Below are positions 1 to 64,000 of a DNA stretch of 64,000 nt, piece after piece. Position numbers and translations under genes: made by a program. Each line of letters begins with the position of its first letter. Position 1 is the stretch's first letter. Source of the stretch: Aerococcus sp. (GTDB lineage: Bacteria > Bacillota > Bacilli > Lactobacillales > Aerococcaceae); NCBI GenBank assembly GCA_030528285.1, contig JAUMZE010000003.1, positions 162,810-226,809 of the forward strand. Direction: 5' to 3'. Below the pieces are notes generated by a model. That model was not told the DNA's origin. It saw nothing but the letters and a program-made list of their open reading frames with translations, and made no database searches.

Positions 1-2359
1 GGTCCACCTTGCCACCGAGTTCAACCGTTTCGTCTTCCACTGCTGGATCGTATTTCTCAGCGTCGGTACGGTTGTCGACGACTTTGTATTCGACATTGAC
101 GTCAAATGTGCGCTCCCCAATCTTAACAGTCACCACACCTGTAACAGTTTCAGCTACCTTGGAGGTATCTGGTGCTTGTTTCCATTCGTAGGTCGCATCC
201 TTCGGCAGGTTATCCGCATTCTTGATAGCGTCCTTGGCAGCTGGGGTGCTGTTGACGTCAACGGTTTGCTTATCTTGTGGTACTGGCGCTTCCTTGATAA
301 CGGTGGTGCCTTCTTCTGGGACATCGTATCCTGGTGACACAATGCGGATCACTAATTGTTCACCTGCGACCAGTTTCGACGCATCCACATTGTCGAACGT
401 AATATCCACGTCGCCAGAAACTGCCACGCCGTCCTCCTCATTCACGTCGATCTTCTGTTCTGCGATGACGGTGCCATCCTGGGTCACTAATTGAGCAGTG
501 TGACCCTTGCCTGCGAGTTCATTCATATGTACTTTGCCGTGAACGGTGGTATCGGAGTCGTACACCTCATCGACTTCTGGTTGGCCGACGTATGGGTTGG
601 TCTTGTCATTATTCTCGTTATCATCGGTGTTACCATCACCATCGATATCTTGAAGATAGTAATAACCTGTGCCGTACGTCCCCTTAATCAATTTTTGATT
701 TGTATCTGACAGCCACGCATCGAAAATAAAATCATTACCGAATGGAGCATTACCTTCCAAATTAGCCGCTTCTTTCATCTCGGCTAGAATTTGATCTAAT
801 GGTTTGTTTAATTGAAGAACATAGCGGATAACGACTGGACGTGGGCTTCCTTGGTTAAAGTCAACTAAGTTATTAGCGAGATCATTGTCCGTAATCCAAC
901 CATAACCATAGTTTTCATGGTCTTTACGACGCTCAACGGATAAATTACCTACTTTAGAGCCGGTAGTATATCCAATATCGTAAGTTACTTTACCACCATT
1001 TACCATATGGAGTTCAATACCGTCAATGTAAGGTACTAAACGATCATCCACCTTAAAGTTAAGACGCCATGGTGTTCCTGTAGCAGTAGCGCCATAAGAA
1101 AAATTCTTTTCTTTTGTAAGCTTATGGTCTATAACAATTGCTCCGTTAGCCCCTGTATTTCCGGTATTATCAGAAGTTGCTGTATTTGGCTTCTCATAAT
1201 TAGCATTAATAGAACCATGTTTAAACTGATCTGGGTTATTATCTGATTCCTCTAATTTGTCGCGAACAGGATCGTCGCCTGTATTGAAGTAACCTGTACT
1301 TTCAATTCCTGGCACAATCTTATCGCCATCTTCATGAGAAACAAGATAGATACGATACAATAAGCGATCAGAAATCAGTTTATCCTTACCAATTTCATCT
1401 AAAATTTCACTTACTGATTTTTCAAAGGTAATCGTTCCGTTTGGTGCAGTTTGCGTATCGGTAGTTTCCGCACCAGCAAATAAGCCACTGGAAGCACGAA
1501 TGTAGTTAACCTTCCAGATATTGGTTGGGCGGCCCATCTTATCACTAATACGTACTAAGGTCCGACGACTAGAGAAAGGTCCGCTTTTAGGATCGATCTC
1601 GATATTGGTGATGTATTTCGCTAAGCGTTCATCAATCTGAAGGCGAATTTCCCAGTTTGAGGTAGCCGCTGCAATATTATGCTTCCCATAGATTTGGAAA
1701 TTAATCGTGTTTCCTTTAAGAACATCTTCACCTTTAATTTCAGCGGGATCAAACTGTAAATCAGAGAAGTTCTTATTAGATGTATATCCAGGACGTTCAA
1801 AATGAGTATTTCCAGACGCTACTTTATCACCCGTCGTTGCTTTGGATTCCGTTTTCTTGTCATCCTGCTTCTTGTCGACTTTATCTGCTTCCGCCTGATC
1901 TTTCTCGGCATTTTCCTTGTTGTCTGCGTCCGCTTTGTCTTCGGCTTTGTCGACGTCATCAGCTGAGTTTTTATCCTCAACTTCCCCTTCAGCATCTGCT
2001 TCTGGGACTTCCGTAGTGGTGTCAGCTACGTCCGCTTCTTCCTCAGCAGGTGCTTCAACTGCTTCTGGCGTTTCATCTTGAACAGGTGCAGCTGTTGCCT
2101 TGTCTTCTGGTGTGGTTGCTAGGACGGGCTGTACGACTTCTGCGCCCTCATCCTCAGCATCGTCCTTCACAACCTCTGTCGCTGGCACATCCACCGTTGC
2201 AGCATGGGCGATTGGTGTTGATTCAACACCTCCCATCAAGAAGAATCCCGAAGCAATCGCTACCGAAACCACGCCGACATTTAATCGACGTAGCGACCAC
2301 TTCGTAAAGTGTTGGCTTGCTTTTTGATCAAGCAAGCGCTTATTGTTTTTACCAACCAT
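1..2359 (-). CDS. YSIRK-type cell-wall surface protein with Rib-like repeats (3' end outside window)
   Basis: The first 786 codons of a large surface protein; the frame is open to the left edge, so the C terminus (where an LPXTG anchor would be expected) is not visible. The start ATG at 2359 follows AAGGAG eight bases upstream. The N terminus has a YSIRK-like export signal (WSLRRLNVGVVSVAIASG), then an acidic Glu/Asp/Ala-rich linker of roughly 110 residues (about residues 55-170), then adhesin-like beta domains. Near the visible end an Ig-like segment is followed by a Rib/alpha-like repeat containing VTVKIGERTFDVNVEYKVVD and the start of a second unit (YDPAVEDETVELGGKVD). The family is typically sortase-anchored and adhesive; the ligand is unknown. 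Family identity is well supported, function is inferred. Confidence 0.85.
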   Translation of the reverse strand, partial: MVGKNNKRLLDQKASQHFTKWSLRRLNVGVVSVAIASGFFLMGGVESTPIAHAATVDVPATEVVKDDAEDEGAEVVQPVLATTPEDKATAAPVQDETPEAVEAPAEEEADVADTTTEVPEADAEGEVEDKNSADDVDKAEDKADADNKENAEKDQAEADKVDKKQDDKKTESKATTGDKVASGNTHFERPGYTSNKNFSDLQFDPAEIKGEDVLKGNTINFQIYGKHNIAAATSNWEIRLQIDERLAKYITNIEIDPKSGPFSSRRTLVRISDKMGRPTNIWKVNYIRASSGLFAGAETTDTQTAPNGTITFEKSVSEILDEIGKDKLISDRLLYRIYLVSHEDGDKIVPGIESTGYFNTGDDPVRDKLEESDNNPDQFKHGSINANYEKPNTATSDNTGNTGANGAIVIDHKLTKEKNFSYGATATGTPWRLNFKVDDRLVPYIDGIELHMVNGGKVTYDIGYTTGSKVGNLSVERRKDHENYGYGWITDNDLANNLVDFNQGSPRPVVIRYVLQLNKPLDQILAEMKEAANLEGNAPFGNDFIFDAWLSDTNQKLIKGTYGTGYYYLQDIDGDGNTDDNENNDKTNPYVGQPEVDEVYDSDTTVHGKVHMNELAGKGHTAQLVTQDGTVIAEQKIDVNEEDGVAVSGDVDITFDNVDASKLVAGEQLVIRIVSPGYDVPEEGTTVIKEAPVPQDKQTVDVNSTPAAKDAIKNADNLPKDATYEWKQAPDTSKVAETVTGVVTVKIGERTFDVNVEYKVVDNRTDAEKYDPAVEDETVELGGKVD

Positions 2360-2436
2360 ATCCTTCACTCCTTAGCTTATTAATGATCCAAACATCAATA
2401 ACCCTATTTTTCTGCTAATCGATTTAGCTTGATCAC

Positions 2437-2465
2437 ATCATAGCCAATCGTGAATTAATTGTCAT
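2437..2465 (-). promoter_or_regulatory. Predicted sigma-A promoter of the surface-protein gene
   Basis: On the minus strand ATGACA (2460-2465) and TATGAT (2437-2442) are separated by 17 bases, about 75 bases upstream of the start codon. A second TATAAT-like box lies slightly upstream with no clear -35. Confidence 0.5.
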
Positions 2466-2755
2466 TATAAATAGCAATACCCGCAAAAAAAAATCACTTA
2501 AAAATAAACTTTATCTCTTATTAGTGGTTATCTGTGTACATTCTTGTTTCTAATGGCCATATTAAATTTAAATAGTACTTTATATAAGTATAAGTAATCG
2601 TTCCTCTTTCCTTGAAGGCACTATTTAACCTTTTTATTCGTAATACTATTTTTTAGTCCCTTTGAAGATTATTCACATTGGTTCTTTATAAATTCATAAA
2701 TCATCCTTTCTTTTTCTCAAGTAGACAGTCTTGTACTTTGACAATCCCTCCACGC

Positions 2756-2797
2756 AAAAAAGCGAAATCTCAAGCCTCACTGACTCAAGATTTCGCT
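2756..2797 (-). terminator. Rho-independent terminator after the GNAT gene
   Basis: A 10-bp stem (AGCGAAATCT / AGATTTCGCT) followed on the minus strand by TTTTTT. It lies 25 bases past the GNAT stop codon. Confidence 0.85.
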
Positions 2798-2821
2798 CGT
2801 TACCTCTATAGCTATCATTCT

Positions 2822-3280
2822 TTAATCCAATTTATGTTTCAAGATCCGATTCTTACGGTCGAATCGGTCCATGATTTCTCCGATTTGGGCGTACCCGCGT
2901 TTCTCATAGAGTCCTACGTGACGCGTCAAGATGTAAGTCGTGTTAAATCCCTGATTCTTAGCCGCCTGTTCGAGGTGATCGACGACTTTGAGGCTGATGC
3001 CACGTTTCCTGTAATCCGGATTGACGTAAATACTGCTGACGAACGGGGTGTAGGCTGTTTCTGCCAGCGGGTCCTGCTTGAGGAAGGCTCCGAATGCGAC
3101 GAGGGTATGATCAGACGTTTCGGTATCCGTCACATAAACAACCCGTTCCCACTCCTCCCAGTTGCTCTGTTCCATCAGTTTCTGGAGAGCGCTCCCTGCT
3201 GGCCACTCAACCGCTCCAATCTTCTTGGCAGCGGTGAACCAATCATTGTCCGTTGTTTTGAGTACTTGATATTGAATCAC
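2822..3280 (-). CDS. GNAT-family N-acetyltransferase
   Basis: A 152-residue single-domain protein with the GNAT fold pattern: central strand (SSIYVNPDYRKRGIS) carrying the acetyl-CoA pyrophosphate-binding R-x-x-G-x element, and a C-terminal YEKRGY segment. Such enzymes move an acetyl group from acetyl-CoA to an amine; the substrate cannot be told from sequence. The start is GTG at 3280, preceded by AGGAG nine bases upstream. It lies 10 bases downstream of the CoA-disulfide-reductase gene and shares its terminator, so the two are probably one transcript. Length is normal for the family. Confidence 0.85.
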   Translation of the reverse strand: MIQYQVLKTTDNDWFTAAKKIGAVEWPAGSALQKLMEQSNWEEWERVVYVTDTETSDHTLVAFGAFLKQDPLAETAYTPFVSSIYVNPDYRKRGISLKVVDHLEQAAKNQGFNTTYILTRHVGLYEKRGYAQIGEIMDRFDRKNRILKHKLD

Positions 3281-3290
3281 ACAGAATCTC

Positions 3291-4904
3291 CTATTCTTTG
3301 ATTAATTTGGCGTCAATCCCGTTCCCAGAGAGAATCCGCGCCGCATTGTACGGGGCGATTCCTTTTCTGAACGTGATGTAGACCGGTTTGTCGGTCGGAA
3401 TTTCATCGATGCGGTCGCGCAACTCCGAGAATGGGATGTTTTGGGTGGCTGCAATTGTCCCCTGCTCTGGACGGTCACTCTCTCTGATATCGAGGAAATA
3501 TCCCGTATCTAGATCCTCCTTAGTGAGTTTAGCCACTGGGACATTCTCGACACGGTTCTGGATGTGATTAATCGCCACATAGCCCACCACATTGAGGACG
3601 TCACGGGTCGCGGAATATGGTGGAGAGTATGGAAGTTCCAGCTGTGGGAGATCCCAAACCGTCAAATTTCCGCTGATGGCAACCGACAGTTCGGCAATGC
3701 GCTTGTCGACGCCTTCCTTGCCGTACGCCTGGCCACCGTAGAGTCTCCCGGTTTTTGGATCGAACAATAATTTGAAAGTGATCCGACTAGCTCCAGGATA
3801 GAAATACGCATGGTCGAATGGCGTAATCAGGACGGTATCATAGTCGGTAATCCCAGCCTGTTGGAGCATCGATTCAGTATAGCCCACAAAACTCGCGGTA
3901 TGATCGAACACCTTCGCCACGCTCGACCAGATGAAACCTGGATAGTGGAGATCCTCTCCTTCCACGATGTCTGCCAACAGGTGCCCCTGACGATTGGCAG
4001 CACTGGAAAGGACGCTGTTAATCGGACGTCCTGTAATCAGGCTCTTGGTCTGGATAATGTCCCCAATTGCGAAGATATCCGGGATATTCGTTCTAAGCTG
4101 GTCATCAACAGGTACATGGCCGTCTTCAGTGACTTCGACGCCGGCTGCTTTGAGGACTTCATTATTTGGTGTGACCCCTGTCATAAATAGCAACATATCA
4201 GTCTGGATTGTTTCGCCATTATCCAGGACGATGGTATGGCCGTGGTCTTTGATTTCGGTGACGGTGGTGTTTAATTTGAGATGTGCGCCATGTTCCGTCA
4301 TGGTGTCTGCCATCAGTTCAGCGACTTCCTCATCGTAGGGCGCCGCAACGGTTCCAGCACTATCGATCATCGTGAGGTCGATCCCTCGATGAATCAGGTT
4401 CTCCCCGACCTCAATGCCCTGGAGTCCGGCCCCGATAATGACGGCAGATTTTGGATCATTCTCCTTCATATAGTCCAGGATCTCATCTAGATGCATGGTG
4501 TTTCGCAGTTGGAGCGCGATATCCGCGTCCCGTGCCCCCGGAATATTCGGGAGTGCAGGACGAGCGCCGGTTGCGAGGATCAGGCGGTCATAGTGCTTCT
4601 TGAATGTCTCTCCCGTTGTTAGATCCTTCACCGTGAGTGTTTTCGTTTTGGGGTCAATCGCTTCGACCTCATGGCGCACTTTGACGTCGATATTGTTCTT
4701 GGCCTTCAGTTGCTCGGGAGTACGCTCGACAATACTTTGGCGATCCTCCACGAGTCCCCCGATCACGTACGGCATCGCACAAGTCGCAATCGATATTTCC
4801 TTACTGCGTTCATAGATGGTGATCTGATGTTTCTCATTCAAACGGCGGAGGCGCGTCGCAAATGACGGTCCCGCAGCAATCCCACCAATGACTACTATTT
4901 CCAC
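3291..4904 (-). CDS. cdr: CoA-disulfide reductase-like flavoprotein with C-terminal rhodanese-like domain
   Basis: A 537-residue pyridine-nucleotide disulfide oxidoreductase of the single-cysteine class. The FAD-binding start (VVIGGIAAGPSFATRL) is followed by the catalytic Cys42 in SIATCAMPYVIGG, a second nucleotide-binding motif (VIIGAGLQGIEVGENL) and the FAD motif IFAIGDIIQT. Members reduce CoA disulfide, persulfides or NADH-linked acceptors. Residues ~455-537 form a rhodanese-like domain, but where active rhodaneses have the catalytic Cys loop this one reads ITFRKGIAPYNAARIL with Phe (about residue 512), so sulfurtransfer by that domain is doubtful. The start is GTG with GGAAG upstream. 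First gene of a two-gene unit with the GNAT protein. Role in thiol redox balance is inferred. Confidence 0.88.
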   Translation of the reverse strand: MEIVVIGGIAAGPSFATRLRRLNEKHQITIYERSKEISIATCAMPYVIGGLVEDRQSIVERTPEQLKAKNNIDVKVRHEVEAIDPKTKTLTVKDLTTGETFKKHYDRLILATGARPALPNIPGARDADIALQLRNTMHLDEILDYMKENDPKSAVIIGAGLQGIEVGENLIHRGIDLTMIDSAGTVAAPYDEEVAELMADTMTEHGAHLKLNTTVTEIKDHGHTIVLDNGETIQTDMLLFMTGVTPNNEVLKAAGVEVTEDGHVPVDDQLRTNIPDIFAIGDIIQTKSLITGRPINSVLSSAANRQGHLLADIVEGEDLHYPGFIWSSVAKVFDHTASFVGYTESMLQQAGITDYDTVLITPFDHAYFYPGASRITFKLLFDPKTGRLYGGQAYGKEGVDKRIAELSVAISGNLTVWDLPQLELPYSPPYSATRDVLNVVGYVAINHIQNRVENVPVAKLTKEDLDTGYFLDIRESDRPEQGTIAATQNIPFSELRDRIDEIPTDKPVYITFRKGIAPYNAARILSGNGIDAKLIKE

Positions 4905-5214
4905 AGTGGCACTTCCTTTCTCTGTTATCGTTCACTTGTAAATAATTATAAATCATTTTTGTGAGAAACTCGAATGAACCGATTTCCATGAGCGAAATCA
5001 TGAGAGCGAGGGATCTGAGGGTAAGGGACCCTCTCATAAATAAGGTGGAGATTTAAAGGAGGCCCCCTACTAGGCACAATCGGCACTGAGTTTGTCTTTT
5101 CTTTCACATTATAGCGCTTACAGTGGTTTTAACTGCTTTTATGAGTTGCCGAACCCGCCCGATTCAAGTAAAATAGATCTGTCAATGGATAGTTGAATTT
5201 AAGGAGGAATTTGA
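4905..5214. other. 310-bp divergent intergenic region
   Basis: Carries the upstream regions of the reductase gene (minus) and gpmA (plus). A TATAAT box for the minus strand sits at 4945-4950 without a clear -35. A 7-bp inverted repeat (ATGAGAG at 4999-5005, CTCTCAT at 5031-5037) flanks a purine-rich loop. No gene was seen. Confidence 0.5.
5146..5174 (+). promoter_or_regulatory. Predicted sigma-A promoter of gpmA
   Basis: TTGCCG (5146-5151) and TAAAAT (5169-5174) with a 17-base spacer, 40 bases upstream of the start codon. A strong AAGGAGG ribosome-binding site lies at 5201-5207. Confidence 0.75.
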
Positions 5215-5889
5215 ATGAAATTAGTATTTGTTCGTCATGGACAAAGCGAATTGAACCTCGCCAACGTATTTACTGGTTGGATGGATCCAAAACTGAGTGA
5301 ACAAGGGATCGAAGAAGCGAAAAATGCCGGCCGTGCCCTCAAAGAAGCAGGCCTTGAATTCGACCAAGTACACACCTCAGTATTGACCCGTGCAATTGAA
5401 ACTGCCTTCTACGTAATGGATGAGCTCGGTGAATTGTACCTGCCAATCAACAAGAGCTGGCGTTTGAATGAACGTCACTACGGCGGACTCCAAGGTTTGA
5501 ACAAGAAAGAAACCGCTGAAAAGCATGGTGATGAACAAGTTCACATTTGGCGTCGTAGCTATGATGTTCGTCCTCCACGTGGCGAGAATGATTTCGACCG
5601 TCGTTACCAATTATTGGATACCGACCGTCTCTTACCAGGTGAATCCTTAAAAGACACCTTAGGACGTACCTTGCCATACTGGGAAGACCACATTGCCCCA
5701 GACCTCAAAGCGGGTAAGAATGTGCTCGTTGTGGCTCACGGTAACAGTTTACGTTCCCTCACCAAATACTTGGAAAAAATCTCTGATGAAGATATTCCAA
5801 ACCATGAATTGGCAACTGGGGAACCAATTGTTTACGACATTGACGAAAACCTCAACGTTGTAAGCAAAGAAGTATTAAAGAAAGCTTAG
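5215..5889 (+). CDS. gpmA: 2,3-bisphosphoglycerate-dependent phosphoglycerate mutase
   Basis: A 224-residue cytosolic glycolytic enzyme that interconverts 3- and 2-phosphoglycerate. The phosphohistidine motif LVFVRHGQSELN lies at the N terminus (His8), followed by FTGWMDPKLSEQG. The substrate-binding YGGLQGLNKKETAEKHG and the second catalytic His in VVAHGNSLRSL are also intact. The length is that of short bacterial dPGMs. It has its own promoter, a strong ribosome-binding site and a terminator, so it is monocistronic. Highly expressed by the look of these signals. Confidence 0.97.
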   Translation: MKLVFVRHGQSELNLANVFTGWMDPKLSEQGIEEAKNAGRALKEAGLEFDQVHTSVLTRAIETAFYVMDELGELYLPINKSWRLNERHYGGLQGLNKKETAEKHGDEQVHIWRRSYDVRPPRGENDFDRRYQLLDTDRLLPGESLKDTLGRTLPYWEDHIAPDLKAGKNVLVVAHGNSLRSLTKYLEKISDEDIPNHELATGEPIVYDIDENLNVVSKEVLKKA

Positions 5890-5904
5890 TTTCTTTCATT
5901 CCTG

Positions 5905-5933
5905 CCGTCATCTGTTTAGGATGGCGGTTTTTT
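5905..5933 (+). terminator. Rho-independent terminator of gpmA
   Basis: An 8-bp GC-rich stem (CCGTCATC / GATGGCGG, one G-T pair) followed by TTTTTT, 16 bases after the stop codon. Confidence 0.85.
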
Positions 5934-5937
5934 GTAC

Positions 5938-6000
5938 AAAAAAGTAAAGAGAAATAAACACCCCACAGACTTAGGTGCTTTCTCCTACGTCTATGGGGTG
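5938..6000 (-). terminator. Rho-independent terminator of the ABC exporter operon
   Basis: Inverted repeat of 12 bases with one mismatch (5959-5970 and 5989-6000), followed on the minus strand by a T-rich tail. Lies just past the stop codon at 6009. Confidence 0.65.
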
Positions 6001-6008
6001 GTCTGTTC

Positions 6009-7748
6009 TTATGCGGTTTGGGTATCGAATTGGCTGTTGTAGAGATGGTAGTAGAATCCGTGCTGATCGAGGAGTGCTCGGTGGTTCCCCTGTTCAACGA
6101 CATGTCCGTGATTCATCACGAGAATCATCTCGGCATTCTGGATGGTGGAGAGGCGGTGTGCTACTACGAAGGTTGTCCGTCCCTCCATCAATGTATCGAA
6201 CGAGCGCTGGACGATCTGCTCGGTGAGGGTATCGATCGAACTCGTCGCCTCGTCTAGAATCAACATCTCCGGATCACTTAGCATAATGCGGGTGATACAG
6301 ATTAACTGCTTCTGCCCTTGAGAGATGTTGCTGCCGTTCTCCTCGAGCATGGCGTCATAGCCGTCATCCATCTGTTCAATCAACCGATGCACGCTCGCTT
6401 TCTTCGCGGCGGCGATGGCTTCCTCCCGGGTGGCGTTGGGAGACCCATAACAGATATTTTCCAGCACCGTCCCCTTGAAAATCCAGGCATCCTGGAGCAC
6501 CATCCCGAACTGTTGGCGCAGGTTGTTCCTGGAAAGTCGTTGGGTATTGACGCCATCAATCTGGATCTCCCCGCTATCTGGCTCATAGAAACGCATCAAT
6601 AGATTAATCAGCGTCGTTTTACCGGCACCTGTTGGCCCGACGATCGCGACCGTTTCCCCCGCGTGCACCTGGACATTGAGATCCTCAATCAGTGGACGGC
6701 TCGGTTGATAGGAGAAATACAAGTCCTGAATCGTGACCTGCCCATGAACGTTCGATAGTGTGCCTTGTGCTTGGGACGGTTTTTCACTCGGCTGGGCGAG
6801 GAAATTAAACAATCGTCCCGCTGATGCCATCGCTGTCTGCATCTCGTTAATGACATTGGAGATCTCATTGAACGGTTTCATATATTGGTTCGCATAAGTG
6901 AGGAAGCTCGTAAACAATCCTACACTCAACGTTCCTGCGAGCACTGACCAGCCGCCGAAGATCCCGACCGCTGCGTAGACGATACTGTTGAGGACACGCA
7001 TGGTGGGATTGATCAACGCCCCTGCAAATTGGGAACGCACCCCACTCTCATGAACCTCCTGATTAATGGATTTGAACTGTTCCAGACTCGCTGTTTCATA
7101 GTTGAATGCTTTGACGAGATATTGGTTAGCGGCGAATTCATCCACCTGAGCCCCGAGGATTCCACGCAGCCGCATCTGTTCCTGGAAGTAATGGTACGTC
7201 CGACGTGCGATGATCCCTGACACAATGACAGAGAGTGGGGTCAGGACAATGACGAGGAGCCCGATTTTGATATTGAGCATTAACATAATCACGAGAATCC
7301 CGATAATCATCCCGATCCCAGTGAAGAAACTGAGGAAGGCCTGAAGTAGTCCATTCCCTGTGAGTTCAACGTCATTCACGGCACGACTGACAATATCTCC
7401 GTACGAGTGTCCATCGATCGCACTGAGAGGGAGGGATTGAATCTTGTGGAAGAAATCCGAGCGCAAATGTTCGGTAATCTGATAGGTGAGGCGGTTGGTG
7501 AGTTCATTCTGGATGAACTGGGTGATAGACGCCCCCACTGCGAACCCAATCAATATCGCAATCTGTGTCAACACTGCGGAGAAATCGACCTTCTGGATCC
7601 CATGAATCGCATTGACGGCCCGCCCGACTTGAATTGGAATCAAGATTTGGCACAATACCGTTAAGAATGAAAAGACCACAATGCCGATGAATAAACCTTT
7701 GTGCGGACGGATATAGGTCGCGAGCTGCTTGAATGTGCTGGTTTTCAT
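6009..7748 (-). CDS. ABC exporter half-transporter with canonical ATPase residues (heterodimer subunit B)
   Basis: A 579-residue half-transporter: six membrane segments (about residues 15-300) then an ATPase domain. Walker A is GPTGAGKTTL, Walker B MLILDEATSS with catalytic Glu, and the switch His is in FVVAHRLSTI. Its signature loop is deviant (ISQGQKQL instead of LSGGQ). The start codon overlaps the stop of the upstream exporter gene by 4 bases, so translation is coupled. The combination of a normal Walker B and weak signature here with the converse in the partner is the asymmetric pattern of heterodimeric multidrug exporters such as LmrCD, BmrCD and EfrAB. Substrates cannot be predicted. 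Confidence 0.9.
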   Translation of the reverse strand: MKTSTFKQLATYIRPHKGLFIGIVVFSFLTVLCQILIPIQVGRAVNAIHGIQKVDFSAVLTQIAILIGFAVGASITQFIQNELTNRLTYQITEHLRSDFFHKIQSLPLSAIDGHSYGDIVSRAVNDVELTGNGLLQAFLSFFTGIGMIIGILVIMLMLNIKIGLLVIVLTPLSVIVSGIIARRTYHYFQEQMRLRGILGAQVDEFAANQYLVKAFNYETASLEQFKSINQEVHESGVRSQFAGALINPTMRVLNSIVYAAVGIFGGWSVLAGTLSVGLFTSFLTYANQYMKPFNEISNVINEMQTAMASAGRLFNFLAQPSEKPSQAQGTLSNVHGQVTIQDLYFSYQPSRPLIEDLNVQVHAGETVAIVGPTGAGKTTLINLLMRFYEPDSGEIQIDGVNTQRLSRNNLRQQFGMVLQDAWIFKGTVLENICYGSPNATREEAIAAAKKASVHRLIEQMDDGYDAMLEENGSNISQGQKQLICITRIMLSDPEMLILDEATSSIDTLTEQIVQRSFDTLMEGRTTFVVAHRLSTIQNAEMILVMNHGHVVEQGNHRALLDQHGFYYHLYNSQFDTQTA

Positions 7749-9466
7749 GTCTCCACCTCCTCATCTGGATATTGTGAGTAATAGATTTCCTGGTAGGTCT
7801 GACTGGTTTCAATCAATTCCTCGTGTGTTCCGAGTCCGGCAACCTGTCCATGATCGAGTACGAGAATCTGATCAGCACTCCTGAGGGACGATACCCGCTG
7901 AGAGACAAGAATGACCGTGCTGTGGAGGGCCTTCAGTGCATCTCTTAATTTGCGCTCCGTCTGGAAATCGAGCGCACTCACCGCATCATCGAGAATAATG
8001 AGTGGCGCGTGTTTCACAATTGCCCGGGCAATTGTGAGGCGTTGGCGCTGACCGCCTGAGAAATTCATTCCGCCCTGTTCGACAGTGAGATCGAGCCCGT
8101 CCCCTTTTTCCCGGACGAAATCAGCCGCCTGGGCAATTTCTAATGCCTCCCACATCTCACGCTCTGTGGCGGTGGGGTTCGCCATTAATAAATTCGTTTT
8201 GAGGGTGCCGGTAATCAAGGTCGCTTTCTGCGGGACGAGGGCAATCCGATCTCTGAGCGTATGGAGTGGCCACTTTTCAATCGGTTGTCCGTTCAATAGT
8301 AATGCTCCTGTACTGTGCTCGTAAAATCTTGGCAGGAGGTTAATGAGGGTGGTTTTCCCAGCACCGGTCCCCCCGATAATTCCAACGAACTGTCCCGGTT
8401 CAATTGGGATCGTCACATCCTGAATAACATTTTTCTTGCCGTAGTGGAAATCGACATCCTGGAGCGTCACAGCCATGCCTTCAGCGGGCGTGGCGGGCAC
8501 AGTCGCGGGCGTCTGATCCTCAATCGTCGGTTTGAGCGCGAGAAATTCATCGACCCGGCGCATCCCCACGACCCCACGGCTGAAGATGATAATGATATTC
8601 ACGAGGACCTGGAGTGCCTGTAGGATGGTGTTCATGTAATTCACAAGTGCCACAATCTCTCCCTGCATGAAGAGGCCGTTATTCACCAACCATGCCCCGA
8701 AATAGAGAATCAAAGCGATCGCAATATTGACGATCATCAAGCTGGACGGCATTGCGAACGCCTGAATGCGTCCGACCTGAGTTTGCCGAGTGATTAATTC
8801 ATGGTTGGCCTGGTCGAAGCGTTCGATTTCGTTGTCCTGGTTAGCGAACGCGCGGATGTCTCGAATCCCGTGCAGATTCTCTCGGACCAACCGCCCCAAT
8901 CCGTCGAGGCGTTTTTGGATCCAGAGGTAACGGCGATTCGCAACCACCGTAATCCAGGCGAGAATTCCCCCGATCAACAGTCCCCCGATGATGAAAATTG
9001 GGGCGAGTTCTCGACTAACGAGAGTCGCCATTACAATCGACCCGCCGAGGAGAATCGGTGCCCGGCTCCCAAACCGCAGTAACCGTGCCACCGCGTCCTG
9101 GATATTGACGGTATCATTCGTCATGCGCGTCACAAGCGACGACGGGGTGAGTGTATCGATCTGTTTGAGGTCGAGTCTGACCATCTGTTCATACATGCCA
9201 TTCCTCAGTTCCGTCCCGACCGTTTGGGAGATCACCGAGGCGTTCCACTGACAGAACACCGCACACAGATATCCCATCAATGGCAGGATAATCAGCCACA
9301 GACCATGCCAGAATACATAATGCCAGTCACCCTGGTTAATCCCGGTGTCAATGATATTCGCCATCACGAGCGGCACTAATAATTCCAAGATCGACTCAAT
9401 CCCCTTGGCTCCCAATGCGAGAATCGCCCGGTGCCAATTTTTCTTAAATACGCCTCGAACAGTCAT
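7745..9466 (-). CDS. ABC exporter half-transporter with degenerate catalytic site (heterodimer subunit A)
   Basis: A 573-residue half-transporter and first gene of the pair. Six membrane segments precede an ATPase domain with Walker A GGTGAGKTTL and an intact signature (NFSGGQRQRL). Walker B reads LIILDDAVSA, with Asp where the catalytic Glu is expected, and the switch region reads ILVSQRVSSL with Gln in place of His. One of the two composite ATP sites in the heterodimer is therefore probably non-hydrolytic, as in LmrC-type subunits. GGAGGGG lies just before the ATG. Located in the cytoplasmic membrane; likely lipid- or drug-like substrates by family. Confidence 0.9.
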   Translation of the reverse strand: MTVRGVFKKNWHRAILALGAKGIESILELLVPLVMANIIDTGINQGDWHYVFWHGLWLIILPLMGYLCAVFCQWNASVISQTVGTELRNGMYEQMVRLDLKQIDTLTPSSLVTRMTNDTVNIQDAVARLLRFGSRAPILLGGSIVMATLVSRELAPIFIIGGLLIGGILAWITVVANRRYLWIQKRLDGLGRLVRENLHGIRDIRAFANQDNEIERFDQANHELITRQTQVGRIQAFAMPSSLMIVNIAIALILYFGAWLVNNGLFMQGEIVALVNYMNTILQALQVLVNIIIIFSRGVVGMRRVDEFLALKPTIEDQTPATVPATPAEGMAVTLQDVDFHYGKKNVIQDVTIPIEPGQFVGIIGGTGAGKTTLINLLPRFYEHSTGALLLNGQPIEKWPLHTLRDRIALVPQKATLITGTLKTNLLMANPTATEREMWEALEIAQAADFVREKGDGLDLTVEQGGMNFSGGQRQRLTIARAIVKHAPLIILDDAVSALDFQTERKLRDALKALHSTVILVSQRVSSLRSADQILVLDHGQVAGLGTHEELIETSQTYQEIYYSQYPDEEVET

Positions 9467-9624
9467 ACTTCCCCTCCGTTACTCACAGTGAGGCCATTGC
9501 ACCCCCATGTGTTCAATGGTTTCTATCTTACCTCTTATTTTTCATTGAAGAAAGTTAAAATCATTGTCCCTACAAGGATAGTGTTTTCTTGTCTGCATAC
9601 AAAAAGAAGGCCACAAACGACCCT

Positions 9625-9882
9625 CTAAATATCTCGGCGGCGGCCCACCTTCAAAGCTAAAACCACCAACTGCGCTTCTTGAATCTCACACAGAATACGG
9701 TAATTCCCTACTCGATAGCGCCACAAGCCCTTTTTATTACCGACTAATGCTTTGCCGCGTGCTCTGGGATTATCTGTTTCCTCAATATGCTTCAACAGCC
9801 ACTGATAAATGAGCTTACTGTCATAGCGATCAAGCTTCTCCATTGTCTTCAGCGCTTGTTTCGAAAACCGCAATTGATACAT
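9625..9882 (-). CDS. relE: RelE/ParE-family toxin of a type II toxin-antitoxin system
   Basis: An 85-residue basic protein with the RelE fold signature: LRFSKQALKTMEKLD near the N terminus and the core GLWRYRVGNYRILCEIQ, ending in a basic tail (VGRRRDI). Family members are ribosome-dependent mRNA endonucleases. Its ATG overlaps the antitoxin's TGA stop by one base (TGATG), the usual coupled arrangement. The arginines of the GLWRYRVGNYRIL core are present, so the toxin looks intact. A weak GGTC/GGCC hairpin with T-rich tail follows on the minus strand around 9600-9622. Confidence 0.88.
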   Translation of the reverse strand: MYQLRFSKQALKTMEKLDRYDSKLIYQWLLKHIEETDNPRARGKALVGNKKGLWRYRVGNYRILCEIQEAQLVVLALKVGRRRDI

Positions 9883-10103
9883 CAGAATCCTAACTCCTGA
9901 GCCACTTCCTCCATTGAATAAGTTTTGGGGTCTTGTTCGTAGGCAGCGAGGGCTGTGTAGGCATCTTCTAGGTCATAGCGATCTTCAATTTGTTCTAACA
10001 GGGCTTCTTTGAACAGCTCAGAGAGGGTTTTATCCTCAAACTGCGCATATTTCTTGAACAGCGCTTCTTCTTCCTTGTTCAGTCGTAGTGAAATCACACT
10101 CAT
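9882..10103 (-). CDS. relB: RelB/DUF6290-like antitoxin
   Basis: A 73-residue acidic protein with an N-terminal ribbon-helix-helix pattern (MSVISLRLNKEEEALFKKYA) expected to bind its own promoter, followed by an acidic C-terminal segment (EDAYTALAAYEQDPKTYSMEE) expected to wrap the toxin. It precedes the toxin, as in most relBE pairs, and has its own promoter 25-53 bases upstream. Family is clear; the exact subfamily is not. Confidence 0.85.
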   Translation of the reverse strand: MSVISLRLNKEEEALFKKYAQFEDKTLSELFKEALLEQIEDRYDLEDAYTALAAYEQDPKTYSMEEVAQELGF

Positions 10104-10127
10104 GACTCACGCCTCCTTCTGTATGAC

Positions 10128-10156
10128 ATTGTACTACATATAAGATGCGTACACAA
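10128..10156 (-). promoter_or_regulatory. Predicted promoter of the toxin-antitoxin operon
   Basis: On the minus strand TTGTGT (10151-10156) and TACAAT (10128-10133) with a 17-base spacer; AAGGAGG follows before the antitoxin ATG. Confidence 0.7.
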
Positions 10157-10170
10157 TCGCTTGCTCATAC

Positions 10171-10204
10171 AAAAATCACCGCAAGTAATGAGCACTTGCG
10201 GTGA
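10171..10204 (-). terminator. Rho-independent terminator after the M18 aminopeptidase
   Basis: A perfect 11-bp stem (TCACCGCAAGT / ACTTGCGGTGA) with a 7-base loop followed on the minus strand by TTTTT. Confidence 0.9.
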
Positions 10205-10221
10205 CCTTAATGTCTAATCAA

Positions 10222-11538
10222 CTATTGAATAATGTAGGTGCCGTTGCCTTCTTTGGTGAGATGGTGATCGAAGAAGGTCTTGATGACATCCACCATGTAA
10301 CCTGGATCTTTTACCCCAGCGGTTTCATACGCGGAATGCATCGCCAACTGCGGGCAACCAACATCGACGGTATTCATGGAGGCTTGAACCATCATGAGAT
10401 TCCCGAGGGTAGAGCCGCCGCGTTTGTCGGAACGGTTGGAGAAGAATTGGAGTGGGACATTGGCTTCTTCGGCGAGGGCCTTGAAGACCGCTACACTCTG
10501 CGCATCGGACGTGTAGCGCTGTTCGGCATGCGCCTTGATCACGACACCCTGGTTCATGTAGGTGTGGTTCGTGTCATCCATCAATTCTGGATGGTTTGGA
10601 TGAACGGCATGCGCATTATCCGCACTCACCATGAATCCCTTCGCAAGTGCCTGGTAGTATTGACTCTCGTTGCCGCCGAGCGCGTAGACAATCCGATGCA
10701 TGACATCCGCGGAGAACGTGGAAAGTGCTCCCTGTTTCGTCCCGGACCCTACCTCTTCATTATCGAAGCAGAAGTAAAGCTCAATATTTTCATCGTTATT
10801 GCCGGCGAGGAATCCTTCGAACGTGGTGTACGCAGACATCAAGTTATCCAACTGACGGCTGGAGAAGAATTCATTGTTCAAACCCCAAACACCTGGTTTC
10901 GTACGGTTGTAGAGCTGAACATCCATACCGTAAATCGTATCTGGTTGAACGCCTAATTCATCCGCAATCAGTTGATATAGCTGACCGGACTCTGCACCCT
11001 CTCCACCTAATAACGGCAGGAGATCGATTTGTTTGTTAAGGGCCTTGCCTTCGTTGATGTCACGCACGAGATGGATCGCGACATTTGGAATCTGGATCAA
11101 ATCGCGATCAATGTTCAAGAGACGGGTTTTCAATTTGTTGCCGTCTTTTACGAGGACACGCCCAGCGAGTGAGAGCGGACGGTCGAACCAACTTGTGAGG
11201 ATCATACCACCGTATCCCTCGGTGTTCAATTTGAGATAGTGGTGGTCCATCACCATTTCTGCTTTTTCTTTGAGGCGGAAGGTTGGTGAATCAGAGTGGC
11301 TGGATACAATCTGGAAATTATAGTCCGAGATCTGATTTCCCACGCGGAAGGCCGCAATACTGGAGGAGTTCCGGGTAACGAAATACTTGCCGCCCTTCGT
11401 TAACTGCCACTCCTCCCCTTCAAAGAGTTCAGTGTAGCCGGCTTCTTTGAGGCGATTAGAGAGGTTATCAATCGCGTGGAATGCACTCGGGCTGTGGTCA
11501 ATAAAATCAATCAGTTTTTCTGCAACAGTTGCTGTCAT
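10222..11538 (-). CDS. M18-family metalloaminopeptidase
   Basis: A 438-residue di-zinc aminopeptidase that removes N-terminal residues (often acidic) from peptides in the cytoplasm. Likely metal ligands are visible: His81 in SSHSDSP, Asp231 in RQLDN, the Glu pair in DNEEVGSG (261-262), Asp307 in SADNAH and His401 in AMHSAYE. I place the start at the ATG at 11538 because AGGAAAGGAAGG precedes it and because the longer in-frame reading would begin inside the preceding terminator. It follows a PepC gene with that terminator between them, so expression may depend on read-through. It joins two other peptidases in a peptide-degradation cluster. Confidence 0.93.
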   Translation of the reverse strand: MTATVAEKLIDFIDHSPSAFHAIDNLSNRLKEAGYTELFEGEEWQLTKGGKYFVTRNSSSIAAFRVGNQISDYNFQIVSSHSDSPTFRLKEKAEMVMDHHYLKLNTEGYGGMILTSWFDRPLSLAGRVLVKDGNKLKTRLLNIDRDLIQIPNVAIHLVRDINEGKALNKQIDLLPLLGGEGAESGQLYQLIADELGVQPDTIYGMDVQLYNRTKPGVWGLNNEFFSSRQLDNLMSAYTTFEGFLAGNNDENIELYFCFDNEEVGSGTKQGALSTFSADVMHRIVYALGGNESQYYQALAKGFMVSADNAHAVHPNHPELMDDTNHTYMNQGVVIKAHAEQRYTSDAQSVAVFKALAEEANVPLQFFSNRSDKRGGSTLGNLMMVQASMNTVDVGCPQLAMHSAYETAGVKDPGYMVDVIKTFFDHHLTKEGNGTYIIQ

Positions 11539-11559
11539 CACAAGACCTTCCTTTCCTGT

Positions 11560-11591
11560 AAAAAAAGCGCCAATCACAATTGATTGACGCT
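11560..11591 (-). terminator. Rho-independent terminator between pepC and the M18 gene
   Basis: Stem AGCGTCAATC / GATTGGCGCT (one G-T pair) with a short loop and TTTTTTT on the minus strand. It ends only about 22 bases before the M18 start, leaving little room for a separate promoter. Confidence 0.85.
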
Positions 11592-11610
11592 CGTAATCGG
11601 ACTTATCTAC

Positions 11611-12948
11611 CTATTTGTTCCAAGCCAATGCGCCCATTGGATCCCATGGTTTTAATTCAATTGGTTCTTGGTCGTATTCCTTGCGTTCGGTTTCAGTGAC
11701 ATATTTCTCTGGAACGGTGATTTGGTAGGTATATTCATCGAACCATTCGTCGGACATGGAGTAGAATCCTTTCTGGCCGACTTTATCACCCCAAGAGTTT
11801 TCGACTTTCCAATTAATTGGTTTGCCGTCAGAATCGAGATCGACACCGGAGAGAACCATCGCATGCGTCAACATGCTGACAGAGTAGTCGAGGCGTTCGG
11901 CTTTCGTCATTTCGAATGTTTCACCGAGCGTGTCCTTGTATGCGAAGATGTTCATATCCATAATTCCGGAGTCCCGTTCGGTCAGTTTCGTCACGTCACA
12001 ACCGAACCAAACGGGCTTACCGTCTTGAATGGAGCGGATGGCTGCTTGTTTGATGTCGTCGATTTCCACGTTCAAGTATTTGATTGGACGTTCTTCGGCA
12101 ACGGACCCGAGATATTGCACGGTGTAGGTCTTGTGGTATGGTTTATCCTCAGTTGGCGCATTGATCAGACTCACCATATGTTCCACATCAATCCCGCCAT
12201 ATTGTTTGAAGAATTCCTGTGGGGTAATGTCTTCAATCTTGTGGAAGTTATCGTCTTTGTCGCGGTAAGCATAGTCGAAGGTTTCAGGAACAGGTCCCAA
12301 TGTCTTCACTAAGTATTGGTAAACAAAGTACAATTGGTCGTCGCGTTTTGCTTCCAACTCTTCCGTTGAAGCGCCATCTTTGGCCATTTTACGCAGTACA
12401 CTCGCGAACTCGCGCAATTTATCGGTCAAGATATTGTTCATTTCGGAGATCGTGTTGGAGGAGTGGAAGGTCTCTGGCATGATGCTCTTAGGAACGGCAC
12501 CATATTTGTGGAGCAGACCGGCGAACATTTCCCATTGGCCCCCATCTTGGATAGGCGCCTGGAGCAAGTGCCAGATCAAACGGGAATCTTGGGGTTCATC
12601 CACCGTTTCAATAATGCTCGTGAGGAAGTAATTCGATTTCTCCAATTTGTCCCAGAAGAGGGGGTAGTTTTGAGAGAATTCGAAGGTCTCCACATTCATT
12701 TCATTCATCGCATGTACGCGTGCGGTGTTCAATGCGGAGAACATCCAGCAGCGCCCACTGCGTTTCTGGTTGGTGATTTCGCCGTGTTTGGTTTCATCTG
12801 AGAATGCGAAGGTATGGCGACGTTTTACTTCGCGGTCAATGCTGGATTTGTTGATCCCATTTTCCGCAATGGCATGCGCCGCGGCAGCATTCGCCGGGTT
12901 CGCATCAAATTGGTCCTTATACTTCTTTAATAATTCTTGTGTCAACAT
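11611..12948 (-). CDS. pepC: Aminopeptidase C (bleomycin hydrolase-like cysteine peptidase)
   Basis: A 445-residue cytoplasmic C1B cysteine peptidase. The catalytic triad is visible: Cys67 in SGRCWMF, His362 in LTHAMVL and Asn384 in VENSWG. The C terminus reads KPWDPMGALAWNK; in this family the C-terminal arm reaches into the active-site cleft and restricts the enzyme to aminopeptidase action, and the WDPMGALA sequence typical of PepC is kept here with three extra residues. AAAGGAGG precedes the ATG. It lies 74 bases downstream of a paralogue with a shorter C terminus. Confidence 0.94.
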   Translation of the reverse strand: MLTQELLKKYKDQFDANPANAAAAHAIAENGINKSSIDREVKRRHTFAFSDETKHGEITNQKRSGRCWMFSALNTARVHAMNEMNVETFEFSQNYPLFWDKLEKSNYFLTSIIETVDEPQDSRLIWHLLQAPIQDGGQWEMFAGLLHKYGAVPKSIMPETFHSSNTISEMNNILTDKLREFASVLRKMAKDGASTEELEAKRDDQLYFVYQYLVKTLGPVPETFDYAYRDKDDNFHKIEDITPQEFFKQYGGIDVEHMVSLINAPTEDKPYHKTYTVQYLGSVAEERPIKYLNVEIDDIKQAAIRSIQDGKPVWFGCDVTKLTERDSGIMDMNIFAYKDTLGETFEMTKAERLDYSVSMLTHAMVLSGVDLDSDGKPINWKVENSWGDKVGQKGFYSMSDEWFDEYTYQITVPEKYVTETERKEYDQEPIELKPWDPMGALAWNK

Positions 12949-13022
12949 TAAAGAAGACCTCCTTTAAATTTTGATAGCAATCAGTGAATCGTTGATAGGT
13001 GATCTCTACGCACAGAGACACG

Positions 13023-14339
13023 CTACATGAATGGGTCCCACATTTCGAGTTCGATCGGTTCTTGTTTCGCTTCTTCAATGATCTGTTCGTCGAGATAGCG
13101 GTTTGGCACCACGAGTTCATACACGAAATCATCAAACCATTGATCACTCATGGAGAAGACGCCCTTCTTCCCGTTCTTTTCACCCCAGGAGTTTTCAATC
13201 TTCCAAGTGAGCGGTTTGCCGTCTTTGTCGAGGTCCACACCGACCAAGTTCATCGCGTGGGTAATGGACGTGACGTGATACTCTAACATCTGGCCCTTAT
13301 CGAGGGTGACTTTGCGTCCAAGAGTATCCTCATAGGCGTAGATATCATTATCGAGGATCCCTAATTCCCGGGCTGCCAGAGTCGTTACATCGCACCCAAA
13401 CCAGAGTGGCGTGTTGTCCTTGATTGCTTTGATAGCGGCTTCTTTCAGGACGTCGATCGGTTTATGCAGGAATTTCAATCCGCCTGCTTCATAAACAGAG
13501 TAGAGATTCTTCAATGTATAGGTCTTGTCGTATGGACGACCTTCCATTGGGGCATTCAACAGGGTCGTCATCTCATCGAACTCAACCCCCACATACTCAT
13601 TGAAGAAGGCTTGAGGCGTGATATTTTCGATCTTGTGGAACTCATCGTCATCGTCTCTGTAGCTGTAGGTGAAGGTTTTTGGCACTTGACCGAATGCTTT
13701 CACGAGCAAGCTGTAGATGAAGTAGAGTTGATCGTCCTTCTTAGCTTCGATCTCTTCGTCGCTTGCGCCCTGTTCCACGAGGCTCCGCAGTTCAAAGGCG
13801 AATTGGCGCAGGAAGGCATCGAGGATCTTGTTGAACTCGGTGGTGTCCTCCGAGTTGTAGGTTTCTGGCATCACACTTGCTGGGACATTCCCATATTTCT
13901 TGAGGAGCCCGGCTGCGAAATCCCAGTAACCGCCGTCGCCCGCGCCTTGACGGAGAATCTCCATCACTTCGCGGTCATCAGTCGGTTTATCGGCCGTCTT
14001 TAGGATATTTTCGAGGAAAGTATTACTCTTCTCTAATTTATCGTAGAACAAGGTGTAGGTCTTGGAGAAATCAAACTTCTTGTCCTTTAACTTCGCCATG
14101 GTTTGTACCCGGGAGGAATTCAAGGTCGCAAACATCCAGCAACGCCCGCTGTGTTTCTGATTGGTGATTTCCCCTTGCTTGGTTTCATCCGAGAATACAA
14201 AGGAATGGCGCCGTTTTGCCTCTAAATTCAAACTCGCCTTCTTGAAGCCGACTGTTTGAATGGCATGTTCCACCGCAGCATTCGCGGGTTCTTTCTCGTA
14301 ACGCTCTTCAAATTGCGTTAACAATGCATCCTTAATCAT
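13023..14339 (-). CDS. PepC-family cysteine peptidase with truncated C-terminal arm (possible endopeptidase)
   Basis: A 438-residue paralogue of the neighbouring PepC with the full triad: Cys67 in SGRCWMF, His361 in ITHAMNL, Asn383 in IENSWG. It ends in EMWDPFM, so the last six residues of the PepC arm (after WDPMG) are missing. In the PepC/bleomycin-hydrolase family loss of the terminal residues opens the cleft and favours endopeptidase activity, as in PepE/PepG-type enzymes of lactobacilli, so this copy may cut inside peptides. That functional split is inference. It is transcribed before pepC and after yebC's terminator. Confidence 0.88.
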   Translation of the reverse strand: MIKDALLTQFEERYEKEPANAAVEHAIQTVGFKKASLNLEAKRRHSFVFSDETKQGEITNQKHSGRCWMFATLNSSRVQTMAKLKDKKFDFSKTYTLFYDKLEKSNTFLENILKTADKPTDDREVMEILRQGAGDGGYWDFAAGLLKKYGNVPASVMPETYNSEDTTEFNKILDAFLRQFAFELRSLVEQGASDEEIEAKKDDQLYFIYSLLVKAFGQVPKTFTYSYRDDDDEFHKIENITPQAFFNEYVGVEFDEMTTLLNAPMEGRPYDKTYTLKNLYSVYEAGGLKFLHKPIDVLKEAAIKAIKDNTPLWFGCDVTTLAARELGILDNDIYAYEDTLGRKVTLDKGQMLEYHVTSITHAMNLVGVDLDKDGKPLTWKIENSWGEKNGKKGVFSMSDQWFDDFVYELVVPNRYLDEQIIEEAKQEPIELEMWDPFM

Positions 14340-14398
14340 TCCATCACCTTTCTTCTTGCCTCATCTGGCATTTTTTAACTGCTTACATTTCCATTTTG

Positions 14399-14475
14399 AA
14401 AAAAAGAGTCTCCTTCCCCTATCGTCATCACGACAAGGGAACCCCCTTCATTCCTAGGAGAAAGGGGGAGGCTCT
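14399..14475 (-). terminator. Rho-independent terminator of yebC
   Basis: A long imperfect stem, roughly AGAGCCTCCCCCT pairing with AGGGGAAGGAGACTCT, followed by TTTTTTT on the minus strand. Confidence 0.8.
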
Positions 14476-14483
14476 CACTATTA

Positions 14484-15212
14484 TTAATCGATATTTGCGG
14501 TGTAGTAGACGTTTTGTACGTCATCGTCATCTTCTAAGTGATCAATCAGATTCTGGAAAGTGGTCTTCTTGTCATCGGGAACGTCGATCATGGTTTTTGG
14601 CACCATGGTCAATTCAGCACTGGCGAATTTGAAGCCTTGTTCCTCCAAAGCATCGCGCACCATCCCGAAGTCGCTCGCAGCAGTGTAGACCTCATAGACT
14701 TCATCAGAGGTTTCCATATCTTCGGCACCTGCTTCCAGAGCGGCCATCAACATGCTGTCCTCATCGATTTCATATTGTTCGCGGTCAATGGCGAGGTAGC
14801 CTTTGCGGTCGAACATGTAAGAAACAGATCCGGATTCTCCGAGGCTTCCACCATTCTTGTTGAAGATGGTACGTACATTGCTCAAGGTCCGGTTGGTGTT
14901 ATCCGTTAAGGTTTCAACATAGACAGCAATCCCATTCGGACCGTAGCCTTCGTAGGTCACTTCATCGTAGTTTTCGGTATCGCCGTTGTTGCCACCCTTT
15001 GCGATGGCACGTTCAACGTTGGATTTTGGCATATTTGCAGATTTAGCTTTGTCCATGGCCATTCGCAATGCTGGGTTCGCATCAGGGTCAGGACCACCAT
15101 TCTTTACTGCCATATAGATCTCACGGGAAATCTTCTGGAATGTCTTGGCACGTTTAGCGTCTTCTGCGCCTTTAGTATTTTTGATTTTGCTCCATTTATT
15201 ATGTCCTGACAC
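14484..15212 (-). CDS. yebC: YebC/PmpR-family protein
   Basis: A 242-residue protein with the characteristic N terminus (SGHNKWSKIKNTKGAEDAKR) and the family core NPALRMAMDKAKSANMPKSN. It is cytoplasmic; the family has been described as transcriptional regulators and more recently as factors that help ribosomes through proline stretches. The start is GTG at 15212, because the nearby ATG is in another frame. It has its own terminator and appears monocistronic. Confidence 0.95.
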   Translation of the reverse strand: MSGHNKWSKIKNTKGAEDAKRAKTFQKISREIYMAVKNGGPDPDANPALRMAMDKAKSANMPKSNVERAIAKGGNNGDTENYDEVTYEGYGPNGIAVYVETLTDNTNRTLSNVRTIFNKNGGSLGESGSVSYMFDRKGYLAIDREQYEIDEDSMLMAALEAGAEDMETSDEVYEVYTAASDFGMVRDALEEQGFKFASAELTMVPKTMIDVPDDKKTTFQNLIDHLEDDDDVQNVYYTANID

Positions 15213-15520
15213 GACATATACCCTCTTTCGCTATATAATTCACGGTATCATTTTAACAAAGAAATGCCCTCTAAACAACTATCACCCATAGATTTTCCAT
15301 TTCTGAAGCCCTCAAATCTGGGCATTGAAAGCCATTTTATGTGTATTCCTGGTAGATATCAACAAAAAAGCTAGGCCACATTTGACCTAGCTTTCATGCA
15401 TCTTTTGGTGTTGTTGATGCCTTGGTTAGTAAACGATGATTCTTACTTAACAGAGCCGATTAAACACAAACTCCCTTTAAGTAAGCTACGTTCTCTGATT
15501 GAGCTTGGCTAGCGATCTTA
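15213..15520. other. 308-bp region downstream of lactate oxidase
   Basis: Holds the lactate oxidase terminator and, between it and the stop codon, a perfect 9-bp inverted repeat (15442-15450 CTTACTTAA, 15477-15485 TTAAGTAAG) with a 26-base loop. The yebC upstream region is at the right-hand (low-coordinate) end. No gene was seen. Confidence 0.5.
15364..15394 (-). terminator. Rho-independent terminator of the oxidase cluster
   Basis: A 9-bp stem (AAAGCTAGG / CCTAGCTTT) followed by TTTTTT on the minus strand, about 125 bases past the lactate oxidase stop. Confidence 0.85.
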
Positions 15521-16624
15521 CTAGTTTAGTTTGCGCAAGGTTGCTTTCTTGACGTCTTCAATTGTGGTATGACCCGTCAGCTGCATGTCGATACTCAATT
15601 CCTTGTTGAAGTATTCGATGACTTCACGGACACCTTCTGCCCCACCATTCGCTAAACCATACATAAATGGGCGACCGATCCCAACGAAATCAGCACCCAA
15701 TGCGAGGGCTTTGAAGACGTGAGATCCGCGACGCACACCGGAGTCCATGATGACTGGTACACGATGATCTACCGCTTTGGCAATTTCAGGGAGGACGGTG
15801 ATAGGGGCTGGGGCGCCATCGACCTGACGACCGCCGTGGTTCGAAACGTAAATACCTTTCGCACCTGCTTGGATGGCGATTTCAGCGTCTTCAGCGGACA
15901 TAACCCCCTTCACGATAATTGGGAGGTCCGCCATTTCACTCAGACGTTGGATGTCTTCGGGCTTGATGACCTGTGCTGCCTCGTTGTAGAGATCGAACAC
16001 GGTCTTACCAGAGCCATCTTCGGAGTATTTCTCGAGGATCTTCATTGGGACAGGATAGGAGAATCCTGCGCGCATGTCACGTTCACGATAACCACCAACC
16101 GTTGCATCGGCCGTCAACATGATCGCACTCACGCCATTTTCGTGGGCTTCTTCCAACATACGTTTGTTCAAATCCCAGTCCTTGTTGAGGTAGAGACCAA
16201 ACACTTGTGGGAAACCTTGACTTTCCTTCGCCACTTCGCTGAAATCACTATTTCCATAAGTACTGAATCCCATGACAGCCCCTGCCTCGGCCGCCCCGCG
16301 TGCGGTGGTCACTTCAGCACCTGAATGCGCGAGTCCATGCGCTGCGAGGGGTGACAGGATGACTGGGGTGTTCACTTTTTTACCGAAGAACGTGGTGTGA
16401 AGATCTGGATCGCTCTTGCCCGTCAAGACGTGGGAAATAATTCCGTAGTCATAGAATGCACGGGTATTTTCATTGAGAGTCCATTCTTCCTCCGCACCAG
16501 ATTCGATGTAGGCAAATCCGCCCTGAGGTAAAATCTCCTCGGTTTGACGGCGCAAATCTTCAATGTCGAAGAAATGTAATTCGCCCTCACGATCACTCTG
16601 TTGATAGCCATTTACTGTTGTCAT
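15521..16624 (-). CDS. lctO: L-lactate oxidase (FMN-dependent alpha-hydroxy-acid oxidase)
   Basis: A 367-residue cytoplasmic flavoprotein that oxidises L-lactate with O2 to pyruvate and H2O2. Key residues of the FMN hydroxy-acid family are present: Tyr39 in GGFAYI, Lys239 in IIVKGV, the catalytic base His263 and Arg266 in SNHGGRQ, and the FMN phosphate region (DSGVRRGSHVFKALALGADFVGIGRP, residues near 290-315). The start at 16624 is chosen because AGGAGG lies eight bases before it; a longer in-frame reading lacks such a site. It lies 156 bases downstream of pyruvate oxidase, so the two can convert lactate to acetyl phosphate. Lactate oxidase is favoured over lactate monooxygenase by the genomic setting; this is an inference. 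Confidence 0.92.
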   Translation of the reverse strand: MTTVNGYQQSDREGELHFFDIEDLRRQTEEILPQGGFAYIESGAEEEWTLNENTRAFYDYGIISHVLTGKSDPDLHTTFFGKKVNTPVILSPLAAHGLAHSGAEVTTARGAAEAGAVMGFSTYGNSDFSEVAKESQGFPQVFGLYLNKDWDLNKRMLEEAHENGVSAIMLTADATVGGYRERDMRAGFSYPVPMKILEKYSEDGSGKTVFDLYNEAAQVIKPEDIQRLSEMADLPIIVKGVMSAEDAEIAIQAGAKGIYVSNHGGRQVDGAPAPITVLPEIAKAVDHRVPVIMDSGVRRGSHVFKALALGADFVGIGRPFMYGLANGGAEGVREVIEYFNKELSIDMQLTGHTTIEDVKKATLRKLN

Positions 16625-16780
16625 CGCGTATCCTCCTATTATTTTTGTCCGTGTTTCATTGATAAGTAAATTCTGGTTGCTTTCCCACTCACTCACAAAT
16701 AAGTTGCATAGGGGAGATCACTGTTGATTGATAAGCCCCCCTCATGCACTCATTGGATGCTGAGTGTTTTCGCTCCAATT

Positions 16781-18517
16781 TTAGTTTTCTTCGTCTTTCA
16801 AGAAATGAGTCAATGGAATGAGACCGTCTGTTTGATAGGTCTCTGTGAATGCCTTGACTGCTTCTTCGCCCGCAACAGCTGGATCGAGTTTCAACTGTTC
16901 CACTGGCAATGGACGATCATTGGCGATATTGGCGTTAATTACAACCGGACCGTCCACTTCCTGTGCTTTTTGGAAGGCTTCCTTGAGGTCTTTGACATTG
17001 TCCACGTCAAATCCGGTGGCCCCGAGCGCACTCGCTGCCGCACCGAAATCAGCCCCGATCAAATCCACACCAGAATGCGGTTGCTTGGTATCGTCCTGTT
17101 CTGCCTCGATGAACCCGAGTGATTTATTCGTCAACACGACATTGATGACGTGTTGGTTATATTTCACTTGGGTCAATACATCTGGGAAGACCATGGCCCA
17201 GCCGCCGTCACCAGAGATCGACCATACTTGGCGATCCGGATAGTAGGCTTTGGCCCCAATCGATGCAGGGAGACCATACCCCATCGTCGCATACCAACCA
17301 CTCGTGGAGAATTGTTGGTTCTTGGACATATCCAACAGACAGAATGCATCGATCGTCACATTTCCGACATCTGTTTGGAAAATCGCATCATCCGTGGCCA
17401 TCGCATTGATTTCCTTGAAGACGGCTTCAACCGCTAATGGACTAGAATCAATATCCGCACGTTTGTTGAGCCATTCCATCCAGTTGGCTTTGTTCTTGAG
17501 GTTGGCTCTGTACCATGGTGTTTCTGGTAAGTCCTCACCAATTTCAATCAAAGCCTCTACCGTTGCTTTGGCGTCGGCTTGGATCGCTAAATCAACGGAA
17601 TGACGGCGACCAAACTTCGCCCCATCAATATCGACTTGAATGTACTTCGCGTCTTTTGGAATGAAGAAGCCCTGGAATGGCATATCAGAGCCCAAGAAGA
17701 GAACGGCATCGGTATTCTGTGCGGCTTCCACACCTGGTTTCGTAGCCACACGTCCGGATGCACCCATATATTCAGGTGCATTGTCAGGGACGATTCCCTT
17801 TCCGAGTGCCGAACTCATAATCGGTGCTTTGATCATGTGTGCGAGGGTGAGGAGTTCTTCCCGTGCCCCACGTGAACCCTGGCCGATGTAGATCAATGGA
17901 TGTTTAGCATTTTTCAGGATGTCCCAAGCTTTTTCGATGGATTCAGGGTTTGGTTGAATCGGCATTGGGGTCTGGAACCATTTGGCAGTAGAGACATAAT
18001 TATCCTCAATTTCTGTCCAGCCGAGGTCTTTAGGAATGGTGATAACTGCCACGCCCTTCTTCGCATAAGCTTCACGAATGGCCTCGTCCACCATGGCTGG
18101 GAGTTGTTCCGCCGTCATTGCGGTGCGGTTGTAGACACTCACATCCTCAAACATTGGATTCTCGTTCAATTCCTGGAAGAAATGCGTGTTCATGTTGAAC
18201 GTTGGTACCTGTCCAATCAGAGCGAGCACTGGCACATGGTCGTATTGTGCATCATAGAGACCATTCAACAAGTGAACCGCGCCAGGACCGGCAGACCCAA
18301 ATGTGACCCCGATTTTGCCGGTGACTTTTGCTTCACCGACTGCTGCCAGTGCCCCTACTTCTTCGTGACGCACTTGGACATAGTTAAGCGTATCGCGGCG
18401 GTTGTAGATCGCATTCATCGTAGAATCGAAGGACCCGCCAGGCAGGCCGTAGATATTTTTGACACCCCAGGCTTCAATCACCTTGAGCATGGCATCGGAT
18501 GCATTAATTTTTGACAT
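16781..18517 (-). CDS. spxB: Pyruvate oxidase (acetyl-phosphate and H2O2 forming)
   Basis: A 578-residue thiamine-diphosphate flavoenzyme: pyruvate + phosphate + O2 give acetyl phosphate, CO2 and H2O2. The activating Glu is in VRHEEVGA (52/53), the ThDP motif runs from GDGGWAM (436) to Asn464, and the FAD-domain segment GRVATKPGVEAAQ is present. The overall sequence resembles lactic-acid-bacterial POX/SpxB rather than acetolactate synthase. It lies 42 bases downstream of the beta-helix-like protein and upstream of lactate oxidase. The order suggests control by the MarR regulator at the head of the cluster. Confidence 0.95.
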   Translation of the reverse strand: MSKINASDAMLKVIEAWGVKNIYGLPGGSFDSTMNAIYNRRDTLNYVQVRHEEVGALAAVGEAKVTGKIGVTFGSAGPGAVHLLNGLYDAQYDHVPVLALIGQVPTFNMNTHFFQELNENPMFEDVSVYNRTAMTAEQLPAMVDEAIREAYAKKGVAVITIPKDLGWTEIEDNYVSTAKWFQTPMPIQPNPESIEKAWDILKNAKHPLIYIGQGSRGAREELLTLAHMIKAPIMSSALGKGIVPDNAPEYMGASGRVATKPGVEAAQNTDAVLFLGSDMPFQGFFIPKDAKYIQVDIDGAKFGRRHSVDLAIQADAKATVEALIEIGEDLPETPWYRANLKNKANWMEWLNKRADIDSSPLAVEAVFKEINAMATDDAIFQTDVGNVTIDAFCLLDMSKNQQFSTSGWYATMGYGLPASIGAKAYYPDRQVWSISGDGGWAMVFPDVLTQVKYNQHVINVVLTNKSLGFIEAEQDDTKQPHSGVDLIGADFGAAASALGATGFDVDNVKDLKEAFQKAQEVDGPVVINANIANDRPLPVEQLKLDPAVAGEEAVKAFTETYQTDGLIPLTHFLKDEEN

Positions 18518-18559
18518 AATGAGCGTTCCTCCTAGATTGATTATTGTTCGTTTAACCGA

Positions 18560-19867
18560 TTATTCTTCAATTTCAAAGTCATGGTCGCCGAGTTTCGCAC
18601 CGTCATCTAGATCGTAGGCTTTGCTGTCAGAGCCGGCTGCGGTAATAGCACCTTGGACGGTCATTTGATTGATCTCGCCACCATCTTCCATGACAAAGGT
18701 CGTGACCTCATCACCGTTCGTTTTAATGTCGCCGGAGACTTCGATCTTGTCGACGTAGCCACCATCCTTGATACTGAGGGCGTAAGCAGGGAGTTCGACG
18801 TTTACTCCTTTGACGAGGGAGTTCCCGAGACCGCCCTGGGTTTCGATATTGCCGTGGATGGTGATATTTCCGATTTTCTTGGAAACCTGAACGCCGACAG
18901 ATCCATCCCCATATGTGCGGATATCCGCGAATTCACCGTGTTCCAAGGTTCCATCATACTGGTTGTAGCCCCGTGCGCCGAGTCCGTATGTTTCGATTGG
19001 AGCAGTCGCGATAAAGTTCTTCACCGTTCCGAAGTTAACGAACCCAACACCGGATGGGCCGTATGAAATCACCGGGCCGTTAATGAGCCATTCATCCACC
19101 ACGCCCCATGCATCCAGCACCATGTCGTTCACGCCGAATGTGATCGTCTCGCCGTCATGCTGCACGGTTTTGGCGTGAACACTGTTGACGATGAAGATCG
19201 CCGCCGTAATGATGTCTGCCACGCCGAATGGAATGCGTCCGGTACTGTAAACATTGTCAGTTTGGAGATAATCCAGTTCAACACGGCCACCGTTGTCACC
19301 AAATCCACCGACAAACACACCCGAACCGGTGACTGGATGATCCATGGTCCCGATTGAAATATGTTCCGCATGCATCGTAATCAGACTGTCCGGATTAGGG
19401 TTGAAGTTGTAGATGGTCAACGCCCCTTGGAGGACATTCACACCGTATTTCTGCGGTTGTTCGAGATAACCACGTGTATCACTCGTCAGGACATGAATAT
19501 CATCCATCACCACATCCGCTTTGAGGGAGCCCTTTCGCATAATGAATAAGAGTTGGCCACTTACCTTCAGGTGACGGAACTCAAAATGTCCGAGATCTTC
19601 GTCTAAGCCCGTGGTAAAAATGGCTTTCTGTGCTTCTGGCGTTTGGATATTTAAATCGGTAATGGTGTTATCACTCGTCAAACCCACCCCATCCGTATGT
19701 TCAAACATCAACGTAGGGATCACACCATTTTCTTGAGGAATCCCTTTGAGTGTGGTGTGTGGCGGAAGAATCAGCGCGTGCGTTGCCATGAAGCTGCGTG
19801 TGATTTCAATGGTGTCACTCTGATTGAGTAAGGCTTTCTCTAATTCAACAAAACTCTTAACTTCCAT
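18560..19867 (-). CDS. Uncharacterised beta-helix-like cytoplasmic protein between marR and pyruvate oxidase
   Basis: A 435-residue protein I do not recognise. It has no signal peptide or membrane segment. From about residue 20 it consists of short beta-strand-like repeats rich in Gly, Asp, Asn and Ile/Val (for example NITIHGNIETQGG, VDKIEVSGDIKTNG, INQMTVQGAITAAG near the C terminus), which resembles a right-handed parallel beta-helix of about 20 residues per turn. The tail is acidic (DLDDGAKLGDHDFEIEE). It starts 40 bases after marR and ends 42 bases before pyruvate oxidase, all same strand, so it is almost certainly co-transcribed. Function unknown; it could bind a carbohydrate or an oxidised ligand sensed by the regulator, which is speculation. 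Confidence 0.85.
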   Translation of the reverse strand: MEVKSFVELEKALLNQSDTIEITRSFMATHALILPPHTTLKGIPQENGVIPTLMFEHTDGVGLTSDNTITDLNIQTPEAQKAIFTTGLDEDLGHFEFRHLKVSGQLLFIMRKGSLKADVVMDDIHVLTSDTRGYLEQPQKYGVNVLQGALTIYNFNPNPDSLITMHAEHISIGTMDHPVTGSGVFVGGFGDNGGRVELDYLQTDNVYSTGRIPFGVADIITAAIFIVNSVHAKTVQHDGETITFGVNDMVLDAWGVVDEWLINGPVISYGPSGVGFVNFGTVKNFIATAPIETYGLGARGYNQYDGTLEHGEFADIRTYGDGSVGVQVSKKIGNITIHGNIETQGGLGNSLVKGVNVELPAYALSIKDGGYVDKIEVSGDIKTNGDEVTTFVMEDGGEINQMTVQGAITAAGSDSKAYDLDDGAKLGDHDFEIEE

Positions 19868-19907
19868 CTCCGAAAACTTCCTCTCTTAAATATTAATTTG
19901 TGATTGT

Positions 19908-20381
19908 TTAATTGCCCTCATCGTTGAGGGTGACGAGATGGCGATATAGCATCTCTAATTGATCGCCGAAACTCGCACTGTCGTTCCACTGGGTTTGACA
20001 CTGAGCAAGTTGTTCATGCCACCACGCATCCATAATGGCGCACAGTTTATTGACGACCTCTTCGCCCCCAGATGTCAAATAAACGAGGCGTCCCCTGGAA
20101 TCGTTCGGGTTCACCTCACGTCGGATCAATCCTTGTTCTTCCAAGATCCGCAAATCCTTGGTGATGAGCCCGGGTGAGGTCGCCATATGTTTCGCAATCG
20201 AGGCCTGATCAATCCCACAGTGTTCACTCACAAACAGGAGCACATCACTCTGGGTGGCACGAATATCTAACTGCTTATCTTGAATTTCGCGATTGAAGGC
20301 ACTCTTCGACAAGCGGTAGATGCCCGCAATGTAGCAACTCAAGGAATAGAATTCTTCCAAGTGGATCACCCTCTCCTTCAT
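19908..20381 (-). CDS. MarR-family transcriptional regulator with four cysteines
   Basis: A winged-helix regulator of up to 157 residues. The HTH is IDQASIAKHMATSPGLITKD (about 57-76) followed by a wing with NDSRGRLVYLT. Cys16, Cys55, Cys114 and Cys128 are present; in OhrR-type MarR proteins cysteine oxidation releases DNA, so a peroxide or thiol signal is conceivable next to two H2O2-forming oxidases. The start is uncertain: the ATG at 20381 has a poor ribosome-binding site, while AAGGAGAGG inside the first codons would suit a TTG start at 20360. A perfect palindrome overlaps its -10 box, consistent with self-repression. Confidence 0.9.
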   Translation of the reverse strand: MKERVIHLEEFYSLSCYIAGIYRLSKSAFNREIQDKQLDIRATQSDVLLFVSEHCGIDQASIAKHMATSPGLITKDLRILEEQGLIRREVNPNDSRGRLVYLTSGGEEVVNKLCAIMDAWWHEQLAQCQTQWNDSASFGDQLEMLYRHLVTLNDEGN

Positions 20382-20425
20382 TTCCGTTGATTGCTCGTTT
20401 AAATCCCATCTATTGATCTCAACGG

Positions 20426-20445
20426 ATAATTCACAAGTGAATTAT
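20426..20445. promoter_or_regulatory. Candidate MarR operator (perfect 20-bp palindrome)
   Basis: ATAATTCAC, two bases, GTGAATTAT: a perfect 9-bp inverted repeat whose upstream arm overlaps the -10 box of the marR promoter. Length and symmetry are typical of MarR operators. Confidence 0.75.
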
Positions 20446-20469
20446 AACCACATACAAAAAGAAAGTAAA
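20441..20469 (-). promoter_or_regulatory. Predicted sigma-A promoter of the marR-oxidase cluster
   Basis: On the minus strand TTTACT (20464-20469), 17 bases, TATAAT (20441-20446). Confidence 0.8.
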
Positions 20470-20848
20470 GTGTTTTGGCTTACTTTTATCGATATTTTTT
20501 CACGAGGGGCGATCTATCGCCTTTACCACGATGGAATGGTTTTATTGGCTTACTTTGTGAAATCAACGAGAAGGGGATGAAAGCTTGCCTGTTATGAGGA
20601 AGTGGAGAGATAATGAAGGAGATGGCTGTCTTACGCGAGAAAAATATGGATAAGAGGTAAAAACAATTTTGGATCTCACATGCATACAGCTGCCGTTTGA
20701 GGAGGCTCTTGTATCCTCGTCTTTTGACGGGAAGCGATGGATAAAGAAAGCAGGGTCCACTATTCACGCTCGTATACCCATTAAGGAAGAAAAGCTACTT
20801 TTCCCCTCTCGATGCTAAATAATCAAATCGGCAACACCTCGTCTTTTT

Positions 20849-20857
20849 TGTTATAAT
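20849..20857 (+). promoter_or_regulatory. Predicted extended -10 promoter of the class A PBP gene
   Basis: TG-T-TATAAT at 20849-20857 with no good -35 box; about 50 bases upstream of the start codon. Confidence 0.55.
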
Positions 20858-20908
20858 GACACTAATCCAAACCCAGTCAGTGATTAAGAAAGAAGGGGTG
20901 AACGATCG

Positions 20909-23455
20909 ATGGCTAACGAACGCCCGTCCACTTCACAACCACCTGAAAAAAATACAGAGCGTCGCCACTCATGGCGAAACGACTATCAAACCTTTACCAC
21001 TTGGAGTGCGTATTTTGGTACCAGACTGCGCCGGCTAGTATGGGGACTCGTGCTCTTTATTGGACTGAGCGGGGGCTTCATGTTGGGGGCTGCCGGTGGA
21101 TATTTCGTGGGATTGGTGGAACATCTTCCTAAACCGACACCTACTGAGATGAGACATACCTTGATGGAGGTCAACGAGACATCGCAATTTGTGGACCGCA
21201 ATCAGCAGGTGCTCACCGATATTCATAGCGACCTCACCCGGCATACCTTGCCGAGTCAGCCACTCAACCATTATGTGACACAAGCCCTGATTGACACGGA
21301 GGACGAGAATTTTACGACGCACAAAGGAGTCGTTCCAAGTGCAATGCTTCGTGCCGCCCTCACTCAGGTCTTCAAACGCGGGAGTACTTCTGGCGGATCC
21401 ACCCTCACCCAGCAATTAGTCAAACAACAGCTTCTCACCAATGAGCGTTCCATCACGCGGAAGGCCAAAGAAATGTTACTGGCGCTGTATGCCGAACAAT
21501 GCCTCTCTAAGGACGAACTGTTGAAGGCCTATCTGAATGTGTCGCCGTTTGGTCGGGACTACGAGGGCCATAATATTGCGGGGATCGAGACTGCTGCACA
21601 AGGGGTGTTCGGTGTCAGCACCAAGGATCTCACGTTAGCCCAGGCGAGTTATCTCGTGGGCATGCCACAAAATCCATACAACTACACCCCTTATACCACA
21701 GACGGTCAACTGAAATCCACGGACGATCTAAAGGCAGGTATCAACCGCCAACATTACGTCCTGGAACGGCTCTACATCGAAGGCGATATCTCTAAAGACG
21801 ATTACCAAAAAGCCACTCAGGAGGATATCACCGCTCAGTTTAGAAAACCAAAAGCCAATACCAACGAAGAAACGGGGGCATCTGCTTCAGACATTGACCC
21901 TTACCTCTACCAGGCACTGGATCAGGAAGCTACCCAAATCGTCTATCATCAGTTAGCAGATCGAGAACAGGTGGATCTCTCTAACGCGCCAGAGAAAACC
22001 AAAGAAACCCTCTATCAGCATGCCAAAGATCAATTGGCGAATGGTGGGCTACGGGTTCAGAGCAGTGTCGACCCCAAAATTTACCAGCTCCTGAATCAAC
22101 AGATACAACAAAACATCGATACACTCGGGGACAGCTACCAAGAAGAAATGACAGATGGACAAACCAAGCAGACACGCACCATCACCGAATCCGTTCAAAA
22201 CGGTGCCGTCTTGATGGATAATGCCTCCGGGGAAGTCCTCGCCTTTGTCTCAGGACGCGATTTCAAAAATAACCAAGTGGATCACGCCTTTACCAGCCGT
22301 CGTTCACCGGGGTCCACATTGAAACCGATCCTCGCCTATGCCCCGGCGCTTGAGAATGGGATTGCGGGGCCAAGTTCCATCCTCCCTGATACAGCCATTC
22401 GCTGGAAACAGGAGGACGGCTCCTACTATGAACCGAAGAACTTTGGCAATACGATCTCGAACCGCCTATTGACCTATCGTTACGCACTCGCCCACTCCCT
22501 CAACAACCCGACGATCTATCTCTACCGGGAATTGTTGGATCAGGGCGTGGATATTCAGCACTATACAGAATCACTCGGGTTGGGGACTGCGATTCATGCG
22601 AACGAATACAAGAATATGGCGCTCCCAATCGGTGGGGTCAGCACAGGTCCGACCGTTGCTGAAGTGGCCGGTGCCTTTGCGGTATTTGCGAATGGTGGGA
22701 CGTACCACCCACCCCATCTCATCCAGAAAATCACCACGTCAGAAGGCAATGTCATCTATGAAGCCCCGCACACCGCAAACCGCGTCTTCTCGGAGGATAC
22801 GAGTTATGTGGTGGGAGATGTATTGCGTGAGGTCTGGCGGAGTGGGACCTTTGCCTCGGCGAAGAAATCCCTCAATATCAATACTGATCTCTACCTGAAA
22901 ACCGGAACCTCTGAAGACTTCAACGATCTTTGGGTCGCCGGGAGTACTCCTACGATTACCCTCGTCAGCTGGGTGGGATACGACAATATTGCGTCTAAAC
23001 ACACCTTTTCGGACGGGAATCAGATTGCGCGCTACGGGGAACCGGGGGAGCGGCATAATCGTTACTGGGTACGGCTGATGAATGCTCTGAATGCCGCTGA
23101 TCCGTACGTGGTGGGCCAGAACCAACAATTTGTGCGTCCGAGCGGGGTCTCTGAATACAAGATTGTACCAGAAACGGGCACTCTCCCCGGCACGATCCAT
23201 ACGCCAAAAGGAACAGTCATACTGCCAGGAGCCAACGCCACCACCAAGGAATTGTTCACCGCGCACTTCCAACCACCAAAAGCCAGCTTCGACTTTGCGA
23301 TCCAAGCGACCGTCGAACAGAAACTAAAACAGCTCCAACAGATTAAGCCTAAAACAAGGATACACTCATCAGGATCCTCACAATCACGCTCCTCCTCTCA
23401 AGAAACTCAATTTAGTTCGAGTGAGGATAAGGACGCATACGAAGACGAAGACTAA
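20909..23455 (+). CDS. Bifunctional class A penicillin-binding protein (glycosyltransferase/transpeptidase)
   Basis: An 848-residue membrane-anchored peptidoglycan synthase. A cytoplasmic tail (1-42) and one membrane segment (about 43-70) precede the GT51 domain with EDENF (131-135) and GGSTLTQQLVKQ (162-173). The transpeptidase domain has Ser469 in SPGSTLKP, the SLN triad (530-532) and KTGTS (664-668), so both activities look intact. The C terminus ends in a Ser/Gln-rich tail. It is longer than most PBP1a/2a proteins because of an insertion near residues 310-380. GAAGGGG lies upstream of the ATG. Convergent with ccpA and separated from it by a shared terminator. Confidence 0.94.
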   Translation: MANERPSTSQPPEKNTERRHSWRNDYQTFTTWSAYFGTRLRRLVWGLVLFIGLSGGFMLGAAGGYFVGLVEHLPKPTPTEMRHTLMEVNETSQFVDRNQQVLTDIHSDLTRHTLPSQPLNHYVTQALIDTEDENFTTHKGVVPSAMLRAALTQVFKRGSTSGGSTLTQQLVKQQLLTNERSITRKAKEMLLALYAEQCLSKDELLKAYLNVSPFGRDYEGHNIAGIETAAQGVFGVSTKDLTLAQASYLVGMPQNPYNYTPYTTDGQLKSTDDLKAGINRQHYVLERLYIEGDISKDDYQKATQEDITAQFRKPKANTNEETGASASDIDPYLYQALDQEATQIVYHQLADREQVDLSNAPEKTKETLYQHAKDQLANGGLRVQSSVDPKIYQLLNQQIQQNIDTLGDSYQEEMTDGQTKQTRTITESVQNGAVLMDNASGEVLAFVSGRDFKNNQVDHAFTSRRSPGSTLKPILAYAPALENGIAGPSSILPDTAIRWKQEDGSYYEPKNFGNTISNRLLTYRYALAHSLNNPTIYLYRELLDQGVDIQHYTESLGLGTAIHANEYKNMALPIGGVSTGPTVAEVAGAFAVFANGGTYHPPHLIQKITTSEGNVIYEAPHTANRVFSEDTSYVVGDVLREVWRSGTFASAKKSLNINTDLYLKTGTSEDFNDLWVAGSTPTITLVSWVGYDNIASKHTFSDGNQIARYGEPGERHNRYWVRLMNALNAADPYVVGQNQQFVRPSGVSEYKIVPETGTLPGTIHTPKGTVILPGANATTKELFTAHFQPPKASFDFAIQATVEQKLKQLQQIKPKTRIHSSGSSQSRSSSQETQFSSSEDKDAYEDED

Positions 23456-23498
23456 AAAATCCGGCACCGCTTAAAGCTAAGCAGTGCCGGATTTTTTT
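23454..23498. terminator. Bidirectional terminator between the PBP gene and ccpA
   Basis: Stem TCCGGCACCGCTT / AAGCAGTGCCGGA (one mismatch) flanked by A-run and T-run, suited to both converging transcripts. Confidence 0.9.
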
Positions 23499-23512
23499 AT
23501 AATCAGATCTCA

Positions 23513-24520
23513 TTAGTCTTTGGTGGTTTCACGATAAATCATGCGGTAAGGCAAGGTCACTGTTTCAGTCTGTCCCTCGTCGTTATCCATGAGTTTCGTC
23601 AAGACACGCATCGCTACTGCCCCAATATCATAGATTGGGGGTTCGATGGAGGAGATTTCTGGACGGGACATATTCACTAATTTGGTGTTGTTCGCTGTAA
23701 TCAGTGAGAAGTCATCCGGAACCTTGACATCGTGGTCTTTGAGCGCATTGAGAATGCCGATCGCCAGTTCATCATCCACTACCACCGCTGCATCGATCTT
23801 GTTCTCTAATAAGGTATGGCCGATTTCGTAGCCGTTGTCGTAGTTCAAACGTTCTGCGACATAAGTGAGGGCGTCGTCTGCACTCATTTGATGGTTCGCT
23901 AAGGCTTTGAGATAGCCAGCGTAACGTGGATTGGAATCGTCTGCCATCTGCTCCTTCATCCCCACAAAGGCAATCCGTTTGCGCCCTTCACCAATGAGAT
24001 GTTCCACTGCCTCAGTGAATGCGACTTCGTTATCGATCGCGACAATTGGGAAAGCCCCGCTCGGATCGGAATCATCCGCCAAAACCATTGGCGTGCGGGA
24101 ACGTTTCACTTCTTCAGCCACACGTTCTGGTAAGACATGGCCAACGAAGATCAACCCATCCACTTGGCGTGACAGAATGCTGGAGACAACGCCGCGAGTA
24201 CTGTCCTCATTGGCTTCGGACGTTGAGAGAACAATGTTGTATTTGTACATTGCCGCAATGTCATTGATCCCCTGCGCCAACCCGGCATAGTATGCATTCA
24301 TGATGTCAGGAATCAACACCCCGACTGAACGCGTACGCTTGCTGGCGAGACCACGCGCCACTGCATTCGGATGGTAATCCAATCGTTTAATGACTTCCAT
24401 GACCTTCTCACGTGTGGCTGGTTTAACATTCATATTTCCATTAACTACACGTGAAACCGTCGCCATAGATACGCCTGCTTCTCTGGCGACATCGTAAATG
24501 GTGACATTTTGTTTTTTCAT
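23513..24520 (-). CDS. ccpA: Catabolite control protein A (LacI family)
   Basis: A 335-residue LacI/GalR regulator. The N-terminal HTH (VTIYDVAREAGVSMATVSRV) and hinge (NAVARGLASKRT) match CcpA closely, as do TRSVGVLIPDIMNAYYAGLA and MYKYNIVLS in the core. CcpA bound to HPr-Ser46-P binds cre sites and governs carbon catabolite repression and activation, including of glycolytic genes such as pfkA and pyk. Its own promoter carries a cre-like site overlapping the -35. AGAGGGG precedes the ATG. Confidence 0.95.
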   Translation of the reverse strand: MKKQNVTIYDVAREAGVSMATVSRVVNGNMNVKPATREKVMEVIKRLDYHPNAVARGLASKRTRSVGVLIPDIMNAYYAGLAQGINDIAAMYKYNIVLSTSEANEDSTRGVVSSILSRQVDGLIFVGHVLPERVAEEVKRSRTPMVLADDSDPSGAFPIVAIDNEVAFTEAVEHLIGEGRKRIAFVGMKEQMADDSNPRYAGYLKALANHQMSADDALTYVAERLNYDNGYEIGHTLLENKIDAAVVVDDELAIGILNALKDHDVKVPDDFSLITANNTKLVNMSRPEISSIEPPIYDIGAVAMRVLTKLMDNDEGQTETVTLPYRMIYRETTKD

Positions 24521-24553
24521 TCATGTGCCCCTCTCTGCTCTATATTTAAGCAA

Positions 24554-24582
24554 AATATAACATCAAGGAAATAAATTTGCAA
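24554..24582 (-). promoter_or_regulatory. Predicted sigma-A promoter of ccpA
   Basis: On the minus strand TTGCAA (24577-24582), 17 bases, TATATT (24554-24559). Confidence 0.75.
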
Positions 24583-24592
24583 GCGTTTACTC
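24577..24592. promoter_or_regulatory. cre-like site overlapping the ccpA -35 box
   Basis: TTGCAAGCGTTTACTC matches 14 of 16 positions of the WTGNNANCGNWNNCAW consensus. It is framed by an 8-bp inverted repeat (CATCAAGG at 24561-24568, CCTTGATG at 24593-24600). Confidence 0.65.
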
Positions 24593-24749
24593 CCTTGATG
24601 ATCTCTGTTTTCATCTGTTTTCAAAACGCAATTATTACTCTACCATAGATCGCGTGCTTTGAAAACCGTTAATTAACAGTCATTTGCGCCCTGTTGAGTA
24701 GTTTCAGCTCTCCAAGATGGGAAAAACAATCGTGGTTATCTTCACAAAC

Positions 24750-24797
24750 AAAAATGATAGCCTGCACTGCCCCTAGACAGAAACAAACTATCATCTT
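24750..24797 (-). terminator. Rho-independent terminator of the ytxH/DUF948 transcript
   Basis: Stem ATGATAG / CTATCAT with a further inner CTGT/CAG pairing, followed by TTTTT on the minus strand. Confidence 0.7.
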
Positions 24798-24851
24798 TTA
24801 TGCATTATTCAATTAACAGCGTCTTGGCGTTTATTTCTTCGCTTTTTGGCC

Positions 24852-25451
24852 TTATTTTTTGGCTTCTTTAGCGGTGTCTTTTGCTGCTTCTTTGGCATCT
24901 TCAGCGGTTTTTTCAGCTTTCTTGCTTACTTTTTCTGCGCTGTCTCTTGCTTCTTTCTTAGCCGTTTTAGCGGTATCTTTCACATCTTCTTTGACGTCTT
25001 CAGCTTTATCTGCTGCTTTTTCTGCGCCATCTTTCACTTCTTTTTTAGCGGTATCAACGGCTTCTTTAGCGTCTTCTACTTTGTCTTTGGCAGCTTCTTT
25101 GGTGCCTTCATATGCTTCTTGAACGTTTGCTTTTACTTCTTGGAATTTCTTGTTGGCTTCGTCGCCCTTTGCTTCCAATTCCTTGCGCAAGTCTTCTGCG
25201 CTTTCTTGGAGGTTCACGCGGATGTCGTTAGCAGAGTCCACTGCTTGGTCGTACAATGCGCTTCCTTTTTCAACAGCGAGGTCTGCGTAGTCCAGAGCGG
25301 TATCCTTCATTTCGTCCGCTTTCTTGCTGAGGTCTTTACGTAATTCTTCACCAGATTTTGGTGCGAGGAGGAGTGCAGTAACAGAAGCAGCTGCTGCCCC
25401 GATTGTTGCGCCTAATAAAAATGCTCCGAAATTATTTCCTTTGTTAGCCAT
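24852..25451 (-). CDS. YtxH-like membrane-anchored protein with LEA-like helical repeats
   Basis: A 199-residue protein. The N terminus has the YtxH pattern: a glycine/alanine-rich membrane segment (GAFLLGATIGAAAASVTALL, about 9-28) followed by LAPKSGEELRKDL. The rest is a highly charged helix with many Lys/Glu/Asp/Ala near-repeats of the KEAAKDKVEDAKEAV kind, reminiscent of late-embryogenesis-abundant proteins. Such proteins are usually stress-induced in Firmicutes, but the biochemical role is not established. It follows the DUF948 gene by 18 bases. The extreme composition of the C-terminal half is notable. Confidence 0.85.
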   Translation of the reverse strand: MANKGNNFGAFLLGATIGAAAASVTALLLAPKSGEELRKDLSKKADEMKDTALDYADLAVEKGSALYDQAVDSANDIRVNLQESAEDLRKELEAKGDEANKKFQEVKANVQEAYEGTKEAAKDKVEDAKEAVDTAKKEVKDGAEKAADKAEDVKEDVKDTAKTAKKEARDSAEKVSKKAEKTAEDAKEAAKDTAKEAKK

Positions 25452-25469
25452 GGTTGTTTCCTACCTTTC

Positions 25470-26009
25470 CTATTTAAACGTCTTTACCTTCGAATGTTCC
25501 TCTGTTTGACGAACTTTCCATTTTTTAAACATGCCATCTGCGGTTGATGCGGCTTGAGCGAGGCGGGTCTTCATTGACGGTTTTGCCCCTGCTTCGCTAT
25601 CGATCACGACGCCCCCTTCATCACTCGTAGTAATAGGTTCATCGCTTTGATCGGCTTCTTTATTCGTCACCCGGTCTTTAATGTTGCCAACTAAGTCACG
25701 TGCTCCCTCGTTCACGTCTGAAACGGAGGTCCCGACTTCGCCAACTGCATTGAATAATGGATCGAGATGACTGAGTTTGCCATTGACATCATCCATTAAT
25801 TGATTCGTTTTATTCAATAGGCCCTGTGTTTCCACGGACAGCCCATCGACATCACGTCTCAGGATTGCAATGGTTTGATTTGCCTCATCAACGGTTTTTG
25901 TGACTTCTTTGATGGTTTTGGTCACTTGACGAATCAAGAGGATCAAGGCCACTACCAAAGCAGCAAAGGCCACCGCAGCAATGATTCCGGCAATCTCACC
26001 CCATGTCAT
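25470..26009 (-). CDS. DUF948-type membrane protein
   Basis: A 179-residue protein with one N-terminal membrane segment (IAGIIAAVAFAALVVALILL, about 7-26), then a coiled-coil-like region with heptads (VTKTIKEVTKTVDEANQTI and LLNKTNQLMDDVNGKL), and a polar acidic tail. This matches the general stress protein family with DUF948. DUF948 and YtxH genes are neighbours in many Firmicutes, and here the pair forms an operon. A promoter with an extended -10 and an adjacent cre-like site lies upstream. Function unknown, possibly envelope stress. Confidence 0.85.
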   Translation of the reverse strand: MTWGEIAGIIAAVAFAALVVALILLIRQVTKTIKEVTKTVDEANQTIAILRRDVDGLSVETQGLLNKTNQLMDDVNGKLSHLDPLFNAVGEVGTSVSDVNEGARDLVGNIKDRVTNKEADQSDEPITTSDEGGVVIDSEAGAKPSMKTRLAQAASTADGMFKKWKVRQTEEHSKVKTFK

Positions 26010-26127
26010 GATTTTATCACTCCTTTTATTTTCATACTGCTATATTAACATTATTTGATGAATGATTACCAGAAAAAATTACCTGTAATCCCATAATGGC
26101 AATCTTTTCCCGCATCATCCAAAAGCA

Positions 26128-26143
26128 TCGGTAACGTTTTCAT
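26128..26143. promoter_or_regulatory. cre-like site upstream of DUF948/ytxH
   Basis: TCGGTAACGTTTTCAT matches 15 of 16 consensus positions of cre (one C for T). It lies just downstream of the extended -10 of the minus-strand promoter, a position suited to repression. Confidence 0.6.
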
Positions 26144-26148
26144 AAGTT

Positions 26149-26157
26149 AGTATATCA
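26149..26157 (-). promoter_or_regulatory. Predicted extended -10 promoter of the DUF948/ytxH operon
   Basis: On the minus strand TG-A-TATACT; no good -35 box is visible. Confidence 0.45.
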
Positions 26158-26508
26158 TATTTAATACCTAACAAACGATTGGTTTTACTTGAAATACTCA
26201 GTTCAACGATCTATTTCGTGATAGTAGCAGGCGCTGTTTCCCACAACTCATTGGTTTTCTAGCTGTTTCTCATTATTTCCTGTAGTCCAGGGAGTCCCAT
26301 TTATCTCTCCTATCCTCCTCATCCTTTAAGTTTTTTTCAGCATTCGTACGTTGAGTGATCAATCTAATTGTCACCATGTCGCTTCTTTTGGTAGGCTAGA
26401 AGTAGCTAGAGGAGAGGCCAAGCAGTGGTTTCTCTCAATCATAGAAAGTAGGGATGCCTTCTGAGTTGGCTAATACGTTATTTTGAATCTATCAAATGGG
26501 AAGATATT

Positions 26509-27342
26509 ATGATGAACCTGATCGATCGTGGGTTCCAAATCGTGGCGTCAATCGTTCTGTTGACGGTGATTTACCGGTTAATCGTGCATTTTACTCATTT
26601 ATATTTCGATCAGATGATTCAGCGCTCCAACGATCCGGGACGCCAACATACTATGCGCGAGTTGATCAAGAATATCGCCACCTATATTTATTACTTCATG
26701 TTAGCCTACAGCTTGTTGGCGATTCTGGGAGTACCGGTTGCGACTCTGATTGCTGGAGCGGGGGTTGCCAGTTTAGCGCTTGGTATTGGGGCGCAAGGGC
26801 TCGTCAATGATACAGTGAACGGCTTCTTCATTCTACTGGAACACCAGTATGACGTTGGGGATAATGTCACGATTGGCAATATCAACGGCCGGGTAAAACA
26901 GATCGGACTGAAAACCACTGTCATTCAGGGCTGGGACGGTTCGGTTAACTACATCCCGAACCGAAGCATCAATATCGTCATCAACCACTCCCGCGAACCA
27001 ATGCGCGTCGATATCGATATTCCATATTATGCGGACACGGACATTGAGAAATTCACCTACGTACTCAAGGCCCGTATGGCAAAGGTCGGGAAAGACGATC
27101 CTTTACTGGTCCGTAAAACGCAATATCTTGGCCCTCTGCGCAGTGACGACGGCCAATTTATCTATCGGATTCGTATGTGGGCGGACAATATGCAGGATGT
27201 CGCTGTGAGAAGTAAATACTACCGCCAGTTTACCGATGCCCTCCAGCAATCTGGAATCCCAATTCCTGAGGGGAGCGTCTATCGTGTTGCCAAACAGCCC
27301 TCTGTAGAACAGAAACACACAGACGAACGCCAGGAATCATAA
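26509..27342 (+). CDS. Small-conductance mechanosensitive channel (MscS family)
   Basis: A 277-residue protein. Membrane segments lie at about residues 10-30 and 55-75, and the pore-lining helix is visible as the Gly/Ala-rich stretch VATLIAGAGVASLALGIGAQ (about 77-96) followed by GLVNDTVNGFFILLE, the MscS hallmark. A beta domain with VGDNVTIGNINGRVKQIGL and IPNRSI follows. Resembles the YkuT-type MscS proteins of Firmicutes; it opens under membrane tension to release solutes on osmotic downshock. The ribosome-binding site (GGGAAG) is weak. Monocistronic with a bidirectional terminator. Confidence 0.92.
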   Translation: MMNLIDRGFQIVASIVLLTVIYRLIVHFTHLYFDQMIQRSNDPGRQHTMRELIKNIATYIYYFMLAYSLLAILGVPVATLIAGAGVASLALGIGAQGLVNDTVNGFFILLEHQYDVGDNVTIGNINGRVKQIGLKTTVIQGWDGSVNYIPNRSINIVINHSREPMRVDIDIPYYADTDIEKFTYVLKARMAKVGKDDPLLVRKTQYLGPLRSDDGQFIYRIRMWADNMQDVAVRSKYYRQFTDALQQSGIPIPEGSVYRVAKQPSVEQKHTDERQES

Positions 27343-27347
27343 ACAAT

Positions 27348-27410
27348 AAAAAAAGACAGGCGGAAACCGACGCCCTCCTCACTGGGGCAATCGTTTCTAC
27401 CTGTCTTTTT
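27348..27410. terminator. Bidirectional terminator between the MscS gene and rmlB
   Basis: AAAAGACAGG pairs with CCTGTCTTTT, with further GAAAC/GTTTC pairing inside; flanked by A- and T-runs. Confidence 0.88.
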
Positions 27411-27435
27411 GTGTGCCTTTATTTCAGAAGATCTC

Positions 27436-28419
27436 TTACTTGAGCCAGTCTGGGTGGCTTTGGTACCAGTCAATGGTTTCGTGCAGGCCGTCTATAAACT
27501 CGATTTGTTGTTTCCATCCAATCTGGCGCAGTTTCGTATCACTGATCGCATAACGCTGGTCGTGGCCCAAGCGATCACTCACATGGGTCAGGAGGCTTTC
27601 AGGTTGACCGAGATATTGGAGGATTTCCTGTGCCAACGCTCGATTCGTGATCGTCGTATGCCCCGCGATATTATAGATCTCGCCTAACTTTCCCTGTTTC
27701 AAGACAGTGAGGACACCTCGGCAGTGATCCGTCACATGAATCCAATCGCGCTCCTGTAACCCTGACCCATAGAGCGGAATGGATTCGTTGTATAAGGCAT
27801 GTTTAATCACCACAGGAATCCATTTCTCCGGATACTGGTTGGGGCCGTAGTTGTTGCTAGAGCGGGTAATCAGGGCGGGAAATTGATAGGTCCGCTGATA
27901 CGCGCCCACCATCAGATCCGCGCTCGCCTTGGACGCCGCATAGGGAGAACTCGGGTGGAGCACGCTTGTTTCATCGAACGGTTCTAGTTGTCCCACTGCG
28001 TCTCCGTACACCTCATCCGTTGAAATCTGGACAAACCGATTTTCTGGATGATAGTGCTCGGGAGTCGTCTCCCAATAGTGGCGGGCGACATTGAGGAGAT
28101 TTTCAGTACCGAGCACGTTGGTCGTCATGAATCGCTCTGGACGGGCAATGCTTCGGTCCACATGCGATTCCGCCGCAAAATGCACTACCTGATCAATCTG
28201 ATATTCCCCAAATACTCTTGATACACATTCTGGATCACAGACATCGCCATGAACGAAGGTGTAGCGCGGATGATTTTCTACTGACTGGAGGTTCTTCAAA
28301 TTTCCCGCATAGGTTAAGGCGTCGAGATTCACCACAGCGTCAGTGTCGGACTGCTTCAATAACAACCGAATAAAATGGCTCCCGATAAAACCTGCGCCTC
28401 CCGTAACTAAGATATTCAT
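27436..28419 (-). CDS. rfbB: dTDP-glucose 4,6-dehydratase
   Basis: A 327-residue short-chain dehydrogenase-type enzyme making dTDP-4-keto-6-deoxyglucose, the second step of dTDP-rhamnose synthesis. NAD binding is through GGAGFIG (7-13). The catalytic Thr134-Asp135-Glu136 is in STDEVYGD and the Tyr160/Lys164 pair in YAASK. The C-terminal part (NNYGPNQYPEKWIP, GLQERDWIHV) is typical. No rmlA, rmlC or rmlD lies beside it, so it is an isolated copy; the rest of the pathway must be elsewhere or this enzyme serves another sugar. It follows the pyk terminator. Confidence 0.92.
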   Translation of the reverse strand: MNILVTGGAGFIGSHFIRLLLKQSDTDAVVNLDALTYAGNLKNLQSVENHPRYTFVHGDVCDPECVSRVFGEYQIDQVVHFAAESHVDRSIARPERFMTTNVLGTENLLNVARHYWETTPEHYHPENRFVQISTDEVYGDAVGQLEPFDETSVLHPSSPYAASKASADLMVGAYQRTYQFPALITRSSNNYGPNQYPEKWIPVVIKHALYNESIPLYGSGLQERDWIHVTDHCRGVLTVLKQGKLGEIYNIAGHTTITNRALAQEILQYLGQPESLLTHVSDRLGHDQRYAISDTKLRQIGWKQQIEFIDGLHETIDWYQSHPDWLK

Positions 28420-28464
28420 AGCGCTGCCTCCTTTATTTCTTGTTCATACTCCTCTCATTATATC

Positions 28465-28503
28465 AAAAAAGAACACCCAAAAGTTCGCCTTTTGAGTGCT
28501 CTT
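28465..28503 (-). terminator. Rho-independent terminator of pfkA-pyk
   Basis: A stem of about 15 pairs (AAGAGCACTCAAAAG / CTTTTGGGTGTTCTT) followed by TTTTTT on the minus strand. Confidence 0.9.
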
Positions 28504-28549
28504 GGCGTCTCAACCGCTGTGAAACGCATTTATGATTCGATTAATTGGA

Positions 28550-30313
28550 TTAGAGAGAGGCTCCGTTGTAAACGAAACCACGGTTGGTGTCCAAGGTGAC
28601 TAATTGACCATCATGGAGAACAGTCATCGCTTTGTCAGCACCTACAATGACAGGAACACCAGTGTTGACGCTCAATACAGCAGCATGGCTCGTGAGTCCA
28701 CCACGTTCGGTGATGACAGCAGCTGCTTTAGCGAAGACATCATTCCAGCTTTGGTCAGTTTCGTCCGTTACAACGATGGCTTTGTCGCTCATGCGGCTTA
28801 AAGCATCTTCTGCGGATTTAGCAGTGATGATGCGGCCAACAACGGTACTGTTACCAACACCAGAACCACGGAGAATTTCTTCACCAACAAGTTGGATCTT
28901 CATGATGTTCGTGGTACCCGTTTCACCAACAGGCACACCGGCTGTCACAACAATGTGGTCGCCGTCTTTTGCGTAGCCTTCTTCTTTAGCTACTTGAGTT
29001 GCGAGAGCCATCATTTCGTCGGTGTCTTCTGGGCGTGATACCACATATGGACGAACGCCACGGGAGAGAACGAGTTTATGAGCAGCACTCTCAGAGAAGG
29101 TCAATGCTAAGATATCAGCATTTGGACGATATTTAGAGATCAAACGTGCGGTGTAACCTGATTCTGTAGCAGCTACGATCGTCTTGATATTCAAGTTACG
29201 TGCGGTGTGGCCAACAGATTGAGCAACCGCTTCGGATACATCTGTTTGACGGTATTCTTTCAAGGTCTTGGTGTCTAAACCATGAGCTTCTGCTTCATTT
29301 TCAACAGCTAAGGAGATGTTGGTCATAGTTTGAACGGCATTGACTGGGTAATTCCCGGCTGCTGTTTCACCAGACAACATGATGGCGTCCGTTCCGTCAA
29401 AGATCGCGTTCGCAACGTCAGAAGCTTCCGCACGGGTAGGACGTGGGTTACGTTCCATGGAATCTAACATTTGGGTAGCAGTAATGACTGGTTTACCTTG
29501 TTCGTTACATTTGCGGATCATTTCTTTTTGGTAGATAGGAACCATTTCTGCAGGCACTTCTACCCCTAAGTCCCCACGCGCAACCATTAACCCATCAGCA
29601 GCAGCGAGGATTGCGTCGAGGTTGTCGACTCCTTCTTGGCTTTCGATCTTAGGAATGATCATAACATCGAGGTTACCGGTTTCTTCCAAGATTTCACGAA
29701 TTTCCATCACGTCTTCTGGTTTACGGATGAAGGATGCTGCGATGAAGTCGATCCCGTTTTCCAAACCGAAGCGAATGTCGTCTTCGTCTTTTTCGGTGAT
29801 CCCTGGCAAGTTGATGGAAACGTTTGGTACGTTCACACCTTTCTTGTCTTTGATCAAACCACTGTTTTCTACTTCCGTTACGATGCAGTTGTCTTTGCTG
29901 TCGATTTCGGTAACAAGTAAGTCGATCAAACCGTCGTCAACCAAAATGTGGCTACCAACTGTGACGTCATTGATCAATTCAGGATAGGTAATAGAGAATT
30001 GAGTAGCGTCCCCTTCCACTTCATGCATGTATACACGAACGGTTGAACCTTTTTCGAGGAGGACTGGTTGGTGATTCTTCATATTGTGTGTACGGATTTC
30101 TGGGCCTTTCGTATCCAACATCACACCAATACGTTCACCCAATTGTTTTTCCACTTCACGAATGTTTTTGAAGCGTTGGAGATGTTCTTCATGGCTACCA
30201 TGAGAGAAGTTCAAACGTGCAACATTCATCCCAGCTTTTTTGAGCGCTGTTAAGGTTTCAATGCTTTCGGAAGCTGGTCCAATGGTACAAACAATCTTCG
30301 TTTTCTTTTCCAT
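28550..30313 (-). CDS. pyk: Pyruvate kinase with C-terminal PEP-utilising domain
   Basis: A 587-residue glycolytic enzyme converting PEP and ADP to pyruvate and ATP. The N terminus (TKIVCTIGPASESIETL), the active-site lysine region (IIPKIESQEGVDNLD), MVARGDLGVEVP and ITATQMLDSM are all present. After about residue 480 there is an extra domain with GGLTSHAAVLSVNTGVPVIVG, as in Bacillus and many lactic acid bacteria. AAGGAG precedes the ATG. It lies 125 bases downstream of pfkA in the usual pfkA-pyk order. Confidence 0.97.
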   Translation of the reverse strand: MEKKTKIVCTIGPASESIETLTALKKAGMNVARLNFSHGSHEEHLQRFKNIREVEKQLGERIGVMLDTKGPEIRTHNMKNHQPVLLEKGSTVRVYMHEVEGDATQFSITYPELINDVTVGSHILVDDGLIDLLVTEIDSKDNCIVTEVENSGLIKDKKGVNVPNVSINLPGITEKDEDDIRFGLENGIDFIAASFIRKPEDVMEIREILEETGNLDVMIIPKIESQEGVDNLDAILAAADGLMVARGDLGVEVPAEMVPIYQKEMIRKCNEQGKPVITATQMLDSMERNPRPTRAEASDVANAIFDGTDAIMLSGETAAGNYPVNAVQTMTNISLAVENEAEAHGLDTKTLKEYRQTDVSEAVAQSVGHTARNLNIKTIVAATESGYTARLISKYRPNADILALTFSESAAHKLVLSRGVRPYVVSRPEDTDEMMALATQVAKEEGYAKDGDHIVVTAGVPVGETGTTNIMKIQLVGEEILRGSGVGNSTVVGRIITAKSAEDALSRMSDKAIVVTDETDQSWNDVFAKAAAVITERGGLTSHAAVLSVNTGVPVIVGADKAMTVLHDGQLVTLDTNRGFVYNGASL

Positions 30314-30438
30314 ATTGATTAGGACTCCTTTTCTTTACCTATGTGGTGCTTTCACGAAATGAAAACAGTTAAGAAAGCAAGCCACACAATGATTTGATCC
30401 ACTGATATTCTACACTTTTCTCGTGCAAAATGAAAATA

Positions 30439-31455
30439 TTATTCCATATTTCCTTCGCCTTCTTCCGCACCGGTGCCGGCCCAGAAGGAGATTTCGTTGT
30501 TGATGTGATCTAACCAGGCATTGGCTTGAGCGTTCGTTGAGGATTCTTTGAGCGCTTCTTCAATTGGGGTATAGGTAGGTTGGTTGTTCCGGATACCGAA
30601 GCAAACGCCACCCTTGCCTTCTTGAACATATTCAGCAGCACTGTAACCCAAGACACTCGCTAATACACGGTCTTTGGCACTTGGAGCGCCCCCACGTTGA
30701 ACGTGACCCAAAACCACCGTACGTACGTGGTAGTTCTTTGGATAGGCGTTGAGTTTTTCCTCGAACTCAGCAGCACTCATGGCCCCTTCAGCCAACACGA
30801 TCATATGGTGTTTCTTGCCATTTGCGTAACCTTGATCGATGAGCGAGGTAACTTCATCCATGTCAAAATCAGATTCTGGCACAATAATTTGGTCAGCGCC
30901 AATCCCCATCCCAGACCAGAGTGCGATGTCACCGGCGTTACGTCCCATCACCTCTACAACGAAGGTACGGGCGTGGCTACGAGCGGTATCGCGCAATTTA
31001 TCGAGGGATTCCAAGGCCGTGTTGCAGGCGGTATCGAATCCGATCGTGTAGTCCGTTCCTGAAATGTCGTTATCAATCGTCCCTGGTAAACCAACTGTTG
31101 GGAAGCCTAATTTCGTTAAGGCTAAAGCGCCATGGTAAGAACCATCCCCACCAATCACAACCAGACCATCAATCTTGTTCTTCTCCAATTGTTCGATGGC
31201 CTTTTGTTGCCCTTCTTTATGAGCAAATTCAGGATAACGTGCCGTATAGAGCATCGTCCCACCACGCGATGAAATATTGGACACTTCGCTAGCTTTCAAT
31301 GGCCGCATATTGCCATGCGCTAATCCACGGAAGCCATACCAAACGCCCCACGCCTCGTTGCCGTCGTGAATGACTTTACGAACGACTGCGCGGATAGCCG
31401 CGTTCATACCAGGCGCATCCCCACCACTAGTGAGAATGGCAATTCGTTTTGACAT
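30439..31455 (-). CDS. pfkA: ATP-dependent 6-phosphofructokinase
   Basis: A 338-residue glycolytic enzyme phosphorylating fructose 6-phosphate. [17 protein letters not shown] at the N terminus, [10 protein letters not shown], the catalytic TIDNDI segment and [13 protein letters not shown] are intact. I start it at the ATG at 31455 because the upstream in-frame codon is a TTG within a weak context. The C terminus is about 18 residues longer than the usual 320, ending in an acidic tail. A promoter with a perfect TATAAT lies just upstream. Confidence 0.97.
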
Positions 31456-31491
31456 TCGTTTCACCAAACCTTTCAATTTTGTAACAGCGAC

Positions 31492-31520
31492 ATTATACCA
31501 TGTCCTTGTTGGTTTGTCTG
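31492..31520 (-). promoter_or_regulatory. Predicted sigma-A promoter of pfkA-pyk
   Basis: On the minus strand CAGACA (31515-31520), 17 bases, TATAAT (31492-31497). Confidence 0.7.
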
Positions 31521-31536
31521 GAGTTTGAGAAAACTT

Positions 31537-34500
31537 TCACCACTTAGAAACGTTTTCATTTCCGTAAAGCGATTCCAAGTGTGTCAGGGTCTCATTTGCC
31601 CCCGATAAGTGGAAGCGTGGCGCCAACCACTCGCCAATCTGTTCCTCTTCCATCCAGAAATACACGGGATAATCGCCCGCTTCCGCCTGTATCAATTGTA
31701 ATAGTGCCTGTTTCTTCTCAGAGGCCCGTTTTCTAGAGGCTACTTGAATACAGTAACCGTGCGGATGAGATTGCTTGAGTGCCTCTATATTCAATGACCT
31801 CAACACATGAACGCGTTGTTTCGACTCAGACAATTTCAGTGAGAGATCCTCCAAACGTTTCACCTGACTCGCCACGAGCTGCACGCGTTGTTGGCGTTCC
31901 TGAGCCCGACCGACGAGATAGACGGTTTCGCCCTCATGAACGACCCCCGCAAAGCGAATATAATCACTTGGGAAGAGCGTCACCTCAATCTCCCCACTCT
32001 CATCGCGCAAGGTGAGGAAGGCCATGGGATCATTCTTCTTCGTCGTGATCCGTTTCAGTGACACAATCTCCCCAATCACCCGATAACGCTGGCGAGTGGG
32101 CGTGATATTTTCGATATAGGTGAGCTGCCCCGTCTGATAGTAGGGATAGAAATCCTGATACAATTTCGTTTTCACTGCGAGTCCGAGTGTTTCGATCTCT
32201 CCTGCCGCCAGTGTGGACTTCGGATATTCCGCTAACTTGCGGTTGATATTCGGGACATAGCCATTTTTCTTGGGCGCATCCATGCCTTCCAACGTCATCT
32301 GCTCGGTATTCAGATCCGGCAAGAAATCCACGTGCCGACAGACATTCGCGAGTCCTCCCTCCACCAAAGCGTGCCGCGTATAACCAAAACTATCCAGCGC
32401 ACCCGCTTTCGCCAGTGGCATCAATAGATCGGTATTCGCGTACTGTGGGGACAGGCGATGCACGAAATCAATAATATTGGCGTAAGGCCCATCCTGCAAT
32501 CGATTGGTGACAATCTCGTAGCTCAATTTATTAGGAATTCCTCTGATATTGCCGATGCCAAGTTGGAGCGTGGTACGATCTTTTACCACGAGATGATTGA
32601 AACTCGTATTCACGTCGGGGGCTTCAATTTGGATATGATGCATCTCTGCTTCTTTGAGGAGTTGGACCCCTTTCTTCTCGAAACTCTGGACACTCTTGAC
32701 GTTGCCATAGTAGAACGCGCTCGGGTAGTGGACTTTGAGCCAGGCGAGCTGATACGCCAGGTAGGAATAGGCGTAGGCGTGGGATTTATTGAATCCATAA
32801 TCCGCAAACTCCGCAATATAATTAAAGATTAATTCAATCGTTTCTCCCGTATAGCCCCGGGATAGCGCTCCCTTCCGAAAACGCGTATGCATGTGGGACA
32901 TTTCCGCTTGATCCTTCTTACTCATGGAACGACGCAAAATATCCGCCTCGCCCAGTGAAAAACCTGCGACGACCTGCGCCACCTGCATGACCTGCTCTTG
33001 ATAGACCATAATGCCGTATGTTTCCTCAAGAATCGGTTTTACACTCTCATCAGGATAGGTAATGGGTTCTTGGCCGTGTTTTCGGCGAATGAAGTGTTCA
33101 ATCTGCTTCATCGGACCTGGACGATACAGAGCATTCACGGCCGCGACATCCTTCATTGCGGTCGGTTTCAGACGCCTGAGGACATTGCGGATACCCGCTG
33201 ATTCAAACTGGAAAATGCCCAGTGTCTCCGCTCGAGAAAACAGCTCGTACACCGCTGCGTCTTCCTGATCGAACTGGAGCGGATCGAGCGGGTGGTGAGC
33301 AATTTTTTCAGCAGCATGGACACTGTCATCGAGGATCGTGAGGTTGATCAAACTGAGGAAGTCCATCTTGAGGAGCCCCAGCCCCTCCACGTCATCCTTC
33401 GCCATTTGGGACTGATGAATATTGAAATGCTGGCTACTCTGGAGGGGGACATATTCTGTGAGTGGTGCGTCACTGATGATCACCCCCGCCGCATGGGTCG
33501 AGACATGCCGTGGCAAGCCCTCAATCTTCTGGGCCGTCTCTAGCCACAACTCGCCGTATGGAACCTCAGATGCTAATGTTTTCAAGCGATCTGATGCGGC
33601 GTAGGCCTCTCTAATGGACTGGTTGTAGTGCGTAATGGACTGACTCCACTGACGGAGAAGCGCCTGATCCGCCCCAAACACGCTCCCCACATCGCGCAGA
33701 GCTTGGCGGGCCTGGAACGTCCCAAATGTGCTGATCTGGGCAACATGATCCTCCCCATATTTGTGGTAAACATATTCTACGACCTGGTTACGTTTATTGT
33801 CGGGAAAATCCAGATCGATATCAGGCATGTTCTGGCGTTCCGGATTCAAGAACCGTTCAAATAGCAGCTGGTTTTGGATGGGATCGACGTCTGTAATCCC
33901 CAATGCATAAGATACCAAAGATCCCGCGGCCGACCCACGCCCGGGACCGGTCCTAATTTTGGCTTGGCGGGCATAGCGCATCACGTCCCAGACAATCAGG
34001 AAGTAATCATCAAACCCCATCTCGTGAATAATCGTGAGTTCATGATGCAACCGCTCCGTGTAGTCGGTGGGCAGTGCCATCGCCTCATTCACCGCTAAAC
34101 GTGCCATTAACCCGTGTTCAGCTTGGATTTTGAGTGCGTGGTCAGCATCCTCCCCCTCTGGCAGTGGAAAACGCGGGAGGAGGCGTCGTTTCCCTGGCAT
34201 TTCGAAGGTGAGCATAGTCGCTAGCAAATCCATCGAGGTGAAGGAATCCGTGAGTCCCGCTGCTTCACTCCACTTTTGGTAGGTGGCAGGCGGATAGAGC
34301 GCCGCATAGGCCTCTGCTTGGGACTGCTGGTAGAGAACTTTCGGGGAATCCATCGTTTCTCCCGTATTGATTGAATGCATCACCTGGTCTGTGAAACTAT
34401 CCGTAACGTCCGCATACTCCACATATGGCGTCATCAAGAGCGGAATATCCGTGGTTTCACTGAGCTGTTTCAACTGGTCCACATGACTCTGCATTTCAGG

Positions 34501-35007
34501 ATGAGGATTCACCCCCAGATATAATTGCCCCGTTGAAAAGGCATTCCTGAGTGTCTGTGCTTCCTTTTCTGCACCGATAAAACTGCCCTGTTTCAAATAA
34601 TTCATGACCGTACTATTTGGCGTCGGGAGAATCACGACCCAGTCTCTGTGATGCATGGCATCTAAAATAAACTGCCGCACCTCCTCGTGATTAATCTTGT
34701 CCGTGGTTTTGAGGTAGGTGCTGAGGGACATGAGTGATTGATAACCCACGTAAGAGGTGGCATAGATCAGCCATTCTTCCTTGCTCTGGCCGACCAAATC
34801 ACTCTGGAGTGCCACCGTCATCCCAATCAATGGGGTGAGACCTGCCTTTTTCACCGCTCGATAGAATATCAAAGCACCATATAATACATTTTGATCGGCC
34901 AAACCGATATGGGTGTACCCTTTCTCCTTAGCGCTCTGGACGTAGGAATCAATGGACATTGGACTCGTCAACAGCGAATAGGCGGAATGCACGTACAAGG
35001 GAATCAT
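31537..35007 (-). CDS. dnaE: DNA polymerase III alpha subunit DnaE
   Basis: A 1156-residue replicative polymerase. An N-terminal PHP domain (YVHSAYSLLTS, then GYTHIGLADQN) is followed by the polymerase core with GPGRGSAAGSLVSYALG (355-370) and the catalytic acidic residues of PDIDLDFPD (Asp398, Asp400). Later come the helix-hairpin-helix region and an OB-fold (YRVIGEIVSLKRI and MAFLTLRDESGEIEVTLF, near 980-1030). The first His of the PHP motif is Tyr, common in Firmicute DnaE, so proofreading by this domain is unlikely. Most Firmicutes pair it with PolC, which is not in this window. GAGGAGG precedes the ATG by eight bases. Confidence 0.97.
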   Translation of the reverse strand: MIPLYVHSAYSLLTSPMSIDSYVQSAKEKGYTHIGLADQNVLYGALIFYRAVKKAGLTPLIGMTVALQSDLVGQSKEEWLIYATSYVGYQSLMSLSTYLKTTDKINHEEVRQFILDAMHHRDWVVILPTPNSTVMNYLKQGSFIGAEKEAQTLRNAFSTGQLYLGVNPHPEMQSHVDQLKQLSETTDIPLLMTPYVEYADVTDSFTDQVMHSINTGETMDSPKVLYQQSQAEAYAALYPPATYQKWSEAAGLTDSFTSMDLLATMLTFEMPGKRRLLPRFPLPEGEDADHALKIQAEHGLMARLAVNEAMALPTDYTERLHHELTIIHEMGFDDYFLIVWDVMRYARQAKIRTGPGRGSAAGSLVSYALGITDVDPIQNQLLFERFLNPERQNMPDIDLDFPDNKRNQVVEYVYHKYGEDHVAQISTFGTFQARQALRDVGSVFGADQALLRQWSQSITHYNQSIREAYAASDRLKTLASEVPYGELWLETAQKIEGLPRHVSTHAAGVIISDAPLTEYVPLQSSQHFNIHQSQMAKDDVEGLGLLKMDFLSLINLTILDDSVHAAEKIAHHPLDPLQFDQEDAAVYELFSRAETLGIFQFESAGIRNVLRRLKPTAMKDVAAVNALYRPGPMKQIEHFIRRKHGQEPITYPDESVKPILEETYGIMVYQEQVMQVAQVVAGFSLGEADILRRSMSKKDQAEMSHMHTRFRKGALSRGYTGETIELIFNYIAEFADYGFNKSHAYAYSYLAYQLAWLKVHYPSAFYYGNVKSVQSFEKKGVQLLKEAEMHHIQIEAPDVNTSFNHLVVKDRTTLQLGIGNIRGIPNKLSYEIVTNRLQDGPYANIIDFVHRLSPQYANTDLLMPLAKAGALDSFGYTRHALVEGGLANVCRHVDFLPDLNTEQMTLEGMDAPKKNGYVPNINRKLAEYPKSTLAAGEIETLGLAVKTKLYQDFYPYYQTGQLTYIENITPTRQRYRVIGEIVSLKRITTKKNDPMAFLTLRDESGEIEVTLFPSDYIRFAGVVHEGETVYLVGRAQERQQRVQLVASQVKRLEDLSLKLSESKQRVHVLRSLNIEALKQSHPHGYCIQVASRKRASEKKQALLQLIQAEAGDYPVYFWMEEEQIGEWLAPRFHLSGANETLTHLESLYGNENVSKW

Positions 35008-35052
35008 TTATTAACCTCCTCTCTAACCGTGATTCATTACTATTAGCCTACC

Positions 35053-35083
35053 AAAAAAGCTGAGCATATGCCTATCCTCAGCT
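35053..35083 (-). terminator. Rho-independent terminator after queA
   Basis: Stem AGCTGAG / CTCAGCT with a 12-base loop and TTTTT on the minus strand; ends the mutS-to-queA gene string. Confidence 0.88.
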
Positions 35084-35123
35084 CTCTTATTTTTAGTGAT
35101 TTCGTTGTGACTGGAGGTATTCG

Positions 35124-36203
35124 CTATTCGGCTTCCCCAGTAACTTCAGGATCGAAATACTGCGGACCGTTGAAGAACATCGCGTCTCCAAAGCTGAAGA
35201 AGTAATACCCCTCCTCAACAGCATGGCGATAGGCGTTCAAGACGTGCTCACGCCCCGCAAAGGCACTCACCATCATCACGAGGGTGGATTCCGGTAGGTG
35301 GAAGTTCGTCACAAAAGCATCTGTTGCGCGGTAGGTGAATCCTGGGTAAATGAAGATCGTCGTCCAGCCGTTCGCCGCCTGAATCTCACCGTCGAAGCGT
35401 TCCGCAATCGTTTCCAAGGTCCGAATCACCGTCGTTCCCACCGCAACGACTCGGTGCCCATTCGCTCGTGCTTGGCGGATCTTCTCAGCGTTCATTTCAT
35501 CCAAACGGTAGAACTCTGAATGCATCTCATGGTCCGTCACATTCTCCTCATGTACCGGGCGGAAAGTCCCCAACCCCACATGAAGTGTCAAATAGGCAAT
35601 ATCGACATCCATGTCTTGGATTTCTTCAAGAAAGGCTTTCGTGAAATGGAGGCCCGCAGTCGGTGCCGCGGCGGATCCATTCTCCTTGGCATAAACCGTC
35701 TGGTAGCGCTCTGGATCATCTAATTTTTCTTTGATGTAAGGAGGTAGTGGCATTTCTCCTAACGCTTCCAATGTTTCAATGAAGATCCCATCATACTCGA
35801 ATTCCACGAGTTTCCCACCCGCATAATCGAGATCCTCGATAACGTGGGCTTTGAGTTGGCCGTCCCCAAACGCAATGGTCGTGCCTACTTTTGCTCGGCG
35901 CGCAGGTTGAGTCAGGGTTTCCCATCGATCGCCCTCGGTATTATTCAACAGGAGCACTTCCATATGGGCGCCGGTATCCTCCTTGGTCCCGAGCAAACGC
36001 GCTGGGAGGACCCGCGTGTTGTTCAATACGAGCACATCGCCAGGATTCAACTCCTGTTTCAGATCCACAAACATCTCGTCCTTGTATTCCCCTGTCTGCG
36101 CGTCTAAACGCAACAATTTCGTATCGAGACGGTCTTTGGGTGGATGCTGGGCAATCAATTCTTGTGGCAAATCATAGTTAAAATCACTCGTTTTTAAAGT
36201 CAT
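35124..36203 (-). CDS. queA: S-adenosylmethionine:tRNA ribosyltransferase-isomerase
   Basis: A 359-residue enzyme that transfers and isomerises the ribosyl moiety of SAM onto preQ1-modified tRNA, forming epoxyqueuosine. The N terminus ([24 protein letters not shown]), [16 protein letters not shown] and the C-terminal [11 protein letters not shown] and [19 protein letters not shown] are diagnostic. Its start lies 20 bases inside the end of ruvB, indicating translational coupling. The ruvAB-queA order is common in Firmicutes. Confidence 0.97.
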
Positions 36204-37215
36204 CCAATTCCCCCTGAAACTCGAATCCTAAATGCTGGTAGGCCTTCGCCGTTACCATCCGCCCTCTGGGAGTCCGCGTCAAAAAACCATTCTGCAATAA
36301 ATAGGGTTCATACATATCTTCAATTGTTTCTCGATCCTCGCTCACGTTGGCCGCAAGCGTTTGGATACCGACCGGACCACCCGCATAATTCTCGATGATC
36401 GTCCGGAGTAACCGACGATCCAAGGCATCTAACCCCTCTGAATCGATTTGTAGAATCTCCAGCGCATGCATCGTAACGGCAGTGCTAATCGGCTGATCGG
36501 GTGAGAGGACCTCCTGGAAGTCGCGCACCCGTTTCAAAATCCGGTTCGCAATCCGCGGCGTCCCCCGCGACCGACGTCCAATCTCCTGGGCCGCCGTTTG
36601 GGTGATTGGCGAATGGAGGACCTGACTGGAGCGATTCACGATGGACACTAATTCATCTGCGGTGTAGTAGCGCATATGTTCCACAATCCCAAACCGATCA
36701 CGGAGCGGGGCAGAGAGGGCGCCGGCTCTAGTCGTTGCACCAATCAGAGTGAATGGTGGCAAATCGAACTGAACTGCATGAGCCCCATTCTCCTGTCCAA
36801 CGATAATATCCACCCGGAAATCCTCCATCGCACTGTACAGCATCTCCTCCACAGTGCGCGGGAGGCGGTGAATTTCATCGATAAATAGGACATCGCCGGG
36901 CTCTAATTCATTGAGGAGCACCAACAAATCACCATTTTTCTCGATAGCGGGGCCACTGGTAATCCGGATTGATACGCCCATCTCATGTGCAATCACATTG
37001 GCGAGGGTGGTCTTTCCCAAACCAGGTGGGCCGTAGAGGAGCACGTGATCCAAGGACTCCTCCCGCTTTTTAGCTGCCTGGATATAAACAGACAGCTCTT
37101 CTTTCATTTCTGCTTGTCCGATGTAATCCACTAACTGCTGCGGGCGCAGAGTCGCTTCATAGACCTCTTCATCCGGCATTATTTCTGGGGACTGTTCCCG
37201 TGGTTCTTCGCTCAT
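36184..37215 (-). CDS. ruvB: Holliday junction branch migration helicase RuvB
   Basis: A 343-residue AAA+ motor that drives branch migration with RuvA. Walker [12 protein letters not shown], Walker [11 protein letters not shown], sensor 1 GATTRAG and the arginine region LRDRFGI are intact, and the winged-helix C terminus ends [20 protein letters not shown]. It lies 45 bases after ruvA and overlaps queA. Confidence 0.98.
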
Positions 37216-37260
37216 CTTTTCGCCTCCTCTACATTCGATTAGTGGTTGATCGCTTCATTA

Positions 37261-37872
37261 CTAATTAACAGTCATAAAATGGAGGGCTACACGAATCGCC
37301 TCCGCGGTCGTTTCCACCCCGGTGAAATCGGCTTTTTCTTTGACCCTATCAATCTGACGAGCGGTGTAGCCGAGGCTCGTTAAAGCGTCCGTGAGTTCAC
37401 TCATAAAGGTTGGTTCCTCAGTCGTCGCTGGGGCTGCTTCAATCGATATGCCCTTCGCTGTTTCCGTCTCTTCATTCACAAGGCGGTCAGCGAGGTCCAA
37501 AATCATCTGCTGAGCAGTTTTCTTGCCGACACCAGGAAACTTGGTGAGGAATTTAATATCTCCACTCGTAATGGCCTGGATCAGCCCTGCGTGATCATCC
37601 AGCGAGAGAATAGACAACGCACTGCGCGGTCCAATCCCACTCACACTGATTAATTCAAGGAAGAGCTCTTTTTCTTCTTTGGTTTTGAACCCGTAGAGAC
37701 GCAGATTATCCTGCGACACGGCGAGATACAGCCAAATGGTGATCGCTTGCTTGATCAGTGGGGTGAAACGATACGGATTCGCCGTAATCACATGGTACCC
37801 AACGCCTCCGACTTCGATTGCGAGGGCGTCACTCTCGATATCGACCAACTGCCCCTTAAAGAATTCGTACAT
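37261..37872 (-). CDS. ruvA: Holliday junction DNA-binding protein RuvA
   Basis: A 203-residue protein that binds four-way junctions as a tetramer and loads RuvB. The OB-fold start (MYEFFKGQLVDIESDALAIE), the helix-hairpin-helix motifs (VSGIGPRSALSILS and FPGVGKKTAQQMIL), and the RuvB-binding C-terminal domain (LTSLGYTARQIDRV) are visible. Starts eight bases after msrB. Confidence 0.97.
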   Translation of the reverse strand: MYEFFKGQLVDIESDALAIEVGGVGYHVITANPYRFTPLIKQAITIWLYLAVSQDNLRLYGFKTKEEKELFLELISVSGIGPRSALSILSLDDHAGLIQAITSGDIKFLTKFPGVGKKTAQQMILDLADRLVNEETETAKGISIEAAPATTEEPTFMSELTDALTSLGYTARQIDRVKEKADFTGVETTAEAIRVALHFMTVN

Positions 37873-37880
37873 GTGAATCC

Positions 37881-38324
37881 CTACTCTACATATTTCTTGT
37901 AGTCGCCGTAACCGCGTTCGTCCATTTCTTCATAAGGAATAAAGTCGAGCGCAGCGGAATTGATGCAGTAACGCAATCCGCCCATTTCTTCGGGACCATC
38001 ATTGAACACATGACCGAGATGAGAATCTGCTCCTTCACTTCTAACCTCAGTTCTCACCATCCCGAATGAGGTATCGGTATTTTCGTTCAGGGCTTCGGTT
38101 TCGATCGGTTTACTGAAGGCTGGCCACCCACAGCCGGAGTTGTATTTCGCACTGGAACTGAAGAGCGGTTTGCCGTCCACAATATCGACGTAAATGCCCT
38201 TCTCAAAATGCTCATCATATTTATTCGTAAATGGACGCTCCGTCGCGCCATTTTGGGTGACATTGTATTCTAGTTCTGAGAGCTCCTCTAAACGTTTTGC
38301 TTTGTCTTGGTCATTGAATGCCAT
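37881..38324 (-). CDS. msrB: Peptide-methionine (R)-S-oxide reductase
   Basis: A 147-residue enzyme reducing methionine-R-sulfoxide in proteins. The core [12 protein letters not shown] and the catalytic Cys in [11 protein letters not shown] are present, with the typical [15 protein letters not shown] region and no zinc-binding CxxC pairs, as in many Gram-positive forms. The ATG at 38324 has AAAGGAAGAGG upstream and is preferred over a longer reading. Placed between mutL and ruvA with its own candidate promoter. Fits an organism producing H2O2. Confidence 0.95.
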
Positions 38325-38364
38325 CCTGTCCTCTTCCTTTCCCACAATGATTGTCATAATCAAA

Positions 38365-38393
38365 AGCTTAGCACGGCCACTCTGATTCGTAAA
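38365..38393 (-). promoter_or_regulatory. Candidate internal promoter before msrB
   Basis: On the minus strand TTTACG (38388-38393), 17 bases, TAAGCT (38365-38370) with TG-C before the -10 (extended). Confidence 0.45.
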
Positions 38394-38433
38394 CTATTTT
38401 TACTGTGGGGCCGCTCGCAGTAAGAGGCAATGA

Positions 38434-40428
38434 CTAATGCAGATGCTGATTAAACTTGGACACATGTGGATCCTGAATGCGTTTGAACATCCGCTCGATC
38501 TCGTAATTGGTGAAACGGATCAGAACGGGCCTTCCATGCGGGCAATTATACGGATTCTCGCAAAATGCCAAGTCGTGCAGTAACTGCTTCGCCTGCCGAT
38601 CATCGAGGTAGTGATTCGCCTTGATTGAGAGACGGCAGCTCATCATAATCGCTGTGGATTCGAGGTACGACGCCACTGACGCTTCTGGATCTGTAATAGC
38701 GAGTTCAATGAGGTCTTGAATATCTCGCTCTACATGCCCACTTGCCATCCATGCCGGGTGTTCATGAATCGCAAAACTGGTCGGTCCAAACGATTCCAGC
38801 TCGATCCCCATGTCCTTAATCTTGTCCTGTGCCTGGCTAATCTTTTCGTATTCGGCAGGCGGATAATCGAGCACGATCGGGACGAGGAGGGACTGACGCT
38901 CAAGACCATAATCCCCAATGATCTCCCGGAAATACTCATATTTGATCCGCTCCTGAGCCGCATGCTGGTCCACCATGTACATATTCTCTCCGTCCGAGGT
39001 AATCAAATACGTCGCCTGGAGCTGTCCCACGTAGTCCAATTCAGGGAACGAGGGATTACGCGTGGTTTGTTTTGGATTGAACATGGAGTGATCACCGGAC
39101 GTTGAAGTTGTAGTCCTTTCACTGGCTGAGGTCGCTGGTGGCGCGTCTTCCTGCGTTGGTTGGTTTGCTGCCGTTAATGAGTCCTCGTTCATTGGAGCGT
39201 CTTCACCCATTGCAATCTGTTTATCTTCAATAGTCGATTCAGGGGTTGGATTGAGTCCATCTATTTTCTTCTTTGGATATACTCCCCGCTCTTCCTCACT
39301 CACTTTGGGTGCGTCCTCTGCCACTTCAAAACCGGTGGCGGTATTTTCTGCCTCGCTGCGTGCCTGTTTGAAATCGAGGGCTCCCTGTTCGACGGCTTCC
39401 TCCTCTTTCCAGGCAAAAGGTGTCTTGTCCAGAGCTTTCGGGATCCGCTGCATTGGCTGCAAGACCTCTCTAATAGCGGACTGGATCGCCTCGTACAATT
39501 CCGGTTCCTTACTGATGCGGACTTCCTGTTTGGTCGGATGCACATTCACGTCGAGGAGCTGAGCATCCAGTTCGATATCGATCACCGCAATCGGATACCG
39601 CCCTACCATCAGTTTGGACTGGTACCCCTTAATCACAGCCTGATTGAGGGTGTAATTCTTGATGTAGCGTCCATTGAGGAAGATCGAAATATAATTTTTC
39701 GAAGCGCGCGTGGTATCCGGGGGCGCAATGTAGCCGTCAATCGTAAAATCGAGGGTTTCATGGTGGATATGCGTCATATCACGTGCCGTTTTCACCCCGT
39801 ACACCGACGCTAATACTTCCTGTTGCTGGTTCTTGCCATTCGTTTGGAGGAGGAGCCGCCCTTCATGTTCGTAATGAAAAGCGATCTCTGGGTGTCCCAA
39901 TGCTTCTCTAGTGACAATATCTGTAATATGCGCGAGTTCCGTGTTTAAGCTCTTCACGTATTTGAGGCGAGCTGGCGTATTGTAGAACAGATTTTCTACC
40001 AGTACCCGCGTTCCCTGCCTGAGAATCGTCGGATGATCATCCACAATCGCCCCATCTGAGAGGGAAAGAAACGTCCCCTCCTCTCCGTCACTCGTCTCTA
40101 AGATCATCTCGGACACAGACGCAATACTCGGGAGTGCCTCCCCGCGGAAACCGAGTGTTTTAATTTTGAACAGATCACGACTCGTCAGGATTTTACTGGT
40201 CGCATGCCGTTTGAATGCGAGTACTGCATCGTCATGACTCATCCCAATCCCATCATCCACTACTTGAATCTGCTTCATGCCGGCTTCACTCACGGTAATG
40301 GTGATCGTTTTGGCCTCAGCATCGATCGCATTCTCGAGGAGCTCCTTTACCACAGAGGCCGGACGTTCCACGACCTCCCCTGCCGCGATTTGGTTTGCCA
40401 CTTGGGCAGGCAGTTCGTGCACATGCAT
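38434..40428 (-). CDS. mutL: DNA mismatch repair protein MutL
   Basis: A 664-residue GHKL ATPase linking MutS to downstream repair. N-terminal motifs: NQIAAGEVVERPASVVKELL, VDDGIGM and GFRGEALPSIASVSE. A long acidic, low-complexity linker (about 330-450) joins the C-terminal dimerisation domain with DQHAAQERIKYE, the metal-binding motif of MutL endonucleases, and CPHGRPVLIRF. Its ATG overlaps the mutS stop by one base (TAATG). Confidence 0.97.
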   Translation of the reverse strand: MHVHELPAQVANQIAAGEVVERPASVVKELLENAIDAEAKTITITVSEAGMKQIQVVDDGIGMSHDDAVLAFKRHATSKILTSRDLFKIKTLGFRGEALPSIASVSEMILETSDGEEGTFLSLSDGAIVDDHPTILRQGTRVLVENLFYNTPARLKYVKSLNTELAHITDIVTREALGHPEIAFHYEHEGRLLLQTNGKNQQQEVLASVYGVKTARDMTHIHHETLDFTIDGYIAPPDTTRASKNYISIFLNGRYIKNYTLNQAVIKGYQSKLMVGRYPIAVIDIELDAQLLDVNVHPTKQEVRISKEPELYEAIQSAIREVLQPMQRIPKALDKTPFAWKEEEAVEQGALDFKQARSEAENTATGFEVAEDAPKVSEEERGVYPKKKIDGLNPTPESTIEDKQIAMGEDAPMNEDSLTAANQPTQEDAPPATSASERTTTSTSGDHSMFNPKQTTRNPSFPELDYVGQLQATYLITSDGENMYMVDQHAAQERIKYEYFREIIGDYGLERQSLLVPIVLDYPPAEYEKISQAQDKIKDMGIELESFGPTSFAIHEHPAWMASGHVERDIQDLIELAITDPEASVASYLESTAIMMSCRLSIKANHYLDDRQAKQLLHDLAFCENPYNCPHGRPVLIRFTNYEIERMFKRIQDPHVSKFNQHLH

Positions 40429-43076
40429 TAGTCATCCTCCTTTAATTGTTCTTGCCACTGATGAATATGTTCAAAAGCTTGGTACGGGGTTAATTGATTC
40501 ACATCCAGACCGATCAAATCATCGAGGATAGCTGTTTCTGTGGCCGTCTTCTCATTGAGAGTATCTGCTGAGGTGTCCTCCCCCACAAACAGAGACATCT
40601 GTTGATATGGATCATTGGACACTGCCTCCCTCTCTAGTCGTTCGAGGATATGAGTCGCATTCGTCAATAGGCTGTGTGGCATCCCCGCTAGTTTAGCGAC
40701 ATGGATTCCGTAACTCTTGTCAGCCGGTCCCGCAAACACCTTATGGAGGAAAATCACCTCACCATTTTCTTCGCGTGCACCAACATGGACATTCTGCAGC
40801 CCCGGTAATGCCTCCTCGAGCTGGGTGAGTTCGTGATAGTGCGTAGAGAAGAGGACCTTGGCTTTGAAATGCTGATCGAGATACTCCAGAATCGCCTGGG
40901 CCAGCGCAATCCCATCATAGGTGGAGGTCCCGCGCCCAATCTCGTCAAATAATAACAAACTCCGATCAGTCGCATTCTGGATCGCTTGGTTCGTCTCCAT
41001 CATCTCCACCATGAACGTACTCTGACCCGCTTGGAGGTCATCCGTTGCCCCAATCCGCGTGAAAATCTGGTCGAATATCGGGAGCGTTGCTGATTTAGCC
41101 GGCACAAAGCACCCAATCTGCGCCAGAATGACGATCAAGCCGAGTTGGCGCATGTAGGTGGATTTACCAGACATATTCGGACCCGTAATCAGGAGAATAT
41201 GCGTCTGGTTGTCCATCTCAATATTGTTCGGTACAAATTGATCGCGACCAATCGTTTCTTCGACTACGGGATGGCGACTGTCGATCACTTGAAGCGTCTG
41301 ATAGTCCGTCGCAAAGGTGGGGCGTACAAACTGATGGGTTTCGCTTACGTCTGCCAATGCTTGAATCACATCGACACTGGCGATCGCTTGTGCCAACATC
41401 TGGAGTGGATGCTGATACTGTTTGATGGTATCTCTGACCTTGACGAACAATTGATATTCCAGCTCGGTTGATTTCTCCTCTGCCTCTAAGATCCGCTGTT
41501 CCATCTCCTTTAATTCAGGCGTAATGAAGCGCTCCGCATTGGCGAGAGTTTGTTTACGTTCATAGCGCCCCTCAGGCAACATCGAGAGGTTGGCACGCGT
41601 GACCTCAATGTAGTAACCGAATACTTTGTTGTAGCCAATCTTGAGGGATTTAATACCTGTCACTTCTCGCTCCTTGGTCTGGAGATTGGCGAGCCACTCG
41701 TGCCCATTCTTCATTGCTTCACGGTAGGAATCGAGCGTCTCGTCAAAGCCGTCATTAATGATATTCCCCTCCGTGACCACGGCACCGGCTTCGGGATTAA
41801 TCGCTCGTTTGATGAGATCGACCACTTCAGGCAGGGTCTCCATTCGCTCCAGTAACGACTGCCACGGTTGGTTATCGCTACCCTGGTCGATAGTTTCCAG
41901 GTGGCTAAAAATCGCTGGCACCTGCTCGAGGGAATGTTTCAATTGGAGGAGTTCGCGGGCATTCACCTGACTCATGGAAATCCGTGCGACCAGTCGTTCC
42001 AGGTCGTACACTCCGCTCAACTGCTCCTGAATGCTCATCCGCTCGAAGAAATGATCGATCAGAGAGGCCAATTGATCCTGACGTTTTTCAATATCTGATT
42101 GAATAATGAGAGGACGATCGAGCCACTGTTTGAGGAGGCGTCCGCCCATCGCTGTTTTGGTTTGATCGATGAAATGCAGTAGACTCCCCGTGCGCCGCTC
42201 CGTTCTGATGGAGGCTGTTAACTCCAGATTCTTCTTGGCGAAATAATCCATATGCAGATAATGATCTACTTCATAATGCTCTGCCTGCTGCCAATGCCCC
42301 ACAGTCTGGAATTGCGTATGGTAGATGTACCCGAGCAATAAATGGAGAACTTCTCGCTCCTTCTCATCCTCAATCTGGGATAACAAGGTCTCTGTCTGCT
42401 GGGCCTGCTCCTGATTCTCATTGGCCAATTGATACAGCGATAATGTGAATGGCTGGAGACTCTGGAGGCGATCCAGCTGTTCATCACTGAGCGGTTCACT
42501 CATCACGACTTCCTTGGTTTGGAGCTGGGCAAACTCACTCTCCAGTGCCCCAAAACTCGAAAGCTCCGTTGCCTTCAATTCACCGGTTGAAATATCCGCA
42601 TACCCCAGAGCATAACGGTCACTGCCCAATGCTAGGAGTGCAGTGAGGTAGTTATTGCTGTGGTCGCTACTACCCGATGCCATGTAGGTCCCCGGCGTAA
42701 TCACCCGAATCACTTGGCGGTCCACCATGCCCTTAGTGAGCTTTGGATCCTCCATCTGTTCAGCGATTGCTACCTTATAACCTTGATTAATGAGGACTTT
42801 GACATATTCATCCACCGCATGATGTGGCACCCCGCACATAGGAATCGGATCTTCAGAGTTCTTGTTACGGCTGGTTAGGGTAATCTCTAAAATCTGCGCC
42901 GCCTTCTTTGCGTCCTCATTGAATAACTCGTAAAAATCCCCCAGACGGAAAAAGAGAAAAGCATCCGGATACTTTTCTTTCATTGCTTCATATTGTTCCA
43001 TCATCGGTGTCGCCTTTTTCGCCAAAGGATCACCCTCTCTCATTTTTGTTTTAATCAGGAGCACTCTTTTTGTCAT
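40428..43076 (-). CDS. mutS: DNA mismatch repair protein MutS
   Basis: A mismatch-recognition ATPase of up to 882 residues. Mismatch-binding GDFYELF is near the N terminus, Walker A is GPNMSGKSTYM, Walker B LLLFDEIGRGTST, and the C-terminal clamp-binding tail is present. The start is uncertain: the ATG at 43076 has AGGAG only two bases before it, while a TTG at 43025 (AKKATPMMEQY start, 865 residues) has GAGAGGGTGA upstream and matches the usual MutS N terminus. Head gene of the mutS-mutL pair. Confidence 0.96.
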   Translation of the reverse strand: MTKRVLLIKTKMREGDPLAKKATPMMEQYEAMKEKYPDAFLFFRLGDFYELFNEDAKKAAQILEITLTSRNKNSEDPIPMCGVPHHAVDEYVKVLINQGYKVAIAEQMEDPKLTKGMVDRQVIRVITPGTYMASGSSDHSNNYLTALLALGSDRYALGYADISTGELKATELSSFGALESEFAQLQTKEVVMSEPLSDEQLDRLQSLQPFTLSLYQLANENQEQAQQTETLLSQIEDEKEREVLHLLLGYIYHTQFQTVGHWQQAEHYEVDHYLHMDYFAKKNLELTASIRTERRTGSLLHFIDQTKTAMGGRLLKQWLDRPLIIQSDIEKRQDQLASLIDHFFERMSIQEQLSGVYDLERLVARISMSQVNARELLQLKHSLEQVPAIFSHLETIDQGSDNQPWQSLLERMETLPEVVDLIKRAINPEAGAVVTEGNIINDGFDETLDSYREAMKNGHEWLANLQTKEREVTGIKSLKIGYNKVFGYYIEVTRANLSMLPEGRYERKQTLANAERFITPELKEMEQRILEAEEKSTELEYQLFVKVRDTIKQYQHPLQMLAQAIASVDVIQALADVSETHQFVRPTFATDYQTLQVIDSRHPVVEETIGRDQFVPNNIEMDNQTHILLITGPNMSGKSTYMRQLGLIVILAQIGCFVPAKSATLPIFDQIFTRIGATDDLQAGQSTFMVEMMETNQAIQNATDRSLLLFDEIGRGTSTYDGIALAQAILEYLDQHFKAKVLFSTHYHELTQLEEALPGLQNVHVGAREENGEVIFLHKVFAGPADKSYGIHVAKLAGMPHSLLTNATHILERLEREAVSNDPYQQMSLFVGEDTSADTLNEKTATETAILDDLIGLDVNQLTPYQAFEHIHQWQEQLKEDD

Positions 43077-43106
43077 ATCTCCTGTGTTGATTTTCGTTCA
43101 TGACCC

Positions 43107-43134
43107 ATTCTAACACACTTCCCACCTTGCCCAA
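43107..43134 (-). promoter_or_regulatory. Predicted promoter of mutS
   Basis: On the minus strand TTGGGC (43129-43134), 16 bases, TAGAAT (43107-43112) with TG-T extending the -10. Confidence 0.5.
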
Positions 43135-43248
43135 TGAATTCGCTCGGGGTAAAATCAGCTTCAATCCCTCAGGCATTAGGAGGAATAATATATGTGGATG
43201 CTACGATGACTGATGATACATTCCTCCTCCTTTCAATTACACCACCAC

Positions 43249-43283
43249 AAAAAATCACCCAGATAATATATTCTGAGTGATTT
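43249..43283 (-). terminator. Rho-independent terminator after the GIY-YIG gene
   Basis: Stem AAATCACTCAGA / TCTGGGTGATTT followed by TTTT on the minus strand, about 90 bases past the stop codon. Confidence 0.8.
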
Positions 43284-43374
43284 CTGCTTGTTCCTGAGTG
43301 TTGCGCGTCTGATGGTTAAGACATCTCCATCACTATCTTATAGCGATTATTCCTATATAGTTATCATGCATTAA

Positions 43375-44250
43375 CTACTCCTCATTTTCAATTTCTTTCA
43401 AGGACCGTCCTTTGTCATCCTTCCATTCTGTGAGGCCGTTCATGCTGGCATAACGCACGAATCCCGCTGCTGCAGAAGGGCTTGTGAACAGCGTATCGGC
43501 AGTTAAGCGCTGGTTTTCTAGGCGATCTTGGTACTGTTTTCTCAGATTTTGGATGTGGCGCGGGCAACTCTTCGTAGCTAGTTCGCGCACGATGGAATCC
43601 TTATAAACGATAAATCCCTCAGGCACACGCCGCCCAGTTGCATCTACTTGCCGTCCCTTGAGATAAAGAAGCGGTTCGACAACTGTTTTCTTTTCTTCCT
43701 GAATCGAAACGGTCTCCTCCAGTGGCATAAAGACCGGATAGCCGAGTGTCCCCATCACGATTTTGGCGTAGTCGATAAATTCCTCGAGCTCACTTTCTTT
43801 TTCTTCGGTGGTATGTCCTGACGTTGGATCGAGGTTATTCCTCACCTGATAGCGATTCGCTTCCACCGCCAAATTAAAGAAGCGATTTTCAAGATAACTA
43901 ATTTCAGTCGGCCCAAACGAATGATTCGAGGTCGTAAATACCACTGCTTCGGTCCAGTAATCCTCCGCCATGGCACGTTTATGTTCCTGCAGACGGTACA
44001 AGACCCCCTCACCGTTCTTTCTCGTCCCCGCCTGTCCTACATAAACCATCTTATCGCCGGTTACATCTGACACGCCAAACAAGAAGTAGACGCCACTCTG
44101 CTTGAGATCCGCTCGATTGCGGCATTTCTCCAGATCTGTGCGTGGAATCTTGTAGGCGAGACCCGTCCAATTCGCTAGGGTGCATTTCACTCGCCCACTC
44201 GCTGTCCCATCCATCAAAAATAGATTAATACTCTTGCCACGCACTGCCAT
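43375..44250 (-). CDS. GIY-YIG nuclease-domain protein with DUF4357-like C terminus
   Basis: A 291-residue protein. The GIY-YIG core is present as GVYFLFG (53-59) and YVGQAG (70-75), with an Arg at 86 (LYRLQEH) and Glu121 in YLENRFF as candidate catalytic residues. After a linker the C terminus (FTSPSAAAGFVRYASMNGLTEWKDDKGRSL) matches the DUF4357 pattern often joined to this nuclease domain. Its substrate is unknown; related proteins are found in accessory regions, but nothing mobile is seen beside it. Monocistronic. Confidence 0.85.
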   Translation of the reverse strand: MAVRGKSINLFLMDGTASGRVKCTLANWTGLAYKIPRTDLEKCRNRADLKQSGVYFLFGVSDVTGDKMVYVGQAGTRKNGEGVLYRLQEHKRAMAEDYWTEAVVFTTSNHSFGPTEISYLENRFFNLAVEANRYQVRNNLDPTSGHTTEEKESELEEFIDYAKIVMGTLGYPVFMPLEETVSIQEEKKTVVEPLLYLKGRQVDATGRRVPEGFIVYKDSIVRELATKSCPRHIQNLRKQYQDRLENQRLTADTLFTSPSAAAGFVRYASMNGLTEWKDDKGRSLKEIENEE

Positions 44251-44361
44251 CGCCCTCTCCTACAACTATTTCCCGTATCATCCATCTGAAAGCGTTCTTT
44301 CTTTCTTCAGTATATCATCTTTTTCACTACAATCCTTTTAAAAGTAACAAATCCCTTCATC

Positions 44362-44394
44362 AAAAAAGCGCCCAGCCAATCTGACTGAGCACTT
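44362..44394 (-). terminator. Rho-independent terminator of the bceAB-like operon
   Basis: Imperfect stem AAGTGCTCAG / CTGGGCGCTT followed by TTTTTT on the minus strand, 30 bases past the permease stop. Confidence 0.85.
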
Positions 44395-44423
44395 TTCGTT
44401 CGATACAAATGATCTGTTATCTA

Positions 44424-46427
44424 TTATTCCTCACGTGCAGCCAAGGATTTCGGTTTGATGATCTGGTAGTACGTGCGCTGTGTCAGAATGAAGAAGATCC
44501 CGTATACAATCACAAACGCTAATGTCACAAATCCAAAATTCATCAGCACACTCGTCATATCGCGCACCGCCAATAATCGGAGTAGTGTCCGCAAGATCCC
44601 GAACGCCACACCAATATGAATCACAGCCGTTACGAGTGGCAGGAGAAAGACAGTGAGGATCTGTTGGTGGATGGTTTTATGAATGAGAGAATCTGGCAGA
44701 CCAACTTGGGCCATGATCCGGAAGTTCTCACGGTCCTCCATTCCCTCAGACACTTGTTTGTAGTAGAGCATGAGGCCCACCCCAATACTCAATACAATCC
44801 CGACAACAATCCCAAGGAAAAGGAAACCACCATTTAATTCATAGATCAATTTCTGTGCTTCTTGGCGACTATCGATGGATACTTGATAGTCCTTCTCAAT
44901 CGTTGCTCTGTTCTTTTCGAATACATCCTTGTTGCCAGAGACATTGAACTGCAAGCTATAGGCTGGTGTTGCTGGGAGCTTTTCCATCTCTCGGTTAAAC
45001 ATGTAGTAGTAATTCCCAATATCAGTGAGCGAGACATTGTCCGGCAACACGAGGAGGAAATAATCGACCGCCAGTTTACTGGATAGGTAGGACTGATCGA
45101 GCGTTTTGACGTGATATTCCTTACCGGCAATCGTGAGCGTTTTATGTTGACGCAGCACCGGCGTCGTCGCGGTCATCAGGACTTCATTATCTTTAAGTGC
45201 CTGATTCTGTTTATGTAACTGGTTAAAATCACTGAGCGAATGTATATCCATGTAGTACATCGCATTAATATTGGCATCTTTATTGTCCGCTGGCGGATCC
45301 AGGGGTGCTAATTGGCTCTGATTCTTTAACTCAGCAGCCACCAATAAGTCCTCAGTAATGGTTTCATCCGTCGTTTTTACCTGTTGCTTGATTTTGGTGA
45401 GGACCTGCTGGAGTTGATCCTTCGTTGCCGGTTCCGTCCCATCATCCGTCACGGTATAGTCACTCGCCATGGTGCTGTTGACCTGCTCCTCCATGCCTCT
45501 AAACAGACTCACGGTGAGCCCGGACGTCACGAGAATCCCCGTAGATAACACCGCAATGCTGGCGAGGCTGACCGCGTTCGCCTTCATCCGGTAGAGCATT
45601 CCCGACACAGTGAAGAAATGTGTCGGTTTGTAATAGAAGTTTTGGCGCCGCTTCATGAACTTCAGAATCATAATCGAGAGTCCCATGTAGAGCGCGTACG
45701 TCCCTAAAACGACCAATAAAATGGCTAATAAAATCTGTGAGAGTGACCCGAGCACGTTTTGGGTATTGGTAAGTGCGATATAATAACCATAGCCTACTAA
45801 CCCAATCCCCAATAACGTAATGATCCACTTACTTTTGGGTTCTTTCTCACCGGCTGACTGTTGATGTATGAGTTCAATGGGGTTGAGGCGCGTAACCTTG
45901 CGCGCATTAACGAACGTACAGAGCCCCATAATCGCAACAATAATAATGATCGTTCCTAACACAATTGGCCAGCGTAACGGATATTCCATCAGGGTCGTCC
46001 CTGTTTCATGCATGAGTTTGTTCAACCCGAGGAAAACCACCGATCCAAACAAATGCCCGCCTGGAATCGCCAGGGCAATCATAGCAAGTGTCTGGATGAT
46101 TTTTTCCTTTCTCAGGATGGAACGGATATGCCGCTTCTCCAAACCGAGGATACTGTAGAGCCCCATCTCCTCGTAGCGCTGTTTTTGATAAAAGTTATTC
46201 GCATAAAGCACGAACAACGCTGCCAAGAGGGTGCAGATGATGGCTCCCATTTGAACGATCGTAATCAGCGTCGTTGAACGCTCAATGACGTATTTATTCA
46301 TTAATAGTGAGAGGATGATATACTCCATCATGAACATCAACGCCGACGCCAGAATGAATGGGATATTCAAATGACGCTGGGCCTTGAGCTGACGGAGGGC
46401 CATCTTCCAGGATAATTTCCCATTCAT
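44424..46427 (-). CDS. BceB-type ABC transporter permease
   Basis: A 667-residue FtsX-like permease with the BceB layout: about four membrane segments at the N terminus (first near residues 20-45), further segments to about 310, a large extracellular domain of about 200 residues (near 310-520) and terminal segments. BceB-type permeases detect cell-wall-active peptides bound to lipid II-cycle intermediates and pass the signal to the kinase. The gene starts one base after the ATPase gene ends. The sensed peptide cannot be predicted. Confidence 0.9.
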   Translation of the reverse strand: MNGKLSWKMALRQLKAQRHLNIPFILASALMFMMEYIILSLLMNKYVIERSTTLITIVQMGAIICTLLAALFVLYANNFYQKQRYEEMGLYSILGLEKRHIRSILRKEKIIQTLAMIALAIPGGHLFGSVVFLGLNKLMHETGTTLMEYPLRWPIVLGTIIIIVAIMGLCTFVNARKVTRLNPIELIHQQSAGEKEPKSKWIITLLGIGLVGYGYYIALTNTQNVLGSLSQILLAILLVVLGTYALYMGLSIMILKFMKRRQNFYYKPTHFFTVSGMLYRMKANAVSLASIAVLSTGILVTSGLTVSLFRGMEEQVNSTMASDYTVTDDGTEPATKDQLQQVLTKIKQQVKTTDETITEDLLVAAELKNQSQLAPLDPPADNKDANINAMYYMDIHSLSDFNQLHKQNQALKDNEVLMTATTPVLRQHKTLTIAGKEYHVKTLDQSYLSSKLAVDYFLLVLPDNVSLTDIGNYYYMFNREMEKLPATPAYSLQFNVSGNKDVFEKNRATIEKDYQVSIDSRQEAQKLIYELNGGFLFLGIVVGIVLSIGVGLMLYYKQVSEGMEDRENFRIMAQVGLPDSLIHKTIHQQILTVFLLPLVTAVIHIGVAFGILRTLLRLLAVRDMTSVLMNFGFVTLAFVIVYGIFFILTQRTYYQIIKPKSLAAREE

Positions 46428-46428
46428 C

Positions 46429-47178
46429 TTATTCCCCTCCTTGGTTCAATAAGGATAAGCTATTGGCGATCCGCTCTTGAAAGACTGCTTGCGAATCATC
46501 ACCGCGGTAGAGTTCGTTATAGATCTTACCGTCGCGGATAAATAGGACACGTTCACTCGCACTAGCCGAACGGATGGAGTGGGTCACCATCAAAATCGTA
46601 TTGCCCGCCTGATTCAAGCGGTTAAACAACGCCATCGTTTGATCAGACGTCCGAGAATCCAAGGCGCCAGTGGGTTCATCCGCTAAGAGCAGTTCTGGCT
46701 GCGTGATCATCGCACGCGCAATCGCAATCCGCTGCCGTTGCCCACCAGAGATTTCATATGGATATTTCAATAGATAATCCTGAATCCCCAAGAGTGGTGC
46801 TAACTGATCCAAGCGCTGTTCCATCTCCTTGACTGGAACGTTAGAGAGAACGAGCGGGAGGAGAATATTATCCTTATTATTGAACGTGTTCAGCACATTG
46901 AACGACTGGAACACAAACCCGAGACGTTCCCGACGAAACCGGGCCTGATCTGCTTCCTTTACACTGCTCAAGTTCTTATCATTGAGGATAATCTCCCCAC
47001 TGGACGGGGTATCAAAGGTCGCTATGAGATTCAACAAAGTAGATTTACCAGAACCGGATTCCCCCATGATTGAGACGAATTCCCCTTGTTGAACGCCAAA
47101 ATCAATATCTTGTAAAGCGATCGTCTGCGCCCCACCTTTACCATAAATTTTTCTTACGTGATTAACTTCTAGAAACAT
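46429..47178 (-). CDS. BceA-type ABC transporter ATP-binding protein
   Basis: A 249-residue ATPase of the MacB/LolD-like group. Walker [10 protein letters not shown], signature [17 protein letters not shown], Walker [14 protein letters not shown] and the switch His in VTHSIRSA are intact. The Q-loop region [12 protein letters not shown] is typical. Together with the following permease it forms a resistance transporter for antimicrobial peptides. Transcribed separately from the two-component genes, whose terminator lies upstream. Confidence 0.93.
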
Positions 47179-47207
47179 TGTACTACCTTCTTTCCATCCT
47201 TGATTAG

Positions 47208-47222
47208 TACACTCTTAGTGTA
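47208..47222. promoter_or_regulatory. Candidate response-regulator site upstream of the bceA-like gene
   Basis: TACACT-CTT-AGTGTA, a perfect 6-bp inverted repeat 30-44 bases upstream of the start codon. Resemblance to a regulator site is suggestive only; no strong sigma-A -35 box is seen beside it, which fits an activated promoter. Confidence 0.35.
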
Positions 47223-47302
47223 TAAGGGGGCGCATCCTTTCGTGCCTTTATTGAACCTAACAATTAGGCATTTGTATCTTACCACTTTGTCACCTTCCCA
47301 AT

Positions 47303-47327
47303 AAAAAAGCAGGGCGCTATCCCCTGC
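47303..47327 (-). terminator. Rho-independent terminator of the two-component genes
   Basis: Stem GCAGGG / CCCTGC with a 7-base loop followed by TTTTTT on the minus strand; lies between the kinase and bceA-like genes. Confidence 0.9.
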
Positions 47328-47385
47328 CGATCGTTTATCTGATTATATCTTATCCTTATAGTGATAGTAGTTCCACTCTAATGAG

Positions 47386-48300
47386 TTATTCCTCCAGCAA
47401 TAATGGATCCACCTTGGAGAATTGAATCTGAAATGCGCTTCCCGCTCCCCACGTCGATTGGACGGTGACGGGTTGATGAAGGCGTTTGGCTATCTGTTGG
47501 ACGAGAAATAGCCCGATCCCACTCGCCTTTTGTGTGAGTTCGCCGTTGAATCCGGAATACCCTTTATCGAAAATCTTGGGCAGATCGCTGGAACGAATGC
47601 CCATCCCGCTATCTCTAATCGTCAGTCGCTGTGTCGTGGCATCATACGTGATCCACACCTCACCATGCGGGGCGTATTTGATCGCATTGTTGAGGATCTG
47701 TTCAATCATTAGCTGGCTCCAATTCGCGTCCGTTACCACACTCTCCGTAATCGGGGTGTAATGGAGCTGGATATGTTGGCGGATAAAGGCAAGACGATAA
47801 CGATTGATGAGTGGCTTAATCATTTCGTCTAAGGTGTGGGATTGGATATGGAGGTCGCTTGCGGTCGATTTCACCTTGAGATAGGTGAGCGCCATGTTGG
47901 TGTAACGTTCAATCTGCGTCAGTTCTAGCCGGAGTGAATCCCCAACCTCTGTATCAATGTCCGCTAGTAACAGCGCACTGGCGGTAATCGGTGTTTTCAT
48001 CTGATGTACCCACAACAGAAAATAATCATGCAACTCCTGATCCTGCTGGTGCTGACGCTCGATCTGTTCCTGGAATTGGCGTTTGGTCTGGGCGAGTTGT
48101 TCGGCAACTGTGACTGTCTGGCGAAACAGCGATAGGCGCACCACCAATATGATCCCTAAGATAAAAAGCAGCAATCCCGCTCCCAATCGGTACGCCTGGA
48201 AATCCAAGTCAAACAAGCTAAAAACCAAGGCAAAAATCCCCAATGTCACTAAACTAAAAACGACAAACGGCCACATCAAAGACCAATACTGTTTATGCAT
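47386..48300 (-). CDS. BceS-type intramembrane-sensing histidine kinase
   Basis: A 304-residue kinase. Two membrane segments (about 10-30 and 38-57) are joined by only a few residues, so there is no extracellular sensor domain; such kinases depend on the partner ABC transporter for sensing. The phosphoacceptor His99 is in WVHQMKTPIT, and the ATPase has NQ-type and G boxes (QILNNAIKYAP, IRDSGMGI, GIGLFLVQ). It starts two bases after the response regulator gene ends. The neighbouring BceAB-like genes are the likely partner. Confidence 0.93.
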   Translation of the reverse strand: MHKQYWSLMWPFVVFSLVTLGIFALVFSLFDLDFQAYRLGAGLLLFILGIILVVRLSLFRQTVTVAEQLAQTKRQFQEQIERQHQQDQELHDYFLLWVHQMKTPITASALLLADIDTEVGDSLRLELTQIERYTNMALTYLKVKSTASDLHIQSHTLDEMIKPLINRYRLAFIRQHIQLHYTPITESVVTDANWSQLMIEQILNNAIKYAPHGEVWITYDATTQRLTIRDSGMGIRSSDLPKIFDKGYSGFNGELTQKASGIGLFLVQQIAKRLHQPVTVQSTWGAGSAFQIQFSKVDPLLLEE

Positions 48301-48302
48301 GT

Positions 48303-48977
48303 CTACTGCTCCTTCAGACGATAACCGACATTCCGTTTCGTTTCAATCCAATCGGAGAGTCCTAATTGCTGGGCTTTCTTTCGGAGGCGCGAGACATTCA
48401 CGGAGAGCGTATTATCATCAATATAATCATCATTGAGCCAGCAGTTCTCCATGATTGCTTCCCGGCGGACAAACTGCCCCGCCTGTCGGAATAACGGCTC
48501 TAAAATTTTCAGTTCTGTACTCGTCAGTGGCATACTCTGACCCTGGTAACTCAATGTTGCTTGGGTCAGTGAGAGTTGGGCTGATCCGGCTACCCATTCC
48601 TGTTGATCCTCATGATAATCATACGTGCGTCTGAGGAGGGCTTGGATCTTGGCGGTGAGAATCGCGAGGTCAATTGGTTTCTCGATGTAGTCGTCTCCCC
48701 CCATCTGCATCGCCATCACCTTATCCATGGTTTCGGTGCGTGATGAGATGAAGATAATTGGCACGTTGGAACGCGCGCGCAGGGACGTGCACCAATAATA
48801 ACCGTTGTACACTGGCAAATTCACATCCAGGAGCACCAACTGTGGGGATTCAGCGTCAAACGTCTGATCCACCGCGGAGAAATCATCCACCCCTATAACC
48901 TCATATTGTTCCTTCTCGAGGGATTGTTTGAGCTGTTGGCGGATAGTGGTATCATCCTCCACAATCATTAACTTCAT
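48303..48977 (-). CDS. BceR-type response regulator (OmpR family)
   Basis: A 224-residue regulator: receiver domain with Asp51 in LVLLDVNLP, DD pair at residues 8-9 and Lys in YIEKPIDL, then an OmpR/PhoB winged helix (LTSTELKILEPLFRQAGQFV and LSVNVSRLRKKAQQLG). It is the first gene of the two-component operon and has a strong promoter. Predicted targets are the bceAB-like genes 1.1 kb downstream. Confidence 0.94.
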   Translation of the reverse strand: MKLMIVEDDTTIRQQLKQSLEKEQYEVIGVDDFSAVDQTFDAESPQLVLLDVNLPVYNGYYWCTSLRARSNVPIIFISSRTETMDKVMAMQMGGDDYIEKPIDLAILTAKIQALLRRTYDYHEDQQEWVAGSAQLSLTQATLSYQGQSMPLTSTELKILEPLFRQAGQFVRREAIMENCWLNDDYIDDNTLSVNVSRLRKKAQQLGLSDWIETKRNVGYRLKEQ

Positions 48978-49005
48978 ATGAGCCCTCCTCTCTTAATCTC
49001 TATTT

Positions 49006-49034
49006 ATTATAGAGAAGATGCGTCCTTCTGTCAG
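49006..49034 (-). promoter_or_regulatory. Predicted sigma-A promoter of the two-component operon
   Basis: On the minus strand CTGACA (49029-49034), 17 bases, TATAAT (49006-49011). Confidence 0.8.
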
Positions 49035-49062
49035 CTGGAAGAGGCCCCCTCCCCCAAGCTAC

Positions 49063-49090
49063 AAAAAAACAGCCTCCACTTTGAGACTGC
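49063..49090 (-). terminator. Rho-independent terminator of the MFS gene
   Basis: Stem CAGTCTC / GAGGCTG (one G-T pair) followed by a run of seven T on the minus strand. Confidence 0.82.
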
Positions 49091-49105
49091 ATGGATTCAT
49101 CTGTA

Positions 49106-50332
49106 TTATGCTTCACTCACCGGGTGCGTTGTTTTTTCCTTGAAATAGCGTCTCGCTAATAGGATCCCAAAACCGATCGTTAAGGCATTCAGTGTCACAC
49201 CTAAGACCTGGATATTATCATAAACGAATGGAATCAACATAAAGAGAATCCCAAAAAGCGAGTAGGAACTCATGACGATACTAAACACAGCACCCATATC
49301 TTGTCCCTCATAATCACGGTAAATCATCTTCTCGAAGAAGTTGCCAGACACTCCGATCACCATGAAGCAGATAAAGAAACATAGGAGTTTCACGAACAGA
49401 TTTGGCACGATGAACACAAGTAAAAAGGTTGTTCCTGAAATCAAGTAATCCACGAAGAAGAACGCACGCGGTGGAATTTTAATTTTCGGTGCTAAGAAGG
49501 CCCCGAAAAAGTCCGCTCCCCGCTGAGTGGCGACGACGAGCCCCAACCACTTCAAATCCACATGTAGACTGACGAGATACAGCGGTAAGAGTGACGTTAA
49601 TAAATCCGTCGCTCCACTCAGGAAGGACTCAATCAACACAATATGCGAGGCTGTCCGCGCTTGAAAGAAATCACCCATATTCTTTTGGATATGTTGGACC
49701 CCACTCATGGAGTCCACCGCTTCTTCTTCGGTCGGTTCAGTCGTTTTCTCCGGTTTCAAGTGCAACTGATAGAGGAAAAAGATCCCTGAAAGGAACATTG
49801 GAATGCTGATCTTCAATACCAATAAGTAAGAAATGACCCCTAATAATAATGATGCTAAGAAATTGCTGAGAATGTCGAGGGCAATGCTAGCGAGATATTG
49901 AATATCCACGGACTTATTGATTAAACCAGGATCATGATTGAGGGATTGCGGGACGACCTTCATATGCATCGCGCTCAGGATCGCATTCAGCAGATTAAAT
50001 AGAAAGTTATAGATATAGATATAAATAATCGGCAGTTTGAACGGTAAACAAGCAATGATGAGTCCCACCATAACGACGTGTAACAACTGGAAAATAATCA
50101 ACCATTTTTTTGTGTCAGTGATTTTTTCAAACCAGTGTCCATATACAAATGCCATCATTTGAGGGAGCATCCCAACTAATGCAAATCCCGACAGCTCACT
50201 TGCATCAATATGATACACACTCACAAATCCGATCATGATCGCAATGGCGTAGAAACTATCAGCGATATTCAAGGTGGACCGTCCGAGAATCAAGTTCTTG
50301 AAATTTTGGGGATAATGACTAAACACACTCAT
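49106..50332 (-). CDS. Major facilitator superfamily transporter
   Basis: A 408-residue permease with about 12 hydrophobic segments and a central hydrophilic stretch (EKTTEPTEEEAVDSMSG, near 200). No substrate-specific motif is recognised; such proteins are often drug or metabolite exporters. The ATG at 50332 is chosen because AGGAGGG lies seven bases before it. It has its own promoter, with a perfect 11-bp palindrome just upstream of the -35, and its own terminator. Confidence 0.85.
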   Translation of the reverse strand: MSVFSHYPQNFKNLILGRSTLNIADSFYAIAIMIGFVSVYHIDASELSGFALVGMLPQMMAFVYGHWFEKITDTKKWLIIFQLLHVVMVGLIIACLPFKLPIIYIYIYNFLFNLLNAILSAMHMKVVPQSLNHDPGLINKSVDIQYLASIALDILSNFLASLLLGVISYLLVLKISIPMFLSGIFFLYQLHLKPEKTTEPTEEEAVDSMSGVQHIQKNMGDFFQARTASHIVLIESFLSGATDLLTSLLPLYLVSLHVDLKWLGLVVATQRGADFFGAFLAPKIKIPPRAFFFVDYLISGTTFLLVFIVPNLFVKLLCFFICFMVIGVSGNFFEKMIYRDYEGQDMGAVFSIVMSSYSLFGILFMLIPFVYDNIQVLGVTLNALTIGFGILLARRYFKEKTTHPVSEA

Positions 50333-50364
50333 AAGCGTCCCTCCTGTCTTATTAATTGTTCTCA

Positions 50365-50392
50365 ATTATACAGGAAGTCGTTTTTTTGTAAA
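50365..50392 (-). promoter_or_regulatory. Predicted promoter of the MFS gene
   Basis: On the minus strand TTTACA (50387-50392), 16 bases, TATAAT (50365-50370). Confidence 0.75.
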
Positions 50393-50409
50393 TGAAATAT
50401 CGGAAAATA

Positions 50410-50441
50410 ATAGATAATTACTTCATATAATAATTATCTAT
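50410..50441. promoter_or_regulatory. Perfect 11-bp palindrome upstream of the MFS promoter
   Basis: ATAGATAATTA and TAATTATCTAT separated by 10 bases. Not followed by a T-run, so a protein-binding site is more likely than a terminator. Confidence 0.5.
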
Positions 50442-50598
50442 CACATAGGTGACTCTTAATTTACGATTGCTTTTTGGATCTCTATACGCTGACTGAGAGG
50501 GGGCTTTGTTTACTTTTATGCTCCTCTTGTTTGACACTTCTTTTTTATGCGCCAGCGAACGGACATTCACCATTCTTCCACGAACCCATGAGAAATAG

Positions 50599-50627
50599 TT
50601 GCATTTCCCGCGTATCTCAAGTATCAT
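50599..50627 (+). promoter_or_regulatory. Predicted promoter of tRNA-Ser
   Basis: TTGCAT (50599-50604), 17 bases, TATCAT (50622-50627), 22 bases before the tRNA. Confidence 0.65.
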
Positions 50628-50648
50628 AAATCATGTCGTTTGAGACGT

Positions 50649-50736
50649 GGAGACGTAGCGAAGAGGCCGTAACGCGCTTGACTCGAAATCAAGTTGTCGG
50701 GAGACCGGCACGTGGGTTCGAATCCCACCGTCTCCG
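50649..50736 (+). tRNA. tRNA-Ser (CGA)
   Basis: An 88-nt class II tRNA with 7-bp acceptor stem (GGAGACG / CGTCTCC), long variable arm, T loop GTTCGAATC and anticodon loop CTCGAAA giving anticodon CGA. Discriminator G. CCA is not encoded. Confidence 0.96.
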
Positions 50737-50750
50737 TTCGATCATTCATA

Positions 50751-50787
50751 AATAGCGTTGATTCCTAGGAGTCAGCGCTATTTTTTT
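50751..50787 (+). terminator. Rho-independent terminator after tRNA-Ser
   Basis: Stem AAATAGCGTTGA / TCAGCGCTATTT (one G-T pair) followed by a T-run. Confidence 0.88.
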
Positions 50788-50832
50788 GTGGGAGTTGTAG
50801 GAGTCATTGCTGTCGTCTTTTTCGGTTCGGTC

Positions 50833-50841
50833 TGTTAGAAT
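50833..50841 (+). promoter_or_regulatory. Candidate extended -10 promoter of eetA
   Basis: TG-T-TAGAAT at 50833-50841, 38 bases before the start codon; no good -35. Confidence 0.45.
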
Positions 50842-50878
50842 AGGCTTATTGTTTATTAGTAAGGGAGGTTCAAAAGGC

Positions 50879-51292
50879 ATGCGTCACATTCTCCATAAAA
50901 TGAAGCTGTTCGATTTTATTCTGATTGGGCTCGTGGTCATTCTCTCATTCGCCCCGAACCTCTATACATATTGGACCTACTCACAAGGCGATCAGACCTC
51001 CCCGCCCACTGCCCTCGTGAAGGTGAACGGGGAGGTGGTCGCCCATTACACCCTCGAGAAGAACGGCCAGCATGAGATTAAAACCTACTATCCAAATAAA
51101 GGTCAATACAATATCATCGAAGTCGATAATGACCGCATTCGCATTAAGGAGGACAATTCCCCGGATCAGATTGGGGTACGGACGGGCTGGATTTCACGTC
51201 CCGGTCAAACCGCGGTCTGTCTCCCCCACCATGTCGTCTTGGAAGTCACTGGGGACTACAGTGAAAACGACCTCATCCTCCCGCTCTCATAA
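50879..51292 (+). CDS. eetA: EetA-like NusG-domain-II membrane protein of the EET locus
   Basis: A 137-residue protein with one N-terminal membrane segment (FDFILIGLVVILSFAPNLY, about 10-28) and a small extracytoplasmic beta domain of NusG domain II type (ALVKVNGEVVAHYTL, TAVCLPHHVVLEV). The CLPH motif is typical of proteins found in flavin-based extracellular electron transfer loci. The ATG at 50879 is preferred because GGGAGG precedes it. It converges on dmkA with a shared terminator. In Listeria EetA works with EetB in EET, in a step not fully defined. Confidence 0.85.
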   Translation: MRHILHKMKLFDFILIGLVVILSFAPNLYTYWTYSQGDQTSPPTALVKVNGEVVAHYTLEKNGQHEIKTYYPNKGQYNIIEVDNDRIRIKEDNSPDQIGVRTGWISRPGQTAVCLPHHVVLEVTGDYSENDLILPLS

Positions 51293-51303
51293 CTAAAGGC
51301 GAG

Positions 51304-51354
51304 AAAAATAGCTCTCTGTTTAACCAAAATTTTGGCACAGAGAGCTATTTTTTT
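51304..51354. terminator. Bidirectional terminator between eetA and dmkA
   Basis: Perfect 14-bp-class stem (AATAGCTCTCTGT / ACAGAGAGCTATT) with flanking A- and T-runs. Confidence 0.9.
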
Positions 51355-52324
51355 AACGGAAGATGACCGCTAAGATCAAAGTTAAGAGGTAGACACTGCA
51401 AAACAGGGTATAGGCTTTAGTAGCTTCTGGGAAGGCACGTTTCTGTCCGACATATTGGGTGTAGCGCCTAACTAGGAAGTAATGCGGGATCGCAGCTAGC
51501 AGCATCACCAGTGACCAGCGTGGCAGGATGCCCGTAATCCCGAAACCGATCCAGAACAGCCATGGCAGGATACTGAAAGCCTGGTACATCAAGAGCGCAT
51601 TACTTCGACCGATGTAATAAACGAGGGTGTAGCGTTCGTTCTTGATATCCGTGTCGAGGTCGCGGGTATTATTGGCGAGCATAATATTCGCTATGAGGAT
51701 CACTTCCGGGAGTGCCATTATAAACAGCTTCAGCGTCTCCAACCAGTCAAACTGAATCACGAGGCGTTCCATACTCAACTGGCTGGAGAGGAGCGTCGGG
51801 TAGCGCGTCACGAACACCGCCGTATAGAAAATCCCAAATCCCATCGTCATACTCGAGAAGAATTCCCCAAATGGCGTTCGAGAAATCGGAAACGGCCCGA
51901 ACGTGTAACTAATCCCGATCACATACATGATCCCGCCGAGCACCAGTAGCATCAGATCCGTCCGCCATACGAGGATCAGAGATAGGATAAAGGCCGTCAT
52001 AAACAACCCCAACACAATTTTTACCATCTGCTTGAAATTGAGATTTTCCCGTCCTATCACATTCTCATCGCTACGATAAGTGTCATCGAGGGCTTTGTGG
52101 TAGTCCATCGTGTTGTTGATGGCCGTCACACACATATCAAAAATCGTCCCTGCCACAAAGAACAGAATAGCATTGCCTAGATTCAATTCATGGTAGTGAT
52201 AAATCGTCCAGAAGAACCCCAGCATCATCGGGAAGAAACTGGCAATTTTCGTACGTAACTCAATAAACTCTAAGAACACGGCCACGTCATGTTTCGTGGG
52301 CCAGTGAATATCAGTTGTTTTCAT
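51353..52324 (-). CDS. dmkA: UbiA-family demethylmenaquinone prenyltransferase of the EET locus
   Basis: A 323-residue membrane enzyme (about eight to nine segments) that attaches a polyprenyl chain to dihydroxynaphthoate. Two Asp-rich motifs are visible: NNTMDYHKALDD (first N-x-x-x-D-x-x-x-D) and NNTRDLDTDIKNERY. The ATG at 52324 lies 14 bases inside the end of fmnB, indicating coupling. The EET setting supports DmkA, a MenA paralogue dedicated to the electron-transfer quinone; whether another menA exists in the genome is not visible. Confidence 0.88.
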   Translation of the reverse strand: MKTTDIHWPTKHDVAVFLEFIELRTKIASFFPMMLGFFWTIYHYHELNLGNAILFFVAGTIFDMCVTAINNTMDYHKALDDTYRSDENVIGRENLNFKQMVKIVLGLFMTAFILSLILVWRTDLMLLVLGGIMYVIGISYTFGPFPISRTPFGEFFSSMTMGFGIFYTAVFVTRYPTLLSSQLSMERLVIQFDWLETLKLFIMALPEVILIANIMLANNTRDLDTDIKNERYTLVYYIGRSNALLMYQAFSILPWLFWIGFGITGILPRWSLVMLLAAIPHYFLVRRYTQYVGQKRAFPEATKAYTLFCSVYLLTLILAVIFR

Positions 52325-53402
52325 TTGCGATTTTGTACTCCTCATTCGTTAATTTAAAACTCTTCTTCAAGCCATCTGAGAGATAGATATGATGCGATTT
52401 ATCGATGTATGCGACCTCATATCCCGGTTTTTGGTTGATGAATTTCAGCCCTTGGTTAATCCCCATCATAAATAATGCAGTGGAATAGGAATCGCCATCG
52501 AACGAGCTCGGCGCAAAGACGGTAACGCTAGCGACGTTATTATCGAGTGGATAACCGGTGCGTGGATCAATAATGTGGTGATAGGTCTTGCCGTCCTTTT
52601 CGAGATATTGTTCATAGATTCCCGACGTGACAACGGCGGTATCCCCCTTGACGAGTTTTGATCCGACCACTTGATTGCGTTTCTTATCTGGGTCTTGAAT
52701 ACCGACCGTCCAACCATCTTTATTGGTGGGGTGATTCCCGACGAGCGCTACATTGCCTCCGAGGTTCGCAATCGCACTGGTGACGCCTTCTTTTTTGAGG
52801 AGGGTTGCCACTTGACTGCCGATGTACCCCTTGGAGATACCGCCGAGTTCGAGCCGCATGCCTTTCTTCTTCAGATAGACGGTCTGATTGGCTTCGTCCA
52901 GTTCAATATCCTTGTAGTTCACGAGTGGGAGAGCTTGTTTGATCTCATCCTCTGAAGGTACGCGTGCATTGTCTGATCCGATCTGCCAGAGATTCGTGAC
53001 TGCTCCAATCGTAATATCAAATAGGCCACCGCTCTCTTTGGCAATCTCAATTCCGCGTTTCACTAGATTAATCGTATCCTGGGTGACCTTCACAGGATGA
53101 CTACCCGCCGCTGCGTTGATCTTCTCCACATCCGATCCTTTTTTATTGGTGGTGAATACGTCCTGGATGCTCTCCATGTAATCGAATGCTTTATCCATTG
53201 CTTGGGTTTTATTCTTGTCGAAGATCTGGAGCTGAACACTCGTATAGAGGACTTCTTCTGTCCTGGAATCCGGTTTGGTCGTCACATCCCCGGAGGTTTG
53301 TGCTTTATTTTCCTCGTTTACTTTTTGTTGGGATTGACAGCCACTGAAGAATAATAGCAGAATCAATAAACCGGCGATCCACCCCAATGATCGTTTCTTC
53401 AT
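52311..53402 (-). CDS. fmnB: FAD:protein FMN transferase lipoprotein (ApbE/FmnB)
   Basis: A 363-residue lipoprotein with signal LLILLLFFSGC (lipidated Cys22). ApbE-domain motifs follow: FDITIGAVTNLW, GGISKGYIGSQVA, ANLGGNVALVGNHP, HHIIDPRTGYPL and DSYSTALFMMG. The enzyme splits FAD and attaches FMN to Thr/Ser in target proteins outside the membrane; the target is very likely the adjacent PplA-like lipoprotein, which has the acceptor motif. Overlaps dmkA. Confidence 0.93.
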   Translation of the reverse strand: MKKRSLGWIAGLLILLLFFSGCQSQQKVNEENKAQTSGDVTTKPDSRTEEVLYTSVQLQIFDKNKTQAMDKAFDYMESIQDVFTTNKKGSDVEKINAAAGSHPVKVTQDTINLVKRGIEIAKESGGLFDITIGAVTNLWQIGSDNARVPSEDEIKQALPLVNYKDIELDEANQTVYLKKKGMRLELGGISKGYIGSQVATLLKKEGVTSAIANLGGNVALVGNHPTNKDGWTVGIQDPDKKRNQVVGSKLVKGDTAVVTSGIYEQYLEKDGKTYHHIIDPRTGYPLDNNVASVTVFAPSSFDGDSYSTALFMMGINQGLKFINQKPGYEVAYIDKSHHIYLSDGLKKSFKLTNEEYKIANENN

Positions 53403-53475
53403 CTATACACGCCTTTCTAAAGTAAAAGGGGGTTGGCCTCACACCTTCCCCCTCACATTCATTTCAATGACGTCA

Positions 53476-53994
53476 TTATTCTTTCGTCATTATTTTTTGG
53501 GTGTCACCCTTCTTCGCCGCATCCATCAGCTGTTGCATTTGTTCTTTGAATGCTTGAGACGTATGCGTTGCCCCAGAAACTACATCCACTTTATCTGGAT
53601 TTTGTTCCTTCAAGAATTGATCCACGAGCTGCTTCACGGCTTCGTTTGAGGAGGTACCAGATTTGTCCTTCATAGAGGTTTGGTACTCCTCATTTTCACT
53701 CTTCTTGTTACCGTCTTTATCGTAGCCTTCGTAGTCTACTGAGTCGATCTTGCCATCTTTAACGACCATCGATACTTCTGTCTTCCAGCCGTTCTCGGAC
53801 ATTGGCGTTTCCAAAGTGTAGGTGCCGTCTTTCATTTCGGCATTATCATTCGCTGCAGTTGAGCTTTCTGAAACAGATTCACTCTTAGCTTCGCTGGAGC
53901 TGCTGGAGGCTTGATCATTATTTTGGTTCCCACAAGCTGCCAATGCGAACACTGTTCCAAATAAAACCGTTGCCTTCAATAACTTACTCTTCAT
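53476..53994 (-). CDS. pplA: PplA-like flavolipoprotein with single FMN-binding domain
   Basis: A 172-residue lipoprotein: lipobox LAAC with Cys21, a Ser/Glu-rich linker (about 28-50), then one FMN_bind domain (about 55-160). The acceptor motif is VVSGATHTS with Thr143 as expected flavinylation site. In Listeria the corresponding PplA has two such domains, so this is a reduced version. It is the predicted last carrier, passing electrons to extracellular acceptors such as ferric iron or flavins. Lies between fmnB (its modifier) and dmkB. Confidence 0.88.
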   Translation of the reverse strand: MKSKLLKATVLFGTVFALAACGNQNNDQASSSSSEAKSESVSESSTAANDNAEMKDGTYTLETPMSENGWKTEVSMVVKDGKIDSVDYEGYDKDGNKKSENEEYQTSMKDKSGTSSNEAVKQLVDQFLKEQNPDKVDVVSGATHTSQAFKEQMQQLMDAAKKGDTQKIMTKE

Positions 53995-54042
53995 TACAAC
54001 GTCCTCCTTAGACTAAAACTATTAATTACTAACATCCATTAA

Positions 54043-55026
54043 TTAATCGATAGTGGGAAGTAGGTGGAGCTCCTGGAATAACTGCTTGATCTCTTGCTTC
54101 ACTTGCTCCTCCCCAGGTAAATGACTGAGATGTTTGAGGGACTGATGGGTAAATCGATACATGAGTGCCTCTGTCTGTTCAAATCCCTGTGCTTCCTCAA
54201 TGGCAGTGAGTAGCTCTCCTTCAGAATGAGGGCCCCACTGCTCCCTTTTGGCAAAAGCCATGAAATGTTCAGGATCCGCCTGTTTCAGAAAATGGAGTGG
54301 GGCCGTATAGATGCCATTTTGGATATCTTGGAGATGGGGTTTTCCGGATTGCTGACGCTCACTCTGATAATCGAGCAGGTCATCCGCTAACTGGAATGCC
54401 ATCCCCAAATGCTCTCCGACTGCGAGTGCTTGGCGATAATGACGTTCACTATCTCCTGCTTGGTAATAACCTGCATAGGTACTAAGCGCAAATAACAGCG
54501 CTGTTTTCCTGCGTACCTGTTTCAGATACTGGTTAAAGGTCATCGTTGGGTCATGTTGGTGCATGAGCTGACTGATTTCCCCATTGAGAATCGCCGCCAC
54601 CAGTTGATGGTAGCGTTCCCCAATCTGTTCAGGAACATGGCCATCTTTCAGAAGCTGTGCTGCCAGGGTGAGAAGATAATCGCCGGCATAGATCGCAATA
54701 CGGTTACTATAGGTGTGTTGCATTGCTTCAGTCCCACGCCGCTCATCTGCCAGGTCGATCACATCATCGTGAATCAATGTGGCGAGGTGGAGCACCTCCA
54801 CTGCTGCAGCCAGATAATATTTATTCTCGGGCATCTCTCCCTCATTCTTTAGTTCTGCCATCAATAACAACAATCCTGACCGCAAATATTTTCCCGGAGC
54901 ATCCATGTAATCCATAATTTTTTGTTTAACGTCAGGATGCGTGATCTGAACGGATGAGTGCATCAATGCTAATACATCCGCTAGTCCCACTTGAATGGTG
55001 GGATGCGCCTGCCAAATTTTATGCAT
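54043..55026 (-). CDS. dmkB: Polyprenyl diphosphate synthase (EET-associated DmkB)
   Basis: A 327-residue trans-isoprenyl diphosphate synthase. The first Asp-rich motif is LIHDDVIDLADERRG, the second FQLADDLLDYQ. It builds the side chain used by DmkA for demethylmenaquinone. Located 28 bases after ndh2 and before the flavolipoprotein gene. Chain length cannot be read with confidence; heptaprenyl-type is usual. Confidence 0.9.
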   Translation of the reverse strand: MHKIWQAHPTIQVGLADVLALMHSSVQITHPDVKQKIMDYMDAPGKYLRSGLLLLMAELKNEGEMPENKYYLAAAVEVLHLATLIHDDVIDLADERRGTEAMQHTYSNRIAIYAGDYLLTLAAQLLKDGHVPEQIGERYHQLVAAILNGEISQLMHQHDPTMTFNQYLKQVRRKTALLFALSTYAGYYQAGDSERHYRQALAVGEHLGMAFQLADDLLDYQSERQQSGKPHLQDIQNGIYTAPLHFLKQADPEHFMAFAKREQWGPHSEGELLTAIEEAQGFEQTEALMYRFTHQSLKHLSHLPGEEQVKQEIKQLFQELHLLPTID

Positions 55027-55054
55027 AAGACTCGCTCTCTCTACTGCTCATCTA

Positions 55055-56965
55055 TCAGGAATGATTTGGCGTATAGAGATGTTTCGGCTGACCAAACCAC
55101 CAGCGATCGAGGTGGCGTGCGATCCATGGAATCACATAATAGTCGAGCCCAAACACGCGCCCAGCCCCAGACATCAGTGCAATTGCGGCCGGAATGAACC
55201 ACATGTTGACCCAAACGAACATCCCAGAGAGGCAGAACATGCTGACCAGAACGACCGTAATCCCGCTGAACAGCCAGGTGAATAAACCGATAATGAGGCA
55301 GGCCCCAATCACCAGTTCAAAGATCGCCATGAAATGTTGCATGAAGAAGGCAACGTCGCGGTTTGGCAGCAAAATTTTCATGATTGATTCAAACCAATGT
55401 GGCATGTCTTGGAACACCAGCATTGGTTGTTCGCCATAGACATAGTTCAAACTGAAAATCTGTTGTACGGCCTCTCCACCGCCTGCGCCACTCGCGGCAG
55501 ACACCGCGTCGGAAGCCCCAGGCGTCGCCGCTTGACTGGCACCGGACACTGCTTCTTGTAGCCATGGGAATGGGAAAGCAAGGGTATGTCCGAACCACGA
55601 CTCACCGCCAAACAGCCCGAAACACTTCTTCAGTCCTTCCACAAACCACATGCCTCCATAGAATAACCTAAGCGGCAAAAGCCATAATAAATTGCCATGG
55701 AAGGAAAGCGCCCCGCCGAAGATATTTCGATGATGCTTGATATAAAAGAACTCATCCGCAATATATTGCCAGGTATAATATGGATTAAACAAGCTGAATA
55801 AGAAATAGCGGATGTTCACAATATGTTTAATCAGCATCGCCCAGAAGCCTTGGAGAGAGTATTTATCAAACAAGCGTGCGACCCCATAATGGGACCCGAT
55901 CGACACCATATTGCCGTCGTACTTACCCTTGAATGGGGTGAGGGTCTTCCCTTTGATGGTGCGGTAGATATTTTCACCAGCTGTAATTCCCGTTTGTTCG
56001 GCTGCTTGTACAATCTGCGGCGTTGGCTTATTGTCTTTGTCCGGTTCCTCATAGTAAACCACATCCCCTGCAACGAAGACATGTTCTAACCCCTTCGCCT
56101 GCATGTATTGGTCCGCAATGAGGCGTCCAGCGCGTCCCTGCTCCATCTCAAACGCATCGACATCGCGATTCGCCTGTACCCCGGCTGTCCAGATGCAGGT
56201 TTGAGTCGGGATGGATTTTCCAGAAGTGAGCTGCACAGCATTCGGTCCAATTGCTTGAATGCCGTCACCGAGTGAAATTTCAATGCCGACCTTCTCCATG
56301 TAACGAATGGCACGTTTGGCTTCAACCTCTGTCACTGTGTTTAATATATGCGGTGCTGCTTCTACCAAATGACACGAGATTTCCTCAGGATTCAAGTGAT
56401 GTTTTTTGGCTAGAATCGGGAGCCACTCCGCGAGTTCACCGACCATCTCGACGCCGGTAAATCCACCACCGGCCACAACGAATGTCAACAATTCCCGCCG
56501 TTTTGCTTCGTCGTGCTCACGCGCTGCACGATACACCATATCAATTACCTGTTCACGGATCCGTTCAGCGTCCTCCATCGACCAGAGCGTATAGGCATTG
56601 TCCTTGACTCCTGGTACGCCGAAATCATTCGGTTGAGAGCCCATCGCAATGAGTACATAATCAAAGGCATGCGTTCCGTGTTCTGCAATCACCTGTTTTT
56701 TCTCGTAATCAATCTGCGTCACATTGTCCGTCATGAGATCGACGTTCTTCGCCCGAGCAAAGATGCGCTGAAGGTCATACTGAATCGCTTCAGGTTCCAC
56801 ACGCCCAGCTGCCACCTCATGGAGTTCCGTCATATAGGTCTGGTACGGATGCCGATCGATCAACGTGATTGTGACATTTTTATCTTTCTTGAACCGATTA
56901 CTCAAACGTCTTGTGGCACTCACGCCCGCAAAGCCAGCACCTACAACCACAATATTGGTATTCAT
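55055..56965 (-). CDS. ndh2: Type II NADH dehydrogenase with C-terminal membrane extension (EET Ndh2)
   Basis: A 636-residue protein. Residues 1-400 form an NDH-2 flavoprotein: VVVGAGFAGVSATRRL, VVAGGGFTGVEMVGEL and the FAD motif HVFVAGDVVYYEE. From about 400 on there are several hydrophobic segments (for example LWLLPLRLFYGGMWF and FMAIFELVIGACLIIGLFTW), resembling a DoxX-like domain and absent from ordinary NDH-2 (about 400 residues). This extended form is characteristic of EET loci, where it feeds electrons from NADH to demethylmenaquinone. First gene of the minus-strand operon, with a promoter that carries a cre-like site. Confidence 0.93.
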   Translation of the reverse strand: MNTNIVVVGAGFAGVSATRRLSNRFKKDKNVTITLIDRHPYQTYMTELHEVAAGRVEPEAIQYDLQRIFARAKNVDLMTDNVTQIDYEKKQVIAEHGTHAFDYVLIAMGSQPNDFGVPGVKDNAYTLWSMEDAERIREQVIDMVYRAAREHDEAKRRELLTFVVAGGGFTGVEMVGELAEWLPILAKKHHLNPEEISCHLVEAAPHILNTVTEVEAKRAIRYMEKVGIEISLGDGIQAIGPNAVQLTSGKSIPTQTCIWTAGVQANRDVDAFEMEQGRAGRLIADQYMQAKGLEHVFVAGDVVYYEEPDKDNKPTPQIVQAAEQTGITAGENIYRTIKGKTLTPFKGKYDGNMVSIGSHYGVARLFDKYSLQGFWAMLIKHIVNIRYFLFSLFNPYYTWQYIADEFFYIKHHRNIFGGALSFHGNLLWLLPLRLFYGGMWFVEGLKKCFGLFGGESWFGHTLAFPFPWLQEAVSGASQAATPGASDAVSAASGAGGGEAVQQIFSLNYVYGEQPMLVFQDMPHWFESIMKILLPNRDVAFFMQHFMAIFELVIGACLIIGLFTWLFSGITVVLVSMFCLSGMFVWVNMWFIPAAIALMSGAGRVFGLDYYVIPWIARHLDRWWFGQPKHLYTPNHS

Positions 56966-57031
56966 AGGCGTTTCCTTTCTATTTTTACTTACTTTTCCCT
57001 ACCAAAACATTATATTAATATAGCTGAGAGC

Positions 57032-57060
57032 ATTATATAACGTTTTCACAATCACTTCAA
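57032..57060 (-). promoter_or_regulatory. Predicted sigma-A promoter of the ndh2 EET operon
   Basis: On the minus strand TTGAAG (57055-57060), 17 bases, TATAAT (57032-57037). Confidence 0.78.
57035..57048. promoter_or_regulatory. cre-like half site within the ndh2 promoter
   Basis: On the minus strand TGAAAACG matches the left half of the cre consensus perfectly, but the right half (TTATAT) does not. It lies in the spacer and -10, where CcpA binding would block transcription. Confidence 0.4.
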
Positions 57061-57105
57061 GGTTTACTTTGTAATTAATTATTACTTCGTGAAATTGACA
57101 ATGCA

Positions 57106-57114
57106 TGCTACACT
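57106..57114 (+). promoter_or_regulatory. Candidate extended -10 promoter of eetB
   Basis: TG-C-TACACT, 52 bases before the start codon; a small CCGGT/ACCGG hairpin lies between it and the ribosome-binding site (57131-57146). Confidence 0.4.
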
Positions 57115-57165
57115 GTTAATTGTATTTTGTCCGGTAAAATCACCGGCTTATCAAAGGAGTTATTC

Positions 57166-57726
57166 ATGCAAAAACAACACACGGAACGCCTCGTCTACGC
57201 AGCGATTCTAGCTGCTCAAGCCATTGTCATTGGGTATTTTGAAGCCTTCCTCCCCTCACCGGCGGCAATTGCCCCAGGAGCAAAGTTGGGGCTCTCTAAC
57301 CTGATGACGGTGGTGGCGTTATTCTCACTACCAACCTCCTACAGCTTTGTGATTATTTTCCTAAGGGTATTTGCGACCTCGCTCCTCTTTGGCACCTTTT
57401 CGACCTTCCTCTATAGTATGACGGGTGCCCTGTTCAGTCTGATTGCGATGTGGGCGATCAAACAATTAGGTCCAAATCGGGTTAGTTTGATCGGGATCTC
57501 CACAGTGGGCGGATTCATGCATAATCTCGGCCAGCTCACGGTAGCGGCTGCGATTGCTGGGTCCCCGGCGATCCTCAATTACTTGCCTGTTCTGACCTTG
57601 GCTGGGATTGCGGCAGGATTTGCGATTGGGGTGATTGGGAACTTCCTCATTGCTCATCTCTCCGCCACTCGCCTATTTCGAAACGATCCTCATTTCCACG
57701 AGCAATATCAGCAGTGGGTGGTATGA
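57166..57726 (+). CDS. eetB: EetB-like Gx-transporter-family membrane protein of the EET locus
   Basis: A 186-residue protein with about five to six hydrophobic segments and Gly-rich stretches (APGAKLGLSNLMTVVALF, TLAGIAAGFAIGVIGNF). It matches the Gx transporter / 'heptaprenyl diphosphate synthase component I' family, which resembles ECF S components. The ATG at 57166 follows AAAGGAG and is preferred over a longer reading. Divergent from ndh2. In Listeria EetB is required for EET with EetA; its substrate is not established. Confidence 0.85.
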   Translation: MQKQHTERLVYAAILAAQAIVIGYFEAFLPSPAAIAPGAKLGLSNLMTVVALFSLPTSYSFVIIFLRVFATSLLFGTFSTFLYSMTGALFSLIAMWAIKQLGPNRVSLIGISTVGGFMHNLGQLTVAAAIAGSPAILNYLPVLTLAGIAAGFAIGVIGNFLIAHLSATRLFRNDPHFHEQYQQWVV

Positions 57727-57735
57727 GGACATAAC

Positions 57736-57799
57736 AAAAAAGGCTAATCACCATCCTTCTGCTTGCCCGAAGCTAGCAGAGGTCAGTGATTAGCCTTTT
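57736..57799. terminator. Bidirectional terminator between eetB and fruA
   Basis: AAGGCTAATCAC pairs with GTGATTAGCCTT, flanked by an A-run and T-rich tail. Confidence 0.88.
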
Positions 57800-57820
57800 A
57801 TTTTACTCATCTGTAATTAA

Positions 57821-59824
57821 TTATTTAGTTGGGTTGAGCTGTGAACGACGACGCAAGGAGTTCAAGAGCAATGCCCCGATGATCCCACCGACGATCCAAC
57901 TGAGGAGGAATTGCCATGGATGGGTTACCCCACCAACAGCAGCCGCGAACACCCCACCGTGAGGAACGAGACTGTGAACATCAAAGAAGGCACTCATTGC
58001 ACCCGCAACCCCAGCACCAACGAACAGTGGTGGAATCACATGCAGTGGGTCTTTAGCAGCGAATGGAATCGCCCCTTCTGTAATGAAGGCAGCTCCCATT
58101 GCATAGTTCACGTACGCACTCTGACGTTCTTCTTCCATCCAGAGGTTTTTGCGGATCGTTGCAGCAATCGCGATCGCAAGTGGTGGCACCATCCCACCAA
58201 CCATGACACTCGCCATCACGTTGGAACCAGCAGCACCAGATGCGGTGACAAGTGCGGTCCCGGTAACATAAGCGGCTTTGTTGATCGGACCACCCATATC
58301 GATGGACATCATTCCGGCAACTACGAACCCGAGCAATACCGTAGCTTCAGATGGAATACTGTTGATGAAGCTGATTAATGCATTCATCACGGCACCCATT
58401 GGACCATTGACCACGAAGAGCATGATGACACCCATGATCAATACCCCAAAGACTGGGTAGAGGAAGATTGATTTCATCCCGTTCAATGATTTTGGTAACC
58501 ATTGGAAAGCCCACTGGAGGAATTTCACGATCCAGCCACTGAGGAACCCAGCCACTAATGCACCCAGGAATCCAGAAGCAATCGCATTTTCGAAGACCCC
58601 GGTTTGTGAGTAGGCAGAAAAGTTCGCAGCATTTGCGAATACCCCACCCATGAACCCGATCACGAGCCCAGTACGGTCAGCCATCGATTCCCCGATGTAA
58701 CCAGCCAAGATTGGAAGCATCATCGCAAAGGACAGGTTCCCGATAGTATTGATCGATTGAGCGATTGGATTGAACTGGTCACTCTTTGGATCAGCAGAAT
58801 AAATTCCCCAGAAGAAGGAGAGTGCAATCAGAATCCCACCGGCAACGACGAATGGCAACATGTGAGAAACTCCATTCATCAAGTGCTTGTAGATCCGACG
58901 TCCTGCTGATTCTTCACTACTTGTGTCATTACTGCCAAGCTGTGCCATCGAGTCATCTTGTCCTTTTGCGTGGTAGATCGGCACATCGCCGTGGAGAGCT
59001 TGGTCCACCAACTGATCGGCTTTATTGACTCCATCACTGACAGGTACGATAATGGTTGGCTTGCCGTTGAAGCGCGCCATTTCTACTTGTTTATCAGCTG
59101 CTACGATAATGGCAGATGCTTTTTCGATATCCGCAGCGGTGAGGCGGTGTTCAATCCCACCTTGACCGTTCGTTTCGACTTTAATCGGCACACCTGCTAC
59201 TTTAGCCGCTTGTTTCAAACGTTCCTCGGCCATGTAGGTATGCGCAATCCCGGTTGGACATGCGGTGACCCCTAATAGGTACGCATCGTCATCCACCGTG
59301 CCTTTATAGTTAGTGGCTTTATCTTCGGTTTCATCAGGAGTCACTCCAGAGGTGATTTTCTCTTCATCTTCTTCCGCGTACTTCTTGAAGATCGCTACAA
59401 TATCATCTGGCGTGTTAGCTGCAGCGAGTTCGCCTTTGACTTCTGGTTTCATGAGCACTTGAGACAACTTCGCTAACGCCTTCAAGTGGTCGTTGGATGC
59501 ACCAGCTGGAGCCGCAATCATGAAAATATACTTTACTGGTTGACCGTCAAATGAGGCCCAGTCAATCCCTGCTTGACTCCGTGCAAAGATAATGGCTGCT
59601 TCCTTGATCGATTCATGTTGAGCGTGTGGGATCGCAATTTCGTCCCCTACACCGGTCGTGGATTCTTCTTCCCGTTTCTTCAGTTTACCAACAAAGGCAT
59701 CCACATCACTGACACCGCCACTATTAGCAAAACGTTCTGCTAATAAGCGCAAGGTCTCGTCCTTTGTTTGGGTCTCGAGATCGAGAACCATGGCCGATTT
59801 CACAAATAAATCGGATAATTGCAT
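57821..59824 (-). CDS. fruA: PTS fructose transporter EIIABC
   Basis: A 667-residue phosphotransferase permease. The EIIA domain has phosphorylatable His67 in IAIPHAQ, EIIB has Cys189 in LLGVTACPTGIAHTY, and the EIIC domain (about 320-655) contains about ten membrane segments. It imports fructose as fructose 1-phosphate. Order A-B-C matches the Firmicute FruA. Last gene of fruRKA; 22 bases after fruK. Confidence 0.96.
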   Translation of the reverse strand: MQLSDLFVKSAMVLDLETQTKDETLRLLAERFANSGGVSDVDAFVGKLKKREEESTTGVGDEIAIPHAQHESIKEAAIIFARSQAGIDWASFDGQPVKYIFMIAAPAGASNDHLKALAKLSQVLMKPEVKGELAAANTPDDIVAIFKKYAEEDEEKITSGVTPDETEDKATNYKGTVDDDAYLLGVTACPTGIAHTYMAEERLKQAAKVAGVPIKVETNGQGGIEHRLTAADIEKASAIIVAADKQVEMARFNGKPTIIVPVSDGVNKADQLVDQALHGDVPIYHAKGQDDSMAQLGSNDTSSEESAGRRIYKHLMNGVSHMLPFVVAGGILIALSFFWGIYSADPKSDQFNPIAQSINTIGNLSFAMMLPILAGYIGESMADRTGLVIGFMGGVFANAANFSAYSQTGVFENAIASGFLGALVAGFLSGWIVKFLQWAFQWLPKSLNGMKSIFLYPVFGVLIMGVIMLFVVNGPMGAVMNALISFINSIPSEATVLLGFVVAGMMSIDMGGPINKAAYVTGTALVTASGAAGSNVMASVMVGGMVPPLAIAIAATIRKNLWMEEERQSAYVNYAMGAAFITEGAIPFAAKDPLHVIPPLFVGAGVAGAMSAFFDVHSLVPHGGVFAAAVGGVTHPWQFLLSWIVGGIIGALLLNSLRRRSQLNPTK

Positions 59825-59846
59825 ACTACTTCCTCCTAAATATTAA

Positions 59847-60773
59847 TTACTCATTCACTAATGGGGTCACGTTGATTTGGGCATAGACTTCATCGATTTT
59901 TTCACGGGTCGCAATACCTACTGAGAAGGCAGTCGCACTCCCTGTTGCTGCTCCCCGTTTGAGGCTGGCTTTGTAATCCTTGGTGTTCAAGTATTCACTG
60001 ATGAAGCCTGCTAACATGGAGTCCCCTGCACCCACCGAGTTCTTCACGTCGCCTTTTGGGGCATTGGCGGTGTAGATATCGCCCGTTTCACTCAATAACA
60101 AGGATCCCTCGCCACCGAGAGACACCAGTACGTTAATGGCACCCGCTTCCTGCAGTTTCTTCGCGTATTTGATGGTGTCTGATTGAGACTCAATCACAAC
60201 CCCAAACAGTTCGCCCAATTCATCGCGGTTCGGTTTGATGATGAACGGATGATGACTGAGGCATTCTTTCAGGAGATCCTTGTTCGTGTCTAAGACGAAC
60301 CGTGCACCTGCTTTGGCTGCAAGATCCGCAATCGCTACATAATCCGCTGCACCCAAGCCCGTTGCTGCATTCCCCGCTAAGAAAATGACGTCTTCTGCTT
60401 TCACTTGATCATTCAAGTAGTCTAAGAGGGCCTGCATGTTTTCGGCGGTAATGTGTGGACCTTTACTATTGATTTCGGTCTCCACATCCGCATGCAACTT
60501 CACATTGACACGCGTTGTACCATCAACCGGAATGAAATGATGGTTAATCGCTTCGTCTTCCAACGCTTCCTCAATGAAACGGCCGGTAAAGCCACCCAAG
60601 AAGCCCGTTGCGGTGGTCGGCTGATCTAGGTGTTTAAAGATCACCGAAGCATTGATGCCCTTGCCTCCTGCGACAAATTCTTCAGCGTCTGACCGATTCA
60701 ATTCGCCGAGTATTATCTTATCTGATTTCACTACGAGATCGATCGCTGGATTAAATGTAATGGTATAAATCAT
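59847..60773 (-). CDS. fruK: 1-phosphofructokinase
   Basis: A 308-residue PfkB-family sugar kinase converting fructose 1-phosphate to fructose 1,6-bisphosphate. The N terminus (MIYTITFNPAIDLVV, GGKGINASVIFKHL) and the C-terminal active site VGAGDSMLAGFISEY (with catalytic Asp in GAGDS) are intact. Its start overlaps the fruR stop by four bases. Confidence 0.96.
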   Translation of the reverse strand: MIYTITFNPAIDLVVKSDKIILGELNRSDAEEFVAGGKGINASVIFKHLDQPTTATGFLGGFTGRFIEEALEDEAINHHFIPVDGTTRVNVKLHADVETEINSKGPHITAENMQALLDYLNDQVKAEDVIFLAGNAATGLGAADYVAIADLAAKAGARFVLDTNKDLLKECLSHHPFIIKPNRDELGELFGVVIESQSDTIKYAKKLQEAGAINVLVSLGGEGSLLLSETGDIYTANAPKGDVKNSVGAGDSMLAGFISEYLNTKDYKASLKRGAATGSATAFSVGIATREKIDEVYAQINVTPLVNE

Positions 60774-61522
60774 TTTGTCACCTCAATTATTGTTGTTACT
60801 GCTTGTACGGATGCTTTCAGTGGCTCTGACAGGGACTCCGTAATAATCGTCGCTGTCGGCAATGCCTCCACTTGACAGAAACTCTGCTGATTGAACTTGC
60901 TGGCATCCACCAATATGTAATTGGACTGGCTACTATGCATCACTTGGCGCTTAATTTCTGCTTCTTCAATGTCCGGCGTCATATAGCCATCATGAAGATC
61001 AATCGCATTCATCCCCATGAACGCCTTTTGGAAACGGTAATTCGACAATTGTGCCTGTGCCACACTACCAATCACGGCGCCAGTCCCCTGCTTCAAACGT
61101 CCCCCTAGTAGAATCGTATGGATTTCATACTCGAAAGCCATCGACGCCGCTTCAACACTATTCGTCACCATTGTAACAGCTTGATGTGCCATGAAGGGAA
61201 TCATTGCCAAGGTCGTGGTCCCTGCATCGAGGAAAATCACATCCCCTTTTTCAATTTCTTGGGTTGCCCGTTCAGCAATCATTGCCTTGCTCGTTTGATT
61301 GATAATGCGTTTTTCCTTGAGAGAAGGTTCATCAACCAAAGAGCGTAAACTCTTCGCACCACCATGCAATCGTTTCAAACGGCCGGCCCGTTCCAGGTCA
61401 GCCAGATCGCGGCGGATGGTCGATTCAGAAACGTTGAAGTCACGCACTAAATCGCGTATTTGAACAATGCTTTCTCGATCGACTTGTTGTTTTATGCGTT
61501 CTTGACGCTCTTCCGTTAACAT
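60770..61522 (-). CDS. fruR: DeoR-family fructose operon repressor
   Basis: A 250-residue regulator. The N-terminal HTH (VQIRDLVRDFNVSESTIRRDLADLE) is typical of DeoR, and the C-terminal sensor domain has IFLDAGTTTLAMIPFM and the Gly-rich effector site. It is the first gene of fruRKA, presumably repressing the operon until fructose 1-phosphate accumulates. A strong promoter and AGGAGGGG lie upstream. Confidence 0.94.
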   Translation of the reverse strand: MLTEERQERIKQQVDRESIVQIRDLVRDFNVSESTIRRDLADLERAGRLKRLHGGAKSLRSLVDEPSLKEKRIINQTSKAMIAERATQEIEKGDVIFLDAGTTTLAMIPFMAHQAVTMVTNSVEAASMAFEYEIHTILLGGRLKQGTGAVIGSVAQAQLSNYRFQKAFMGMNAIDLHDGYMTPDIEEAEIKRQVMHSSQSNYILVDASKFNQQSFCQVEALPTATIITESLSEPLKASVQAVTTIIEVTK

Positions 61523-61894
61523 AACGATCCCCTCCTATGAGGATTATACGTGGTTCTATGACAGAATTCAAGCATACTACGCCATTTCCATTCATTTTTA
61601 TTCGTATATATGACTGTTTATGATTGGATCTGCTGGCATCATTTCATTCGGGAACTGCTTTCATTGGCTTTTCATTGAGCTTATCTCTTAAAAGATAATA
61701 ATGACCTCTTTTGATAGAACCTGCTTGTTTGGTCATTATGGCTATTTTTTTTATTGAAGCGATATTAGCACACTCTGCTTTTCCTGATAACTTCACAAGT
61801 ATATCATTCGTTATATTAAATCCTGCCCGCTACGCTAGTAATGAGACCGCTGGAATGTGAAAGCTTTTCATGTCTTGTGAGCGGTCAATTCAAT
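61523..61894. other. 372-bp region upstream of fruR
   Basis: Contains the fruR promoter, three TTTCATT repeats (61642-61648, 61659-61665, 61670-61676) and a 9-bp inverted repeat (ATAATGACC 61698-61706, GGTCATTAT 61731-61739) followed by a plus-strand run of eight T. No gene seen. Confidence 0.5.
61543..61571 (-). promoter_or_regulatory. Predicted sigma-A promoter of fruRKA
   Basis: On the minus strand TTGAAT (61566-61571), 17 bases, TATAAT (61543-61548). Confidence 0.82.
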
Positions 61895-62852
61895 ATGGAG
61901 AAGACAACAATTGATGCTCATGCGCATTATTGGCCGGATAACTACGTCGACCATCTCAAGACAAGCGGGAGCGCGGACACCAATATTGCAAAGAAGATGG
62001 GAGCTGGCAATAGCGAAACGGAACTCAAGAAGCGCCTCAAGATGATGCCGGTGTTCAATACCAGCTACTTTCTGCAACCCCACAAGCGCCACAATTGGGA
62101 AGTGCAAAAGAAGCCCATACCTTAGCATAAGAAATAAACGATGACTATACCAAACTCATCAAACAATATACTGATCGCTTCCTCGCGTACGGAGCAGTCC
62201 TATTACGGTATATCGATGAGGCGATCCAAGAAGGTAAACACACCATTCAAGAGCTAGGCTTTCTCGGTATCGCTGTCAATACCCTCATTTAAAACAAATA
62301 CTCCATTGCGAGTGAGCGATTCTTCCCATTCTTTGAAGCAATGGATCACCTAGGTGCAGCCATTTATATCCACCCCATTGGTCAAGGAACCCAGAGCGCA
62401 TTAGTGAATGACTATGACCTGGAGTGGGTGGTGGGTGCACCGATTTAGGATATGCTGATTACCTTCCAACTCCTCAAAATGGAAATTCCATAGCGCTTCC
62501 CTCATCTCAAATTCCATATTGCCCATCTCGGAGGTGGCATTAGCTTCCAGATGCAGCGAATCCAGGACAACTATGAGGACTGGGACGCCTTCAACACGAG
62601 TCCAATCGATACCCTCAAGGAAAAATTCTGGTTCGATGCCGCAAACTTCTCTACTTTTGCCTTGGAGACAGCGCCCAGATCTTTGGAGCCGAGCGCTTAA
62701 TGATGGGGAGCGATTTTCCGTACTTCCAGGACGAGAAATACACACGCGCCGCTAGCTACATCACAGATACTAACCTGTCTTCAGCGGAGATCGCTGGCAT
62801 TCTCCATGAAAATGTCAAGCCCCTGCATCCTCATGCACATTTTGATGAATAG
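61895..62852 (+). pseudogene. Decayed amidohydrolase gene (ACMSD-like decarboxylase/hydrolase family)
   Basis: The reading starts at ATG 61895 with a good metal-binding start (TTIDAHAHYWPDNYVDHLK, His-x-His) and stops at 62123. Later fragments in other frames continue the same family: AIQEGKHTIQELGFLGIAVN, then HLGAAIYIHPIGQG, FHIAHLGGGISFQMQRIQDN and finally MMGSDFPYFQDE ending at 62852. In the middle frame there are stops at 62290, 62446 and 62491, and at least two frameshifts are needed. The intact family is about 310-330 residues, so nearly the whole gene is present but dead. Products cannot be functional. Confidence 0.88.
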
Positions 62853-62858
62853 CTCCCT

Positions 62859-62971
62859 TTGATATGTGTTGGGGCATTGTGCATTGTTGAGACATTTGAT
62901 ATGTGTTGGCACAGTGCTCATAGCTGAGACATTTTGATGTGTATTTGAGGCATAGCACACCGCTGAGACAT
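62859..62971. repeat. Degenerate three-copy tandem repeat (37-39 bp units)
   Basis: Units at 62859-62895, 62896-62932 and 62933-62971. Each begins near TTGATATGTGTT (third copy altered) and ends GAGACAT, with a variable centre containing GC.CAT/GCATAGC-like sequence. Confidence 0.8.
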
Positions 62972-63010
62972 TTCAATGAGAGGTACTTTCCCCTTTTTAA
63001 CTAAATACGA

Positions 63011-63063
63011 TAAAACAAAAACGCCTCTCTCCACATATGATTAGTGGTGAGAGAAGCGTTTTG
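63011..63063 (-). terminator. Rho-independent terminator (distal)
   Basis: An imperfect stem (AAAACGC and TCTCTC arms, 63016-63034 with 63044-63063) followed on the minus strand by TTTTTGTTTTA. Could serve as a back-up for the tRNA transcript or end the pseudogene transcript on the plus strand. Confidence 0.7.
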
Positions 63064-63240
63064 CTACCTTCAGTGTTATTTAGCATCGTCTATAAGCTTG
63101 TTTATAGGGAGAAAAGTGCCCCCCTTAATAAATGCGCTCATGGGGAGAAGTGCACCTGTAAGGAGAAGCACACCACCTTTAACAGCATCATAGAGAAAGG
63201 CTCCTCCTCTTGGTACATCAGTGGTACATCAAAATTTACC

Positions 63241-63300
63241 ATTCAGCATATATCGCTACTATCCCAGATAACTCAGCATCGATCACTGCTATCCCAGACA
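63241..63300. repeat. Two-copy 30-bp direct repeat
   Basis: 63241-63270 and 63271-63300 share CTCAGCAT..ATC.CT.CTATCCCAGA with about 8 differences. Confidence 0.65.
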
Positions 63301-63302
63301 AT

Positions 63303-63371
63303 AAAAAACAGAGCAAGTAGATACGCACCTTCACATTATGTTGGCGAACCACATGGTATCTACTCGCTCTG
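63303..63371 (-). terminator. Rho-independent terminator of the tRNA cluster
   Basis: A 16-bp stem with one mismatch (63309-63324 with 63356-63371) followed by TTTTTT on the minus strand, just past tRNA-Phe. Confidence 0.92.
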
Positions 63372-63387
63372 CTTTCTTCTATATAAA

Positions 63388-63460
63388 TGGTCCGGGACAG
63401 AATTGAACTGCCGACACCGTGAGCTTCAATCACGTGCTCTACCAACTGAGCTACCAGACC
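63388..63460 (-). tRNA. tRNA-Phe (GAA)
   Basis: 73 nt; acceptor stem GGTCTGG / CCGGACC (one G-T), anticodon loop TTGAAGC giving GAA, T loop GTTCAATTC. CCA not encoded. Confidence 0.95.
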
Positions 63461-63488
63461 GTTATGATGCTAATTGATAAATAAAATA

Positions 63489-63561
63489 TTGCGGAGGTAG
63501 GATTCGAACCTACGACCTCCGGGTTATGAGCCCGACGAGCTGCCAACTGCTCTACTCCGCG
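63489..63561 (-). tRNA. Initiator tRNA-fMet (CAT)
   Basis: 73 nt; anticodon CAT in CTCATAA. First base C faces A at the acceptor end (C1-A72 mismatch) and the anticodon stem has three G-C pairs (GGG/CCC), the marks of the initiator. Confidence 0.95.
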
Positions 63562-63603
63562 ATAATAGTAAAAAGAACGCCCTTTATCAAGAACGTTCTC
63601 ATA

Positions 63604-63675
63604 TGACCCGTACGGGATTTGAACCCGTGTTACCGCCGTGAAAGGGCGGTGTCTTAACCACTTGACCAACGGGTC
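63604..63675 (-). tRNA. tRNA-Glu (TTC)
   Basis: 72 nt; acceptor GACCCGT / ACGGGTC, anticodon loop CTTTCAC giving TTC. Confidence 0.96.
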
Positions 63676-63685
63676 TAAATGGGAA

Positions 63686-63774
63686 CGGAGAATGAGGGAT
63701 TCGAACCCTCGCACGGTGAAATACCGTCTAACGATTTAGCAAACCGTCCTCTTCAGCCTCTTGAGTAATTCTCC
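63686..63774 (-). tRNA. tRNA-Ser (GCT)
   Basis: 89 nt class II tRNA with long variable arm; acceptor GGAGAAT / ATTCTCC, anticodon loop TTGCTAA giving GCT. Confidence 0.96.
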
Positions 63775-63777
63775 AAA

Positions 63778-63851
63778 TGGGCCTGAGTGGACTCGAACCA
63801 CCGACCTCCCGCTTATCAGGCGGACGCTCTAACCAACTGAGCTACAGGCCC
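63778..63851 (-). tRNA. tRNA-Ile (GAT)
   Basis: 74 nt; acceptor GGGCCTG / CAGGCCC, anticodon loop CTGATAA giving GAT. Confidence 0.96.
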
Positions 63852-63864
63852 AAAATATAACAAA

Positions 63865-63935
63865 AGCGGGTGACGAGAATCGAACTCGCGACAACAGCTT
63901 GGAAGGCTGTGGTTTTACCACTAAACTACACCCGC
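63865..63935 (-). tRNA. tRNA-Gly (TCC)
   Basis: 71 nt; acceptor GCGGGTG / CACCCGC, anticodon loop CTTCCAA giving TCC. Confidence 0.96.
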
Positions 63936-63943
63936 AAAAATAA

Positions 63944-64000
63944 CGGTCCCGACGAGATTTGAACTCGCGATCTCCTCCGTGACAGGGAGGCATGTTAACC
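63944..64000 (-). tRNA. tRNA-Asp (GTC), 5' part outside window
   Basis: The 3' 57 nt are visible: anticodon loop CTGTCAC giving GTC, T loop GTTCAAATC, 3' acceptor GGGACC. The 5' end lies beyond the right edge. Confidence 0.93.

What the first reader, a model, noticed from the sequence alone, without database searches (positions are those of the whole stretch)
50879..57726. Compact flavin-based extracellular electron transfer locus
Seven genes match the known Listeria-type EET set: eetA, dmkA, fmnB, PplA-like, dmkB, ndh2 and eetB. Ndh2 has the membrane extension specific to EET loci, FmnB is a lipoprotein and the neighbouring lipoprotein has an SGAT flavinylation motif. The core five genes are one operon flanked by eetA (convergent) and eetB (divergent). 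In a fermentative lactic-type organism this offers an alternative NADH outlet.
Basis: partly seen in the sequence, partly recalled or inferred. Interest (0 to 1): 0.75.

Follow-up and report, generated by a model that had tools for sequence, protein, structure and literature searches.

The report
Aerococcaceae flavin electron-export gene locus
A fermenting bacterium of the Aerococcus family carries a compact, intact-looking set of genes of a known kind for passing surplus electrons to acceptors outside the cell, but appears to depend on quinone precursors taken from its surroundings.

Summary
It is a flavin-based extracellular electron transfer (FLEET) locus, a system characterised in Listeria, Enterococcus and Lactiplantibacillus. 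The genome belongs to Aerococcaceae, where a close Ndh2 match occurs in 41 of 76 genomes. So it is a new member of a known kind, not a new system.

Tools add four qualifications. (1) PplA has one FMN domain and one attachment motif (Thr143); Listeria PplA has two. (2) There is no fmnA: the one ECF-T found in the 85%-complete genome is the housekeeping EcfT, so EetB, now read as the S-component of a FAD exporter, would have to use that one or rely on outside FAD. (3) MenD, MenB and MenG do not exceed cut-off in this genome or in the other 8 locus-bearing Aerococcaceae of the 40-genome set, so DmkA/DmkB probably prenylate imported DHNA. (4) No cytochrome bd was found in the genome. Nothing here shows that the locus works; that needs assays.

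The parts
50879..51292 (+). eetA: membrane-anchored NusG_II protein, 137 aa, role unknown
   Evidence: Pfam NusG_II 7e-29; N-terminal hydrophobic segment 3-32
51302..51354 (.). hairpin shared by eetA and the core operon, probably a two-way terminator
   Evidence: fold z -7.65 (+) and -7.54 (-), T runs on both sides; not listed by the terminator scan, whose loop limit it exceeds
51353..52345 (-). dmkA: DHNA polyprenyltransferase (MenA-like); start possibly 52324
   Evidence: UbiA 1.7e-17; NCBIfam NF009926 281.5 bits, below its cut-off of 316; NNxxD motifs
52311..53402 (-). fmnB: lipoprotein FAD:protein FMN transferase (ApbE)
   Evidence: ApbE 3.6e-88; PDB 7esa, 315 bits; counterparts of S257, H273, D301 kept
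53476..53994 (-). pplA: lipoprotein with one FMN_bind domain; predicted FMN attachment at Thr143
   Evidence: FMN_bind 6.1e-9; NF041941 PplA 154 bits over the first part of the model, cut-off 325; motif DVVSGATHTS
54043..55026 (-). dmkB: long-chain polyprenyl diphosphate synthase
   Evidence: polyprenyl_synt 7.4e-56; DDVID and DDLLD motifs
55055..56965 (-). ndh2: type II NADH dehydrogenase with C-terminal membrane extension, 636 aa
   Evidence: Pyr_redox_2 2.1e-44, DoxX 7.4e-6; hydrophobic 538-597; long form in 19 of 40 relatives
57166..57726 (+). eetB: ECF S-component-like membrane protein, predicted FAD exporter subunit
   Evidence: PF07456 6.1e-43; same Pfam family as Listeria EetB (PMC9973259 section 11)
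57738..57799 (.). hairpin between convergent eetB and fruA, probable two-way terminator
   Evidence: fold z -8.75 (+) and -7.67 (-)

Best explanation
The locus encodes a flavin-based extracellular electron transfer (FLEET) chain. Ndh2 oxidises cytosolic NADH and reduces a naphthoquinone in the membrane. DmkB makes the prenyl chain and DmkA joins it to DHNA; the DHNA is probably taken from outside, giving demethylmenaquinone because no MenG was found. EetB, working with the housekeeping EcfA-EcfA'-EcfT motor because there is no fmnA, moves FAD out. FmnB attaches FMN from that FAD to Thr143 of PplA on the outer face. PplA and free flavins or quinones then pass electrons to ferric iron or another acceptor. 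EetA assists in an unknown way. Shown here: gene identities, key motifs, synteny, and absence of men genes over cut-off and of cyd in the available sequence. Inferred: every biochemical step, by transfer from Listeria, E. faecalis and L. plantarum.
For: Domain hits for all seven proteins. FmnB matches FMN-transferase structure 7esa with 315 bits against 187 for the next PDB sequence and keeps the counterparts of the S257-H273-D301 triad reported for Listeria FmnB. The long Ndh2 occurs in 19 of 40 relatives; in all 19 at least four other genes of the set lie in the stretches taken around ndh2 or fmnB (G020 split over two contigs). Shorter NDH-2-like hits (frames of about 400 aa) match only about residues 2-389 and lie elsewhere. 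Thr143 is kept in at least 90% of 19 aligned FMN domains, G011 having Ser, and Thr143 is an attachment site in Listeria PplA, where Ser can replace Thr (PMC8906456 passage). Requirements for ndh2, pplA and eetA/B are shown in L. plantarum (PMC9888254 passages). MenD and MenB exceed cut-off in the same 5 of 40 genomes, none in Aerococcaceae.
Against: No experiment. The PplA model's curated cut-off is not reached (154 of 325 bits), whereas two-domain relatives score 411 and 416; no NCBIfam model reaches cut-off for the other six proteins either. In Listeria the need for FmnA suggests that EcfT cannot replace it in FAD export (PMC9973259 passage), so FmnA-less export is unproven. EetA was dispensable in Listeria, dmkA and dmkB were largely dispensable in L. 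plantarum, and PplA was not required for iron reduction in E. faecalis (PMC9864754 passage), so the exact path is open. The genome is 85.39% complete, so single absences in it are weak.
Confidence: 0.93

Rival explanations
1. The locus is mainly an NADH:quinone and cell-surface flavin system for iron acquisition or redox protection, not a growth-supporting electron outlet.
For: No MenD, MenB or cytochrome bd over cut-off in the genome, so quinone supply may be sporadic. Only one flavin site on PplA. Lactate-oxidase-like and pyruvate-oxidase-like genes in the same window (15521-18517) point to oxygen-linked outlets in the same organism (domains; the enzyme names are recalled).
Against: The whole set including DmkA/DmkB and the long Ndh2 is kept together. 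L. plantarum, also unable to make quinones, uses such a locus with outside DHNA (PMC10746273 abstract and passages).
Confidence: 0.2
2. The locus is a decaying remnant: single-domain PplA, no fmnA, no quinone synthesis.
For: One PplA domain and no fmnA, against two domains and an adjacent ECF-T in the Listeria-like genomes G029 and G036. Only 4 of 15 genomes in the genus have the long Ndh2.
Against: All reading frames are intact with catalytic motifs kept. The sister genome G011 keeps all seven genes at 68-84% identity. Exactly one FMN motif is found in 14 of 24 PplA proteins examined. Among 19 locus-bearing genomes 17 have no second ECF-T above 140 bits.
Confidence: 0.05

Closest known systems
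Listeria monocytogenes FLEET/EET locus (lmo2634-lmo2641, as named in PMC8837199)
   Same: Ndh2, DmkA, DmkB, FmnB, PplA, EetA, EetB all present; FmnB triad and PplA Thr143 conserved
   Different: no fmnA in the locus or found elsewhere in the available genome; PplA has one FMN domain instead of two sites (Thr143 and Thr265); no MenD/MenB/MenG over cut-off; in the Listeria-like genomes G029 and G036 ndh2-dmkB runs divergently from pplA-fmnB-dmkA
Lactiplantibacillus plantarum FLEET locus
   Same: fermentative quinone-auxotroph setting; dmkA present without DHNA synthesis (PMC10746273 passages)
   Different: the L. plantarum locus is described as including FmnA and ATPases (PMC9888254 passage); none here
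FLEET loci of Ignavigranum ruoffiae (L001) and Ruoffia tabacinasalis (L003), Aerococcaceae
   Same: same core order ndh2-dmkB-pplA-fmnB-dmkA; Ignavigranum also has divergent eetB and convergent eetA
   Different: PplA longer: two FMN motifs in Ignavigranum, one motif plus a motif-less second part in Ruoffia

Membership tests
FLEET (Listeria-type EET) locus | Ndh2 with C-terminal membrane extension | tested here: met
   636 aa, Pyr_redox_2 + DoxX, hydrophobic 538-597
FLEET (Listeria-type EET) locus | dmkA and dmkB | tested here: met
   UbiA and polyprenyl_synt with motifs; NCBIfam cut-offs not reached
FLEET (Listeria-type EET) locus | lipoprotein FmnB (ApbE) with S257/H273/D301 counterparts | tested here: met
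FLEET (Listeria-type EET) locus | extracytosolic FMN_bind lipoprotein PplA with [ST]GA[ST] motif | tested here: met
FLEET (Listeria-type EET) locus | PplA with two FMN sites / NF041941 curated cut-off | tested here: not met
   one site; 154 bits vs cut-off 325; two-domain relatives 411 and 416
FLEET (Listeria-type EET) locus | eetA and eetB | tested here: met
FLEET (Listeria-type EET) locus | fmnA (dedicated ECF-T) | tested here: not met
   the one ECF-T found in the genome is in an EcfA-EcfA'-EcfT block on contig C12; genome 85.39% complete
FLEET (Listeria-type EET) locus | NADH-dependent extracellular reduction needing ndh2 | not testable with these tools
   needs culture or heterologous expression
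Complete menaquinone pathway | MenD, MenB (DHNA synthesis) and MenG | tested here: not met
   none over cut-off in G000 nor in the other 23 Aerococcaceae among the 40 genomes searched; weaker paralogue-like hits exist

The most novel reading that the evidence does not exclude
Most FLEET loci of the Lactobacillales sampled here (17 of 19 genomes), this one included, do without a dedicated FmnA: EetB docks on the housekeeping EcfT-A-A' motor, so one shared motor both imports vitamins and exports FAD, the direction being set by the S-component alone. FmnA would then be an extra carried by some lineages such as Listeria and L. plantarum. Coupled to this, a one-flavin PplA suffices for the outer electron step.
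Probability: 0.4. Interest if true: 0.45.

Novelty: new member of a known kind. Interest (0 to 1): 0.27.

Why it matters
It extends a known electron-export system to another fermentative, apparently quinone-auxotrophic lineage. It also points to a concrete open question: how FAD reaches FmnB where fmnA is absent. Six of the 19 locus-bearing genomes in the 40-genome set have exactly one ECF-T (PF02361) match at E <= 0.001 (G000, G004, G011, G024, G032, G033), and three of these (G024, G032, G033) are listed as 99-100% complete. A shared, bidirectional ECF motor could be tested there.

Tried and rejected
Mobile-element reading: no tRNA-Ser lies near the locus in sister genome G011 (6.6 kb beyond eetA scanned), so no integration at the window's tRNA-Ser(CGA) is claimed. 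The fruR-fruK-fruA neighbour is shared with G011; in G014 and G005 the fru genes sit beside a similar tRNA array without the EET genes (G005 has its locus about 0.33 Mb away), so the position is lineage-specific.

Horizontal origin: in the DnaE tree the genus is one clade (100/100) and G005 pairs with G014 inside it (100/99). In the Ndh2 tree (19 rows) G000, G011 and G004 stay together (89/90), G005 pairs with G020 of another genus (100/98), and G023 sits with order-level genomes G025/G033 (100/99). I read this as mostly inherited in the window's branch, with separate acquisition or replacement in G005 and perhaps G023. Limits: the DnaE tree used 27 of 40 genomes (G007, G008 and G010 were left out by me; ten had no locus fetched, G023 and G025 among them), and outside the genus it does not keep the other Aerococcaceae together (G018 and G022 fall with genomes of other families), so it is a weak species tree there and says nothing about G023.

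Second FMN_bind protein in the genome: 966 aa with Oxidored_FMN + FMN_bind + FAD_binding_2 and no evident signal peptide, so not read as a second extracellular carrier. Regulatory RNA: at gathering thresholds Rfam found only tRNAs in the window. Promoter scan no better than chance. No structure prediction was run: sequence matches were sufficient.

Error of mine: the third extra query, meant to be the window genome's EcfT, was a wrong-frame ORF; it is ignored and EcfT was read instead.
Full report
What is there. Window 50879-57726 holds seven intact ORFs. Pfam places each in the expected family above its curated cut-off: NusG_II (EetA), UbiA (DmkA), ApbE (FmnB), FMN_bind (PplA), polyprenyl_synt (DmkB), Pyr_redox_2 plus DoxX (Ndh2), Hpre_diP_synt_I/PF07456 (EetB). 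No NCBIfam model reaches its cut-off for any of the seven. Five lie on the minus strand in the order ndh2-dmkB-pplA-fmnB-dmkA, closely spaced. eetA is convergent across a hairpin that folds well on both strands (z -7.65 and -7.54), and a second such hairpin separates eetB from fruA. Promoter-like sites are not above chance.

Protein-level checks. FmnB matches PDB 7esa (FAD:protein FMN transferase; that it is the Listeria enzyme is recalled and fits PMC8906456, which solved Listeria FmnB structures) with 315 bits, next best 187. The counterparts of the S257-H273-D301 triad (PMC8906456, passages) are present in the window's FmnB (numbering mapped by me through the alignment). PplA has a lipobox and one FMN motif, DVVSGATHTS, with Thr143. 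Listeria PplA is modified at Thr143 and Thr265. The NCBIfam PplA model gives 154 bits over positions 4-173 of 302, below the cut-off of 325, while two-domain PplAs from G029 and G036 give 416 and 411; the single-domain PplAs of G011 and G004 give 145 and 133. Of 24 PplA proteins examined (G005 and G032 have none to examine), 14 have exactly one motif by my pattern, among them two long proteins of over 430 aa (G074 and Ruoffia); of the other ten, G059 and G025 each include a probable chance match. One-motif PplA is therefore common in this sample and is no sign of decay by itself.

Where it comes from. The window is G000:C18:162810-226809 of a 1.62-Mb, 20-contig genome, 85.39% complete. G019, of the same family, has a contig of 130,993 bases, the length of the Ignavigranum ruoffiae contig that carries its locus, and Ignavigranum is in Aerococcaceae. 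A match to the window's Ndh2 at E <= 1e-100 is found in 41 of 76 genomes of the family and in 4 of 15 of the genus; two of the 41 contain stops and two others align only over residues 4-493.

Architecture across relatives. I mapped 25 locus-bearing genomes, the window's own included: all 19 found and six more that I picked from the 41 family genomes. In 12 of 15 Aerococcaceae the core runs ndh2-dmkB-pplA-fmnB-dmkA on one strand, with eetA between ndh2 and dmkB in two of them (G018, G068) and two dmkA copies in G004. G020 is split over two contigs, G005 lacks pplA, and G023 has the divergent form. In all 10 genomes of other families ndh2 and dmkB run divergently from pplA-fmnB-dmkA (G032 without a detectable pplA). 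The exact layout with divergent eetB and convergent eetA is in G000, G004, G011, G019 and G091. So the compact operon is typical of the family in this sample and not unique to this genome.

Quinone. MenD and MenB exceed their cut-offs in the same 5 of 40 genomes (G025, G029, G036, G037, G039), all outside Aerococcaceae. MenG exceeds its cut-off in 4 of 40 (G029, G031, G036, G038), none in Aerococcaceae. Weaker hits exist: MenB-like paralogues in G005 (93 bits) and G019 (133 bits) among locus-bearing Aerococcaceae, a MenD-like hit in G000 that coincides with the pyruvate-oxidase-like gene at window 16781-18517, and short methyltransferase hits. Cytochrome bd is not found in 8 of the 9 locus-bearing Aerococcaceae of that set, G000 among them (found in G023). 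This is the L. plantarum situation: a quinone auxotroph with dmkA that uses outside DHNA (PMC10746273, abstract and passages; PMC9888254, abstract and passages).

Flavin export. In Listeria, EetB is a FAD-binding ECF-S and FmnA its ECF-T; both are needed for PplA flavinylation unless FAD is supplied, which the authors take to suggest that EcfT cannot replace FmnA (PMC9973259, passages and sections 6, 11, 12). Here the one ECF-T (PF02361) hit in the genome is the EcfT of an EcfA-EcfA'-EcfT block on another contig; it is 48% identical to the locus-borne ECF-T of G036. Among the 19 locus-bearing genomes of the 40, only G029 and G036 have a second ECF-T scoring above 140 bits, and in both it lies directly behind dmkA. 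In six of 19 there is no other ECF-T match; the remaining eleven have further, weaker ones (121 bits or less) whose partners I did not examine and which could in principle serve EetB. In the mapped stretches weaker ECF-Ts lie about 2 kb from the locus in G025 and G091 (29% and 39% identity to that of G029). PMC9973259 reports eetB colocalised with an ECF-T gene in 291 genomes, of 4,214 with eetB, so eetB without an adjacent ECF-T is common. I found no paper that tests which motor such an EetB uses; the searches were made, and the listings of 25, 26, 45 and 64 were capped.

Literature. The FLEET locus was reported complete in 11 of 38 LAB genera (PMC8837199, passages); 'aerococc' does not occur in that main text. 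PMC10572741 (passages) states that Aerococcus christensenii (spelt otherwise there) lacks PplA, which agrees with G005 here if G005 is that species (not shown). A search for Aerococcaceae with extracellular electron transfer returned two fuel-cell community papers (listing only); a search pairing Aerococcus with quinone terms listed ten of 84 papers, none of which mentions Aerococcus.

Verdict. An ordinary, well-preserved FLEET locus in an Aerococcaceae genome. The points worth following are the missing fmnA, the single-flavin PplA and the apparent dependence on imported DHNA.

Noticed in passing
L068 (G005:C1:553000-572900): Locus with fmnB, ndh2, dmkA, dmkB, eetA, eetB but no pplA; the genome's two FMN_bind hits lie elsewhere in 641- and 396-aa frames (the second reads as a FAD-binding reductase; the first was not looked at), so the target of this FmnB is unclear.
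   Followed up: partly
L067 4923-6819 (G004): Two tandem dmkA copies (52% and 50% identical to the window's DmkA).
   Followed up: no
L085 4878-7778 (G000:C9): 966-aa protein joining Oxidored_FMN, FMN_bind and FAD_binding_2 domains beside aroD/aroE-like genes and LysR-like regulators (read by eye, names recalled); possibly a cytosolic enoate/fumarate-type reductase.
   Followed up: partly
L086 6087-7007 (G000:C14): Second, non-lipoprotein ApbE, 306 aa; the metal-binding Asp (Listeria D301) aligns to Glu, while all 25 FmnB rows keep Asp. It may be impaired or divergent.
   Followed up: partly
window 52311-53402: Listeria FmnB Arg262, tied to adenosine-phosphate inhibition (PMC8906456 passages), is Gln in G000, G011 and G005 and Arg in the other 22 of 25 FmnB rows.
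   Followed up: partly
window 15521-18517: FMN_dh (lactate-oxidase-like) and TPP enzyme (pyruvate-oxidase-like) genes side by side, both likely peroxide producers (domains; functions recalled).
   Followed up: no
G017:C65:17472-21097: ECF-T, ApbE and a 478-aa frame with four FMN_bind matches together, in a genome without the long Ndh2: a different flavinylation cluster.
   Followed up: no
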